Assembly: GCA_903885605.1 (NCBI GenBank)
Contig: CAISJD010000105.1
Coordinates: forward strand, 1-41,362
Source of the DNA: an uncultured Chthonomonas sp.
GTDB lineage: Bacteria; Armatimonadota; Chthonomonadetes; Chthonomonadales; CAJBBX01
Direction of reading: 5' to 3'
DNA length: 41,362 nucleotides
Both the position numbers and the translations under genes were made by a program. The notes beneath the pieces are model-generated. The model worked only from the letters and a program-made list of their open reading frames with translations, had not been told where the DNA came from and did not search any database. Positions 1-41,362 of this stretch are shown piece by piece. Position 1 is the first letter of the stretch; each line of letters starts with the position of its first letter.

Positions 1-1
1 C

Positions 2-109
2 CTGGCCGAGATCAGCGCGATGGACCCGCAGGAGCTGCTGGACCGCCGATACAAGCGCCTCCGTTCCTTCGGCGTCTTCTCCACCGTGGCGCCCGCAGAG
101 GGCGAGTAG
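2..109 (+). CDS. accA: C-terminal fragment, probable acetyl-CoA carboxylase carboxyltransferase subunit alpha
   Basis: Only the last 35 codons are in the window; the gene enters from the left edge and stops at TAG 107-109. The tail contains LDRRYKRLRSFGVFS, which resembles the end of AccA proteins, where a helix with an (E/D)xRYxKxRxxG pattern closes the chain. AccA with AccD transfers carboxyl from biotin to acetyl-CoA in fatty-acid synthesis. The esterase start codon follows 2 nt after this stop, so the two are probably cotranscribed. The call rests on a short tail only and could be wrong. Confidence 0.5.
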   Translation: MAEISAMDPQELLDRRYKRLRSFGVFSTVAPAEGE

Positions 110-111
110 CC

Positions 112-861
112 ATGGCCTTCTGCGATCTGCGCTACTTCAGCCAGGCGCTGCAGAAGCAGGCCGCCGCCAACGTCATCCTGCCCGACGCCGAGGCCGGACC
201 GGGGCCCTATCCCGTCCTCTACCTGTTGCACGGGCTCAGTGACGACCATACGATCTGGCACCGCCGCACCAGCATCGAGCGCTACGTAGCGGGCCTGCCG
301 CTCATCGTCGTGATGCCGGACGGCGGGCGCGGCTTCTACGCCGACGCTGTGCAGGGCTTTGCCTACGAGAGGGCCATCGCCTCAGACCTGGTGCAGCTCA
401 TTGACGACACATTCAGGACGCTGCCGACGCGCGAAGGGCGTGCGGTGGCCGGGCTCTCCATGGGCGGCTACGGCGCGGTTCGCTACGCGCTGAGGCGGCC
501 CGACCTCTTCTGCGCCGCCGTGAGCCACTCCGGCGCACTGCTCTTCGGGCATCGGCCGCTCCCAGGCGACGAGTCGGGCAACCCGGAGTTCGCGCGGATC
601 CTTGGCTCTTCGCCCGTCGGCGGGCCCAACGACCTCTGCGCGCTGGCGGCGGCCATAGGCCCGGACGAGCGGCCCGCCCTGCGCATCGACTGCGGCGTGG
701 ACGACTTCCTGCTGGAGGACAACCGCGCCTACCACGCGCACCTCGACGAGATCGGCTACCCGCACGAGTACGCCGAGTACCCCGGGGCGCACGACTGGGG
801 CTACTGGGACACCCACGTGCAGGAGACGTTGCGCTTCGTGATGGCCCGGCTGCGGGGATAG
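112..861 (+). CDS. Alpha/beta-hydrolase esterase, FrmB/tributyrin esterase type
   Basis: A 249-residue serine hydrolase of the esterase-D/putative esterase family. Visible features are the oxyanion-side LYLLHG at 36-41, the nucleophile elbow GLSMGG at 114-119 with Ser116, an acid in CGVDDF (Asp197 or Asp198) and the catalytic His227 in PGAHDWGYWD. This order and length match the S-formylglutathione hydrolase/tributyrin esterase group. There is no signal peptide, so it is probably cytoplasmic. Likely substrates are small acyl esters; formylglutathione is only one possibility. It starts 2 nt after the probable accA stop, so it should share that transcript. A GC hairpin at 922-937 could end the unit. 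Confidence 0.85.
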   Translation: MAFCDLRYFSQALQKQAAANVILPDAEAGPGPYPVLYLLHGLSDDHTIWHRRTSIERYVAGLPLIVVMPDGGRGFYADAVQGFAYERAIASDLVQLIDDTFRTLPTREGRAVAGLSMGGYGAVRYALRRPDLFCAAVSHSGALLFGHRPLPGDESGNPEFARILGSSPVGGPNDLCALAAAIGPDERPALRIDCGVDDFLLEDNRAYHAHLDEIGYPHEYAEYPGAHDWGYWDTHVQETLRFVMARLRG

Positions 862-921
862 GATAGGCTCCGGCCCGCGGCCTGCAACCGGTACGGCGGC
901 GTCTGCGTAGTTCCTTCCGTG

Positions 922-937
922 GCGCCCGCGGGGGCGC
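922..937 (+). terminator. GC hairpin after the esterase, candidate terminator
   Basis: Arms GCGCCC (922-927) and GGGCGC (932-937) form a perfect 6-bp stem with a GCGG loop, followed by TT. It lies 60 nt after the esterase stop and just before the TM2 gene. There is no U-tract, so termination is an inference from position and stability. Confidence 0.3.
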
Positions 938-964
938 TTACCGGCTAGTGGCCAGGAGGCATCT

Positions 965-1456
965 GTGTACTCGATCGTTGGCGCGGACGGGGCGGACTAC
1001 GGGCCGGTTGAGAGCGCGACCCTGGTGCAGTGGGCGCGCGAGGGGCGCGTGGTCGCCAAGACCACCGTGCTGGACCACGCCACGGGCAGGCGGTTCCTTG
1101 CCTGCGACCTGGCCGAACTTGCCCCCATCTTCGACGGCACCCTCGTCGCTGCCGGGCGCTCCGACCTGGGCCCGACGTACCGGGCGGCCCCGCCGGTGAT
1201 GGTGGAACCGATCCTGCCGCCCGCCATCCCACGCCGCCGCAACCGGATCGTCGCCGGCCTGCTGGGTGTCTTCCTCGGCGCCTGGGGCGTCCACCGCTTC
1301 TACCTCGGCTACACCAGCGTCGGCACCGCCATGCTCGTTCTGGGCCTCACGGGATGCGGGACCGTGGGCACGGCGATCTGGGGCTTCGTGGAGGGCGTCC
1401 TCTGCCTGCTCGGCGCCATGAACGACGCCGACGGCCAGCCCCTGCTCAACGGCTAG
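965..1456 (+). CDS. GYF-like / TM2 domain membrane protein
   Basis: A 163-residue protein with two parts. Residues 1-55 (MYSIVGADGADYGPVE, then LVQWAREGRV) have the GYF_2 layout: a short aromatic strand, a GPV turn and a helix for choosing a display element. Residues about 90-155 are a TM2 domain: a basic stretch, a first membrane helix (GLLGVFLGAWGVHRFYLG with the typical G-x-HRFYLG), then a second helix ending in DADGQ. The start is GTG 965, with AGGAGG at 954-959 at good spacing. GYF-TM2 fusions are common bacterial membrane proteins of unknown role. Its stop lies 6 nt from the stop of the convergent sugar permease; CTAGC/GCTAG (1453-1466) spans both stops. Confidence 0.85.
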   Translation: MYSIVGADGADYGPVESATLVQWAREGRVVAKTTVLDHATGRRFLACDLAELAPIFDGTLVAAGRSDLGPTYRAAPPVMVEPILPPAIPRRRNRIVAGLLGVFLGAWGVHRFYLGYTSVGTAMLVLGLTGCGTVGTAIWGFVEGVLCLLGAMNDADGQPLLNG

Positions 1457-1462
1457 CCCTCG

Positions 1463-2404
1463 CTAGGAGCTGTAGTAGACGTACTTGCCGGACGAGCGGA
1501 AGACGGCCAGCGTCGCCAGAACCACCACCACGAACATGAGCCATGCCATGGCGCACGCGTAGCCCATCTTGAAGAACTGGAACGCGTTCTGGAAGAGGTA
1601 CATGGGGTACATCATCGTGGAGTTCGCCGGGCCGCCCGTCCCGTTGGTCATCACCCAGGCCTGGGTGAAGTACTGGAACGATCCGATGAGCCCCATAACG
1701 AACATGAAGAGGAAGTAGGGGCTCACCATGGGCAGCGTCACGTGGCGGGTCTTCTGCCAGCCGCCCGCGCCGTCCAGTTCGGCGGCCTCGTAGAGCTCCT
1801 CGGGCACGCCCTGCAGGCCCGCCAGGAAGATCACCATGGAGTTGCCCACGCCCCATACGCTCATGAGGATCAGCGCGGGCTTGGACCAGTCCGGATCGGC
1901 CAGCCAGCCGATGGGCACCTTGATGCCGAGGCCGCCGATGAGCGTCTGAAGCCCAGACCACTGCAGCATCATGTTGACCAGGCCGTGCTGCGGGTTCAGG
2001 AGCCAGAGCCAGAGCACCGAGGAGGCAACCACCGGCACCACGGAGGGAACGTAGAAGATCGTGCGGAAGATCGTCTGCCCTTTCACCTTCTGGTTCAGCA
2101 GGAGAGCCAGCCCGAACGCGGTGATGATGCCCAGCGGCACGGCGATGACGCTGTAATAGAGCGTGTTGCCGATGGCCTCGTAGAGGAGGCCCTTGTGCAT
2201 CAGGTCGCGCCAGATGAGCTGGTAGTTGCCCGAGCCCACCCACTGCGGCGGCTTGAGCGCCGAGTAGGTGCAGAAGCTATAGTAGAGGGACGCAGCCAGC
2301 GGGTAGAGCGTGAGCCCCACGAGGCCGACGATGGCCGGCGCCGTGAAGAGCAGGCCGTTGAGGTGATGCTGACGCTCCATTCGACTGGCGGATCGAGATG
2401 ACAT
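1463..2404 (-). CDS. Carbohydrate ABC transporter permease, MalF/UgpA type
   Basis: A 313-residue integral membrane subunit of a CUT1-type sugar importer. It has about six hydrophobic segments, beginning with LLFTAPAIVGLVGLTLYPL, and the cytoplasmic EAA loop (ELYEAAELDGAGG followed by VTLPMVSPY) that docks on the ATPase. I took ATG 2404; ATG 2380, in frame 8 codons later, is equally possible, and neither has a clear Shine-Dalgarno. The frame stays open far upstream, but that part lies antisense to the glycyl radical enzyme and is not membrane-like. No MalG-type partner, binding protein or ATPase is in the window. It diverges from the glycyl radical enzyme gene, which suggests but does not prove shared carbon-source control. 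Confidence 0.88.
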   Translation of the reverse strand: MSSRSASRMERQHHLNGLLFTAPAIVGLVGLTLYPLAASLYYSFCTYSALKPPQWVGSGNYQLIWRDLMHKGLLYEAIGNTLYYSVIAVPLGIITAFGLALLLNQKVKGQTIFRTIFYVPSVVPVVASSVLWLWLLNPQHGLVNMMLQWSGLQTLIGGLGIKVPIGWLADPDWSKPALILMSVWGVGNSMVIFLAGLQGVPEELYEAAELDGAGGWQKTRHVTLPMVSPYFLFMFVMGLIGSFQYFTQAWVMTNGTGGPANSTMMYPMYLFQNAFQFFKMGYACAMAWLMFVVVVLATLAVFRSSGKYVYYSS

Positions 2405-2440
2405 GGATTTAGGTTCGTCGGGCAGTCCGGCGATTCCTCT

Positions 2441-2456
2441 TTCGACCGGCGCCGAA
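2441..2456. promoter_or_regulatory. Imperfect palindrome in the permease/GRE divergent gap, possible operator
   Basis: The gap between the two divergent starts is only 69 nt (2405-2473). It holds TTCGACCGGCGCCGAA, with TTCG/CGAA arms around a GC core. Its size and central position resemble LacI-type operators of catabolic genes. No clear -35/-10 pair is visible on either strand. Low confidence. Confidence 0.2.
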
Positions 2457-2473
2457 CGCTGGAGGCACGACTG

Positions 2474-4657
2474 GTGAATACGCCCCATCCCCTCTCCCGA
2501 CTGACTGAGCCGACCGACCGCGTCGCACGCCTTCGTGAGCACGCCCTGCGCACGGCCCACGACCCGGCGGCCTGGTCCGGCGACGAGGCCGACCTCGCCG
2601 AGGGGCAGGCCTGGCTGGCGTCGGCCGGTGAGCCCTCCTACATCGTGCGGCGTGGCATGCTGGCCGGGGGCATCTTGCGGCGGCTGGAGCCGGCCATCGG
2701 CGAGGATGAGCTCATCGTCGGCAGATACGCCCGGCGTGCGCTGGACGCCGACGAGGCGGCCTTCACGGCGCAGTGGCGCGACATGGGCCGCAAGTCGGCG
2801 CCCCAGGCGCAGGGGCAGCGTGCCCACATGGCCATCGACTACGAGCGCGTGCTGCAGGAGGGCATCTCGGGCGTGCGGGAGATCATCGCGCGGCAGCGGC
2901 GGGGCCTGCGCCTGACGGACCCGTCGGACCTGGCCAGGGAGTGCTTCTACCGGGGCGCGCTGGAGGCCCTCTCGGGCATGGAGGAGCTGTCCGGGCGCTA
3001 CGCCGACAGGGCGGAGGCCATGGCCGCCGACGAACCCGACCCTGTGCGAGCCGCCGAGCTGGAGGCGATCGCCGAACGGTGCCGCCGCGTGCCCGCCCAG
3101 CCGGCTCGGACCTTCGCCGAGGCCGTGCAGGCGGTGAGCTTCGTGACCTTCTGCCAGTGCGCCGGCAACCGGATGCTCCTCTTCCAGCTCGGCAGGCCGG
3201 ACCGGTACCTGCTCCCCTACTACCTCCGTGACCTGAGCGAGGGGCGCATCACTCCGGACGAGGCGCAGGAGTTGCTCGACTGCGTGGGCCTCATCCTGAG
3301 CGAGTACACCCCGCGCGGGCTGGCCGTGGGATGGATGTGCGGCGGCAGGGACTCCTCCGGCTCCGACGTGACCAACGACCTGACCTACATGATGGTCCAG
3401 TGCGCGTGGCACATCCGGCTACCGTACCCCGGCATCGGCATCTGCCGCACGTCAGACACGCCCGACGACCTGATGGAGATGGCATGCGGGGCCCTGGCGC
3501 GGGGTTGCTCGCACCCGGCCGTCTTCGGCGACGAGACCATCACCAGTGGCCTGCTGAGGGCCGGCCTGCCGCACCGCGACGCCTGCCAGTACGTCCACAG
3601 CACCTGCGTTGAGATCACGCCCGTGGCCATCAGCAACGTCTACGTGGCGAGTCCCTACTACAACCTGGGGCAGGCGCTGAACGACGTGCTGGGCGTGCCG
3701 CGCCCCGGCCGTGAGGCGGCTCCGCCCTGCCGCTGCACCGGCTTCGAGGAGCTCTTCGAGCGGCTCAAGGAGGCCATCGCCGCCGAGGTGGAGGTGGGTG
3801 TCCGCGACCAGAACATGGCGATGATGAGCCGCCACCTCTCGGGGGGCTACCCGCTCCTCTCCTGCTTCGTGAACGATTGCCTGCTCACGGGCAGGGACAT
3901 CGACCACGGCGGCGCGCGGGCGAACTGGGTCGAGTCGTCGTTCGTGGGGCTGGCCAATACGGTTGATGCGCTGGCCGCCATTCGCCGGGTGGTCTACCAG
4001 CACGCCGCAGTGACGACGGCCGAGTTACGCGACGCCCTGGCCGCGGACTTCGAGGGCCACGACCGTGTGCGAGCCCTGCTGGCCTCGGCGCCCAAGTACG
4101 GCAACGACATTGCCGAAGTCGACGCGCTGGCCGACGAGCTGACACGCTACCTTCACGACGTCTGCAGCCGCTACCGCACCTACTGGGGCGGAGCCGTCAT
4201 CGCCGGATTCTTCTGCTGGGTCATGCATGAGCATCTGGGCCGCCACACCGGCGCCACCGCGGACGGACGGGCGGCGGGGTACCCGTTTGCCGACGGCTCC
4301 GGTCCGGCACAGGGCCGCGAGCGTTCCGGCCCCACGGCCATGGTGCGCTCATCCACCTCGTGGAGCCACTGCGACATGCTCGGCGGCATCGCGGTGAATA
4401 TGCGGTTCCAGCGCACCGGCGACCCGGACGCCCTGGCCGCAGCCATGAAGCCGCTGATCGGGGCCTTCTGCTCCATGGGCGGGTTCGAGGCGCAGGTTAA
4501 CGTGGTCAGCCCCGACGTCCTGCGCGACGCGGTAGCGCATCCCGAGCGGCACCGCGACCTGGTGGTTCGCATCGCCGGCTACAGCGACTTCTTCGTGGGT
4601 CTGTCGCCGCAGATGCAGGCCGAGGTGATGGCGCGCACAGAGCTGGAGTGCTATTGA
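2474..4657 (+). CDS. Glycyl radical enzyme, pyruvate formate-lyase family
   Basis: A 727-residue member of the PFL/glycerol-dehydratase superfamily. The thiyl-radical Cys378 sits in STCVEI with Glu380, the C-x-E arrangement of GREs that act as dehydratases or lyases; PFL itself has Cys-Cys instead. The radical glycine is Gly702 in RIAGYSDFF, 26 residues from the end, followed by the usual LSPQMQAEVMARTE tail. Both radical sites are intact, so an active, oxygen-sensitive enzyme is expected. The start is GTG 2474 with GGAGG at 2461-2465. The radical-SAM activase is not adjacent. The divergent sugar permease suggests a carbohydrate or polyol substrate. Substrate unknown; this is probably not canonical PFL. 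Confidence 0.88.
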   Translation: MNTPHPLSRLTEPTDRVARLREHALRTAHDPAAWSGDEADLAEGQAWLASAGEPSYIVRRGMLAGGILRRLEPAIGEDELIVGRYARRALDADEAAFTAQWRDMGRKSAPQAQGQRAHMAIDYERVLQEGISGVREIIARQRRGLRLTDPSDLARECFYRGALEALSGMEELSGRYADRAEAMAADEPDPVRAAELEAIAERCRRVPAQPARTFAEAVQAVSFVTFCQCAGNRMLLFQLGRPDRYLLPYYLRDLSEGRITPDEAQELLDCVGLILSEYTPRGLAVGWMCGGRDSSGSDVTNDLTYMMVQCAWHIRLPYPGIGICRTSDTPDDLMEMACGALARGCSHPAVFGDETITSGLLRAGLPHRDACQYVHSTCVEITPVAISNVYVASPYYNLGQALNDVLGVPRPGREAAPPCRCTGFEELFERLKEAIAAEVEVGVRDQNMAMMSRHLSGGYPLLSCFVNDCLLTGRDIDHGGARANWVESSFVGLANTVDALAAIRRVVYQHAAVTTAELRDALAADFEGHDRVRALLASAPKYGNDIAEVDALADELTRYLHDVCSRYRTYWGGAVIAGFFCWVMHEHLGRHTGATADGRAAGYPFADGSGPAQGRERSGPTAMVRSSTSWSHCDMLGGIAVNMRFQRTGDPDALAAAMKPLIGAFCSMGGFEAQVNVVSPDVLRDAVAHPERHRDLVVRIAGYSDFFVGLSPQMQAEVMARTELECY

Positions 4658-4665
4658 CGGCGCCT

Positions 4666-5688
4666 CTAGATCGTCCGGCCCACCGCCTCCGCCACGGGGC
4701 GGCACTGCCGCACGAGGGCGTCGAACTGCTCGTGGGATAGGGCCTGGGCCGCGTCCTTGATCGCCTTGTCGGGGTGCTGGTGGACCTCGATCATCAGGGC
4801 GTCGGCCCCGCAGGCCACCGCGGCGCGGGACATGGCCGCCACCAGGCTCGACTTGCCCGTGCCGTGGCTCGGGTCGACCACCACGGGCAGGTGCGATAGC
4901 TGCTTCACGGCCGCCACGGCGCTCAGGTCCAGCGTGTTGCGGGTGTGCGTCTCGAAGGTCCGGATACCCCGCTCACAGAGCATGATGTCGTGGTTGCCCT
5001 CGAGGTAGATGTACTCGGCCGCCTGCAGCCACTCCTCGATCTTGGCCCACATGCCGCGCTTGAGCATGACCGGCTTGCTGGCCTTGCCCACCTCGCGCAG
5101 CAGGTCGTAGTTCTGCATATTGCGGGTGCCGATCTGCAGCATATCGGTGTAGCCGCAGACCATCTCTACGTTGCGCGGGTCCATGATCTCGGTGATGACG
5201 GCCAGGCCCGTCTCGTCGGCGGCGGCGCGGAGGATCTTCAGCCCCTCCTCGCCGAGGCCCTGGAAGGAGTAGGGCGAGGTGCAGGGCTTGTAGGCCCCGC
5301 CGCGCAGGACCGTGGCGCCGGATGCCTTGATGGCCTGCGCCGTGGCCAGCGTCAGCGGGTAGTCCTCCACCGTGCATGGGCCGGCCATGAGGCAAATCTG
5401 CGGTCCGCCGATGGTGGCCGGGCCCACGGTGATGCTGGTGCTCTCCGGCTTCCAGTCGCGGCTGACGAACTTGTATGGTCGGACGATGGCGATGACGCGC
5501 TCGACGCACTCCAGCCGCTCCAACTGCTCGATGTACCGCTGCTTGTCCGTATCAGGCACGCCCACGGCGCCGATGACGGTCCGCTCGGTGCCGTAGATGG
5601 GATGGACCCCGTAGCCCCAGTCCGTGATGCGCTGCTCGACGTCGGCCACCTGCTCACGGGTGCTGTGAGCCGCCATTACGATGATCAC
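4666..5688 (-). CDS. aroF: 3-deoxy-7-phosphoheptulonate synthase (DAHP synthase, type I beta)
   Basis: A 340-residue enzyme that condenses phosphoenolpyruvate and erythrose 4-phosphate, the first step of the shikimate pathway. Residues 1-70 form the N-terminal regulatory (ferredoxin-like/ACT-like) domain. The barrel begins near residue 90 and contains MAGPC (metal Cys105), [15 protein letters not shown] for PEP/E4P binding, the KRG loop, DPSHGTGK and [11 protein letters not shown] with the other metal ligands. This is the Thermotoga/Bacillus type with a fused N-terminal domain. Its ATG overlaps the hisC stop by 4 nt, so it is translationally coupled and second in a hisC-aroF operon. It converges on the GRE gene with an 8-nt gap. 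Confidence 0.95.
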
Positions 5689-6794
5689 TTGCCCAGCACC
5701 TCCCGGAGCGCCGCCAGGCAGCGCTCGTTCTGTTCAGCGGTCCCCACGGTGATCCGCATGTGCGTGTCGGCGCCGAAGATGTCGCCCGTGCGGAGGATCA
5801 CGCCGCGCCTCAGCATCTCCTGGAAGACGGGGCGGCAGGGGACGCCGATGTCCACCCATACGAAGTTCGCGTGGGTCTCGGTGGCCTCCAAGCCCATCTC
5901 GCCGAACGCGCGCGCCAACTCGGCCTTGCCCGCCTCGTTCGTGGCCAGCGAACGGCGGACGTGCTCGTCGCTCTCCAGGGCGGCGATGCCGGCGGCCTGC
6001 GCCAGGACGCTCACGTTGAAGGGTTCGCGCACGCGCTCCAGCTCGGCGGCGATGTCGGGCCGCGCGATGCCGTAGCCCAGGCGGACGCCGGCGAGGCCGT
6101 GGATCTTGGAGAAGGTCCGAAGCCCCAGCACGTTGCGCCCCTCGCGGATGTAGTCCAGCGAGGTGGGGTAGCCGGGGTCGTCGACGTACTCGGCATAGGC
6201 CTCGTCCAGCACCAAGATGGCGCGCTCGGGCAGCCGGTCCATGAGGCGCTCCAGCTCGCGGCGGCGCACGATGGTCCCGGTGGGGTTGTTGGGGTTGGCG
6301 ATGAATACGAGGCGCGTGCGGTCGGTGATCCGGTCGGCCATGGCCTCCAGATCGAACGTCCAGTCGCGTAGCGGGACCTCCACCAGTTCGCACCGGTTCA
6401 GGATCGCGCACGTGCGGTAGAGCACAAAGGTCGGAGCGCCGGTGAGCACCTGGTCGTCGGGCGTCAGGAACGCCAGCCCGGCCACGTGAATCACCTCATC
6501 GGAGCCATTGCCGAAGGAGAGTTGCCCGCCGTCGATGCCCAGATGGACGGCGACGGCCCTCCGCAGGTCGTGGCACGAGCCCTCGGGGTAGAGGTGGACC
6601 CCGGCGGCGGCCTGCCGGATCGCCTCGACGGCGGCCGGAGAGGGTCCGAGCGGGTTCTCGTTCGACGCCAGCTTGGTGACGGACGAGAGGCCCAGTTCGC
6701 GCTTCACTGCCTCGATGGGCTTGCCTGGCTGGTAGGGGACCAGGCTGCGGATGTGCTCCGCGACCTCGATCCGCTGCCGAATATCCTTACTCAT
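5685..6794 (-). CDS. hisC: Histidinol-phosphate / aromatic aminotransferase
   Basis: A 369-residue fold-type I PLP aminotransferase. Visible motifs are ASNENPLGPSP at the substrate-binding N-terminus, ANPNNPTG at 166-173, DEAYAEY with Asp197, and the Schiff-base Lys230 in TFSKIHGLAGVRLGYG. This is a standard HisC. No other his gene is in the window and the coupled partner is aroF, so transamination of aromatic keto acids (prephenate or phenylpyruvate), as known for some HisC proteins, is a real alternative or second role. The start ATG 6794 has GAGGAG just upstream on the minus strand. It is first gene of the operon and diverges from argF across a 146-bp gap. Confidence 0.92.
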   Translation of the reverse strand: MSKDIRQRIEVAEHIRSLVPYQPGKPIEAVKRELGLSSVTKLASNENPLGPSPAAVEAIRQAAAGVHLYPEGSCHDLRRAVAVHLGIDGGQLSFGNGSDEVIHVAGLAFLTPDDQVLTGAPTFVLYRTCAILNRCELVEVPLRDWTFDLEAMADRITDRTRLVFIANPNNPTGTIVRRRELERLMDRLPERAILVLDEAYAEYVDDPGYPTSLDYIREGRNVLGLRTFSKIHGLAGVRLGYGIARPDIAAELERVREPFNVSVLAQAAGIAALESDEHVRRSLATNEAGKAELARAFGEMGLEATETHANFVWVDIGVPCRPVFQEMLRRGVILRTGDIFGADTHMRITVGTAEQNERCLAALREVLGK

Positions 6795-6857
6795 TGGGGT
6801 CTCCTCGGCCGGCTAGGGCAACTAGTGTACCTTGGCCCTCCGCAGCCGTCCGGGACC

Positions 6858-6919
6858 GGCCCGCCGCTCCGGGCCCTGTTGTGTAGCACAATATAGGGTC
6901 GAAAACCGGCCTGAGGCCG
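6858..6919. promoter_or_regulatory. Three inverted repeats in the hisC/argF divergent region
   Basis: Three short perfect inverted repeats sit in the 146-bp gap: GGCCCG/CGGGCC (6858-6863/6870-6875), TTGTG-TAG-CACAA (6879-6891) and CGGCC-TGA-GGCCG (6907-6919, just before the argF Shine-Dalgarno). The AT-rich middle one is in the right place for an operator controlling one or both operons. None matches an ArgR box (TGAAT...ATTCA). No convincing -35/-10 was found. The role is inferred. Confidence 0.25.
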
Positions 6920-6940
6920 TAAGTGACAGGAGCGACACGC

Positions 6941-7915
6941 ATGAACATCGCCGATGCCAGGGACCTGGTAGCGCAGGACGTGCTGGGGTTGAAGGGCACG
7001 AGTCTCCTCTCCATCCGGGATTGGAGCCGTCAGCAGGTCACGGCCGCGCTGGAGCTGGCCGACTGCTACGCCCGTAACAGGCGTTCCGTGGAGACCGTGG
7101 TGGACTGGCAGGGGCGTAGGGCCGTGGCGATGATCTTCGAGAAGGCCTCGTTGCGGACCCGCGTGACCTTCGATCTGGCGACCCGTGAGCTGGGCGGAAT
7201 GCCCGTGGCCCTGGGGCCCGCCGAGGTGGGACTGGGCACCCGCGAGGAGCCCGGTGACGTGGCCCGCAACCTGGCCCGGTGGGTCGACGGCATCGTGGCG
7301 CGCGTCTACAAGCACGAGATGCTCGTGGCCATGCGCGACGCCTGCGGTGCGCCGGTGGTGAACGCCCTGAGCGATCAGGAGCACCCCTGCCAGGCGCTGG
7401 CCGACGCCCTGACGCTGATCCAGCACAAGGGCTCCATGGAGGGCCTCACCGTGGCGTGGGTGGGCGACGGCAACAACGTCCTCCACTCGCTGATGCTCGT
7501 CTCGGTGCTGCTGGGCGCCCGCGTCCGTGCGGCCTGCCCGGCCGGCTACGAGCCGCACGAGTGCATCGTGGCCGCGGCGCAGAGCCTTGCGGGCCGTCCC
7601 GACGCCGTCTCCGTGACGTCCGACCCGCTGGAGGCCGTGCAGGGCGCCGACGCCATCTACACCGATGTCTGGACCAGCATGGGCCAGGAGGCCGAGGCCG
7701 AGGTGCGGCGCGGCGTCTTCAGCCGCTACCAGGTGAACCAGCGCCTCATGGATGCCGCCGGGCCGCAGGCTCTCTTCATGCACTGCATGCCCGCGCACCG
7801 CGGTGACGAGGTCACCTCCGAGGTGCTGGACGGCCCCGCCTCCGTGGCGCTGGACCAGGCCGAGAACCGCCTGCACGCCCAGAAGGCCGTGCTGAGCCTT
7901 CTCATCGGCGCATAG
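6941..7915 (+). CDS. argF: Ornithine carbamoyltransferase
   Basis: A 324-residue transcarbamylase that makes citrulline from ornithine and carbamoyl phosphate. The carbamoyl-phosphate loop is EKASLRTR (68-74, the SxRTR motif) and HPCQ at 148-151. The ornithine side is DVWTSMG (242-248) and MHCMPAHRG, with Cys282 in the HCxP motif. I chose ATG 6941, which has AGGAG at 6928-6932 with 8-nt spacing. GTG 6923 upstream in frame would add six residues but lies before that Shine-Dalgarno. It is the first gene of argF-argG-argH and diverges from hisC. Cytoplasmic; a catabolic role is unlikely given argG and argH next to it. Confidence 0.95.
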   Translation: MNIADARDLVAQDVLGLKGTSLLSIRDWSRQQVTAALELADCYARNRRSVETVVDWQGRRAVAMIFEKASLRTRVTFDLATRELGGMPVALGPAEVGLGTREEPGDVARNLARWVDGIVARVYKHEMLVAMRDACGAPVVNALSDQEHPCQALADALTLIQHKGSMEGLTVAWVGDGNNVLHSLMLVSVLLGARVRAACPAGYEPHECIVAAAQSLAGRPDAVSVTSDPLEAVQGADAIYTDVWTSMGQEAEAEVRRGVFSRYQVNQRLMDAAGPQALFMHCMPAHRGDEVTSEVLDGPASVALDQAENRLHAQKAVLSLLIGA

Positions 7916-7989
7916 GCTGCGGCGCCCTTCGATTTGATATGACCCGCGGCGCCCCGCTCCGTCTGGCGGGGTCCGCTCAGGAGAACGCA

Positions 7990-9207
7990 ATGAGCACTGT
8001 CGTACTGATCTACTCGGGCGGTCTGGATACCTCCGTCTGCATCCCGCTGATGCGCGAGGAGTATGGCTTCGACCGCATCGTCACCGTCACCGTGGACGTG
8101 GGCCAGCCCGCGGCCGATATCGAGCAGGCCGAGGAGCGCGCCCGCACGCTGGGCACCGAACACACCACCGTGGACGCCCGCGCCGAGTTCGTGGAGCAGT
8201 ACTGCTGGCCCTCGGTGAAGGCCAACGGCGACTACCAGGGCTACCCCATCTCCACCAGCATCGCCCGGCCGCTCATCGCCCTGAAGGCCGTGGACGCCGC
8301 ACGCGCCGTGGGCGCCGACGCCTACGCCCACGGCTGCACCGGCAAGGGGAACGACCAGTTCCGCCTCGAGTACGTCATGCGCACGCTGACGCCCGAGATC
8401 CCCATCATCGCGCCCATGCGCCAGGGCAAGCTGCTCCCCGGCGGGGGCCGCGAGCCCTGGACCCGCACCGAGGAGATCGACTACGCCGCCGCGCACGGCG
8501 TCTCCATCGGCCAGTCCAAGGACAAGATCTGGAGCATCGACGAGAACCTCTGGGGCCGCTCCATCGAGGGCGGGCATCTGGAGGAGCCCAACTACTGCCC
8601 GCCGGAAGAGATCTTCCAGTGGACGAGGGGCCTCGCCGACACGCCGGATACCCCCGAGATCGTCGTCATCGGCTTTGAGAACGGCGTGCCCGTCTCCATC
8701 AACGGTGAGAGCCTCTCGCCGCTGGAGATCGTGCTCCGCATGAACGTCATCTCCGGCCGCAACGGCGTGGGCCGCGTGGACGTGATGGAAGACCGCATGC
8801 TGGGCCTCAAGGTACGCGAGAACTACGAGTGCCCCGCCGCCGTGGCGCTCCTGCAGGCCCACAAGGCGCTGGAGGCGCTCGTGTGCACGCAGTCCGAGCT
8901 GAAGTTCAAGGCCCACGTCGACCGCGAGTGGGGCGAGCTGGCCTACAAGGGCCTCTGGTTCGACCCGCTGAAGGAGGACCTCGAGGCCTTCACCAACCAG
9001 ATCCAGCCCCGCGTCACCGGCACGGTCACGCTCCGCATGGCCAAGGGCTCCTCGGTCGTCATCGGCCGCGCCAGCAAGTGGGCCCTCTACAACGAGGACC
9101 TGGCCTCCTTCGACAGCAAGACCTTCGACCAGGCCGACAGCGAGGGCATGGTGAAGACGCACGGCCTGCAGTCGCGCATGTACTGGCAGATCTGCGGCCG
9201 TGGCTGA
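7990..9207 (+). CDS. argG: Argininosuccinate synthase
   Basis: A 405-residue ATP-dependent ligase that joins citrulline and aspartate. The N-terminal PP-loop is LIYSGGLDTSV (6-16). Other family landmarks are AHGCTGKGNDQ, which contacts ATP and substrate, SIDENLWGRS, and GRNGVGRVDVMEDR in the C-terminal half. I chose ATG 7990 with AGGAG at 7979-7983; an ATG at 7939 in frame would add a non-homologous 17 residues. It lies 74 nt after argF and overlaps argH by 8 nt, so the last two steps of arginine synthesis are translationally linked. Confidence 0.95.
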   Translation: MSTVVLIYSGGLDTSVCIPLMREEYGFDRIVTVTVDVGQPAADIEQAEERARTLGTEHTTVDARAEFVEQYCWPSVKANGDYQGYPISTSIARPLIALKAVDAARAVGADAYAHGCTGKGNDQFRLEYVMRTLTPEIPIIAPMRQGKLLPGGGREPWTRTEEIDYAAAHGVSIGQSKDKIWSIDENLWGRSIEGGHLEEPNYCPPEEIFQWTRGLADTPDTPEIVVIGFENGVPVSINGESLSPLEIVLRMNVISGRNGVGRVDVMEDRMLGLKVRENYECPAAVALLQAHKALEALVCTQSELKFKAHVDREWGELAYKGLWFDPLKEDLEAFTNQIQPRVTGTVTLRMAKGSSVVIGRASKWALYNEDLASFDSKTFDQADSEGMVKTHGLQSRMYWQICGRG

Positions 9208-10603
9208 TCCCGCGGCTTCCGGCGCGCGCCTCTGGGGCGGGCGCTTCAGCGAGCGGACCGACGATGCGGTGGACCGGCTGAACCGGTCCATCGCCTTCGA
9301 CGGCCGCCTCTGGCCCTGGGACATCCGGGGCAGCATCGCCCACGCCACCATGCTGGGCGAGACGGGCATCCTTGAGCAGGCCGACGCCGACGTCATCGTC
9401 GCCGGCTTGCGGGCCCTGGAGCAGGACCTCGCCTCCGGGGCCGTGCGCCTCGATCCCGCCGCCGAGGATGTCCACACCGCCGTGGAGGATCTCCTGCGGC
9501 AGCGCCTGGGCCCCGTGGCAGGGCGGCTCCATACGGCCCGCAGCCGCAACGACCAGGTGGCCACCGACGTGCGCCTCTACCTCCGCGAGGCGGCCGCCGA
9601 CCTGCTGGGCGGCATTCGGGAGCTTCAGCGCACCTTTGTGGACGCCGCCGAGCGCGAGTTCGGCGTGGTCCTTCCGGGATGCACGCACCTGCAGCACGCC
9701 CAGCCCGTGCTGCTGAGCCACCACCTGCTGGCCTACTTCTGGATGCTCCAGCGCGACGCCGAGCGGCTCTCCGAGTGCGCCCGCCGAGCCAACCGCCTGC
9801 CGCTGGGCGCCGGAGCGCTGGCCGGCACCGGGTTCCCGATCAACCGCCGCCGCGTGGCGGAACTTCTGGGCTTCGACGGCATCTGCGCAAACAGCATGGA
9901 CGCCGTCTCCGACCGCGACTTCGTGGTGGAGTTCGTGGGCTGCGCGGCGCTCCTCATGACGCACCTGTCGCGCTTCGCCGAGGAGCTCATCCTCTGGAGC
10001 ACACCGGAGTTCGGCTACGTGCGCCTCTCCGACGCCGTGACCACCGGCAGCAGCATCATGCCGCAGAAGAAGAACCCCGACGTCGCCGAGCTTGTCCGCG
10101 GCAAGACGGGCCGCGTCTGCGGGCACCTCACCGGCCTGCTGATGCTCATCAAAGGGCAGCCGCTGGCCTACAACAAGGATATGCAGGAGGACAAGGAGCC
10201 CCTGTTCGACACGGTGGACACGCTGCAGGCCGTGCTGCCGGCCTTCATCCGGATGCTGGCTACCGCCGAGTTCCGCCGCGACCGCATGGCCGCTTCGCTC
10301 ACCCGCGACTTCAGCACGGCCACCGACGTGGCCGACTGGCTCGTGCGCCAGGGGATGCCCTTCCGCGAGGCCCACGGCGTGGTCGGGCGCATGGTCCGCC
10401 ACTGCGAGGAGCGCGGGATCGGCCTGGAGGACCTGAAGCAGGCCGATCTGGAGCCCTTCTCGGAGCTCTTCCGCGCAGGTTTCGCGGGCCTCGATCCCGA
10501 GAGCAGCGCGCGGTCACGCACCTCCGAGGGCGGCACAGGGCACGACGCCGTGCGCCTCCAGCTGGATCGCGCCCTGGAGCTCCTCTCCGGCGCGCCCGCC
10601 TGA
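9200..10603 (+). CDS. argH: Argininosuccinate lyase
   Basis: A 467-residue member of the fumarase/aspartase superfamily that splits argininosuccinate into arginine and fumarate. It starts RLWGGRFSE like other ArgH proteins, has TARSRNDQVATD, the catalytic-His region TH-LQHAQPV, and the flexible signature GSSIMPQKKNPD beginning at residue 283, which carries the catalytic serine. The GTG start lies inside argG (8-nt overlap). The length is normal. It is last in the arginine operon; an 18-nt gap separates it from the DUF4350 gene, so read-through is possible. Confidence 0.95.
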   Translation: MADPAASGARLWGGRFSERTDDAVDRLNRSIAFDGRLWPWDIRGSIAHATMLGETGILEQADADVIVAGLRALEQDLASGAVRLDPAAEDVHTAVEDLLRQRLGPVAGRLHTARSRNDQVATDVRLYLREAAADLLGGIRELQRTFVDAAEREFGVVLPGCTHLQHAQPVLLSHHLLAYFWMLQRDAERLSECARRANRLPLGAGALAGTGFPINRRRVAELLGFDGICANSMDAVSDRDFVVEFVGCAALLMTHLSRFAEELILWSTPEFGYVRLSDAVTTGSSIMPQKKNPDVAELVRGKTGRVCGHLTGLLMLIKGQPLAYNKDMQEDKEPLFDTVDTLQAVLPAFIRMLATAEFRRDRMAASLTRDFSTATDVADWLVRQGMPFREAHGVVGRMVRHCEERGIGLEDLKQADLEPFSELFRAGFAGLDPESSARSRTSEGGTGHDAVRLQLDRALELLSGAPA

Positions 10604-10621
10604 GAGCCGTTACCGGGGCGC

Positions 10622-11767
10622 ATGCGTAAGACCGAGCCGATCATCCTGGGTGCGCTGCTGGCGGCCCTGGTGATCGGCTCAGCCCTCTTCACCCGCGATT
10701 CCATCGCCCAGCGGCAGATGGATCGCCCTACCACGTTCAGCACCGGGCCCGGCGGCCTCCGCGCCTGCCTCGAGCTTCTGCAGCGCCGGCGCGTGCCGGT
10801 CGGGCGGCTCCACTCGGGCTACGATGCGCTGGGCGATGGCACGCTGCTCGTCATCGCCATGCCGCTGGCGGAGAACCCCGCGTCGCCCGAGGAGCGTGCC
10901 CTCACGGCCTGGGTCGAGGGCGGCGGCTCGGCCCTCGTGCTGTGGGACGGCTCGGCCTGGCCGGCGATGCTGAAGGGCCTGACGCCGACCTCGGGCGGCA
11001 GAGGGGCTGGGCAGGCCGCGCCCGACGGAGGCCCGCTGGACGGGCTTCAGTTCGCGCCGCCCGCGCCGGGCCGTGGCATCTCCGCCAGGCCGCCGTGGCG
11101 CGTGCTGGCCGTCGGCGGGAGTGCCGCCGTGGCCGTGCGGCGCAGGTTGGGGCAGGGGAGCGTGACCGTCCTGTCCCCGGCGCTGGGCCTGCGGAACCGC
11201 GACCTGCGGAGCCCGTCCGACGCGCCGGTGGCGTTCGTGCGGCTCGTGCGCGACGGCGTACCGACCGGCGGGCGTGCCCTGTTCGATGAGCTGCACCACG
11301 GCTTCGGCGAGACGCGCCCGCCCGGCGCCGCGCTCTGGACAGCCCTGGGGCCCGGTCCGCACGCCTTCGCGTGGGCGTTGCTGGGTCTGGTGACGGCGCT
11401 GGTCTGGAACGGCAACCGCCGCCTGGGCGCTCCGCTGCGGCCGGAGACCGGCAAGCGCGCCAGCACGTTGGACTACGTCACCTCCATGGCGGGCCTCTAC
11501 GGCCGAGCGCAGGCCGCGCCCGTGGCGGTGGAGTTGCTGGGCGCTTCGTTCCGGCGGCGCATGGCCCGGCGCTTTGGCGTGGCCGCCGATGCGCCCGCCT
11601 CGGATCTGGCCGCGCTGGGACCCGATGCCGCCGACAGGCCGGAGTTTGAGAAGCTGCTGCGCCGCTGCGACGACATCGCCGCCGGCGGTGGCGCCAAAGA
11701 GAGCGACTTGATGGAGATCGCCCGGGGCCTCGACGCCTGGGCAAGGAGGCTGCGACTCGATGACTGA
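10622..11767 (+). CDS. DUF4350 membrane-anchored protein
   Basis: A 381-residue protein with a single N-terminal membrane helix (about residues 7-24), a large soluble domain, and a second hydrophobic segment near 250-270 (FAWALLGLVTALVWNGNRR) before a basic cytoplasmic tail. The layout FSTGPGGLRACLELLQRR, then VIAMPL and DELHHGFGE, is that of DUF4350 proteins, which have a GATase-like/Rossmann domain and are encoded with MoxR ATPases and DUF58/DUF4129 proteins. The function is unknown; a role in envelope-linked MoxR complexes is inferred. Its stop overlaps the MoxR ATG by 8 nt. Confidence 0.75.
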   Translation: MRKTEPIILGALLAALVIGSALFTRDSIAQRQMDRPTTFSTGPGGLRACLELLQRRRVPVGRLHSGYDALGDGTLLVIAMPLAENPASPEERALTAWVEGGGSALVLWDGSAWPAMLKGLTPTSGGRGAGQAAPDGGPLDGLQFAPPAPGRGISARPPWRVLAVGGSAAVAVRRRLGQGSVTVLSPALGLRNRDLRSPSDAPVAFVRLVRDGVPTGGRALFDELHHGFGETRPPGAALWTALGPGPHAFAWALLGLVTALVWNGNRRLGAPLRPETGKRASTLDYVTSMAGLYGRAQAAPVAVELLGASFRRRMARRFGVAADAPASDLAALGPDAADRPEFEKLLRRCDDIAAGGGAKESDLMEIARGLDAWARRLRLDD

Positions 11768-12752
11768 CCTGAACCCGCCCCTCACCGAAGCTCCGGGCCC
11801 GGCCGACCGGATCGCCGCGTTCGCCGAGGCGCTGGCCGTCGAGGCCGGCAAGGTCATCGTCGGGCAGCCCGCCATGCTGGAGCAGCTCACCGTGGCGCTC
11901 CTCGCCGGCGGCCACGTCCTGCTCGAGGGCGTCCCCGGTACGGCCAAGACCCTTACCGTCCGCGTGCTGGCACGCCTCTGCCGCGTGAGCTTCAGCCGCA
12001 TCCAGTTCACACCCGACCTGATGCCCAGCGACGTCCTCGGCACCAACGTCTTCAGCCCCAAGGACGGCACCTTCACCGTGCGCCAGGGGCCGATCTTCGC
12101 CGCGCTGGTGCTGGCCGACGAGATCAACCGGACGCCGCCCAAGACCCAGTCCGCCCTGCTGGAGGCCATGGAGGAGCGTCAGGTGACCATCGACGGCGCC
12201 CCCTTCGCACTCCCGCGCCCCTTCATGGTCTGCGCCACCCAGAACCCGGTCGAGTTCGAGGGCACCTATCCGCTGCCCGAGGCGCAGCTGGACCGCTTCT
12301 CCCTGCGCATTGATGTGGGCTACCCCGAGCCGGCCGAGGAGGAGGCGATCCTGGCGCGCTACGAGGCGGGCTTCCGCGCCGTGGACCTGGACGCCGCCGA
12401 CCTGCGGCCCGTGGCCGACGCCGAGACGCTGGCGAGCCTGCAGGCCGACGTAGGGAGCATCTCCGTCACCGAGCCGGTCCGCGCCTACATCGTCGCCGTG
12501 ACGCGGGCGGCCCGCGAGCACCGGCACGTGGTCCTGGGCCCCTCGCCGCGAGCCGCCGTGACGCTGCTCCTGACCGCCAAGGCCCTGGCCGGCGTGCGCG
12601 GCAGGCCCTTCGTGACCCCGGACGACGTGAAGGACCTGGCCCTCCCTGTCTTCCGCCACCGCATCCTGCTGAAGCCCGACAGTGAGATCGAGGGCGAGAC
12701 GCCGGACCGCGTCCTGAAGGCGATCCTCGCCACCGTGCCCGTTCCGCGCTAG
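11760..12752 (+). CDS. MoxR-family AAA+ ATPase
   Basis: A 330-residue AAA+ ATPase of the MoxR (AAA_3) type. Walker A is GVPGTAKT at 57-64, Walker B LVLADEINR with Asp120-Glu121, sensor 1 lies in FMVCATQNPVEFEGTYPLPEAQLDRF, and an AAA lid with SPRAAVTLL follows. MoxR ATPases act as chaperones in metal-cofactor or protein-complex assembly, usually with a DUF58/VWA partner. Here the only partner is the coupled DUF4350 protein; no DUF58 or DUF4129 gene follows. Cytoplasmic. A 242-nt gap separates it from the next gene. Confidence 0.93.
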   Translation: MTDLNPPLTEAPGPADRIAAFAEALAVEAGKVIVGQPAMLEQLTVALLAGGHVLLEGVPGTAKTLTVRVLARLCRVSFSRIQFTPDLMPSDVLGTNVFSPKDGTFTVRQGPIFAALVLADEINRTPPKTQSALLEAMEERQVTIDGAPFALPRPFMVCATQNPVEFEGTYPLPEAQLDRFSLRIDVGYPEPAEEEAILARYEAGFRAVDLDAADLRPVADAETLASLQADVGSISVTEPVRAYIVAVTRAAREHRHVVLGPSPRAAVTLLLTAKALAGVRGRPFVTPDDVKDLALPVFRHRILLKPDSEIEGETPDRVLKAILATVPVPR

Positions 12753-12926
12753 AATCGGCGCCCTTCGCGTGCGGCAGTAAGGTAAACTTGCGCGGCTGAA
12801 GGACAGAGTGATTCAGGCACGGCGCCAGGCTCGGCCCGCAATGGCCTGCCGCGGCGCATGGGAGCATGAAACGGTGTCTCGGCGCCTCTCGTGGTTAGCC
12901 ACGCTGACGGTGAGCGAACGCCTGCA

Positions 12927-12948
12927 ACCCCGACCGCCCAGGCGGGGT
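12927..12948 (+). other. Stem-loop in the leader of the ABC exporter operon
   Basis: ACCCCG (12927-12932) and CGGGGT (12943-12948) can form a 6-bp stem about 45 nt before the exporter start. It is the only clear structure I see in the 242-nt gap 12753-12994, which has no supported gene and no clear promoter. It could be a late MoxR terminator or a leader hairpin. Confidence 0.25.
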
Positions 12949-12994
12949 GCAGCGGCCGCGTTCCGGTGCGACGCGCCGGTCTGCGGGAGTCGCC

Positions 12995-14740
12995 ATGCGT
13001 AACATGACGCGCCTTCTCGCCGAAGTGAGGCGGTACTGGAAGGTCCTCCTCGTCATCTGCCTCCTGACGCTGACGAGCGCCGGACTGGGGCTTCCCGGCC
13101 CGCTCATCATCCGCTACCTCGTCGACAAGCTGGTGGCCCGGCAACCCTTCAACATCGCCGGGGTCTTCTTCCTCCTCGTGGGTGTGGCTGCGGCCGGCGG
13201 CATCGTGGGCTACGCGCTCACCATGGGTGTGACGTACCTGGGCCAGCGGTTCAAGTACGACATGCGGCGCAAGCTCTACGGGCACCTGCAGACCCTCCCC
13301 CTGGGCTACTTCGAGAAGAGCCAGACCGGCAAGCTGATGTCCACCATCACCAACGATGTGGCCACGCTGGACCAGCTCATCAGCGGCGGGTTCGTGACGC
13401 TCATCTCCGACGTCGTCACGCTGATCTTCGTCCTCTTCATCGTCTTCAACATGAACTGGTACCTCGCGGTATGGGGCCTCTGCGTCTTCCCGCTCTATTT
13501 CGCGAACTACTTCTTCCATATCGGAAAAATCAAGCGCACCGCGGATGAGATTCGCGAAGAGCGCGACGTCATGCTCGGCGACCTGCAGGAGAAGCTGGCC
13601 GGCGCCCTCGTGGTGAAGTCCTACGCCAAGGAGCGCTTCGAGGTCCGGCAGTTCGTGGGCCAGAACCGGAACCTGCTGGACCTGAACGTGGGGCAGGGCA
13701 TGCTGGGAACGCGCCTCTGGACCATCGCCGAGTTCATCGGCAGCGGCATGGGCGTGGCGATCATCATGTTCGTGGGCGGCAAGCAGGTCATGGCCGGCCA
13801 CCTCACCGCGGGTTCGCTCATCGCCTTCGTCTCGTTCATGACGGGCTACATGTACGGGCCGATCCTGCGCCTGATCCAGATCAACGACCAGATCGCCCGC
13901 ACCAACGCCGCCCTGAACCGCATCTTCGGAATGCTGGACACAGAGCCGAATATTAAGGATGCGCCCGGAGCCGAGGCGCTGGCCAAGATCCAGGGCGCCG
14001 TGCGCTACGAGGATGTCTGGTTCGAGTATGAGCCGGGGCAACCCGTCATCAAGGGCGTGAACCTGGACGTCAAGGCCGGGCAGATGGTCGCCTTCGTGGG
14101 GCAGTCGGGCTCCGGCAAGACCACGATGATCAACCTGCTCTCGCGCCATTACGACGTCACCGGCGGCGCCATCACCATCGACGGCAAGGACCTCCGAGGC
14201 GTCACCGTGGAGTCGCTGCGGCGGCAGGTGGGCGTGGTGATCCAGGAGACGATCCTCTTCAACACGACCATCCGCGAGAACATCCGGTACGGGCGGCTGG
14301 AGGCCACCGACGCCGAGGTCGAGGCCGCCGCCGAGGCCGCTAATATCCACCACGTGATCGCCGCACTGCCCAAGGGCTACGAGACGCGCATCGGCGAGGA
14401 GGGTATCAAGCTCTCCGGCGGCGAGAAGCAGCGCATCGCCATCGCCCGGGCCATCCTCTCCGATCCGCGCATCCTCGTGCTCGACGAGGCCACGTCGGCG
14501 CTCGACTCGGAGACGGAGACCCTGATCCAGGGGGCTTTGGACAAGCTCATGGAGGGCCGCACCAGCTTCTGCATCGCGCACCGGCTCTCGACCATCGTGA
14601 AGGCGGACCTCATCGTCGTCATGGAGCGCGGCGTCGTCCGCGAGGCGGGGAGCCACCATGACCTGCTGGCCTCCGGCGGCATCTACGCCGGGCTCTACAA
14701 CCAGCAGTTCAAGGTCGCGCTGGAGGCGCTGCCGCAATGA
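12995..14740 (+). CDS. ABC exporter half-transporter, canonical NBD
   Basis: A 581-residue half-transporter of the MsbA/MDR type. Residues 1 to about 310 form a six-helix exporter membrane domain (first helix VLLVICLLTLTSAGLGLPGP). The nucleotide-binding domain has Walker A GQSGSGKT (369-376), the Q-loop in VVIQETILFN, signature LSGGEKQR, Walker B ILVLDEATSALD with catalytic Glu498, and the H-loop IAHRLST. I took ATG 12995 with GGGAG at 12985-12989; a GTG at 12947 would add 16 residues. It overlaps the next gene by ATGA, which strongly suggests a heterodimer. The substrate could be lipid, drug or peptide; nothing nearby decides. Confidence 0.92.
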   Translation: MRNMTRLLAEVRRYWKVLLVICLLTLTSAGLGLPGPLIIRYLVDKLVARQPFNIAGVFFLLVGVAAAGGIVGYALTMGVTYLGQRFKYDMRRKLYGHLQTLPLGYFEKSQTGKLMSTITNDVATLDQLISGGFVTLISDVVTLIFVLFIVFNMNWYLAVWGLCVFPLYFANYFFHIGKIKRTADEIREERDVMLGDLQEKLAGALVVKSYAKERFEVRQFVGQNRNLLDLNVGQGMLGTRLWTIAEFIGSGMGVAIIMFVGGKQVMAGHLTAGSLIAFVSFMTGYMYGPILRLIQINDQIARTNAALNRIFGMLDTEPNIKDAPGAEALAKIQGAVRYEDVWFEYEPGQPVIKGVNLDVKAGQMVAFVGQSGSGKTTMINLLSRHYDVTGGAITIDGKDLRGVTVESLRRQVGVVIQETILFNTTIRENIRYGRLEATDAEVEAAAEAANIHHVIAALPKGYETRIGEEGIKLSGGEKQRIAIARAILSDPRILVLDEATSALDSETETLIQGALDKLMEGRTSFCIAHRLSTIVKADLIVVMERGVVREAGSHHDLLASGGIYAGLYNQQFKVALEALPQ

Positions 14741-16491
14741 GCAACTTCGGCCGCCTCCTCGGCTACCTGAAGCCCTACCGCTACCGCGTGCTGCTGGCTG
14801 TCTTCCTGATGATGCTGGTGACGCTCTCCGCGCTCCCCATGCCCCGCGTCACGCAGTTCATGATCGACACCGTGCTGCCCCAGAAGCGCTACGGCTCGCT
14901 CTGGACGGTGCTATGGATCATCCTGGGCCTGTACGCCTTCCGCGGCATGGTCTCGTTCGCCCTGAACTACCTGATCGGCTGGCTGGGCCAGCGCGTGGTC
15001 TTCGACCTGCGGTACCAGTCCTACCGCCACCTCAACCGGCTCTCGCTCTCCTACTATGACAAGCGGCAGACCGGCAAGATCATGGCGCGGGTCATCGACG
15101 ATATCAACGTGATCCAGTACATGATCACCGGCGGCATCGTCACGCTGATCACGGACATCCTGACGCTGCTGGTGGTGATCCCCGTCATCTTCACCATGAG
15201 CTGGCAGCTTGGGTGCATCGCCATCGCTGTGGTGCCGATCTACGTCATCTCGTACAAGCTCTTCCTCAAGCGCATCCGGGCCATCAGTGTGGAGTTGCGC
15301 GAGAAGTGGGACGCCCTCATCGGCGGCCTGCAGGAGAAACTGGCCGGCATCACCGTGGTCAAGGCCTTCGTGCGGGAGGATTTCGAGACCCAGCACTTCA
15401 TGCAGACGGTGCAGGACAACTTCACGCTCGGCATGGTGCAGGCAAAGCTTAACCGGAGCCTCGGCCTCGTGGCCACCGTAATCCGCGCCGTGGGCACCGG
15501 CTTCATCTACTGGATGGGCGCCAAGATGGTCCTCGGCCGAGCCATGCAGCCCGGCGAGCTGCTCGCGTTCACGGGCTACATCGGCTACCTCTACGACCCC
15601 TCCGTTCGGCTGGTGGACTTCAACATCCAGGCGCAGTGGGCCGGCGCCGCCATGGACCGCGTCTTCGAGACCCTGGACACGCGGCCCGAGATCGTGGACG
15701 CGCCCGACGCGGTCTCTATCGGGAGCATCGACGGGCGCGTCGAGTTCCGCGATGTGACGTTCGGCTACGATCCCGAGAACCCGGTGGTCCACGACCTGAA
15801 CCTGAAGGTGGAGCCGGGCGAGGTGATCGCCATCGTGGGTCCGTCCGGCGCGGGGAAGACCACACTGGTGAACCTCGTGGCGCGCTTCTACGACGTGACC
15901 AGCGGCGCGGTCCTCATCGACGGCCATGACGTCCGGCAGATCCGCCTGGAGACCGTGCGGCGGCAGATCGGCTATGTGAGCCAGGAGTCGCTGCTCTTCT
16001 CGGTGACCCTGCGCGAGAACATCGCCTATGGCCACCATGACGCCACACCGGAGCAGATTGAGCAGGCGAGCCGCAACGCCGACCTCCACGACGTGGTGAA
16101 GGAGCTACCCGACGGCTACGACACCAAGATCGGCGAGGACGGCGTCAAGCTCTCCGTGGGCCAGAAGCAGCGCCTGGCCATCGCCCGGGCCACCCTCACC
16201 GACCCGCGCATCCTCATCCTCGACGACGCCACCAGCGCCCTGGACAGCAAGACCGAAGCCAACGTGCAGGACGCCCTGGAGCGGGTGATGAAGGGCCGAA
16301 CCAACTTCGTCATCGCCCACCGGCTCTCCACCATCATGGGCGCCGACCGGATCGTCGTCATGGACGGCGGCCGCATCGTCGACGTAGGGCCGCACGCCGA
16401 GCTCGTCAACCGCCCCGGCGTCTACAAGAACCTCTACGACGAGCAGTTCAAGAGCGCACAAGAAGAGGCGCTGGCCGCCTACCTGGGCTGA
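14737..16491 (+). CDS. ABC exporter half-transporter, NBD with Asp in place of catalytic Glu
   Basis: A 584-residue partner of the preceding half-transporter, with the same layout: membrane domain to about residue 310, then the NBD with Walker A GPSGAGKT (368-375), signature LSVGQKQR, Walker B ILILDDATSALD and H-loop IAHRLST. Residue 497, normally the catalytic Glu after Walker B, is Asp. In asymmetric heterodimers such as TM287/288 and BmrCD, one composite ATP site carries such a change and hydrolyses poorly, so this subunit probably supplies the degenerate site. Translational coupling (ATGA) to the upstream gene supports the pair. Substrate unknown. Confidence 0.92.
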   Translation: MSNFGRLLGYLKPYRYRVLLAVFLMMLVTLSALPMPRVTQFMIDTVLPQKRYGSLWTVLWIILGLYAFRGMVSFALNYLIGWLGQRVVFDLRYQSYRHLNRLSLSYYDKRQTGKIMARVIDDINVIQYMITGGIVTLITDILTLLVVIPVIFTMSWQLGCIAIAVVPIYVISYKLFLKRIRAISVELREKWDALIGGLQEKLAGITVVKAFVREDFETQHFMQTVQDNFTLGMVQAKLNRSLGLVATVIRAVGTGFIYWMGAKMVLGRAMQPGELLAFTGYIGYLYDPSVRLVDFNIQAQWAGAAMDRVFETLDTRPEIVDAPDAVSIGSIDGRVEFRDVTFGYDPENPVVHDLNLKVEPGEVIAIVGPSGAGKTTLVNLVARFYDVTSGAVLIDGHDVRQIRLETVRRQIGYVSQESLLFSVTLRENIAYGHHDATPEQIEQASRNADLHDVVKELPDGYDTKIGEDGVKLSVGQKQRLAIARATLTDPRILILDDATSALDSKTEANVQDALERVMKGRTNFVIAHRLSTIMGADRIVVMDGGRIVDVGPHAELVNRPGVYKNLYDEQFKSAQEEALAAYLG

Positions 16492-16515
16492 CGCCGACGC
16501 CCGATGGCTCCTGCC

Positions 16516-16535
16516 GGTGGCCTGTCTGCGCCACC
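16516..16535 (+). terminator. Hairpin after the ABC exporter operon, weak terminator candidate
   Basis: GGTGGC (16516-16521) and GCCACC (16530-16535) form a 6-bp stem with an 8-nt loop, 25 nt after the exporter stop. No U-tract follows. It is the only visible candidate to end the operon. Confidence 0.25.
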
Positions 16536-16551
16536 TGATCCGACCCCAAGG

Positions 16552-16600
16552 TCAACACGGTCAACCACGTCACGCCGCAGCCGTCACATTGCCACGCCCG
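16552..16600. repeat. Imperfect 49-bp direct repeat, copy A
   Basis: This segment aligns without gaps to 18006-18054, with 37 of 49 positions identical by my count and the match strongest in the first 33. The core is TCAACACGGTCAACCACGTC, itself a tandem of TCAACnCGG-like units. It lies between the exporter operon and the J-domain-like gene; copy B lies just after the HIRAN gene. Confidence 0.45.
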
Positions 16601-16714
16601 CACCGGCTCCCGCCGAGCCCATCCGCCGATTTTCCGGCCTCCTTTCCGCATTCCGCCCGGCTACGGCAGTGTACGGGTGTAAGAGCGGCGGCCAGACAGA
16701 AGGAGCGGGGACGA

Positions 16715-17557
16715 ATGGGCTCAAGGGATAGTGAGGACGGAAGCGGTCCGGACCTGGTGCGGCATCCCGACGCGGTGCGTCTGGCCGAGGCCTGCGAACT
16801 GCTGCACTCGGAACTGGTGTCGCTGCTGCTCGAGCGCGAGCATCTCGTCCATGTGGTCAGGCACAGCCTGGAGGCGCTCTACCTGGCGAGCTTCGGCCCG
16901 CTCAAGCATGAGTTGCTGACCCTGCAGGTGACGAACCGCCGCATGGTGCGCCGGCTCGAGCTCATGCAAGCCGCCCTGAACCGGGGCGAGCTACCCGATC
17001 TCTCGGAGGTCGACCGCGCCCTGGACGCGGAGTTCCTTGAGTGGGAGGTCAGGCTCCGCCTGGAGCGGGCGAGGATCGACACGGCGCTCGACATGCTGGA
17101 GCACACCATCAGTCCGGACGACGAGCGCGCCTTGCGCAGCCTCTTCCGCACGCTCGCGCTGAAGCTGCATCCTGATGTGAACCCCAAGCAGACTCCTAAG
17201 GCGGCCCAGCTCTGGCTGGCTATCCAGGACGCCTATGGCCGGGCCGACCTGGGCCGGATGAAGGCACTGGCGCTCCTGGCCGAAGGGCATGGGTTCCCGC
17301 CGCCTGCGCTGGACAGCCTGGAGGCGCTGCGCGCCCGCCGGTCGGAGCTGCAGGAGCAGGTCCGCGGCATCGTCACAAGGCTGGCCGAGATCAGGGAGAC
17401 ATGGCCCTTCACGCTGGCTGCGAAAATCGTGGATGCGGCCTGGGTTGAGGAGCAGCGCGCTGTGATCCGTGCGGCCATCGAGGCAGAGAAGGAGCGCCGT
17501 GTCGACTTGATGCTGGCGCTGGCAGGCATAGAGAGCGAGGCAGGATGTGGGCGGTGA
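16715..17557 (+). CDS. J-domain-like protein with helical flanks
   Basis: A 280-residue, mostly helical protein. Residues about 125-185 hold a J-domain core: helix II FRTLALKLHPDVN with the Hsp70-stimulating HPD motif at 152-154, then helix III (KAAQLWLAIQDAYGRA). The usual helix I is not recognisable. Residues 25-115 and 205-270 are charged heptad-like helices, probably coiled coils. The start is ATG 16715 with AAGGAG at 16700-16705. The HPD suggests it recruits an Hsp70, but no dnaK-like gene is in the window. It overlaps the HIRAN gene by 11 nt, so the two probably act together. I do not recognise a named family. Confidence 0.75.
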   Translation: MGSRDSEDGSGPDLVRHPDAVRLAEACELLHSELVSLLLEREHLVHVVRHSLEALYLASFGPLKHELLTLQVTNRRMVRRLELMQAALNRGELPDLSEVDRALDAEFLEWEVRLRLERARIDTALDMLEHTISPDDERALRSLFRTLALKLHPDVNPKQTPKAAQLWLAIQDAYGRADLGRMKALALLAEGHGFPPPALDSLEALRARRSELQEQVRGIVTRLAEIRETWPFTLAAKIVDAAWVEEQRAVIRAAIEAEKERRVDLMLALAGIESEAGCGR

Positions 17558-17945
17558 CCTGACGCTTGTCGGACCCGGGCACCTGGGCCTGGTGGTCGGG
17601 CCGGAGTGCGAGGGCGGGCTGGCGTTGCCCTACGGCCGCCGGGTGACGCTGCTGCGGTGCCGCGTGGCAGGTACCGGCTATGCCGATCTCGATGAAGAGG
17701 AGCCGAAGCTGCAGCCGGGGGAGTGCCTGGTTCTGCTGCGCGAGCCGTCGAACACGCATGATCCCCTGGCCATCCGGGTGCTCAGTTCCCGGCGCCGGAA
17801 GCTCGGCTACGTGCCGGCCGACCGCAACGAGGTGCTCGCCCGCCTGATGGACGCGGGTAAGCGCCTGACGGCCGCGCTTGTGAGCAAGGAATGGGACGGT
17901 GCGTGGCTCCACCTCGAGATGGAGATAGCCCTCGAAGAAGTCTGA
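17547..17945 (+). CDS. HIRAN domain protein
   Basis: A 132-residue protein, almost all one HIRAN domain (about residues 33-128). Visible features are RCRVAGTGY, the LVLLREPSNTHDPLAIRV block (the family's REPxNxxDxxAIxV) and KLGYVPADRN (the family's LGYVP). HIRAN domains of Rad5/HLTF bind DNA 3' ends; stand-alone bacterial copies are poorly understood and are often encoded with chaperone, phage or stress genes. The start is GTG 17547, inside the end of the J-domain-like gene, with GAGG at 17537-17540. No helicase or nuclease domain is fused. A role in DNA-damage sensing is possible but not shown here. Confidence 0.8.
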   Translation: MGGDLTLVGPGHLGLVVGPECEGGLALPYGRRVTLLRCRVAGTGYADLDEEEPKLQPGECLVLLREPSNTHDPLAIRVLSSRRRKLGYVPADRNEVLARLMDAGKRLTAALVSKEWDGAWLHLEMEIALEEV

Positions 17946-17975
17946 GGAAGCGTGAGTCCGCGTGCCGAGGGTGCT

Positions 17976-17992
17976 CGGGCGGCGGCCGCCCG
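17976..17992 (+). terminator. Strong GC hairpin after the HIRAN gene, candidate terminator
   Basis: CGGGCGG-CGG-CCGCCCG is a perfect 7-bp stem with a 3-nt loop, 31 nt after the HIRAN stop. It lacks a U-tract. Position and stability suggest that it ends the J/HIRAN transcript. Confidence 0.35.
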
Positions 17993-18005
17993 GTCGTCAC
18001 CACCA

Positions 18006-18054
18006 TCAACGCGGTCAACGACGTCAAGCCGCGGTCGTGCCGTTGCCCGTGCCG
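18006..18054. repeat. Imperfect 49-bp direct repeat, copy B
   Basis: Partner of 16552-16600 in the same orientation. The core is TCAACGCGGTCAACGACGTC. With copy A it brackets the J-domain-like/HIRAN pair. The rest of 17946-18254 holds no gene I can support. Confidence 0.45.
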
Positions 18055-18254
18055 TAGATCATGGCGCCAGGCAGTCAGGCGCCTGCAGCACGAGGTTCCG
18101 GCGGATACGCACGGGGCGGGCCTCGCGTTGCTCAGGCGCGGCCGACCGGCTGGGCAACCGAGAAGCGTAAGAGCAAGACCCGCCCAAGACAGGGGCAGGA
18201 GCACGGAACCAGTTACACACACCAGTTGACACGACCCCCCCCGGCAGACGGCAG

Positions 18255-18283
18255 TTGACAAGCGCCGCGCATCGTGATACATT
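18255..18283 (+). promoter_or_regulatory. Sigma-70-type promoter of the pseudopilin gene
   Basis: A perfect -35 TTGACA (18255-18260), a 17-nt spacer and a -10 TACATT (18278-18283, 4 of 6). A transcript from here would have a leader of about 175 nt before the pseudopilin ATG. Confidence 0.6.
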
Positions 18284-18314
18284 GTTAGCCAATGAACGAG
18301 CGATGCTGGCGTGC

Positions 18315-18405
18315 CGCCCGTCTGGATACGGGCGACAGCGAAAGGAGGCGGGTTGGTGTACGCTGGGCCTGAGATGGCCCGGTAGTGTGTTCGGTCTTTC
18401 TACCG
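18315..18405 (+). ncRNA. Structured 5' leader of the pseudopilin mRNA, possible cis-regulatory RNA
   Basis: Successive helices can form downstream of the promoter. H1 is CGCCCGT/ACGGGCG (18315-18321/18328-18334). H2 is CAGCG/CGCTG (18336-18340/18361-18365). H3 is GGGCC/GGCCC (18365-18369/18376-18380). H4 is CGGTAG/CTACCG (18380-18385/18400-18405). A further GGGCCC at 18408-18413 could compete for the GGCCC arm of H3, so alternative folds exist. I tried to match it to the c-di-GMP-I (GEMM) consensus, because such switches control pili, and could not. It may be a new leader element or chance structure in GC-rich DNA. Confidence 0.35.
18356..18385 (+). CDS. Possible 9-codon leader peptide
   Basis: A GTG at 18356 follows AGGAGG (18343-18348) with ideal 7-nt spacing and opens a nine-codon frame, MYAGPEMAR, stopping at TAG 18383-18385. 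The stop overlaps a GTG at 18385 (TAGTG) that is in frame with the pseudopilin. The peptide runs through helices H2-H4 of the leader, so its translation would change their folding. This is unproven; the Shine-Dalgarno could be chance. Confidence 0.3.
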
Positions 18406-18465
18406 TCGGGCCCAGGGCAAGAACCATGCGCCGGGGGCCGGGCGATTTCTACTAGGGAGGTCCCG

Positions 18466-19257
18466 ATGCAACACCGTCCGAAGACGCGAGCGGGGTTCAC
18501 GCTCATTGAGCTGCTTGTCGTGATCGCGATCATCGCGATTCTGGCCGCGATTCTCTTCCCTGTCTTCGCGCAGGCCCGAGAGAAGGCCCGTCAGTCCAGC
18601 TGCCTCAGCAACATGAAGCAGCTCGGGCTTGGTGTGCTGATGTACGTGCAGGACTACGACCAGCGCTCGCCGCACGGCTGGGCCGACGACTGCGGCTTCA
18701 CCGTTCCCAGCGGCTGGCCCTACTGGCACTGGGGCTGCGGGCCCGAAGTCTCCTGGCGCTGGATGATCTCGCCCTACGTCAAGAACGGCGGGCTCTACAC
18801 CTGCCCCACGTACGAGCAGCCGGATGAGCCCCTGTGGCGCTACATCCGCGACGAAGTCCAGGGCAAGATCCATCGCAGCTACGCCCTGAACTACAGCATG
18901 GCCCACTGGTGGTGCCCCGGCAACAAGATGGACAACTGCACCCGCCCGGCCAGCTCCATCCTGATCACCGAGAGCCGCGAGTGGAACGCTGACTGGGCCA
19001 TGGGCATGGTCTCCGGCCGAGCATGGTTCGACGGCTCCAAGGGTATCATGACCACGCACAGCGGCACCAGCAACTTCACCTTCTACGATGGCCACGCAAA
19101 GGCCATGCGGCTGAAGGCGACGTTCGGCAACCTCAACTACTGCGAGACCTGCACACCGGCCGACGACCAGCTGTGGGCATGGTGGAACGGCGGCGATTGG
19201 GAGCACCCGAGCTGGCTCCGCAACCAGATCGCCAACATGGCGCCTGAATACCAGTAG
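18466..19257 (+). CDS. Type II secretion/type IV pilus-like pseudopilin with H-X9-DG motif
   Basis: A 263-residue secreted or surface pseudopilin. The class III leader [10 protein letters not shown] ends before the peptidase site G^FTLIE (cleavage after Gly10), followed by the long hydrophobic helix [16 protein letters not shown]. The body is rich in Trp and Tyr and ends with the H-X9-DG motif ([12 protein letters not shown]). [14 protein letters not shown] after the helix is characteristic of Armatimonadota in my experience. I chose ATG 18466 with AGGGAGGT at 18454-18461; an in-frame GTG 18385 would add 27 residues. The promoter at 18255 and a structured leader precede it. No secretion or pilus machinery is encoded nearby, so assembly relies on genes elsewhere. 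The role, perhaps surface binding, is unknown. Confidence 0.88.
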
Positions 19258-19266
19258 GGAGTCTGA

Positions 19267-19542
19267 ATGAACCAAGAGATCAGCCCGAAAGTCGCGGCCA
19301 TCATCTTCGCGTGTCTCGCCGTAATCGTTGCGGGTATCGCGTGGAAGGTGTTCTTCGCCAAGGCCAAGAGCGTCAAGCCCGGCACGGTGAAGTCCGGCCT
19401 CATCAACAGCACAGGCTTCTCGTCCGGCGGGCCCATGGGGTCCGGTGGCAACCGGGGCTTCACGTCCGGTGGCGGGGCGCCTGCCGGAGCTCCCACGAGC
19501 TCCAGCGGCGGCATGATGGGTTCCGGCGGCTACGGCCGCTAG
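19267..19542 (+). CDS. Small membrane-anchored Gly/Ser-rich protein
   Basis: A 91-residue protein with one membrane helix (AAIIFACLAVIVAGIAWKVFF, about residues 9-29), a short basic stretch (KAKSVKPGTVKS), then a low-complexity tail of Gly, Ser, Ala and Pro with repeated SSGG/GSGG units. No family recognised. It starts 9 nt after the pseudopilin stop with GGGAG at 19257-19261, so it is cotranscribed and may help anchor or assemble that pseudopilin. The orientation predicted by the basic residues puts the tail in the cytoplasm, but this is weak. Confidence 0.7.
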   Translation: MNQEISPKVAAIIFACLAVIVAGIAWKVFFAKAKSVKPGTVKSGLINSTGFSSGGPMGSGGNRGFTSGGGAPAGAPTSSSGGMMGSGGYGR

Positions 19543-19614
19543 GATGGTCCCTCGGCGAGGCGCTGTCGGTCCGGCGGCGCCTCGCCTTCGTCGCGCCGCA
19601 ACCGCGCACACCTG

Positions 19615-20676
19615 ATGACGCATCGTGAGCGCGTCATCGCGTCCCTTGAGCGCCGCCCGACTGACCGCATCCCCATCGCCCTGGTCTGCTCGGGCATTAA
19701 CGCCCCGGCCATGCGCGATCTGGAGCGCTACCTCGGCGCCGACCGTGGCGCCACGGTGCAGCAGTACCTCGAGCCCCTGATCGACATCCGCCACGTCGTC
19801 CCCGACTACACTGGACCGAACCCGGCGAGGGGCGCCGACATCTGGGGCGTCGAGCGGAGCCCCGTCAGCTACGGTAACGGCGCCTACGAGGAGATCGTCC
19901 GCCATCCCCTGGCTGACGTGCGCGACCCCGCCGAACTGGACCGCTACCCCTGGCCCACCACCGACTGGTTCGATTACGGCCGCTTCGCCAATGACCTTCG
20001 GGCGGCTCCAGAGGCGGACTATTGCCTCATGATCTCGGGCGGCAACCCGTTCGAGACGGCGTGGTACATGCTCGGCCTTGAGCGCGCCCTGGAGGGCCTG
20101 GCCTCCGAGCCGGACCTGGTGCAGGCGGTACTGGACCGGGTGACGGCCTTCTATGTCGAGCACACCGTGCGGCAATTGGAGGCCGCCGACGGTCTCGTGG
20201 ACCTCGTCTTCACCGCCGACGACCTGGGAGGCCAGAGGGGCCTCCTGTTGTCGCCGCGGCTTTGGGAGAGGCATATCAGGCCCTGCCACGAGGCGCTCAA
20301 CCGCACCATCCACGAGTTCGGCGCCCGCGTGATCTACCACTCCGACGGCGCCGTAGCCTCGATCGCCGAGCCCCTGGCCGACGCGGGCATCGACATCCTC
20401 CAGGCGCTGCAGTTCGACGCCGAGGGGATGGACCCCGCCGACCTGAAGCGCAGGCTGGGGAGCCGCATCGGGTTCGAGGGCGGTGTCAGCGTCCAGCGGA
20501 CGCTACCCTTCGGCACGCCCGACGATGTGCGGCGTGAGGTCCGCGACCGGATAGCGGTCCTCGGCGCGGGCGGCGGCTACATCCTCGGGCCGTCGCACGC
20601 GATCCAGGCAGGCACGCCGCCTGAGAACGTTGTGGCGATGTTCGACGAGGCCGCGCGGCCGTTCGCCCCGGCCTGA
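19615..20676 (+). CDS. Uroporphyrinogen decarboxylase-family protein (not HemE)
   Basis: A 353-residue TIM-barrel protein of the UroD/MtaA superfamily. It begins THRERVIASLERRPTDRIP, the opening of these proteins, and ends GPSHAIQAGTPPENVVAMFDEA, the family's closing pattern. The position that carries a zinc-binding HxC in corrinoid methyltransferases of the MtaA type reads YHSDG (His242-Ser243-Asp244), so the Cys is missing, and HemE's N-terminal Arg motif is not evident. It is therefore probably neither HemE nor a canonical methylcobamide transferase. Many such paralogs in Armatimonadota and Planctomycetes lie among catabolic genes; substrate unknown. It starts 72 nt after the small membrane gene. 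Confidence 0.82.
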   Translation: MTHRERVIASLERRPTDRIPIALVCSGINAPAMRDLERYLGADRGATVQQYLEPLIDIRHVVPDYTGPNPARGADIWGVERSPVSYGNGAYEEIVRHPLADVRDPAELDRYPWPTTDWFDYGRFANDLRAAPEADYCLMISGGNPFETAWYMLGLERALEGLASEPDLVQAVLDRVTAFYVEHTVRQLEAADGLVDLVFTADDLGGQRGLLLSPRLWERHIRPCHEALNRTIHEFGARVIYHSDGAVASIAEPLADAGIDILQALQFDAEGMDPADLKRRLGSRIGFEGGVSVQRTLPFGTPDDVRREVRDRIAVLGAGGGYILGPSHAIQAGTPPENVVAMFDEAARPFAPA

Positions 20677-20690
20677 CCGGAGCCCTGCCG

Positions 20691-20717
20691 TTGTCGCGGT
20701 CCATTATGCAGTATAAT
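20691..20717 (+). promoter_or_regulatory. Promoter candidate upstream of the tricorn-Ech operon
   Basis: A perfect -10 TATAAT (20712-20717) with a -35-like TTGTCG (20691-20696) and a short 15-nt spacer. It would give a leader of about 150 nt before the tricorn ATG. A GCCGG/CCGGC hairpin lies close to that Shine-Dalgarno. It is the only clear promoter before the seven-gene run to echF. Confidence 0.5.
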
Positions 20718-20874
20718 CTGTAGGGTATCTGCCGCGGCGGCCACGCTCCCCTGCGGCGCTCCCCTCGTTCAATCCTCAAGACCTCAACGGTCTATCGACG
20801 CCGGTTGGCACCACGAACCCAGGCGGTCGGCTGCAACTGCCGGCCCCGCGCCGGCGCAAGGGAGTGCGTGCACG

Positions 20875-23800
20875 ATGCAGGGCTACTGCCGTTGGCCGTC
20901 CGTTTGGCGCGATACCATCGCTTTCGTCTGTGATGACGACCTATGGCTGGCGCCACTCTCGGGCGGCGTCGCCCGCCGACTGACATCGGGCGCCGGACCG
21001 GTGTCCCATCCCCGCTTCTCGCCCGACGGCCGGCACATCGCCTTCACCGGCTGCTACGAGGGGCCCAGCGAGGTCTACCTCATGCCCGCCGACGGAGGGC
21101 ATGCCACGCGTGTAACCTACCTCGGTTGCGCGAGCACGACCCTGGGCTGGACGCCGGACGGCTCCGGCATCCTCTTCAGCACGGACAGCGGCCGGCCCTT
21201 CGACGGCCAGGGCGTCCCGCACGTCATCGCGCCGGATGGCTCCGGCATGCGCGCCTGGCCTGTGGGACCCGCGGTGAGCCTCCATGTAGCCCCGGACGGC
21301 CGCTCGGTTATAGGGCGCTTCGGCGGCGATCCCGCACGCTGGAAGCGCTATCGCGGCGGCACTGCGGGACAGCTCTGGATCGAGCGGGCGGGCGACGGCG
21401 TCCTCAGCCGCCTGATCGACCTGCCGGGAAACCTGGCTCGGCCCATGTGGCTGGGAGGGCGCATCGTTTTCCTCTCCGACCACGAGGGGATCGGCAACCT
21501 CTACTCCTGCCTTGAGGACGGCTCGGACCTGCTCCGCCATACCGACCACGACGAGTACTACGCCCGCTACCCGGACACCGACGGCGAGACCGTCGTCTAC
21601 CACGCGGGCGGCGACCTCTGGGCTCTTGACGCCGGCTCCGATGCTCCCCGACGCCTGGAGGTCTCCGTGGCCGCCGGCCGGGCGCAGAGGCAGCGTAAGT
21701 ACGCCGCCGCCATGGAGCACCTGCAGGGCGTGGCGCTGCATCCGCAGGGCCACTCGCTGGCCCTTGTGGCTCGCGGCCAGGCCTTCGCCATGGGCGCCTG
21801 GGACGGACCGGTATGCGCCCTGTCCAGCGGTCCCGCGGTCGTTCCCGAGATGCCCGCGCGGGTGCGGATCAACCGGTGGCTCCACGGCGGCGACCGGCTT
21901 GTGCAGGTCGTCGATACGGGCAACGCCGATGTGCTGGAGGTCTGCTCCGCCGAGGGAGGCTCGCCCGAGCGCCTCGACATGGGCGACCTGGGCAGGGTCA
22001 CGGCACTCCAACCGTCGCCGACCGCCGACGAACTGGTGCTGACCAACCACCGCAACGAGCTGCTCTTCATCGATCTAGCCGCTCGGTCGCTCAATCTTGT
22101 GGACCGCAGCGAACACAGGGCGATCGCCGGCGCCTGCTGGTCGCCCGATGGCGCCTGGGTAGCCTACGGATTCGCCACATCCCCGGCAACCACCGGCCTT
22201 CGCCTCTGGTCGCGCACCGAGGCCTCCATCCACCAGGCCACGGAGCCGCTCTTCAACGACCATTCGCCCAGCTTTGATCCGCAGGGCCGTTACCTCTACT
22301 TCATCTCGCAACGCGACGTGGTGCCCGTCTACGATAGCCTCCACTTCGACCTGGGCTTTCCGCGCTCGGAGCGGCCGCACCTGCTCGTGCTCTCCAACGA
22401 GGCGCGCTCTCCCTTCGCTCCGCTACCCGAGAAGTCGCCCGAGCCGTCGGCCGAGAAGGATGACAAGAAGGTCCCCAGGCCCGTTCGCATCGACCTTGAG
22501 GGCCTGCAGGATCGCGTCGTCGGCTTTCCGACGCCCGTGGGCCGGTACGGCCAGGTGGTCGGCACGGCCGGCAAGGCGCTCTTTACAGCCTTCGGTATCC
22601 AGAATGCCGTAGCCGACCCTGGGAACCCCGACCCGCCGCCGGCGCAGGGCAAGCTGGTCGCCTACGACTTCAAGTCGCAATCCGCCGATACGCTGATGGG
22701 CGGCGTCAAGTCCGTCGAACTGTGCGCCGACGGCTCCACGATGCTGACGGTCGGGGAGAAAAAGGTTCGCGTCGGCAAGGCCGGTGAGAAGCCCGACGAA
22801 AAGCACGCCTCCGCGGGCCCCGGCCGCCTCTCCGGCGTTGTGGACGCCAACCGCGTGCGCCTATCGATTGACCCGCCCCGCGAGTGGCGGCAGATGGCCA
22901 GGGAGGCGTGGCGGCTCCAGCGCGAATACTTCTGGTGCGCCGATATGTCGGGGATCGACTGGGACCAGGTCTGGGATCGTTACGCGCCGCTGGTGGATCG
23001 AATTTCCACGAGGTCCGAGCTGTCGGACCTCATCTGGGAGATGCAGGGCGAACTGGGCACGTCACACGCCTACGAGGGCGGCGGCGACTACCCGGCTCGG
23101 CCCCGGTACGGCCAGGGCTTCCTGGGCGCCGACCTGGCGTTCGACGCCGAGGCCGGCGGCTGGGTGGTGCGCTCCATCGTGCGCGGGGCCGCCGGCGAGC
23201 CCCATGCCTCCTCGCCGCTGCTGTCGCCGGGCGCGCGTGTCAGCGAGGGCGATGTGATCTCGGCCATCGACGGCGTCGCACTCACCGAGCGCTTCGGCCC
23301 CGGCCAGGCGCTGGTTAACAAGGCGGGCGCCGAGGTGGCCCTGGCCATCGCGTCGGGCGATGCCGCGCCGCGCACCGCCTGCGTTCGCGCCCTCAAGTCC
23401 GAGTTCCCCGCCCGCTACCGAGCCTGGGTCGAGGGCAATCGCCGGCGCGTCCGCGAGGCCGGCGGAGGCCGCTGCGGCTACCTCCACGTGCCCGATATGG
23501 GCGCCGAGGGCTACGCCGAGTTCCACAGGCTCTTCCTGGTGGAGGCCCACCGCGACGCGCTGGTGGTCGACGTCCGCAACAACCGGGGCGGCCATGTGTC
23601 GGGCCTTCTCCTCGAGAAGCTCGCCCGGCGCCGGCTGGGCTACGACATGACGCGCTGGGGTTCGCCGGAGCCCTATCCCGCCGACTCGCCGGCCGGGCCC
23701 ATGGTGATGCTGACCAACCAGCACGCCGGCTCCGACGGCGACATTGTGAGCCATGCGTTCAAGCTCATGGGGCTTGGGCCGCTGATCGGTACGCGCACCT

Positions 23801-24111
23801 GGGGCGGCGTCATCGGCATCTGGCCGAGGAACCCGCTGGTCGACGGCTCGGTGACCACCCAGCCCGAGTTCTCGTTCTGGTTCAAGGACGTCGGCTGGGG
23901 CGTCGAGAACTACGGGACCGACCCCGACATCGTCGTTGATATCCTCCCGCATCAGGCGGCGGCCGGTGAGGACCCGCAGCTTGAGGCGGCGATCAGAGAA
24001 GCACTGCGGCTGTTGGAGGCGCAACCACCGTTGCGCGCCACGTTCGATGGGCGGCCACGGCTGGAGCTACCCATAGGCCTGCCGCCGCGTCCCGCCGGAG
24101 CAGGGAGGTAG
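20875..24111 (+). CDS. Tricorn protease homolog
   Basis: A 1078-residue cytoplasmic self-compartmentalising peptidase that trims peptides, classically those from the proteasome or other ATP-dependent proteases. Residues 1 to about 520 are beta-propeller blades (repeats such as HPRFSPDGRHIAFTG and SPDGAWVAYGF). A charged linker (EKDDKKVPRP) leads to the C1, PDZ and C2 core. Catalytic residues are recognisable: Ser730-His731 in GTSHAYE, the nucleophile Ser953 in AGSDGD, and Glu1011 in VENYGTDPD, equivalent to Ser745/His746, Ser965 and Glu1023 of the Thermoplasma enzyme. No signal peptide. ATG 20875 follows AAGGGAG (20858-20864). echA starts 3 nt after its stop. Confidence 0.93.
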   Translation: MQGYCRWPSVWRDTIAFVCDDDLWLAPLSGGVARRLTSGAGPVSHPRFSPDGRHIAFTGCYEGPSEVYLMPADGGHATRVTYLGCASTTLGWTPDGSGILFSTDSGRPFDGQGVPHVIAPDGSGMRAWPVGPAVSLHVAPDGRSVIGRFGGDPARWKRYRGGTAGQLWIERAGDGVLSRLIDLPGNLARPMWLGGRIVFLSDHEGIGNLYSCLEDGSDLLRHTDHDEYYARYPDTDGETVVYHAGGDLWALDAGSDAPRRLEVSVAAGRAQRQRKYAAAMEHLQGVALHPQGHSLALVARGQAFAMGAWDGPVCALSSGPAVVPEMPARVRINRWLHGGDRLVQVVDTGNADVLEVCSAEGGSPERLDMGDLGRVTALQPSPTADELVLTNHRNELLFIDLAARSLNLVDRSEHRAIAGACWSPDGAWVAYGFATSPATTGLRLWSRTEASIHQATEPLFNDHSPSFDPQGRYLYFISQRDVVPVYDSLHFDLGFPRSERPHLLVLSNEARSPFAPLPEKSPEPSAEKDDKKVPRPVRIDLEGLQDRVVGFPTPVGRYGQVVGTAGKALFTAFGIQNAVADPGNPDPPPAQGKLVAYDFKSQSADTLMGGVKSVELCADGSTMLTVGEKKVRVGKAGEKPDEKHASAGPGRLSGVVDANRVRLSIDPPREWRQMAREAWRLQREYFWCADMSGIDWDQVWDRYAPLVDRISTRSELSDLIWEMQGELGTSHAYEGGGDYPARPRYGQGFLGADLAFDAEAGGWVVRSIVRGAAGEPHASSPLLSPGARVSEGDVISAIDGVALTERFGPGQALVNKAGAEVALAIASGDAAPRTACVRALKSEFPARYRAWVEGNRRRVREAGGGRCGYLHVPDMGAEGYAEFHRLFLVEAHRDALVVDVRNNRGGHVSGLLLEKLARRRLGYDMTRWGSPEPYPADSPAGPMVMLTNQHAGSDGDIVSHAFKLMGLGPLIGTRTWGGVIGIWPRNPLVDGSVTTQPEFSFWFKDVGWGVENYGTDPDIVVDILPHQAAAGEDPQLEAAIREALRLLEAQPPLRATFDGRPRLELPIGLPPRPAGAGR

Positions 24112-24114
24112 GGT

Positions 24115-26097
24115 ATGGGGCTTCTGGAACCGCTGCTTAGGACATCGCCCCTGACATTGGCGGCCGTGCTGGTGCTCTCCCCGGCTCTATTCGGCCTGGT
24201 CGTCTTCGGTGTGCGCACCAAGTGGTCGCGCAAGGGCGTCGTGACCGTGGCCGGCTGGGTACTGACCCTGGCGGCCGCTGCGGTCTTCGCCATCGCCTTC
24301 GTGGGCCGCGCCGCTCTCACAGCCACGCTTCCGGCCGATGCGGCGCCATGGTCGTTGCTGGTGGCCGGCGGCGACCTGGCCCTCCTGGCGGCGATCCTGG
24401 TCATCGCGGTCCGCTTCCGCTCGGTCAAGGTCCTGCTCGCCGCCCTGGTGCAGTTGGCGGTGGTCCTCTATGCCGAGTTCGCCGGGGGCCACGCGGCCGA
24501 GGCTGCCCCCGCGGTCTTCATTGACTGGCTCTCCGTGGTCATGGTGATGATCGTATCCGTCATCGGCAGCATCATCGTCGTCTACGGCCTGCCCTACATG
24601 AAGGAGCACGAGCGCCACCTTGGGATCGACGAGGCCGGCAGCCACAGGCCCGGCTTCTTCCTGACGATGCTGGTCTTCCTGGGCGCGATGAACGGCCTGG
24701 TGATCTTCGACGACCTACGCTGGGTCTTCTTCTTCTGGGAGGTCACGACGCTCTGCAGCTTCCTGCTGATCCGGCATGACGCCACTGAACTGGCCAACAC
24801 CAATGCCCTCCGTGCTCTCTGGATGAACACCCTCGGCGGCGTCGGCTTCGCCGTGGCCATCGCCCTCTTCGGTGCGCACGCCCAGACCTACTCGGTGCAG
24901 GCGCTCCTGCGTAGCCCCATGGGTGCTGCGGCCTCCGTGCCGATCGTGGCGGCCCTGGCCTGCCTCATGTTCGCCGCGTTCACCAAGTCCGCCCAGATGC
25001 CCTTCCATTCGTGGCTGCTGGGAGCCATGGTAGCCCCCACGCCGGTGTCGGCCCTGCTCCACTCCAGCACCATGGTCAAGGCCGGCGTCTACCTGCTGAT
25101 GCGCTTCGCCCCGGCGTTCCACGGGACCCAGCTCAGCAACGTGTTGGCCATCGCCGGCGGCTTCACCTTCGTGGCGACGGCGTTCCTGGCCATCGGGCAG
25201 ACCAACGCCAAGAAGATCCTGGCCTACAGCACGATCAGCAACCTGGGCCTGATCATCGCCTGCACCGGCCTGAACCGGCCGCTGGCGCTGGCGGCGGCCG
25301 TCATGCTGCTCATCTTCCACGCGCTCTCCAAGGGCCTCCTCTTCATGGCCTGCGGCGTGGTGGAGCACGGTATCCACAGCCGCGATATCGAGGATATGCA
25401 GGGGCTGGTGAACCGGATGCCGCTGACGACGCTCATCATGGTCATCGGTATCCTCTCCATGCTGCTTCCGCCCTTCGGAGTTCTGATCGCCAAGCTGGCG
25501 GCCATCGAGGCTTCGGTCCACCTGCCCCTGGCGATGGGGATGCTGGTCATCGGCAGCACGCTGACGGTGGCCTTCTGGACCAAGTGGACCGGCCGCCTGC
25601 TTACATCGGAGCCCGGCGCGGTACACCCCAAGATCGAGCACCTCCACGTGATGTACTTCGTGCCGCTTGTGCTACTGACCGTCGGGGCCGTCGCCTTCAG
25701 CCTGGCCGTCTTCCCGCTGCTCACGGAGCTGGTCGAGCCGGCAGTTACCCAGTACTACGCGCTGGTGTCCGGCGCTGCGGGAGGAGTGGACCTCTCGTCC
25801 GACGTGCTCGCGGTCCCGTGGGGGCTGGTGTTCGGGTTCATGGCCATAGCAGTCGCAGTGCCCGCACTCCTGACGAGGACGCGGCCCGATGAGGAGGTAG
25901 GCGCCTATATGTGCGGCGAGCAGATCGAAACGCCGAACGGCAGCGGCTTCATCACCGCCGCCGAGCAGAGCTGCGCCCTGTCGATCCGGGGGCACTACTT
26001 CGAGCGGTACGTCGGCGAGGAGACGCATGCGCTCTGGATGACGGTCGTGGCCGCGTTGCTTCTCGCCGGCATGTTCGGCGCGGTGGCGATCCGATGA
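24115..26097 (+). CDS. echA: Ech hydrogenase subunit EchA (NuoL-like proton-channel subunit)
   Basis: A 660-residue polytopic membrane protein of the NuoL/MrpA antiporter family. The conserved core contains FFFWEVTTLCSFLLI with the charged Glu, FTKSAQMPFHSWLLGAMVAPTPVSALLHSSTMVKAG with two conserved Lys, and QTNAKKILAYSTISNLG. The C-terminal ending VGAYMCGEQ is like EchA proteins. It should carry ion translocation for the complex. The ATG follows AGGGAGG (24102-24108), which lies inside the end of the tricorn gene. The stop overlaps the next ATG (ATGA). It is first of six hydrogenase genes in the same order as Methanosarcina barkeri echABCDEF. Confidence 0.92.
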   Translation: MGLLEPLLRTSPLTLAAVLVLSPALFGLVVFGVRTKWSRKGVVTVAGWVLTLAAAAVFAIAFVGRAALTATLPADAAPWSLLVAGGDLALLAAILVIAVRFRSVKVLLAALVQLAVVLYAEFAGGHAAEAAPAVFIDWLSVVMVMIVSVIGSIIVVYGLPYMKEHERHLGIDEAGSHRPGFFLTMLVFLGAMNGLVIFDDLRWVFFFWEVTTLCSFLLIRHDATELANTNALRALWMNTLGGVGFAVAIALFGAHAQTYSVQALLRSPMGAAASVPIVAALACLMFAAFTKSAQMPFHSWLLGAMVAPTPVSALLHSSTMVKAGVYLLMRFAPAFHGTQLSNVLAIAGGFTFVATAFLAIGQTNAKKILAYSTISNLGLIIACTGLNRPLALAAAVMLLIFHALSKGLLFMACGVVEHGIHSRDIEDMQGLVNRMPLTTLIMVIGILSMLLPPFGVLIAKLAAIEASVHLPLAMGMLVIGSTLTVAFWTKWTGRLLTSEPGAVHPKIEHLHVMYFVPLVLLTVGAVAFSLAVFPLLTELVEPAVTQYYALVSGAAGGVDLSSDVLAVPWGLVFGFMAIAVAVPALLTRTRPDEEVGAYMCGEQIETPNGSGFITAAEQSCALSIRGHYFERYVGEETHALWMTVVAALLLAGMFGAVAIR

Positions 26098-26960
26098 TGG
26101 CCGAGTACCTGGCTGCGCTGGCCGCGGTGCTCGTGGCCCCGTTCATCGGCGGCGTGCTGATGGGGGTGGACCGGATCGTCTCCGCCCGCCTGCAGAGCCG
26201 CCAGGGCCCACCCCTCTTCCAGCCGTTCTACGACATCCTGAAGCTCTTCGCCAAGCGCCGCATGGCCGCCAACACCTTCCAGATGATCAGCGTGTCGGTC
26301 TACCTGGCGTCCATGGTCCTCAGCCTCGCACTCCTCGTCATGGGGCAGGACCTCCTGGTGCTGCTCTTCATCCTTGCGCTGGGCAACATCATGCTGATCC
26401 TGGGCGGGTTCAGTGTGAAGTCGCCCTATAGCCAGCTCGGTAGCCAACGCGAAGTGCTTGTGCTGCTCGCCTACGAGCCGCTGCTGGTCTGCATGGTTGT
26501 CGGCGCCTACATCATGACGGGCAGCTTTTCGGCCGCGAGCGTCTTCGGCCTGGACCGCCCGCTGGCGCTGAGCATGCCTGCGTTCGTCGTCACCCAGGCC
26601 CTGGTGATGGCGATGAAGCTCCACAAGTCGCCGTTTGACGTCTCCGCGTCGCACCACGCCCATCAGGAGCTGGTGAGGGGCCTCTACACCGAGTTTTCCG
26701 GTCCCCAGATGGCGGTTATCGAGCTGGCGCACCTCTACGAACTGGTGCTCCTGCTCGGGTTCATCGCCCTGTTCTGGCATACCAACCTGGCGGTCGGCAT
26801 CGCGCTTGCGCTGGCCTGCCACGGCGCGGTGATCATTCTCGACAACATATCGGCCCGCATGACCACGCGATGGATGTTCGGCTTCACCTGGTCATTCGGA
26901 CTGGCGCTGGCAGCCGCCAACTTGGCCGCGCTCTACGCGACCGGCCCGCTGCCCAGATAG
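26094..26960 (+). CDS. echB: Ech hydrogenase subunit EchB (NuoH-like)
   Basis: A 288-residue membrane subunit homologous to NuoH/HyfC, with about eight hydrophobic segments. Landmarks are RLQSRQGPPLFQPFYDILKLFAK in the first cytoplasmic loop and SPFDVSASHHAHQELVRGL, the family's acidic quinone-site loop (FD-x(6)-HQELV). It anchors the soluble hydrogenase arm to the membrane channel. Start ATG 26094 overlaps the echA stop. The length is close to known EchB proteins (about 290). Confidence 0.93.
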   Translation: MMAEYLAALAAVLVAPFIGGVLMGVDRIVSARLQSRQGPPLFQPFYDILKLFAKRRMAANTFQMISVSVYLASMVLSLALLVMGQDLLVLLFILALGNIMLILGGFSVKSPYSQLGSQREVLVLLAYEPLLVCMVVGAYIMTGSFSAASVFGLDRPLALSMPAFVVTQALVMAMKLHKSPFDVSASHHAHQELVRGLYTEFSGPQMAVIELAHLYELVLLLGFIALFWHTNLAVGIALALACHGAVIILDNISARMTTRWMFGFTWSFGLALAAANLAALYATGPLPR

Positions 26961-26969
26961 GAGCGCTCG

Positions 26970-27419
26970 TTGGGTCTCATTGATATCGCTCGATCCAAGT
27001 CGCCATGGATCCTCCACTTCGACGCCGGGGCCTGCAACGGCTGTGACATCGAGTTGCTTGCCTGCCTGACCCCGGTCTACGATGTGGAGCGGTTCGGCAT
27101 CATCAATATCGGCAACCCGAAGCACGCCGACGTGTTGCTGGTAACCGGCACCGTGAACAAGCGGAGCGCCCGCGTCCTGCGAAACCTGTATGACCAGATG
27201 CCGGAACCGAAGGCCGTCGTGGCGATCGGGGCTTGCGCCCTTTCCGGCGGCGTCTTCCACCAGTGCTACAACATCCTGGGCGGTGTCGACGCAGTGCTTC
27301 CCGTCGATGTCTACGTCCCCGGCTGCGCGCCGAAGCCCGAAGCCATCATTGAGGGCGTTGTCATGGCGCTGGGCAGGATGCAAGAGCGCGAGCAGGCCCG
27401 GAAGCGAGGCGCCGCATGA
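26970..27419 (+). CDS. echC: Ech hydrogenase small subunit EchC (NuoB-like)
   Basis: A 149-residue electron-transfer subunit of group 4 [NiFe] hydrogenases, homologous to NuoB. It binds one proximal [4Fe-4S] cluster through Cys22 and Cys25 (ACNGCDIE), Cys89 (GACALSGG) and Cys119 (VPGCAPKPE). There is no Tat signal or extra clusters, as usual for group 4. The start is TTG 26970, justified by AGGAG at 26959-26963 overlapping the echB stop. It overlaps echD by ATGA. Confidence 0.93.
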   Translation: MGLIDIARSKSPWILHFDAGACNGCDIELLACLTPVYDVERFGIINIGNPKHADVLLVTGTVNKRSARVLRNLYDQMPEPKAVVAIGACALSGGVFHQCYNILGGVDAVLPVDVYVPGCAPKPEAIIEGVVMALGRMQEREQARKRGAA

Positions 27420-27835
27420 CCGAGGCAGCCCGCCCGCCCGTCGCGGCCGTGTGCGATGTGGAGCCCACTCGCCCGGTAGTCGTGGCCGACCTCTGCGCCG
27501 CCGCCGAGGCCATGGCCGTCCGCAACCTCCGCTTCGTCACCGCCACCTGCCTCGACATGGGCGAGACATTCGACATCTACTATCACTTCGCCGATGGCGG
27601 AGTTAAGCTGGAGAACCTGCTGGTGACCATCCCGCGGGAGGCCGAGTTGCCCAGCATCACCGGAAGCTATCTGGGCGCCTTCCTCGTCGAGAACGAGATG
27701 AAGGAGCTCTTCGGCGTCAACGTCGTCGACATCGCCATCGACTACAACGGCCGCCTCTTCATGACGGAACTGGACCAGCCGCACCCCATGGCCAAGGTCC
27801 AGTCCGGCGCGGCGCCCGCCGTGGCAGGAGAGTAG
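27416..27835 (+). CDS. echD: Ech hydrogenase subunit EchD (NuoC-like)
   Basis: A 139-residue soluble subunit homologous to the 30-kDa NuoC subunit, reduced to its core. The C-terminal pattern GAFLVENEMKELFGVNVVDI, followed by GRLFM, corresponds to the NuoC signature E(R)ExxDxFGI; the first 35 residues are variable. It holds the large subunit to the small subunit. Start ATG 27416 lies in the echC stop overlap; echE follows after 6 nt. Confidence 0.88.
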   Translation: MTEAARPPVAAVCDVEPTRPVVVADLCAAAEAMAVRNLRFVTATCLDMGETFDIYYHFADGGVKLENLLVTIPREAELPSITGSYLGAFLVENEMKELFGVNVVDIAIDYNGRLFMTELDQPHPMAKVQSGAAPAVAGE

Positions 27836-27841
27836 CGGACC

Positions 27842-28921
27842 ATGGCACAACGCACCGTTATCCCGTTCGGACCGCAGCACCCCGTCCTGCCGGAGCCCAT
27901 CCAGCTGAAGCTGACGCTCAAGGACGAGATCGTCGAGGAGGCGCTCCCGCACATCGGCTACGTCCACCGCGGCGTCGAGAAGGCGGCCGAGAGGATGGAT
28001 TACACGCAGAACGTCTTCCTCGTAGAGCGAATCTGCGGCATCTGCAGTTTCATCCACGCCCTCTGCTACTGCCAGGGCCTGGAGCGGCTCATGGGCCTCG
28101 AGGTCCCGCGCCGCGCCGCCTACCTCCGCGTCATCTGGAGCGAACTCCACCGCCTGCAGAGCCACCACCTCTGGCTGGGGCTCTACGCCGATGCTTTCGG
28201 GTTCGAGAGCCTCTTCATGGAGTTCTGGCGCTGCCGCGAGATGCTCATGGACATCTTCGAGAAGACGGCCGGCAGCCGCGTCATCATCTCGGCATGCTGC
28301 ATCGGCGGCGTGCGGCGGGATATCTCGGACCAGCACCTGCAGGAGACACTGGACACCCTGGAGGCGCTGGAGGCCGCCTTCGACAAGTCGTCCGACGTGA
28401 TGCTCAACGACTACACGGTGAAGAAGCGCACGGTCGGCAAGGGCGTCCTTCCAGCCGATAAGGCCATCCTGCTGGGCGCGGCAGGACCCGTCCTGCGCGC
28501 CAGCGGCGTGGAGCAGGACGCTCGCCAGACAGGCTTCGCCGCTTACGACGAGCTGCGCGTGGAGCCCGTGGTCGAGACCGCGGGCGACTGCTATGCCCGC
28601 GCCAAGGTGCGCATCCGTGAGTGCCGCCAGTCGCTGGACCTGGTTCGGCGCGCCATCGCGGGACTGCCCGACACCGACATCGCCGTGCGGCCCAAGGGCA
28701 GGCCCAATGGCCGCACGATCTCGCGCGTTGAGCAGCCCCGCGGCGAACTGCTCTACTTCCTGGCGGCCAACGGGACCCAGAAGCTGGACAGGCTCCGCGT
28801 GCGAACGCCCACCTTCGCCAACGTGGCTCCGCTGGTGCATATGCTGCCCGGCTGCGAGGTCGCCGACGTTCCCGTGATCGTGCTCTCCATCGACCCGTGC
28901 ATCAGCTGCACGGAACGCTAG
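27842..28921 (+). CDS. echE: Ech hydrogenase catalytic large subunit EchE, [NiFe] group 4
   Basis: A 359-residue catalytic subunit. Both nickel-iron ligand motifs are intact: RICGICSFIH (Cys65, Cys68) near the N-terminus and DPCISC (Cys353, Cys356) at the end. This separates a true hydrogenase from NuoD-like relatives, which lack these cysteines. It would reduce protons with ferredoxin electrons, or oxidise H2. The chain ends three residues after the last Cys (TER), so there is no C-terminal extension for a maturation protease to remove. The motifs and gene order fit group 4e. Maturation genes (hypABCDEF) are absent from the window. Confidence 0.95.
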   Translation: MAQRTVIPFGPQHPVLPEPIQLKLTLKDEIVEEALPHIGYVHRGVEKAAERMDYTQNVFLVERICGICSFIHALCYCQGLERLMGLEVPRRAAYLRVIWSELHRLQSHHLWLGLYADAFGFESLFMEFWRCREMLMDIFEKTAGSRVIISACCIGGVRRDISDQHLQETLDTLEALEAAFDKSSDVMLNDYTVKKRTVGKGVLPADKAILLGAAGPVLRASGVEQDARQTGFAAYDELRVEPVVETAGDCYARAKVRIRECRQSLDLVRRAIAGLPDTDIAVRPKGRPNGRTISRVEQPRGELLYFLAANGTQKLDRLRVRTPTFANVAPLVHMLPGCEVADVPVIVLSIDPCISCTER

Positions 28922-28931
28922 GAACCATCCC

Positions 28932-29279
28932 ATGATGCTCAGCAGTGTCGTCCGCAACCTTTTCAGCAAGCCGGCTACCCGCCCCTTCCCGGTGTCGGCC
29001 CGTACGGCTCCCGACGGCTACAGGGGCGCGGTGGCGTTCGAGGAGGATGTGTGCATCTACTGCGGCGCCTGTGCCACGCGCTGCCCGGCCAACGCCATCT
29101 GCGTCGACCGTGTGGCCAAGAGCCTGGACTTCGACCCGTTCAAATGCGTGCAGTGCGGCGCATGCGCCGAGGCGTGCAAGAAGGGGTGCGTCCAGCTTCA
29201 GATCGACTACCAGCATCCCGTCACGGTACATGGCACGGTGACCTTCCACGGGGCGCCCAAGCCGACGGAGGCGCCCTGA
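28932..29279 (+). CDS. echF: Ech hydrogenase ferredoxin subunit EchF (NuoI-like)
   Basis: A 115-residue polyferredoxin with two classical [4Fe-4S] motifs, Cys41-44-47-51 (CIYCGACATRC) and Cys72-75-78-82 (CVQCGACAEAC). It accepts electrons from soluble ferredoxin and passes them to EchC. ATG 28932 is preceded by AGGAA at the echE stop. It ends the echABCDEF run; a new promoter for the next gene starts 14 nt after its stop. Confidence 0.93.
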   Translation: MMLSSVVRNLFSKPATRPFPVSARTAPDGYRGAVAFEEDVCIYCGACATRCPANAICVDRVAKSLDFDPFKCVQCGACAEACKKGCVQLQIDYQHPVTVHGTVTFHGAPKPTEAP

Positions 29280-29292
29280 GGGCCATCGCCGG

Positions 29293-29321
29293 TTGACGGT
29301 TGCCGCGCTGCCGTGTAGAAT
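29293..29321 (+). promoter_or_regulatory. Sigma-70-type promoter of the VOC gene
   Basis: -35 TTGACG (29293-29298), 17-nt spacer, -10 TAGAAT (29316-29321). Each hexamer is 5 of 6 to consensus. Transcription would start about 35 nt before the VOC GTG, making this gene independent of the ech operon. Confidence 0.6.
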
Positions 29322-29362
29322 GCCCGTAACGCGGCTATCTTCCTGGAGGGGGTTGGCCCAGA

Positions 29363-29719
29363 GTGACCATTGCGGGTATCCGATGCATGGCGTGGGTCCG
29401 CGATATGGAGGCGGCGTTGCGCTTCTACCGCGACGTCGTGGGCCTGACGCTGGTTGCCGAGGAAGAGGAGTGGGCGGCGTTCGCCGAGGGCTTCGGCCTG
29501 ATGTCCGGCGCCGACGGCCTCCCGGGCGACGACCTGCGCGTCAGCGCCCTGCAGGTCTGCTTCGTGGTCGACAGCGTGGACGAGTGGTACGACCGCCTGG
29601 TGGCGCGCGGAGTGCCCTTCATGGTCCTGCCTCGCGACCTGGGCGAGGGCAGGATGGCGGCGTTCAGGGATCCTGAGGGCCTGGTGGTCCAGATCATGCA
29701 GGCGGACCGGGAGGCGTGA
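29363..29719 (+). CDS. VOC/glyoxalase-fold protein lacking histidine
   Basis: A 118-residue vicinal-oxygen-chelate fold protein: two beta-alpha-beta-beta-beta units, the first starting IRCMAWVRDMEAALRFYRDVVG, the second LQVCFVVDSVDEWYDRLVARG and ending FRDPEGLVVQIMQ. The normal metal ligands are missing: the first-strand His is Met/Trp, the last-strand Glu is Gln, and the whole protein contains no His. It is therefore not a canonical glyoxalase I or dioxygenase; a binding or resistance-like role is possible. The start is GTG 29363. It lies between ech and the acyl-CoA synthetase. Confidence 0.82.
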   Translation: MTIAGIRCMAWVRDMEAALRFYRDVVGLTLVAEEEEWAAFAEGFGLMSGADGLPGDDLRVSALQVCFVVDSVDEWYDRLVARGVPFMVLPRDLGEGRMAAFRDPEGLVVQIMQADREA

Positions 29720-29825
29720 CAACGCCGGTTCGTCCGTGAGGTGGCAGCATCGAGGTTGTGACGCTCTCCGGCGTGCGCCGGCGGGCCGTATTCGCCGCAG
29801 TACCCCCGTGGGGAGGGGAAAGGCA

Positions 29826-31595
29826 GTGACAACCATCTACGGCATGTTCCAGGACACCGTGAGTCGGTTCGCCGACCGCCGCGCCCTGGCGTACAAGGTT
29901 CGTGGCACGTACAACCACGTCACGTACGGCGAGCTGAACGAGCGAATGCGCGACTTCCGCCGGGGTTTGGCGGCGCTGGGGGTCAGCCGGGGTGACCGCG
30001 TAGCGGTGCTCTCGTACAACCGCGTCGAGTGGGCCGTCACCGACCTGGCCGTCCACGGTATCGGCGCGGTGCTGGTGCCCATCTACCATACGTTGCCGCC
30101 GGTCCAGGTAGAGCACTACCTCCGCGACTCGGGTGCCGCCGTCATCGTGGTGGAGGACGCCAAGCAATACGCCAAGATCGCCGAGGTGCGGGACCGCATC
30201 CCGGCCCTGCGGCACGTGGCACTGATGAGCGGCGAGGCAGTGGAAGGTGTGCTCTCCTGGCAGGATGTGGTGGAGATGGGCCGCAAGTCAGGCATCGACG
30301 ATGCCGACCTCGACACGGCTGCGGCCGCCATCGATCCCGCCGCCGTAGCCACCTTCATCTACACCTCGGGAACCACCGGAGCGCCCAAGGGCGCCATGCT
30401 GTCGCATACGGCGCTGCTCAACACCTGGAAGGCCGCGGTGCAGATCGTCCGGCTCGACGAGACCGATATCTTCCTCTCGTTCCTGCCCCTATGCCACGTG
30501 GTCGAGCGCGTGGCGGGCCACTACCTGCCGCTGGCTATCGGCGCCCAGATCTACTACTCCGACGGCCCGTTCGGCGTGGCCAACGAGATCGCCACCATCC
30601 GGCCCACGCTCTTCATCTGCGTGCCCCGGCTCTTCGAGGCCATCGAGGAAAAGGTGCGCGAGCATGGCGCCAAGCTGCCTCCGTTGCGGCGCAAGGTGTT
30701 CGATTGGGCCCTGAAGACCGGCGAGGAGTGCGCTGCCGTCCTGCGCGACGGAGGAGCCCTGAGCGCCACCCAGTCGGCCGCGCGGGCGCTGGCCGACAAG
30801 CTGGTCCTATCCAAGGTCCGCGAGAAGGTCACAGGCGGACGGGCTCGCTACTTCGTCTCCGGCGGAGCGCCGCTGGGCGTGGGTACCGCGTCGCTCTTCA
30901 GCGGCGTGGGTGTGCCCATGCTGGAGGGTTACGGGCTCACGGAGTCCCCGGTCCTCACGTTGAACCGGCCGGGCAAGGCGCGCCTGGGGACCGTCGGCAC
31001 GCCGCTGCCGGGGATCGAGATCAGCATCGCCGCCGACGGCGAGGTGCTGGGCCGCGGCCCGTGCCTGATGGACGGGTACTACAACCAGCCCGAGGCCACT
31101 GCGGCCGCCATCGACGCGGATGGCTGGTTCCATACGGGCGACATCGGCGTCATCGACGAGCACGGCCACCTGCACATCACGGACCGGAAGAAGGACATCA
31201 TCGTCCTGGCGAACGGCAAGAACGTGGCGCCGCAGCCCATCGAGGCGCGCATCAAGCGGAGCCCCTTCGTGTCGGAGGTGGTCCTCATCGGCGACCGCCA
31301 GAACGTCATCCACGCCCTGGTCGTGCCTACCTTCGACCGCGTGAAGATCTGGGCCGCCGAGCAGGGCCTCGCCGCCACGGAGCCGGCCGACCTGGCCCGG
31401 GCGCCCGAGGTGGTCAAGCTGATCAAGGGCGAGGTCGACCGTGTCTCGCAGGACCTGGCCGACTATGAGCGCATTCGCAAGATCGCCCTGATGGACCACT
31501 CCTTCACCATCGAGGGCGGCGAACTGACGCCCACCCTCAAGGTGAAGCGCAGCGTCGTGAGCCAGAAGTACGGGTCGCTCCTGGGGGGCGGCTGA
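29826..31595 (+). CDS. Long-chain fatty acid-CoA ligase (AMP-forming)
   Basis: A 589-residue adenylate-forming enzyme that activates fatty acids through an acyl-AMP to acyl-CoA. Motifs are YTSGTTGAPKG at 179-189 (P-loop), LPLCHVVERV, EGYGLTESP (ATP/adenine), GWFHTGDIG and TDRKKDIIVLANGKNVAP with the C-domain hinge. The FADD/FACS-like pattern with an ERV after the CHV region fits very-long/long-chain synthetases. Start GTG 29826 follows GGAGGGG (29812-29818). Membrane-associated in other bacteria. An 8-bp hairpin lies 18 nt after its stop. Confidence 0.9.
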   Translation: MTTIYGMFQDTVSRFADRRALAYKVRGTYNHVTYGELNERMRDFRRGLAALGVSRGDRVAVLSYNRVEWAVTDLAVHGIGAVLVPIYHTLPPVQVEHYLRDSGAAVIVVEDAKQYAKIAEVRDRIPALRHVALMSGEAVEGVLSWQDVVEMGRKSGIDDADLDTAAAAIDPAAVATFIYTSGTTGAPKGAMLSHTALLNTWKAAVQIVRLDETDIFLSFLPLCHVVERVAGHYLPLAIGAQIYYSDGPFGVANEIATIRPTLFICVPRLFEAIEEKVREHGAKLPPLRRKVFDWALKTGEECAAVLRDGGALSATQSAARALADKLVLSKVREKVTGGRARYFVSGGAPLGVGTASLFSGVGVPMLEGYGLTESPVLTLNRPGKARLGTVGTPLPGIEISIAADGEVLGRGPCLMDGYYNQPEATAAAIDADGWFHTGDIGVIDEHGHLHITDRKKDIIVLANGKNVAPQPIEARIKRSPFVSEVVLIGDRQNVIHALVVPTFDRVKIWAAEQGLAATEPADLARAPEVVKLIKGEVDRVSQDLADYERIRKIALMDHSFTIEGGELTPTLKVKRSVVSQKYGSLLGGG

Positions 31596-31613
31596 TCTCC
31601 CCACCGCCCGTGC

Positions 31614-31638
31614 CCGGCGCGAGACCGAAACGCGCCGG
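31614..31638 (+). terminator. Strong hairpin after the acyl-CoA synthetase, candidate terminator
   Basis: CCGGCGCG (31614-31621) and CGCGCCGG (31631-31638) form a perfect 8-bp stem with a 9-nt loop AGACCGAAA. A further GGGCGCGCC follows at once and could pair alternatively. No U-tract. It separates the synthetase from the ABC operon. Confidence 0.4.
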
Positions 31639-31709
31639 CCGGGCGCGCCGTAGTGTAGCCATCGCGCCGACATCCTCGGCGTCCGCCCGAATGGAGTGAC
31701 GCGTCGCCC

Positions 31710-32624
31710 ATGCCTATCGCCGCCACCGAAGGTCTCACGGTCCGCTACGGCGCTGCCGTGGCCGTGTCCGACCTGACGCTGGAGATTGCCTCGGGCTGCA
31801 CGGGCATCCTGGGACCCAACGGCGCAGGCAAGACTACGCTGATCAAGACGCTCCTCGGCTTCATTCGCCCGTTCTCGGGCTCGGCCAGGGTGATGGACCT
31901 CGACGTCGCGACGCAGGAGCTGGAGATACGCGCCCGCGTCGGCCTCATGCCCGAGAGCGACTGCCACATCCCCGGCATGAACGCCGTCACCTTCGTCGCC
32001 TACGCCGGCGAGTTGGCGGGCATGCCCTCCCGGGCGGCCCTTCGCCGCGCACACGAGGTGCTGGAGTACTGCGGCCTGGGTGAGGCCCGGTACCGCAACA
32101 TAGAGACCTACTCCACCGGCATGAAGCAGCGCATCAAGCTCGCACAGGCCCTGGTCCACGGCCCGGGCATCCTGATCCTCGATGAGCCGACCAACGGCCT
32201 CGATCCCGCCGGGCGCGAGGAGATGCTGGCCCTGGTTCGCGACATCTCGCATGACAAGGGCCTCTCCGTCCTGGTCTCGTCGCACCTGTTGCCCGATATT
32301 GAGCGGACATGCGATCAGGTGGTCCTGATGCAGAAGGGCCGCTTGGCCGCCCAGGGCTCCGTGGAGGATCTGCGCAAGACCGACGACCGCCTCTACGAAG
32401 TCGAGGTGCAGATGGCTGTCCTGGCCTTCGAGCAGGCCCTTGAGTGGCGGTCACTCAAGGTCGTGTCCCAGGTAGGCGCCCGCTACCGGATCGTGGCCCC
32501 GCCGGAGATGGCCGACGTGGCTCGTGTGGTGTTTGAGGCCGCCCGCGAGGCCGGAGCCCAGGTGCGCGGCATCATGCCCGCCCGCAGGAGCCTTGAGGAA
32601 GTCTTCATGGAGGCAGTAGATTGA
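31710..32624 (+). CDS. ABC-2 type transporter ATPase, first pair
   Basis: A 304-residue ATPase of the CcmA/NatA type: Walker A GPNGAGKT (35-42), signature YSTGMKQR, Walker B ILILDEPTNGLD with catalytic Glu, and SSHLLPDIE with the H-loop His. A C-terminal domain of about 90 residues follows, as in ABC-2 exporters. Start ATG 31710 has only a weak Shine-Dalgarno. Its stop overlaps the TTG start of the permease. It is first of five coupled or nearly coupled genes (ATPase, permease, ATPase, permease, glnD). Substrate unknown. Confidence 0.92.
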   Translation: MPIAATEGLTVRYGAAVAVSDLTLEIASGCTGILGPNGAGKTTLIKTLLGFIRPFSGSARVMDLDVATQELEIRARVGLMPESDCHIPGMNAVTFVAYAGELAGMPSRAALRRAHEVLEYCGLGEARYRNIETYSTGMKQRIKLAQALVHGPGILILDEPTNGLDPAGREEMLALVRDISHDKGLSVLVSSHLLPDIERTCDQVVLMQKGRLAAQGSVEDLRKTDDRLYEVEVQMAVLAFEQALEWRSLKVVSQVGARYRIVAPPEMADVARVVFEAAREAGAQVRGIMPARRSLEEVFMEAVD

Positions 32625-33616
32625 GCGCCGACGTCACGGCCGCCCAGGCGGCTCCGGCAACCACGGGGCCTATCACCGACGTCAGCTACCGCGGCTACGA
32701 CGGCCCGATCTGCACGCGCCGCTTTCGCTGGGCGCCCATCGCGCTGGCCCTGATGCGCGGCGCGCTCCGGAAGTGGTGGTTCTGGCTGGTGTTCCTGCTC
32801 TCGCTCGGCCCCTACTTCTTCTTCGCCTTCATGATGTACATCCAGGATCGCGTGGCCGGGCCCAACAACCCCATGGGAGGGATGCTGGTCTCGGCGGATC
32901 CCGCCACGCGTTTCCCCATGCTCTTCTTCACGGTGCTGGACGCGCACCTCCTGGGGCTCATGGTGCTGGGCCTGCTCGTCGGCGCCGCCAGCATCGCCGA
33001 CGATAACAAGACCAACGCGTTGCTGGTCTATCTGTCGAAGCCGATCCGCAAGGCCGATTACGTGGCCGGGAAGTGGATGGGCGTCTTCGGCGTGGTCTTC
33101 ATGGCGGCCGCCCTGCCTTCGCTGCTGCTCTACCTCTACTGTTTCTTCACTTATGTGGGCGTCGGCTTCCTGAAGAACGATCCCTGGCTGCTCTTCCAGT
33201 TGCTGGGCGCCTGCGCCGTGGCGGCGGCTGGGCTGGCCAGCATGATGGTGGGCATCAGCGCATGGTGCCGGTCGGCGCTGATTGCCGGCGCTGCACAGGC
33301 CGGGGCCTACGTCGGCTCCGGAGTGGTATCGGGCATCCTCTGGCTACTCCTCTACCATGGCGACCTCACGGTCAAGGGCTTCTGGCCGCCGGTGCTGCAG
33401 CATGCGTCCATCGGAGGCGTCATCAGCGCCGTCATGTGGCGCGTGCTGGACGCCACGGTGACGCAGACCACGATGCACCGCGGACGCGGGATTGAGCAGG
33501 TCACCCTTCAGCAGCCGGACCTGTGGCTGATGCTTGGGGCCTACGCGGCGCTGATCGTGGCCGGGATCGTCGCCGCGCGCATGCGCATTCGAGCCGTCGA
33601 GGTGGTGCGAGGGTGA
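32621..33616 (+). CDS. ABC-2 type transporter permease, first pair
   Basis: A 331-residue membrane protein with about six hydrophobic segments, e.g. FWLVFLLSLGPYFFFAFMMYI and LLGLMVLGLLVGAASIADD, then LLVYLSKPIRKADYVAGKW, the cytoplasmic loop typical of ABC-2 permeases of the YhaP/GldF kind. The start is TTG 32621 inside the ATPase stop (TTGA), supported by GGAGG at 32609-32613. It is the transmembrane partner of the upstream ATPase and is coupled in turn to the second ATPase by GTGA. Confidence 0.85.
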   Translation: MSADVTAAQAAPATTGPITDVSYRGYDGPICTRRFRWAPIALALMRGALRKWWFWLVFLLSLGPYFFFAFMMYIQDRVAGPNNPMGGMLVSADPATRFPMLFFTVLDAHLLGLMVLGLLVGAASIADDNKTNALLVYLSKPIRKADYVAGKWMGVFGVVFMAAALPSLLLYLYCFFTYVGVGFLKNDPWLLFQLLGACAVAAAGLASMMVGISAWCRSALIAGAAQAGAYVGSGVVSGILWLLLYHGDLTVKGFWPPVLQHASIGGVISAVMWRVLDATVTQTTMHRGRGIEQVTLQQPDLWLMLGAYAALIVAGIVAARMRIRAVEVVRG

Positions 33617-34533
33617 TCGAACTGGCGAGGGCGTCGCGCTGGTACGGCCAGGTGATCGGGATCAACGATATCACGTTCACGGTCGGCGCGGGCATCACGG
33701 CCCTTCTTGGACCCAACGGAGCGGGGAAGTCCACCGTGCTGAAGCTGGTGACGGGGCAATTGCGCCCTTCCTCCGGCTCCGTGTCGGTCTTCGGCAAGCG
33801 GCCGTTCGCCAATCCCGGCGTGCTGCGCCAGGTCGGCTACTGCCCCGAGGTCGAGAACTGCTACGAGGAAATGTCCGGCCGGGGGTTCATTGACCTGATG
33901 GACGTGCTGGCGGGGTTGCCTCCCAAGGGACGCGCCGACCGCGTGAACTCCTCCATGGAGCGCACCGGCATCCTCTACGCCGCCGAGCGCAAGGTGGGCG
34001 GCTATTCCAAGGGGATGCGCCAGCGCCTCAAGGTCTCACAGGCCATCCTGCACGATCCGGCGGTACTCATCTTGGACGAGCCCCTGAACGGCCTGGACCC
34101 GGTGGGGCGCCGAGAGATGTCGCTCCTCTTCCAGGGGCTCGCGGCAGAGGGCAAGTGCGTGGTGGTGAGCAGTCACATCCTCTACGAGGTGGAGCAGCTC
34201 ACGCACAACATCCTCCTCATGCACCGCGGCCGCCTGCGCGCCCAGGGCGATATCTACGGTATCCGCTCGTTGATCGACCTGCACCCGCACCATGTCTTGA
34301 TCCGATGCGACCGCCCGCGCGACCTGGCCCGCGGGCTGCTGGCCGAGAGCTACGTCATCAGCGCCAAGGTGGACGAAGCCGCCGGCGGCTCGGTGGAGAT
34401 CGAGACCCGGGCGCCGGATGCGCTCTATCGTGCGCTGCCGGAGATCGTCATCGGCCTTGGCGTGGTGGTCGCCGGCTTCGAGTCGCCGGACAACAACCTG
34501 GAAGCCGTCTTCCGGTACCTCGTCAATGAGTGA
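33613..34533 (+). CDS. ABC-2 type transporter ATPase, second pair
   Basis: A 306-residue ATPase: Walker A GPNGAGKS (33-40), signature YSKGMRQR, Walker B LILDEPLNGLDP, H-loop SSHILYEVE, and a C-terminal accessory domain. It is clearly related to the ATPase at 31710 but diverged, so the two pairs are probably an old duplication. The start is GTG 33613 overlapping the permease stop (GTGA); a longer frame upstream is antisense-like noise in the permease gene. It may pair with the permease at 34578 or combine with both. Confidence 0.92.
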   Translation: MIELARASRWYGQVIGINDITFTVGAGITALLGPNGAGKSTVLKLVTGQLRPSSGSVSVFGKRPFANPGVLRQVGYCPEVENCYEEMSGRGFIDLMDVLAGLPPKGRADRVNSSMERTGILYAAERKVGGYSKGMRQRLKVSQAILHDPAVLILDEPLNGLDPVGRREMSLLFQGLAAEGKCVVVSSHILYEVEQLTHNILLMHRGRLRAQGDIYGIRSLIDLHPHHVLIRCDRPRDLARGLLAESYVISAKVDEAAGGSVEIETRAPDALYRALPEIVIGLGVVVAGFESPDNNLEAVFRYLVNE

Positions 34534-34577
34534 GGGCGCATCGCCGACCGTGCGCCGCTCGTACCTGGGGAGCGCCC

Positions 34578-35726
34578 ATGGCTGACCTGTATATCCTGCG
34601 CAACGCGCTCCTCGACCTGGCCAGGCCCGCCCGCCTGCTGGTCTGCGGCCTGCTGGTGCTCGCGCCCGCCGGAGTGGCCCTGCTCATCCGAGGGGTGGGA
34701 CGGGGTAGCTTCGACGGCATAGCCACCTACGACACGCTGGCGGCGCTACTCGTCTTCGGCTTCGTGCTGGTCATCCTTTCGGTGGTCTTCGGAACGGGCG
34801 TCATCACTCGGGAGATCGAGCAGAAGACCATCGTCTACCTGCTGACACGTCCCATCGCCCGCTGGCGCATCCTGCTGATGAAGTACCTGGCGGCGGCGCT
34901 GGCCGTCACGGTGACCGTTGAGGTGTCAGTCCTCCTGCTGGCGGCGGCGACTACCGCGCCCAGGGAAGTCTCGGGCGCCGTCGAGGTCCGCGCGGTCTCG
35001 CTCCGAGACAGGGCCCAGTTCGTCAAGGCCCTGCAGTTCCCGCCCAACTCCGTCATGCAGCTGGTTCGCGACAACCTGTCGGAGCAGACGCTGCGAGATG
35101 TCGATGGGTGGGACTCCGGCGGCATCTTGCGTCGCGGCCTGGTGCGCGGCGTGCTGCGCGACGTGAACCGCCTCATCAATGGTCCGCTGATCTACACCGA
35201 GGCGACGTTCGGCAACGTCCAACTGCAGGACGACACGCGGCAGCTCATGTCCGCGAAGCCGCGTGGGGTTGCCCTGCGGCGGGCCAACCGCTGGCTTCTC
35301 GAGGACGGCTTGCCCGACTACCTTTACCGGAGCCGCACCACGGGCATGCGGCTGGGGCGTGACCTGCTGATCCTGCCCATCGGCGCGCTGGCCTACACGG
35401 CGCTCTTCCTGCTCCTGGCAGCGCTCATCCGGCGCGCCCTCATCGCCGGGTTGCTCTTCGCCTTCGGCTGGGAGAGCTGGGTGCCCATGACCAGCGGCAA
35501 GTTCCAGATGCTCTCCATCATGAGCTACCTCCGCACGCTGGCCCCGCATGCCAAGGTCGATGCCGCCTCGGTCGACCTGACGTTCCTGCTGCAGATGCTC
35601 ACGCCCGAGGCCATCCCGGTGCGCGTGGCTTGGGGCGCCCTGATAGGCATCATCGTGGTGGGGCTGGGCACGGCGTTGCTGGTCTTCTCGCTGAAGGAGT
35701 ACGTGCCGGGCGAGGGTGACGGGTGA
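34578..35726 (+). CDS. ABC-2 type transporter permease, second pair, with large extramembrane domain
   Basis: A 382-residue permease. Two or three hydrophobic segments come first (LLVCGLLVLAPAGVALLI, ALLVFGFVLVILSVVFGTG, which is followed by the EIEQKTIVYLLTRPIARW loop). A soluble insert follows at about residues 130-260 (SLRDRAQFVKALQFPPNS through RANRWLLEDGLPDYLY), probably outside the membrane, then more membrane helices. ATG 34578 has GGGGAG at 34567-34572; an earlier GTG 34530 overlaps the ATPase stop but lacks such a site. The GTG of glnD overlaps its stop (GTGA). Confidence 0.82.
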   Translation: MADLYILRNALLDLARPARLLVCGLLVLAPAGVALLIRGVGRGSFDGIATYDTLAALLVFGFVLVILSVVFGTGVITREIEQKTIVYLLTRPIARWRILLMKYLAAALAVTVTVEVSVLLLAAATTAPREVSGAVEVRAVSLRDRAQFVKALQFPPNSVMQLVRDNLSEQTLRDVDGWDSGGILRRGLVRGVLRDVNRLINGPLIYTEATFGNVQLQDDTRQLMSAKPRGVALRRANRWLLEDGLPDYLYRSRTTGMRLGRDLLILPIGALAYTALFLLLAALIRRALIAGLLFAFGWESWVPMTSGKFQMLSIMSYLRTLAPHAKVDAASVDLTFLLQMLTPEAIPVRVAWGALIGIIVVGLGTALLVFSLKEYVPGEGDG

Positions 35727-38374
35727 GCGATCGGCCCATGGACCTTCGCGCCGGCGTTGTGAAGGAGTTGGCACAGACGCTCAAGGCCGAGCGCGAGGCG
35801 CTTGCCGCGCAGGTCCGGGCGGGAGCCGGCGGGCTGGCCACCGCCGCGTCGTACAGCGATCTGGTCGACTCGGTCATCCGGCGCATGCTCTCCATCGCCA
35901 TGGAGCGCGCGGGCAGCTCGCGCACTCCGGAGACGCTGCCCATGGCCGTGGTCGCCACCGGCGGGTACGGGCGCCGCGAGGTCTGTCCCTACTCCGACGT
36001 GGACCTGACCTTCATTCCGCACCGCGACGGAGACCCTGACCTCGACGCGATCATCAAGGAGCTCTTCAGCCTGGTGATGCACGTCTTCATCGACGGCAAC
36101 AAGGTCGAGGTGGGCTATGCCTACCGTCTGATGGACGACTGCGCCGCGCTGGACCACCAGACCACGTCGGGCCTGCTGGACGCCCGCCTCGTGGCCGGCA
36201 GCCAGAGGCTCTTCATCCAGTTCGAGGACGCCTTCTGGTCCTCGTTCAACGCCACCAGCTTCATCTTCGAGAAGCTCGAGGAGCGCCGGGCGCAGCACGT
36301 CTCGGAGGGCGGCACGCCCTGGACCGTGGAGCCCAACCTCAAGTCCGGCGTAGGCGGCCTCCGGGACCTGCACGCCGCCGTCTGGGTCTCCCAGGCCAGC
36401 CAGGCCCTGGAGGCCGCCCGCGCGCGCGGCGACAGGGCATGGGAGGTCCTCAGCCGCCAGGGCGGAATGCTGCGTGGTGAGGTGGAGGATATCCGCGCCG
36501 CCAAGGAGTTCCTCTTCTGCACGCGTAACGCCCTGCACGTCCTCGCCGGCCGCGAGCTCGACCAGCTCAACGTTGACCGCCAGGAGGACGTGGCCGCCAT
36601 GCTCGGCTATGTCGAGGAGCCGGGCGAGGGCTCTATGCCGCCATTCCAGCGCTTTATGCGCGACCTCTACCGGCACATGTCGGCCGTACACCGGATCGGC
36701 TTGGACGTGGCGTCGCACGTCGAGCGCGGCAGGCTCGTCCTGGGAGTGGGGCTGGACTGCGTGGGAAGGGCCGTGACCCCTGCACAGGTGCTGCTCGGCG
36801 CTGTGGAGCCGGACTGGATGGTGATGGCCTTCGAGCTCGCGCAACGCTACGACCTGGGCTTCACCGCCGAACTGGACCGGGCCATCGTCGCCTCCGTCGC
36901 CGCCGACCCGGTCTGTGCGGCGCCTGCGGTTGCGGGAGAGGCGTTCACCCGGATGCTCGCCTCCGGCCGCCCCTGCTTCCGGGTCCTGCAGCACATGGCG
37001 GAGATCGGCCTCCTGGGCTGGCTCCTGCCCGAGTTCGGCGAGGTGATGGGCCTTGTGCCGTTCGACTCCGCGCATGACTTCACCGTGGGCCAACACTCGC
37101 TCTATGTCGTCCGCTTCGTTGATGAGCTTCTGGATAAGGGCGGACCCGACGCCCTGAGGGAACTGCGCCAGATATGCGCCGAGTTGCCGCACCGCGAGTG
37201 CCTCTACATGGCCGCCCTGCTGCATGACGTGGGCAAGATCGGCACCGACCGGCCCCACGCCGACAGCGGAGCCGACGCCGCCCGCCGCGTTTGCGCCCGG
37301 CTGGGCTGGTCCGAGGAGGCCGGGGAGACTGTGGCATTCCTCGTGCAGCACCACCTGCGCATGGCCGAACTGTCGGGCCTGCACGACCTGACGCTGGACA
37401 GCACGATCCAGCGCTTCGTTGACGTCGTGTCCGACGTCGATCGCCTCCAGATGCTCTACCTCCTCACCTACGCCGATACGCGAGCCGTCGGCGCGGGCGT
37501 CTGGACCGATGTCAAGGCCCGGTTCCTCCGAGACCTCTACCGGCGAGCCGACCAGGCCCTGGCCGGCGATCTGACGGACGACATGGACCCGGCCGGCCTC
37601 ATCCGGGCGCGCAAGCATCTGGTCCGCGAGCTGGCGGTGGACAACCTGCCCGCACCCGAGGTGGAGGCTCACGTGGCCGGCCTGCCGGGTTCCTACATGC
37701 TCAACACCAGCTTCGAGGAGATCGCGCTCCACATCGGCCTGGCCCGGGGCGCACGCCGGGGCGCTCCCGGCGTTGCTTTCCACGATCCGCGCGGCGCGGG
37801 CTACACCGAGGTAACGGTCTGCGCGCTGGATGAGCCTCGGCCGGGCCTCCTCGCCAAGATCGCCGGGGCGCTCTACGCGGCCGATCTGGCGGTCCACAGC
37901 GCCCAGGTCTTCACCCGCGTGTCGGGCGACGAGCGTATTGCCTTTGATACCCTCTTCGTGGACTTCCGCGGCCGCCAACTGACGCCCGGCAAGCGGAAGG
38001 AGGTGTCGGACCACGTCACCGCCGTCCTCACCGGCGCCGTCGCTGTGGCGGACCTGGTCTCGCGCAAGCGGCGCAAGGCCCGTCCGTTTGTCGCCGATGA
38101 GACCGCCGTCCACCACATGCGCGGCGAGGGTTTTTCCCTGGTGCAGGTGGCGTCGCAGGACCTGCAGGCCACGCTCTACCGAGTGGCCGAGGCCCTGGCG
38201 GCGTTGGGGTGGGATATCCTGAGCGCCCGCGTTTCGGTGTTCAAGAACAAGGCCCGGGGTAACTTCTACGTCAAGGGCGCCCTGGGCCTAGATCCCGCGC
38301 AGGCGGCTGCCATGCTTCGGAAGGCCCTGCACGCCGGCGCCCACGGCCCTGCCGCGCCGGCAGAGGAGAGGTGA
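35723..38374 (+). CDS. glnD: PII uridylyltransferase / uridylyl-removing enzyme
   Basis: An 883-residue sensor of glutamine that adds or removes UMP on PII protein. Order of domains: nucleotidyltransferase with GGYGRREVCPYSDVDL (80-95; metal Asp92 and Asp94), the GlnD signature EPNLKSGVGGLRDLHAAVW, an HD domain (LLHDVGKIGTD, His501-Asp502) for UMP removal, and two ACT domains beginning near residues 694 and 804 for glutamine binding. The length is normal and all parts are present. It is translationally coupled to the ABC-2 permease, an unusual neighbour; no glnB, amt or glnA is in the window. Confidence 0.95.
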   Translation: MSDRPMDLRAGVVKELAQTLKAEREALAAQVRAGAGGLATAASYSDLVDSVIRRMLSIAMERAGSSRTPETLPMAVVATGGYGRREVCPYSDVDLTFIPHRDGDPDLDAIIKELFSLVMHVFIDGNKVEVGYAYRLMDDCAALDHQTTSGLLDARLVAGSQRLFIQFEDAFWSSFNATSFIFEKLEERRAQHVSEGGTPWTVEPNLKSGVGGLRDLHAAVWVSQASQALEAARARGDRAWEVLSRQGGMLRGEVEDIRAAKEFLFCTRNALHVLAGRELDQLNVDRQEDVAAMLGYVEEPGEGSMPPFQRFMRDLYRHMSAVHRIGLDVASHVERGRLVLGVGLDCVGRAVTPAQVLLGAVEPDWMVMAFELAQRYDLGFTAELDRAIVASVAADPVCAAPAVAGEAFTRMLASGRPCFRVLQHMAEIGLLGWLLPEFGEVMGLVPFDSAHDFTVGQHSLYVVRFVDELLDKGGPDALRELRQICAELPHRECLYMAALLHDVGKIGTDRPHADSGADAARRVCARLGWSEEAGETVAFLVQHHLRMAELSGLHDLTLDSTIQRFVDVVSDVDRLQMLYLLTYADTRAVGAGVWTDVKARFLRDLYRRADQALAGDLTDDMDPAGLIRARKHLVRELAVDNLPAPEVEAHVAGLPGSYMLNTSFEEIALHIGLARGARRGAPGVAFHDPRGAGYTEVTVCALDEPRPGLLAKIAGALYAADLAVHSAQVFTRVSGDERIAFDTLFVDFRGRQLTPGKRKEVSDHVTAVLTGAVAVADLVSRKRRKARPFVADETAVHHMRGEGFSLVQVASQDLQATLYRVAEALAALGWDILSARVSVFKNKARGNFYVKGALGLDPAQAAAMLRKALHAGAHGPAAPAEER

Positions 38375-38378
38375 GCCC

Positions 38379-39386
38379 ATGCTGGAACTGACCAGCCCCA
38401 TCTGTGTCGCAGGACTGAGTTTCCGCAACCGGATCGTCATGCCGCCCATGGTGCGCATGTCGCCGCTGATGCCGCCCGAGGTGGTGGGCGTGGACGGCTC
38501 GGTGACCCCCGCAGTGGTGGAGCATTACCGGCTCCGCGCGGCCGCAGGCACAAGCCTCATCATAGTCGAGGCGACCTGCGTTGACCCGACCGGCCGCGCC
38601 TGGTGCAATGGCCTTAACCTCACCGACGACACCCACATCGAGGGCATGGCAAGGATCGCGGAGGCCATCAGCGCTGAGGGATGCGTGCCGGGCATCCAGC
38701 TCGTGCATGGCGGCCCGCAGTGCGACCCGGCGGCCTGCGGCGGCGTGACCTTCGGCCCGTCGCGGGTGGCTCCCAGCAAGTCCGCGCAGCGCCCGCGCGC
38801 CGTCACGCCGGACGAGATCGCCGCGATCACGGATCGCTTTACCGCAGCTGCGCGACGCTCCGTGGCGGCTGGGTACCGGCTCCTGGACGTGCATGGCGCG
38901 CACGGCTACCTGCTGGACAGCTTCCTCTCACCGGTCCGCAACACCCGCGACGATGAGTACGGCGGCACGCCCGAGAACCGCCGCCGGTTCATGTGCGACG
39001 TGGTGCGCCGCATGGCGATGGAGGCCGGCGACGCGGCGCTCACGGCCTGCCGGATCAGCCTCTTCAACAAGCTCGCCGATGGGTTCACGCCGGCCGACCT
39101 GCTCGACCTCGCAGCCGCGCTGGTCCAGTCGGGGGCGCAGGTGATCGACCTCAGCACCGACGGCGCGCTGAAGCCGTTGCCGGGCTCCGACCAGACGCTG
39201 GGACAGGCGTTGCGGGCGCATGTCCGGGCGCCGGTGATCCTCGCCGGAGAGCTTCAGGACCCGCAGAACGCCCAGGCAGCGCTGGCAGGTGGCCACGCCG
39301 ACTTCGTGGCCGTAGGGCGCGGCATGCTCTGGGACGCCGCCTGGGCCTCGACGGCGGCCTCCTCGGTGACGCCGTCGCAGGACTGA
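38379..39386 (+). CDS. NADH:flavin oxidoreductase, Old Yellow Enzyme family
   Basis: A 335-residue FMN TIM-barrel reductase. It begins LTSPICVAGLSFRNRIVMPPM, contains HGAHGYLLDSFLSPVRNTRDDEYGG (substrate/FMN region with the HxxH pair) and ENRRRFMCDVV, and ends with VAVGRGML at the FMN-phosphate site. It is a single-domain type without the Fe-S and FAD domains of 2,4-dienoyl-CoA reductase. Such enzymes reduce alkenes next to electron-withdrawing groups. It starts 4 nt after the glnD stop, with GAGGTGA upstream, and so is probably the last gene of that operon. Substrate unknown. Confidence 0.88.
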   Translation: MLELTSPICVAGLSFRNRIVMPPMVRMSPLMPPEVVGVDGSVTPAVVEHYRLRAAAGTSLIIVEATCVDPTGRAWCNGLNLTDDTHIEGMARIAEAISAEGCVPGIQLVHGGPQCDPAACGGVTFGPSRVAPSKSAQRPRAVTPDEIAAITDRFTAAARRSVAAGYRLLDVHGAHGYLLDSFLSPVRNTRDDEYGGTPENRRRFMCDVVRRMAMEAGDAALTACRISLFNKLADGFTPADLLDLAAALVQSGAQVIDLSTDGALKPLPGSDQTLGQALRAHVRAPVILAGELQDPQNAQAALAGGHADFVAVGRGMLWDAAWASTAASSVTPSQD

Positions 39387-39464
39387 GGGCCCCGGCCCCC
39401 GGCTAGCCCGGCTTCCGCAGTTAGGCCCCGAATCCGGTAGTCCGGTGATCTTAACTAGGCTACA

Positions 39465-41262
39465 GATGTCTGTGCGAAGTCTACACTACATCCTCGGTGA
39501 TTCTCAGCTGCTCCGGCAGCCTCATTCGGAGGCGTTCGAGCAGCACATGCTGGTGTTTGGTGGGCTGTGCGATGCAGCGCCGACGAATGGCGGGGCCGGC
39601 GCTCGTGGGCATCACTACGTCTACCATGTGGATCTGGGCGATCTCGTCGAAGACCTTCCGGGGCTCGTCACCCAGGCCTGCGGCGTTGACCAGTTGCCCC
39701 AGCGTCTTCCACAGCACGAACGCGAGGAAGCAGACCAGGATGTGGGCCTGCACGCGCCTCTCGGTCTGGTGCCAGATCGGCCTCAGTCCGAGGTCGGTCT
39801 TGTGTAAACGGAACGCGGACTCCGCCTCGGTCAGTTGGATGTAGGCGCGCCAGAGGTCTTCGGCCGTCCAGTCCGTGACGTTGCTTCTCAGGACATAGCA
39901 GCCCTCGCTCAGTTCGGCCCACGCGCGCCACTCATCGACCTTCAGCCACGCCACACGCGCGCGGCCCGCATCGTCGGCGGTAACGTTGACATCGAACAGG
40001 CCGGCAGCCCTGCTGTTCGCCGAGAGCAGGCGACCCACGCTGCGGTTCACAGCATCGGGCTTGAGCCGCTTGGACGCGCAACGCGCACAGATGCGCTCCA
40101 GGCCCGCCTCGATCCGGGCCTCAAAGCGCGCGTGCATCGCGCACTCCTTCTCTCGACGGTCGGCACTCCGGCAGAGGATGAACACCTCGGAGCCGTCCGG
40201 TGTTGGGCAGAGCTTCACCTCAAGGCCTTCCCGGACCGTCTGCCAGTCGCCGCTCGCAAGCGCTTCCTCGTGCTGCTTGAGCCGGCTCCTCGGCGTACCG
40301 AGGATGTAACGACGGTCACCCGAACGCAGGAACTGCAGGTTCTTGTCCGACACCATGCCGCGATCCATCACCCAGATGCGGTTCGACTTCCCGTACCGCT
40401 CCTCAACCACCGGTACGATCTCCTGCACGGTGGTGACGTCCGACCGGTTCCCATCGAACACCTCGTATGCCAGCGGCATGCCGCATCGGCTCACCACCAG
40501 CGCGATGCATACCTGTTTGCAGTCGGGGCGATGGTCGCGAGAGTAGCCGCGCCTGGCCTGAGGATTTGCCTCGGCCTGACCTTCGAAGTACGTCGACGTC
40601 ATGTCGTACAGCAGCAGATCGTAGTCCAGGGCGAACAGGTCGCCCATACGCTGCTTCAGAAACACCTCCAGCGAGCGCTTGTGCGGGAGCAGGGCGTCCA
40701 GCGCGCGGTACAGCCGGTCATCGTTCACACGCCGTTCGGGGACGCCCAGCAGGTCGGTAAGCGCCGTCCATTCGTACAGGTGCTCGGCGATGTGGAGTTC
40801 GCTTGACGGTTGGCAGAACCGGCAGAGAACGAGGATGAGGGACATGATCGACCAGGGCACCTCCTCGCGCCCGCCGGGGTGGACGGCTTCGAGGAACTCG
40901 ACCAACTTCAGCTTGTGGACCAACTGCAGGCCGAGCCACCACCCTCCGAACTCGCGGCGCCTCTCCGCGCGCACATGGGCGGTATCCACAAGCGCCCACT
41001 CCGGCTCCAGGTCTTCCTCGAAGAGCTGGTACTGGAAGACCCCCGTCCGGTCCTCCGCGGCGGCTTTCAGCCCTTCACGTTGCCGGCGGGTCAACTCGCC
41101 CAGGTACGCGACCACGCGCTGCCGGGGACCGTTCGCGGTCCGGTAGCTCTCGACGAGTTGCCAGTACACATAGGCGTTGCCACGCCGGGTCCGCCGACAC
41201 TTTCGCAGGTACATGCCGCCAGTATGGCCAATCCCCAGAGGCCGGCGTGTCTACACTACATC
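39465..41262 (-). mobile_element. IS1634-like insertion sequence, ends approximate
   Basis: About 1.8 kb around an intact transposase gene on the minus strand. The ends are not certain. GATGTCTGTG at 39465-39474 on the plus strand resembles, as an imperfect inverted copy, GATGTAGTG on the minus strand at 41254-41262. In addition, the 14-mer GTCTACACTACATC occurs in direct orientation at 39479-39492 (covering the transposase stop) and 41249-41262. A separate 7-bp inverted repeat, GTGATCT/AGATCAC, lies at 39445-39451/41315-41321. The flanks are too short to define a target duplication. Confidence 0.7.
39481..41214 (-). CDS. IS1634 family DDE transposase
   Basis: A 577-residue transposase, full length by appearance. 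The N-terminus (RRGNAYVYWQLVESYR...RQRVVAYLGEL) is typical of IS1634/IS4-type transposases. The DDE triad is Asp204 in LLLYDMTSTYFEG, Asp284 in WVMDRGMVSD, and Glu465 in EAESAFRLHKTDLGLRPIWH, followed by RRVQAHILVCFLAFVLWKTL. No frameshift or internal stop, so it may be active. It lies just after the glnD/OYE operon in the opposite direction. Only about 150 nt follow before the window end and hold nothing I can support. Confidence 0.92.
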   Translation of the reverse strand: MYLRKCRRTRRGNAYVYWQLVESYRTANGPRQRVVAYLGELTRRQREGLKAAAEDRTGVFQYQLFEEDLEPEWALVDTAHVRAERRREFGGWWLGLQLVHKLKLVEFLEAVHPGGREEVPWSIMSLILVLCRFCQPSSELHIAEHLYEWTALTDLLGVPERRVNDDRLYRALDALLPHKRSLEVFLKQRMGDLFALDYDLLLYDMTSTYFEGQAEANPQARRGYSRDHRPDCKQVCIALVVSRCGMPLAYEVFDGNRSDVTTVQEIVPVVEERYGKSNRIWVMDRGMVSDKNLQFLRSGDRRYILGTPRSRLKQHEEALASGDWQTVREGLEVKLCPTPDGSEVFILCRSADRREKECAMHARFEARIEAGLERICARCASKRLKPDAVNRSVGRLLSANSRAAGLFDVNVTADDAGRARVAWLKVDEWRAWAELSEGCYVLRSNVTDWTAEDLWRAYIQLTEAESAFRLHKTDLGLRPIWHQTERRVQAHILVCFLAFVLWKTLGQLVNAAGLGDEPRKVFDEIAQIHMVDVVMPTSAGPAIRRRCIAQPTKHQHVLLERLRMRLPEQLRITEDVV

Positions 41263-41362
41263 GCATTCCAGGCGTCGGCCACGCACGGCAACGGGCTCCG
41301 GCAAGGGCGCTCTGAGATCACTGCAAAATCGGGCGGCGATCAAACTGCGGAAGCGAGGCTAG

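Follow-up and report, generated by a model that had tools for sequence, protein, structure and literature searches.

The two genes considered here lie on the forward strand of a contig of 41,362 nucleotides, which belongs to a genome of 5.6 Mb and was analyzed over its entire length (hereafter the window). The first gene (16715..17557, +) opens with ATG and encodes a protein of 280 amino acids, in which the translated reading frame and structure prediction place a J-domain-like core between two sets of long helices. A Shine-Dalgarno-like AAGGAG (16700..16705, +) stands 9 nt 5' of the ATG and is conserved in the congeners G001 and G002. The second gene (17547..17945, +) opens with GTG and encodes a stand-alone HIRAN protein of 132 amino acids, as indicated by its PF08797 and Foldseek matches. 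Its start codon falls inside the 3' end of the J-like gene, and the resulting overlap (17547..17557, +) has exactly the 11 nt claimed in an earlier note on this DNA, which makes translational coupling of the two genes likely. Within the genus, three pairwise comparisons gave dN/dS ratios of 0.21-0.31 for the J-like gene and of 0.10-0.20 for the HIRAN gene, values that fit purifying selection on both.

Upstream of the pair the window carries two ABC transporter genes, and a DUF1559/N-methyl pilin-like gene as well as URO-D and tricorn protease genes are found downstream. Pfam searches of nine neighboring proteins returned no helicase, nuclease, dnaK, restriction, repair or defence gene, in agreement with the earlier note, which had seen no adjacent helicase, nuclease or dnaK. 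Hsp70-family matches and a canonical DnaJ are present in the host genome. With regard to transcription, the sole sigma-70-like site between 16400 and 18400 lies downstream of the pair (18255-18283), and neither the heat-shock element CIRCE (with up to three mismatches) nor an exact GAACNNNNGTTC box occurs in the window.

The J-like protein of the window matches the Pfam DnaJ family (PF00226) with an E value of 2.3e-5 and 24.8 bits, under the cut-off of 27.8 bits, and the match spans positions 13-50 of the 63 profile positions, leaving the first 12 uncovered. Two of the seven scanned pair members pass this cut-off (L019 with 32.0 bits and L027 with 29.7 bits). Compared by hhalign with canonical DnaJ J domains (19 domains, obtained from 19 of the 25 loci tried), the profile of 14 family members reached a probability of 98.1% and an E value of 6.4e-14 over 41 columns, which extend from helix II to helix III; control templates, one reversed and five shuffled, gave 0.1-0.3%. 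An AlphaFold2 model built from 7 sequences (mean pLDDT 84.7) predicts helices at residues 18-89, 96-129, 134-151, 161-175, 179-189, 202-227, 232-238 and 241-270. The HPD motif (residues 152-154 of the translation; 17168..17176, +) comes right after the helix 134-151 and in the loop that leads to the helix 161-175, and the order of the predicted helices around it is that of J-domain helices II, III and IV. Helix II, the HPD loop, helix III and helix IV together make up the putative J core (residues 134-189; 17114..17281, +). Helix I is not recognizable in it, as that part falls outside both the Pfam and the hhalign matches. The loop position of the HPD between long helices and the sequence homology to J domains are those of a class C J-domain protein. 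On these sequence and model grounds, we regard the J core as real but partial, and the J-domain core that the earlier note had placed around the HPD is upheld for helices II and III by the hhalign match and for helices II to IV by the predicted helix order, but not for helix I, nor by a Pfam score above the cut-off.

Long predicted helices enclose this core on both sides. The N-terminal set (residues 18-129; 16766..17101, +) consists of the helices 18-89 and 96-129, which would form a hairpin, and both alignment and model put an NRG turn between them (residues 89-91; 16979..16987, +). The C-terminal set (residues 202-270; 17318..17524, +) consists of the helices 202-227, 232-238 and 241-270. 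The coiled-coil flanks suggested previously are plausible, because AlphaFold2 gives long helices on either side of the J core, which would pair with one another. Searches with the whole model by Foldseek (best E 0.24) and VIA-align (best Z 7.5) retrieved only long-helix look-alikes, with no J domain among the 50 matches listed in either case, and these whole-model searches decide nothing on the J fold. NCBIfam and PADLOC searches of the scanned J-like pair members returned only weak DnaJ-model, coiled-coil and unrelated matches. A canonical DnaJ of type A or B was considered and rejected, given that helix I is lacking and that the G/F and zinc regions are missing by inspection.

The variation within the family bears on the way in which the J core might act. 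Seven residues (L37, Y56, G61, N89, R90, H152 and A173) are invariant in all 14 aligned J-like members, with N89-R90 marking where the first long predicted helix ends. The HPD is exact in 13 of 15 distinct members, the two others being G001 (HAD) and L030 (HPS). Changes to the HPD generally abolish stimulation of Hsp70; HPE is tolerated, and a designed J analogue free of HPD was functional (PMC13254874). The two variants would suit an Hsp70-independent scaffold, in which a degenerate (type IV) J domain serves as an interface and the helical protein forms with HIRAN a clamp or sensor of DNA ends that signals to another effector. The unrecognizable helix I points in the same direction, as does the invariance of N89 and R90 while the P and D of the HPD vary, and pseudo-J proteins are recognized as a class of their own (PMC13254874). 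However, the exact HPD persists in 13 of 15 members even though, among the 13 other proteins in the alignment, 11 have no more than 18-40% identity to that of the window, and this persistence would scarcely be expected unless contact with Hsp70 were under selection; HAD and HPS could also represent recent decay or assembly errors. A scaffold of this kind is in our view unlikely, although it is to be taken seriously.

The HIRAN domain of the second protein (17652..17924, +, in the genome search) matches PF08797 with an E value of 1.5e-15 and 57.3 bits against a cut-off of 24.7. Its AlphaFold2 model, built from 8 sequences, has a mean pLDDT of 77.5, with values mostly below 50 over residues 1-28 and block values of about 70-93 from residue 31 to residue 130. 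Foldseek connected this model with the structure 3k2y (lp_0118 of Lactobacillus plantarum; E 4.9e-7) and with the DNA-bound HIRAN domain of HLTF (4s0n; E 1.3e-5). The HIRAN assignment, which the earlier note had already made, is secure as judged from the profile match and the predicted fold. Two residues, N69 and D72 (N69...D72; 17751..17762, +), are invariant in all 16 aligned HIRANs and correspond to N and D in the NPYD stretch of HLTF, residues that contact DNA in HLTF. While the fold and the invariant N..D pair are common to the HIRANs of HLTF/Rad5, to 3k2y and to the present protein, the HIRAN of HLTF is fused to a helicase, whereas the present one is a free protein of 132 residues that has a J-like partner. 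The PADLOC candidate PDC-M03B also resembles the HIRAN part, its best model matching at positions 134-209 of 250 only. Prokaryotic HIRAN domains have been termed uncharacterized (PMC11090510).

In order to follow the two genes beyond the window, 291 genomes of Armatimonadota and 288 genomes of Verrucomicrobiota were searched with a J profile. The full-length J-like family was found in 6 of the former (at least 198 bits, the next match having 64 bits), three of which belong to the window genus, and in 5 of the latter (at least 149 bits, the next match having 65 bits); one more J-like fragment, in the Verrucomicrobiota genome G320, is ended by a contig edge. A HIRAN gene lies directly 3' of the J-like gene wherever the full-length family occurs (11 of 11 genomes). 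In the reverse direction, 14 places in the two sets of genomes scored above 80 bits with the HIRAN profile, two of them at contig ends; of the 12 HIRANs that could be tested, 11 have the J-like gene, and the exception is that of G523. The 15 weaker HIRAN places (67 bits or less) had no J-like match in the flanks covered, which reach about 1.5 kb in either direction or up to the contig end. Six IMG/VR contigs were reached via HIRAN, and five of these have the J-like gene just upstream, two of them (L028 and L029) being identical in sequence at the pair. Spacing is close throughout, with an overlap of 8-32 nt at seven of 12 further loci and a gap of 3-24 nt at the other five.

The two proteins have also diverged together. 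Their pairwise distances are correlated with a Mantel r of 0.89 over 14 pairs and of 0.80 over 11 non-redundant pairs, and none of 20,000 permutations reached the observed value for either set, a correlation that would follow from shared vertical descent too. The pairing of the J-like and HIRAN genes is strongly supported, and the conservation of the gene order in two phyla and on IMG/VR contigs answers the question of neighborhood that the earlier note had raised. That two unrelated genes should simply be chance neighbors, for which the lone HIRAN of G523 might be cited, is next to inconceivable against the reciprocal association in two phyla (11 of 11 and 11 of 12), the correlated divergence and the close spacing, and chance adjacency was rejected on gene order.

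The first J profile had no match in IMG/VR, and later J searches of this collection returned the known loci and three weak matches (L126-L128). At E 1e-3, neither 72,556 plasmids nor 50,697 phages contained a match to the J-like protein of the window; that of L032 had none in the plasmid or phage collection, and that of L028 none in the plasmid collection. The window HIRAN matched five plasmid records, two of which were found again with the L032 HIRAN, and HIRAN queries matched two phage records. For three of the five plasmid records, no J-like product is named near the HIRAN and the J profile found no match in those stretches.

A few loci depart from the usual arrangement. On the IMG/VR contig L031, the ORF upstream of HIRAN (L031:5217-5939), which lies near a recombinase-like ORF, resembles the end of the J-like protein of L030 in its C-terminal part and is unrelated in its N-terminal part, as far as can be seen by eye; it is perhaps an insertion or the product of a chimeric contig. 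In G537 (L082 / L115) an in-frame TGA interrupts the J-like gene, and the HIRAN frame that follows is open. The G523 HIRAN (L154:1327-1803), which has no J-like gene in the stretch covered, shows by eye a Tat-like N terminus, which one would not expect of a protein that binds DNA.

The distribution of the pair, with about 2% of the genomes in each phylum searched, is sparse, and its surroundings change even within the genus. Compared by blastn with 14 kb around the pair of G001, the window has a single match (16611-17947, +; 82% identity), which consists of a short upstream region and both genes; since only this stretch matches, the pair of G001 lies in other surroundings. With 14 kb of G002, on the contrary, the window is syntenic over about 10 kb, to the left and to the right of the pair. 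G001 is also the congener in which the HPD reads HAD, in a pair that is otherwise intact, and this change may stem from decay, from error or from an Hsp70-independent function.

Outside the window genus, genes of restriction and related functions occur within about 5 kb of the pair at several loci. These comprise type IIG restriction-methylases in G035 and G101, Mrr in G196 and L028, type I restriction genes in L028 as well, LlaJI in L027, Vsr with a C5 methylase in L030 and a PLD/DpnI_C protein in G336. In G166, an HhH-GPD DNA glycosylase gene directly follows the pair on the same strand. By eye, an HsdM-like ORF comes next to the HIRAN fragment of G406, on its downstream side, and recombinase-like ORFs are seen near HIRAN in L031 and L032. 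No restriction gene was found near the pair among the ORFs read or scanned in G234, G091, G537 and L032, with Pfam applied to part of these ORFs.

As a control for density, matches to N6_Mtase (PF02384) and Mrr (PF04471) at E 1e-5 were counted in the 11 pair genomes. The eight genomes outside the window genus contain 40 such matches in 33.6 Mb, which corresponds to 0.013 expected per locus of 11.2 kb; these families were found within 5 kb at three of the eight loci outside the genus (P ~1.2e-4; P ~2.5e-4 for all 11 genomes), and the P values are optimistic because the families were picked after the neighbors had been seen. The restriction-modification neighborhood of the pair is hence supported, but post hoc. 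In G001, G002, G091, G166 and G234 the matches are on contigs other than that of the pair, and neither the window genome nor G537 has any, which speaks against the link to restriction. The window genome (G000) is rated 100% complete, and both of its congeners have several N6_Mtase/Mrr matches.

These surroundings invite an explanation in which the two genes are a defence or counter-defence pair, that is, mobile-element cargo that works with or against the adjacent restriction-modification, for instance by sensing restricted or phage DNA ends and relaying the signal via a chaperone. The restriction neighbors of G035, G101, G196, L027, L028 and L030, the HsdM-like ORF of G406 and the recombinase-like ORFs of the two IMG/VR contigs would agree with such a role, as would the sparse distribution, the altered setting in G001 and the resemblance of the HIRAN part to PDC-M03B; DnaJ-dependent sensing of phages is also known (PMC12169576). 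Yet no restriction neighbor was found in the window genus, the window genome is devoid of N6_Mtase and Mrr matches, and the scanned J-like pair proteins have no PADLOC match other than that of the L027 fusion to LmuB, with 17 bits. Shared islands alone may moreover explain the closeness to defence genes, and we rate a dedicated defence pair as rather unlikely. An ordinary accessory pair for DNA repair or replication forks, devoid of a defence role and rendered sparse by loss, would be in line with the lack of N6_Mtase/Mrr matches in the window genome, with the glycosylase of G166 and the DEDD exonuclease fusion of a G101 paralogue (described below), and with the action of the HLTF HIRAN in fork remodeling (as cited in PMC8262856). 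It is improbable nonetheless, as a presence in about 2% of the genomes per phylum and on IMG/VR contigs is unlike that of housekeeping repair genes, and the closeness to restriction genes exceeds their density in other genomes.

The reading that we tentatively prefer, and to which we would grant a little short of an even chance, is that of a dedicated J-like co-chaperone and a HIRAN adaptor that would together take DnaK to the ends of DNA in the context of restriction, defence or repair. The two genes would form a module that has moved between genomes. Its HIRAN protein would recognize DNA ends, whether cut, damaged or incoming, and would itself be held by the helical segments of its J-like partner, with the invariant NRG turn as a possible site of contact. 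At the DNA end, the HPD loop could then recruit and trigger the host DnaK, and DnaK might ultimately remodel or strip off proteins that are stuck on this end or act at it, usually in a setting of restriction, defence or repair. We infer the physical complex of the two proteins, the binding of DNA ends, the recruitment of DnaK and the outcome alike. A more specific version, in which the module is a mobile "DNA-end address label" for Hsp70, with HIRAN finding cut or foreign ends, the J-like partner bringing DnaK and the chaperone stripping or inactivating end proteins in restriction-linked defence, seems doubtful at present.

The earlier note had already proposed that a chaperone is delivered to damaged or foreign DNA. 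This proposal gains from the conservation of the pair and from the combination of restriction-modification or repair neighbors at several loci with a HIRAN fold of DNA-binding type, which fits "damaged or foreign DNA". Its chaperone half stands less firmly: Hsp70 recruitment by the J-like protein is plausible but not established, because helix I is unrecognizable, the HPD is altered in two of 15 members and the fold searches returned no J domain.

Several known systems share single traits with the preferred module of co-chaperone and adaptor. In Shewanella oneidensis, AtcJ is a class C J-domain protein dedicated to its operon, with a 7 nM affinity for its partner AtcC, so that there too gene order assigns a J protein to a single partner, for which a link to DnaK was proposed (PMC6715715). 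AtcJ differs in that it is a short protein whose J domain is functional, that it has a 21-residue tail and a role in cold adaptation, and that no known domain was found in AtcA, AtcB and AtcC (PMC6715715), whereas the present partner is a HIRAN protein, and in the present J core helix I is unrecognizable and long helices stand on either side. The HipI-HipN and HipL kinase modules likewise contain a bacterial HIRAN in a small gene unit with suspected sensing of DNA ends, including those of phages (PMC8262856). They combine a HipS-like domain with HIRAN, and the 132 residues of the present protein leave no room for the former; a HipA-like kinase was found neither among the nine window neighbors (Pfam) nor among 20 neighboring proteins scanned elsewhere. 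A toxin-antitoxin module of the HipI-HipN type was rejected for want of an adjacent HipA kinase and of a HipS-like domain.

Other comparisons concern defence and genomic islands. The HIRAN-HipA-diDNase clusters place HIRAN beside DNA-processing genes on genomic islands, but their partners differ, and the term DnaJ does not occur in the text of that paper (PMC11706625). For bNACHT25 a J protein is required in anti-phage sensing, as might be supposed for the present pair; bNACHT25 uses the DnaJ of the host, however, whereas the pair contains a dedicated J-like gene next to that of HIRAN (PMC12169576). Type IV restriction systems of the CoCoNuT class join coiled coils and Hsp70-like units, while the terms DnaJ and J-domain are absent from the text of the paper and HIRAN appears in the relevant passages only as a structural comparison (PMC11090510).

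No description of a J-like/HIRAN pair emerged from our literature search, within whose reach most subscription journals did not fall, and the accessible parts of PMC2292703, PMC5512222, PMC7824862, PMC7580541 and PMC6469090 make no mention of such a pair. None of the accessible papers names the J-domain and HIRAN together. HIRAN and DnaJ both occur in PMC7464499, where HIRAN appears in the reference list only, and in a review on breast cancer (PMC10931553). As far as these searches reach, the pair joins two known domains in a new way, and the comparative evidence for it is strong. Through a J-core partner that is constant and diverges along with them, one group of stand-alone bacterial HIRANs gains a testable biochemical link to Hsp70, and the restriction neighborhood in other genomes offers a testable biological setting. 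If the preferred reading is true, a chaperone system would be connected to the handling of DNA ends and perhaps to anti-phage defence, and such a chaperone-based system of DNA-end processing is not described in the literature searched.

J-like relatives also exist outside the pair. J-like proteins for which HIRAN was not matched in the stretches covered were seen in Armatimonadota (L083-L086 and L090) and in Verrucomicrobiota (L041-L044 and L046-L065); their ORFs encode about 265-450 amino acids, and the J core takes a central or C-terminal position in them. Among those scanned, L042 lacks a match to Pfam DnaJ at E 0.1, and L085 has only weak NCBIfam DnaJ matches. Fusions were observed at two loci. 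On the IMG/VR contig L027 (L027:4638-5933), about 170 residues to which the Pfam search gave no name precede the J-like protein in a fusion. In G101, on a contig (C57) that carries the locus L035 (L035:679-2310), a 544-aa protein joins an N-terminal DEDD exonuclease to a distant J-like half at its C terminus, and its exonuclease part matches PF00929 (RNase_T; E 3.2e-13) as well as the PADLOC DEDDh model and the candidate PDC-S48.
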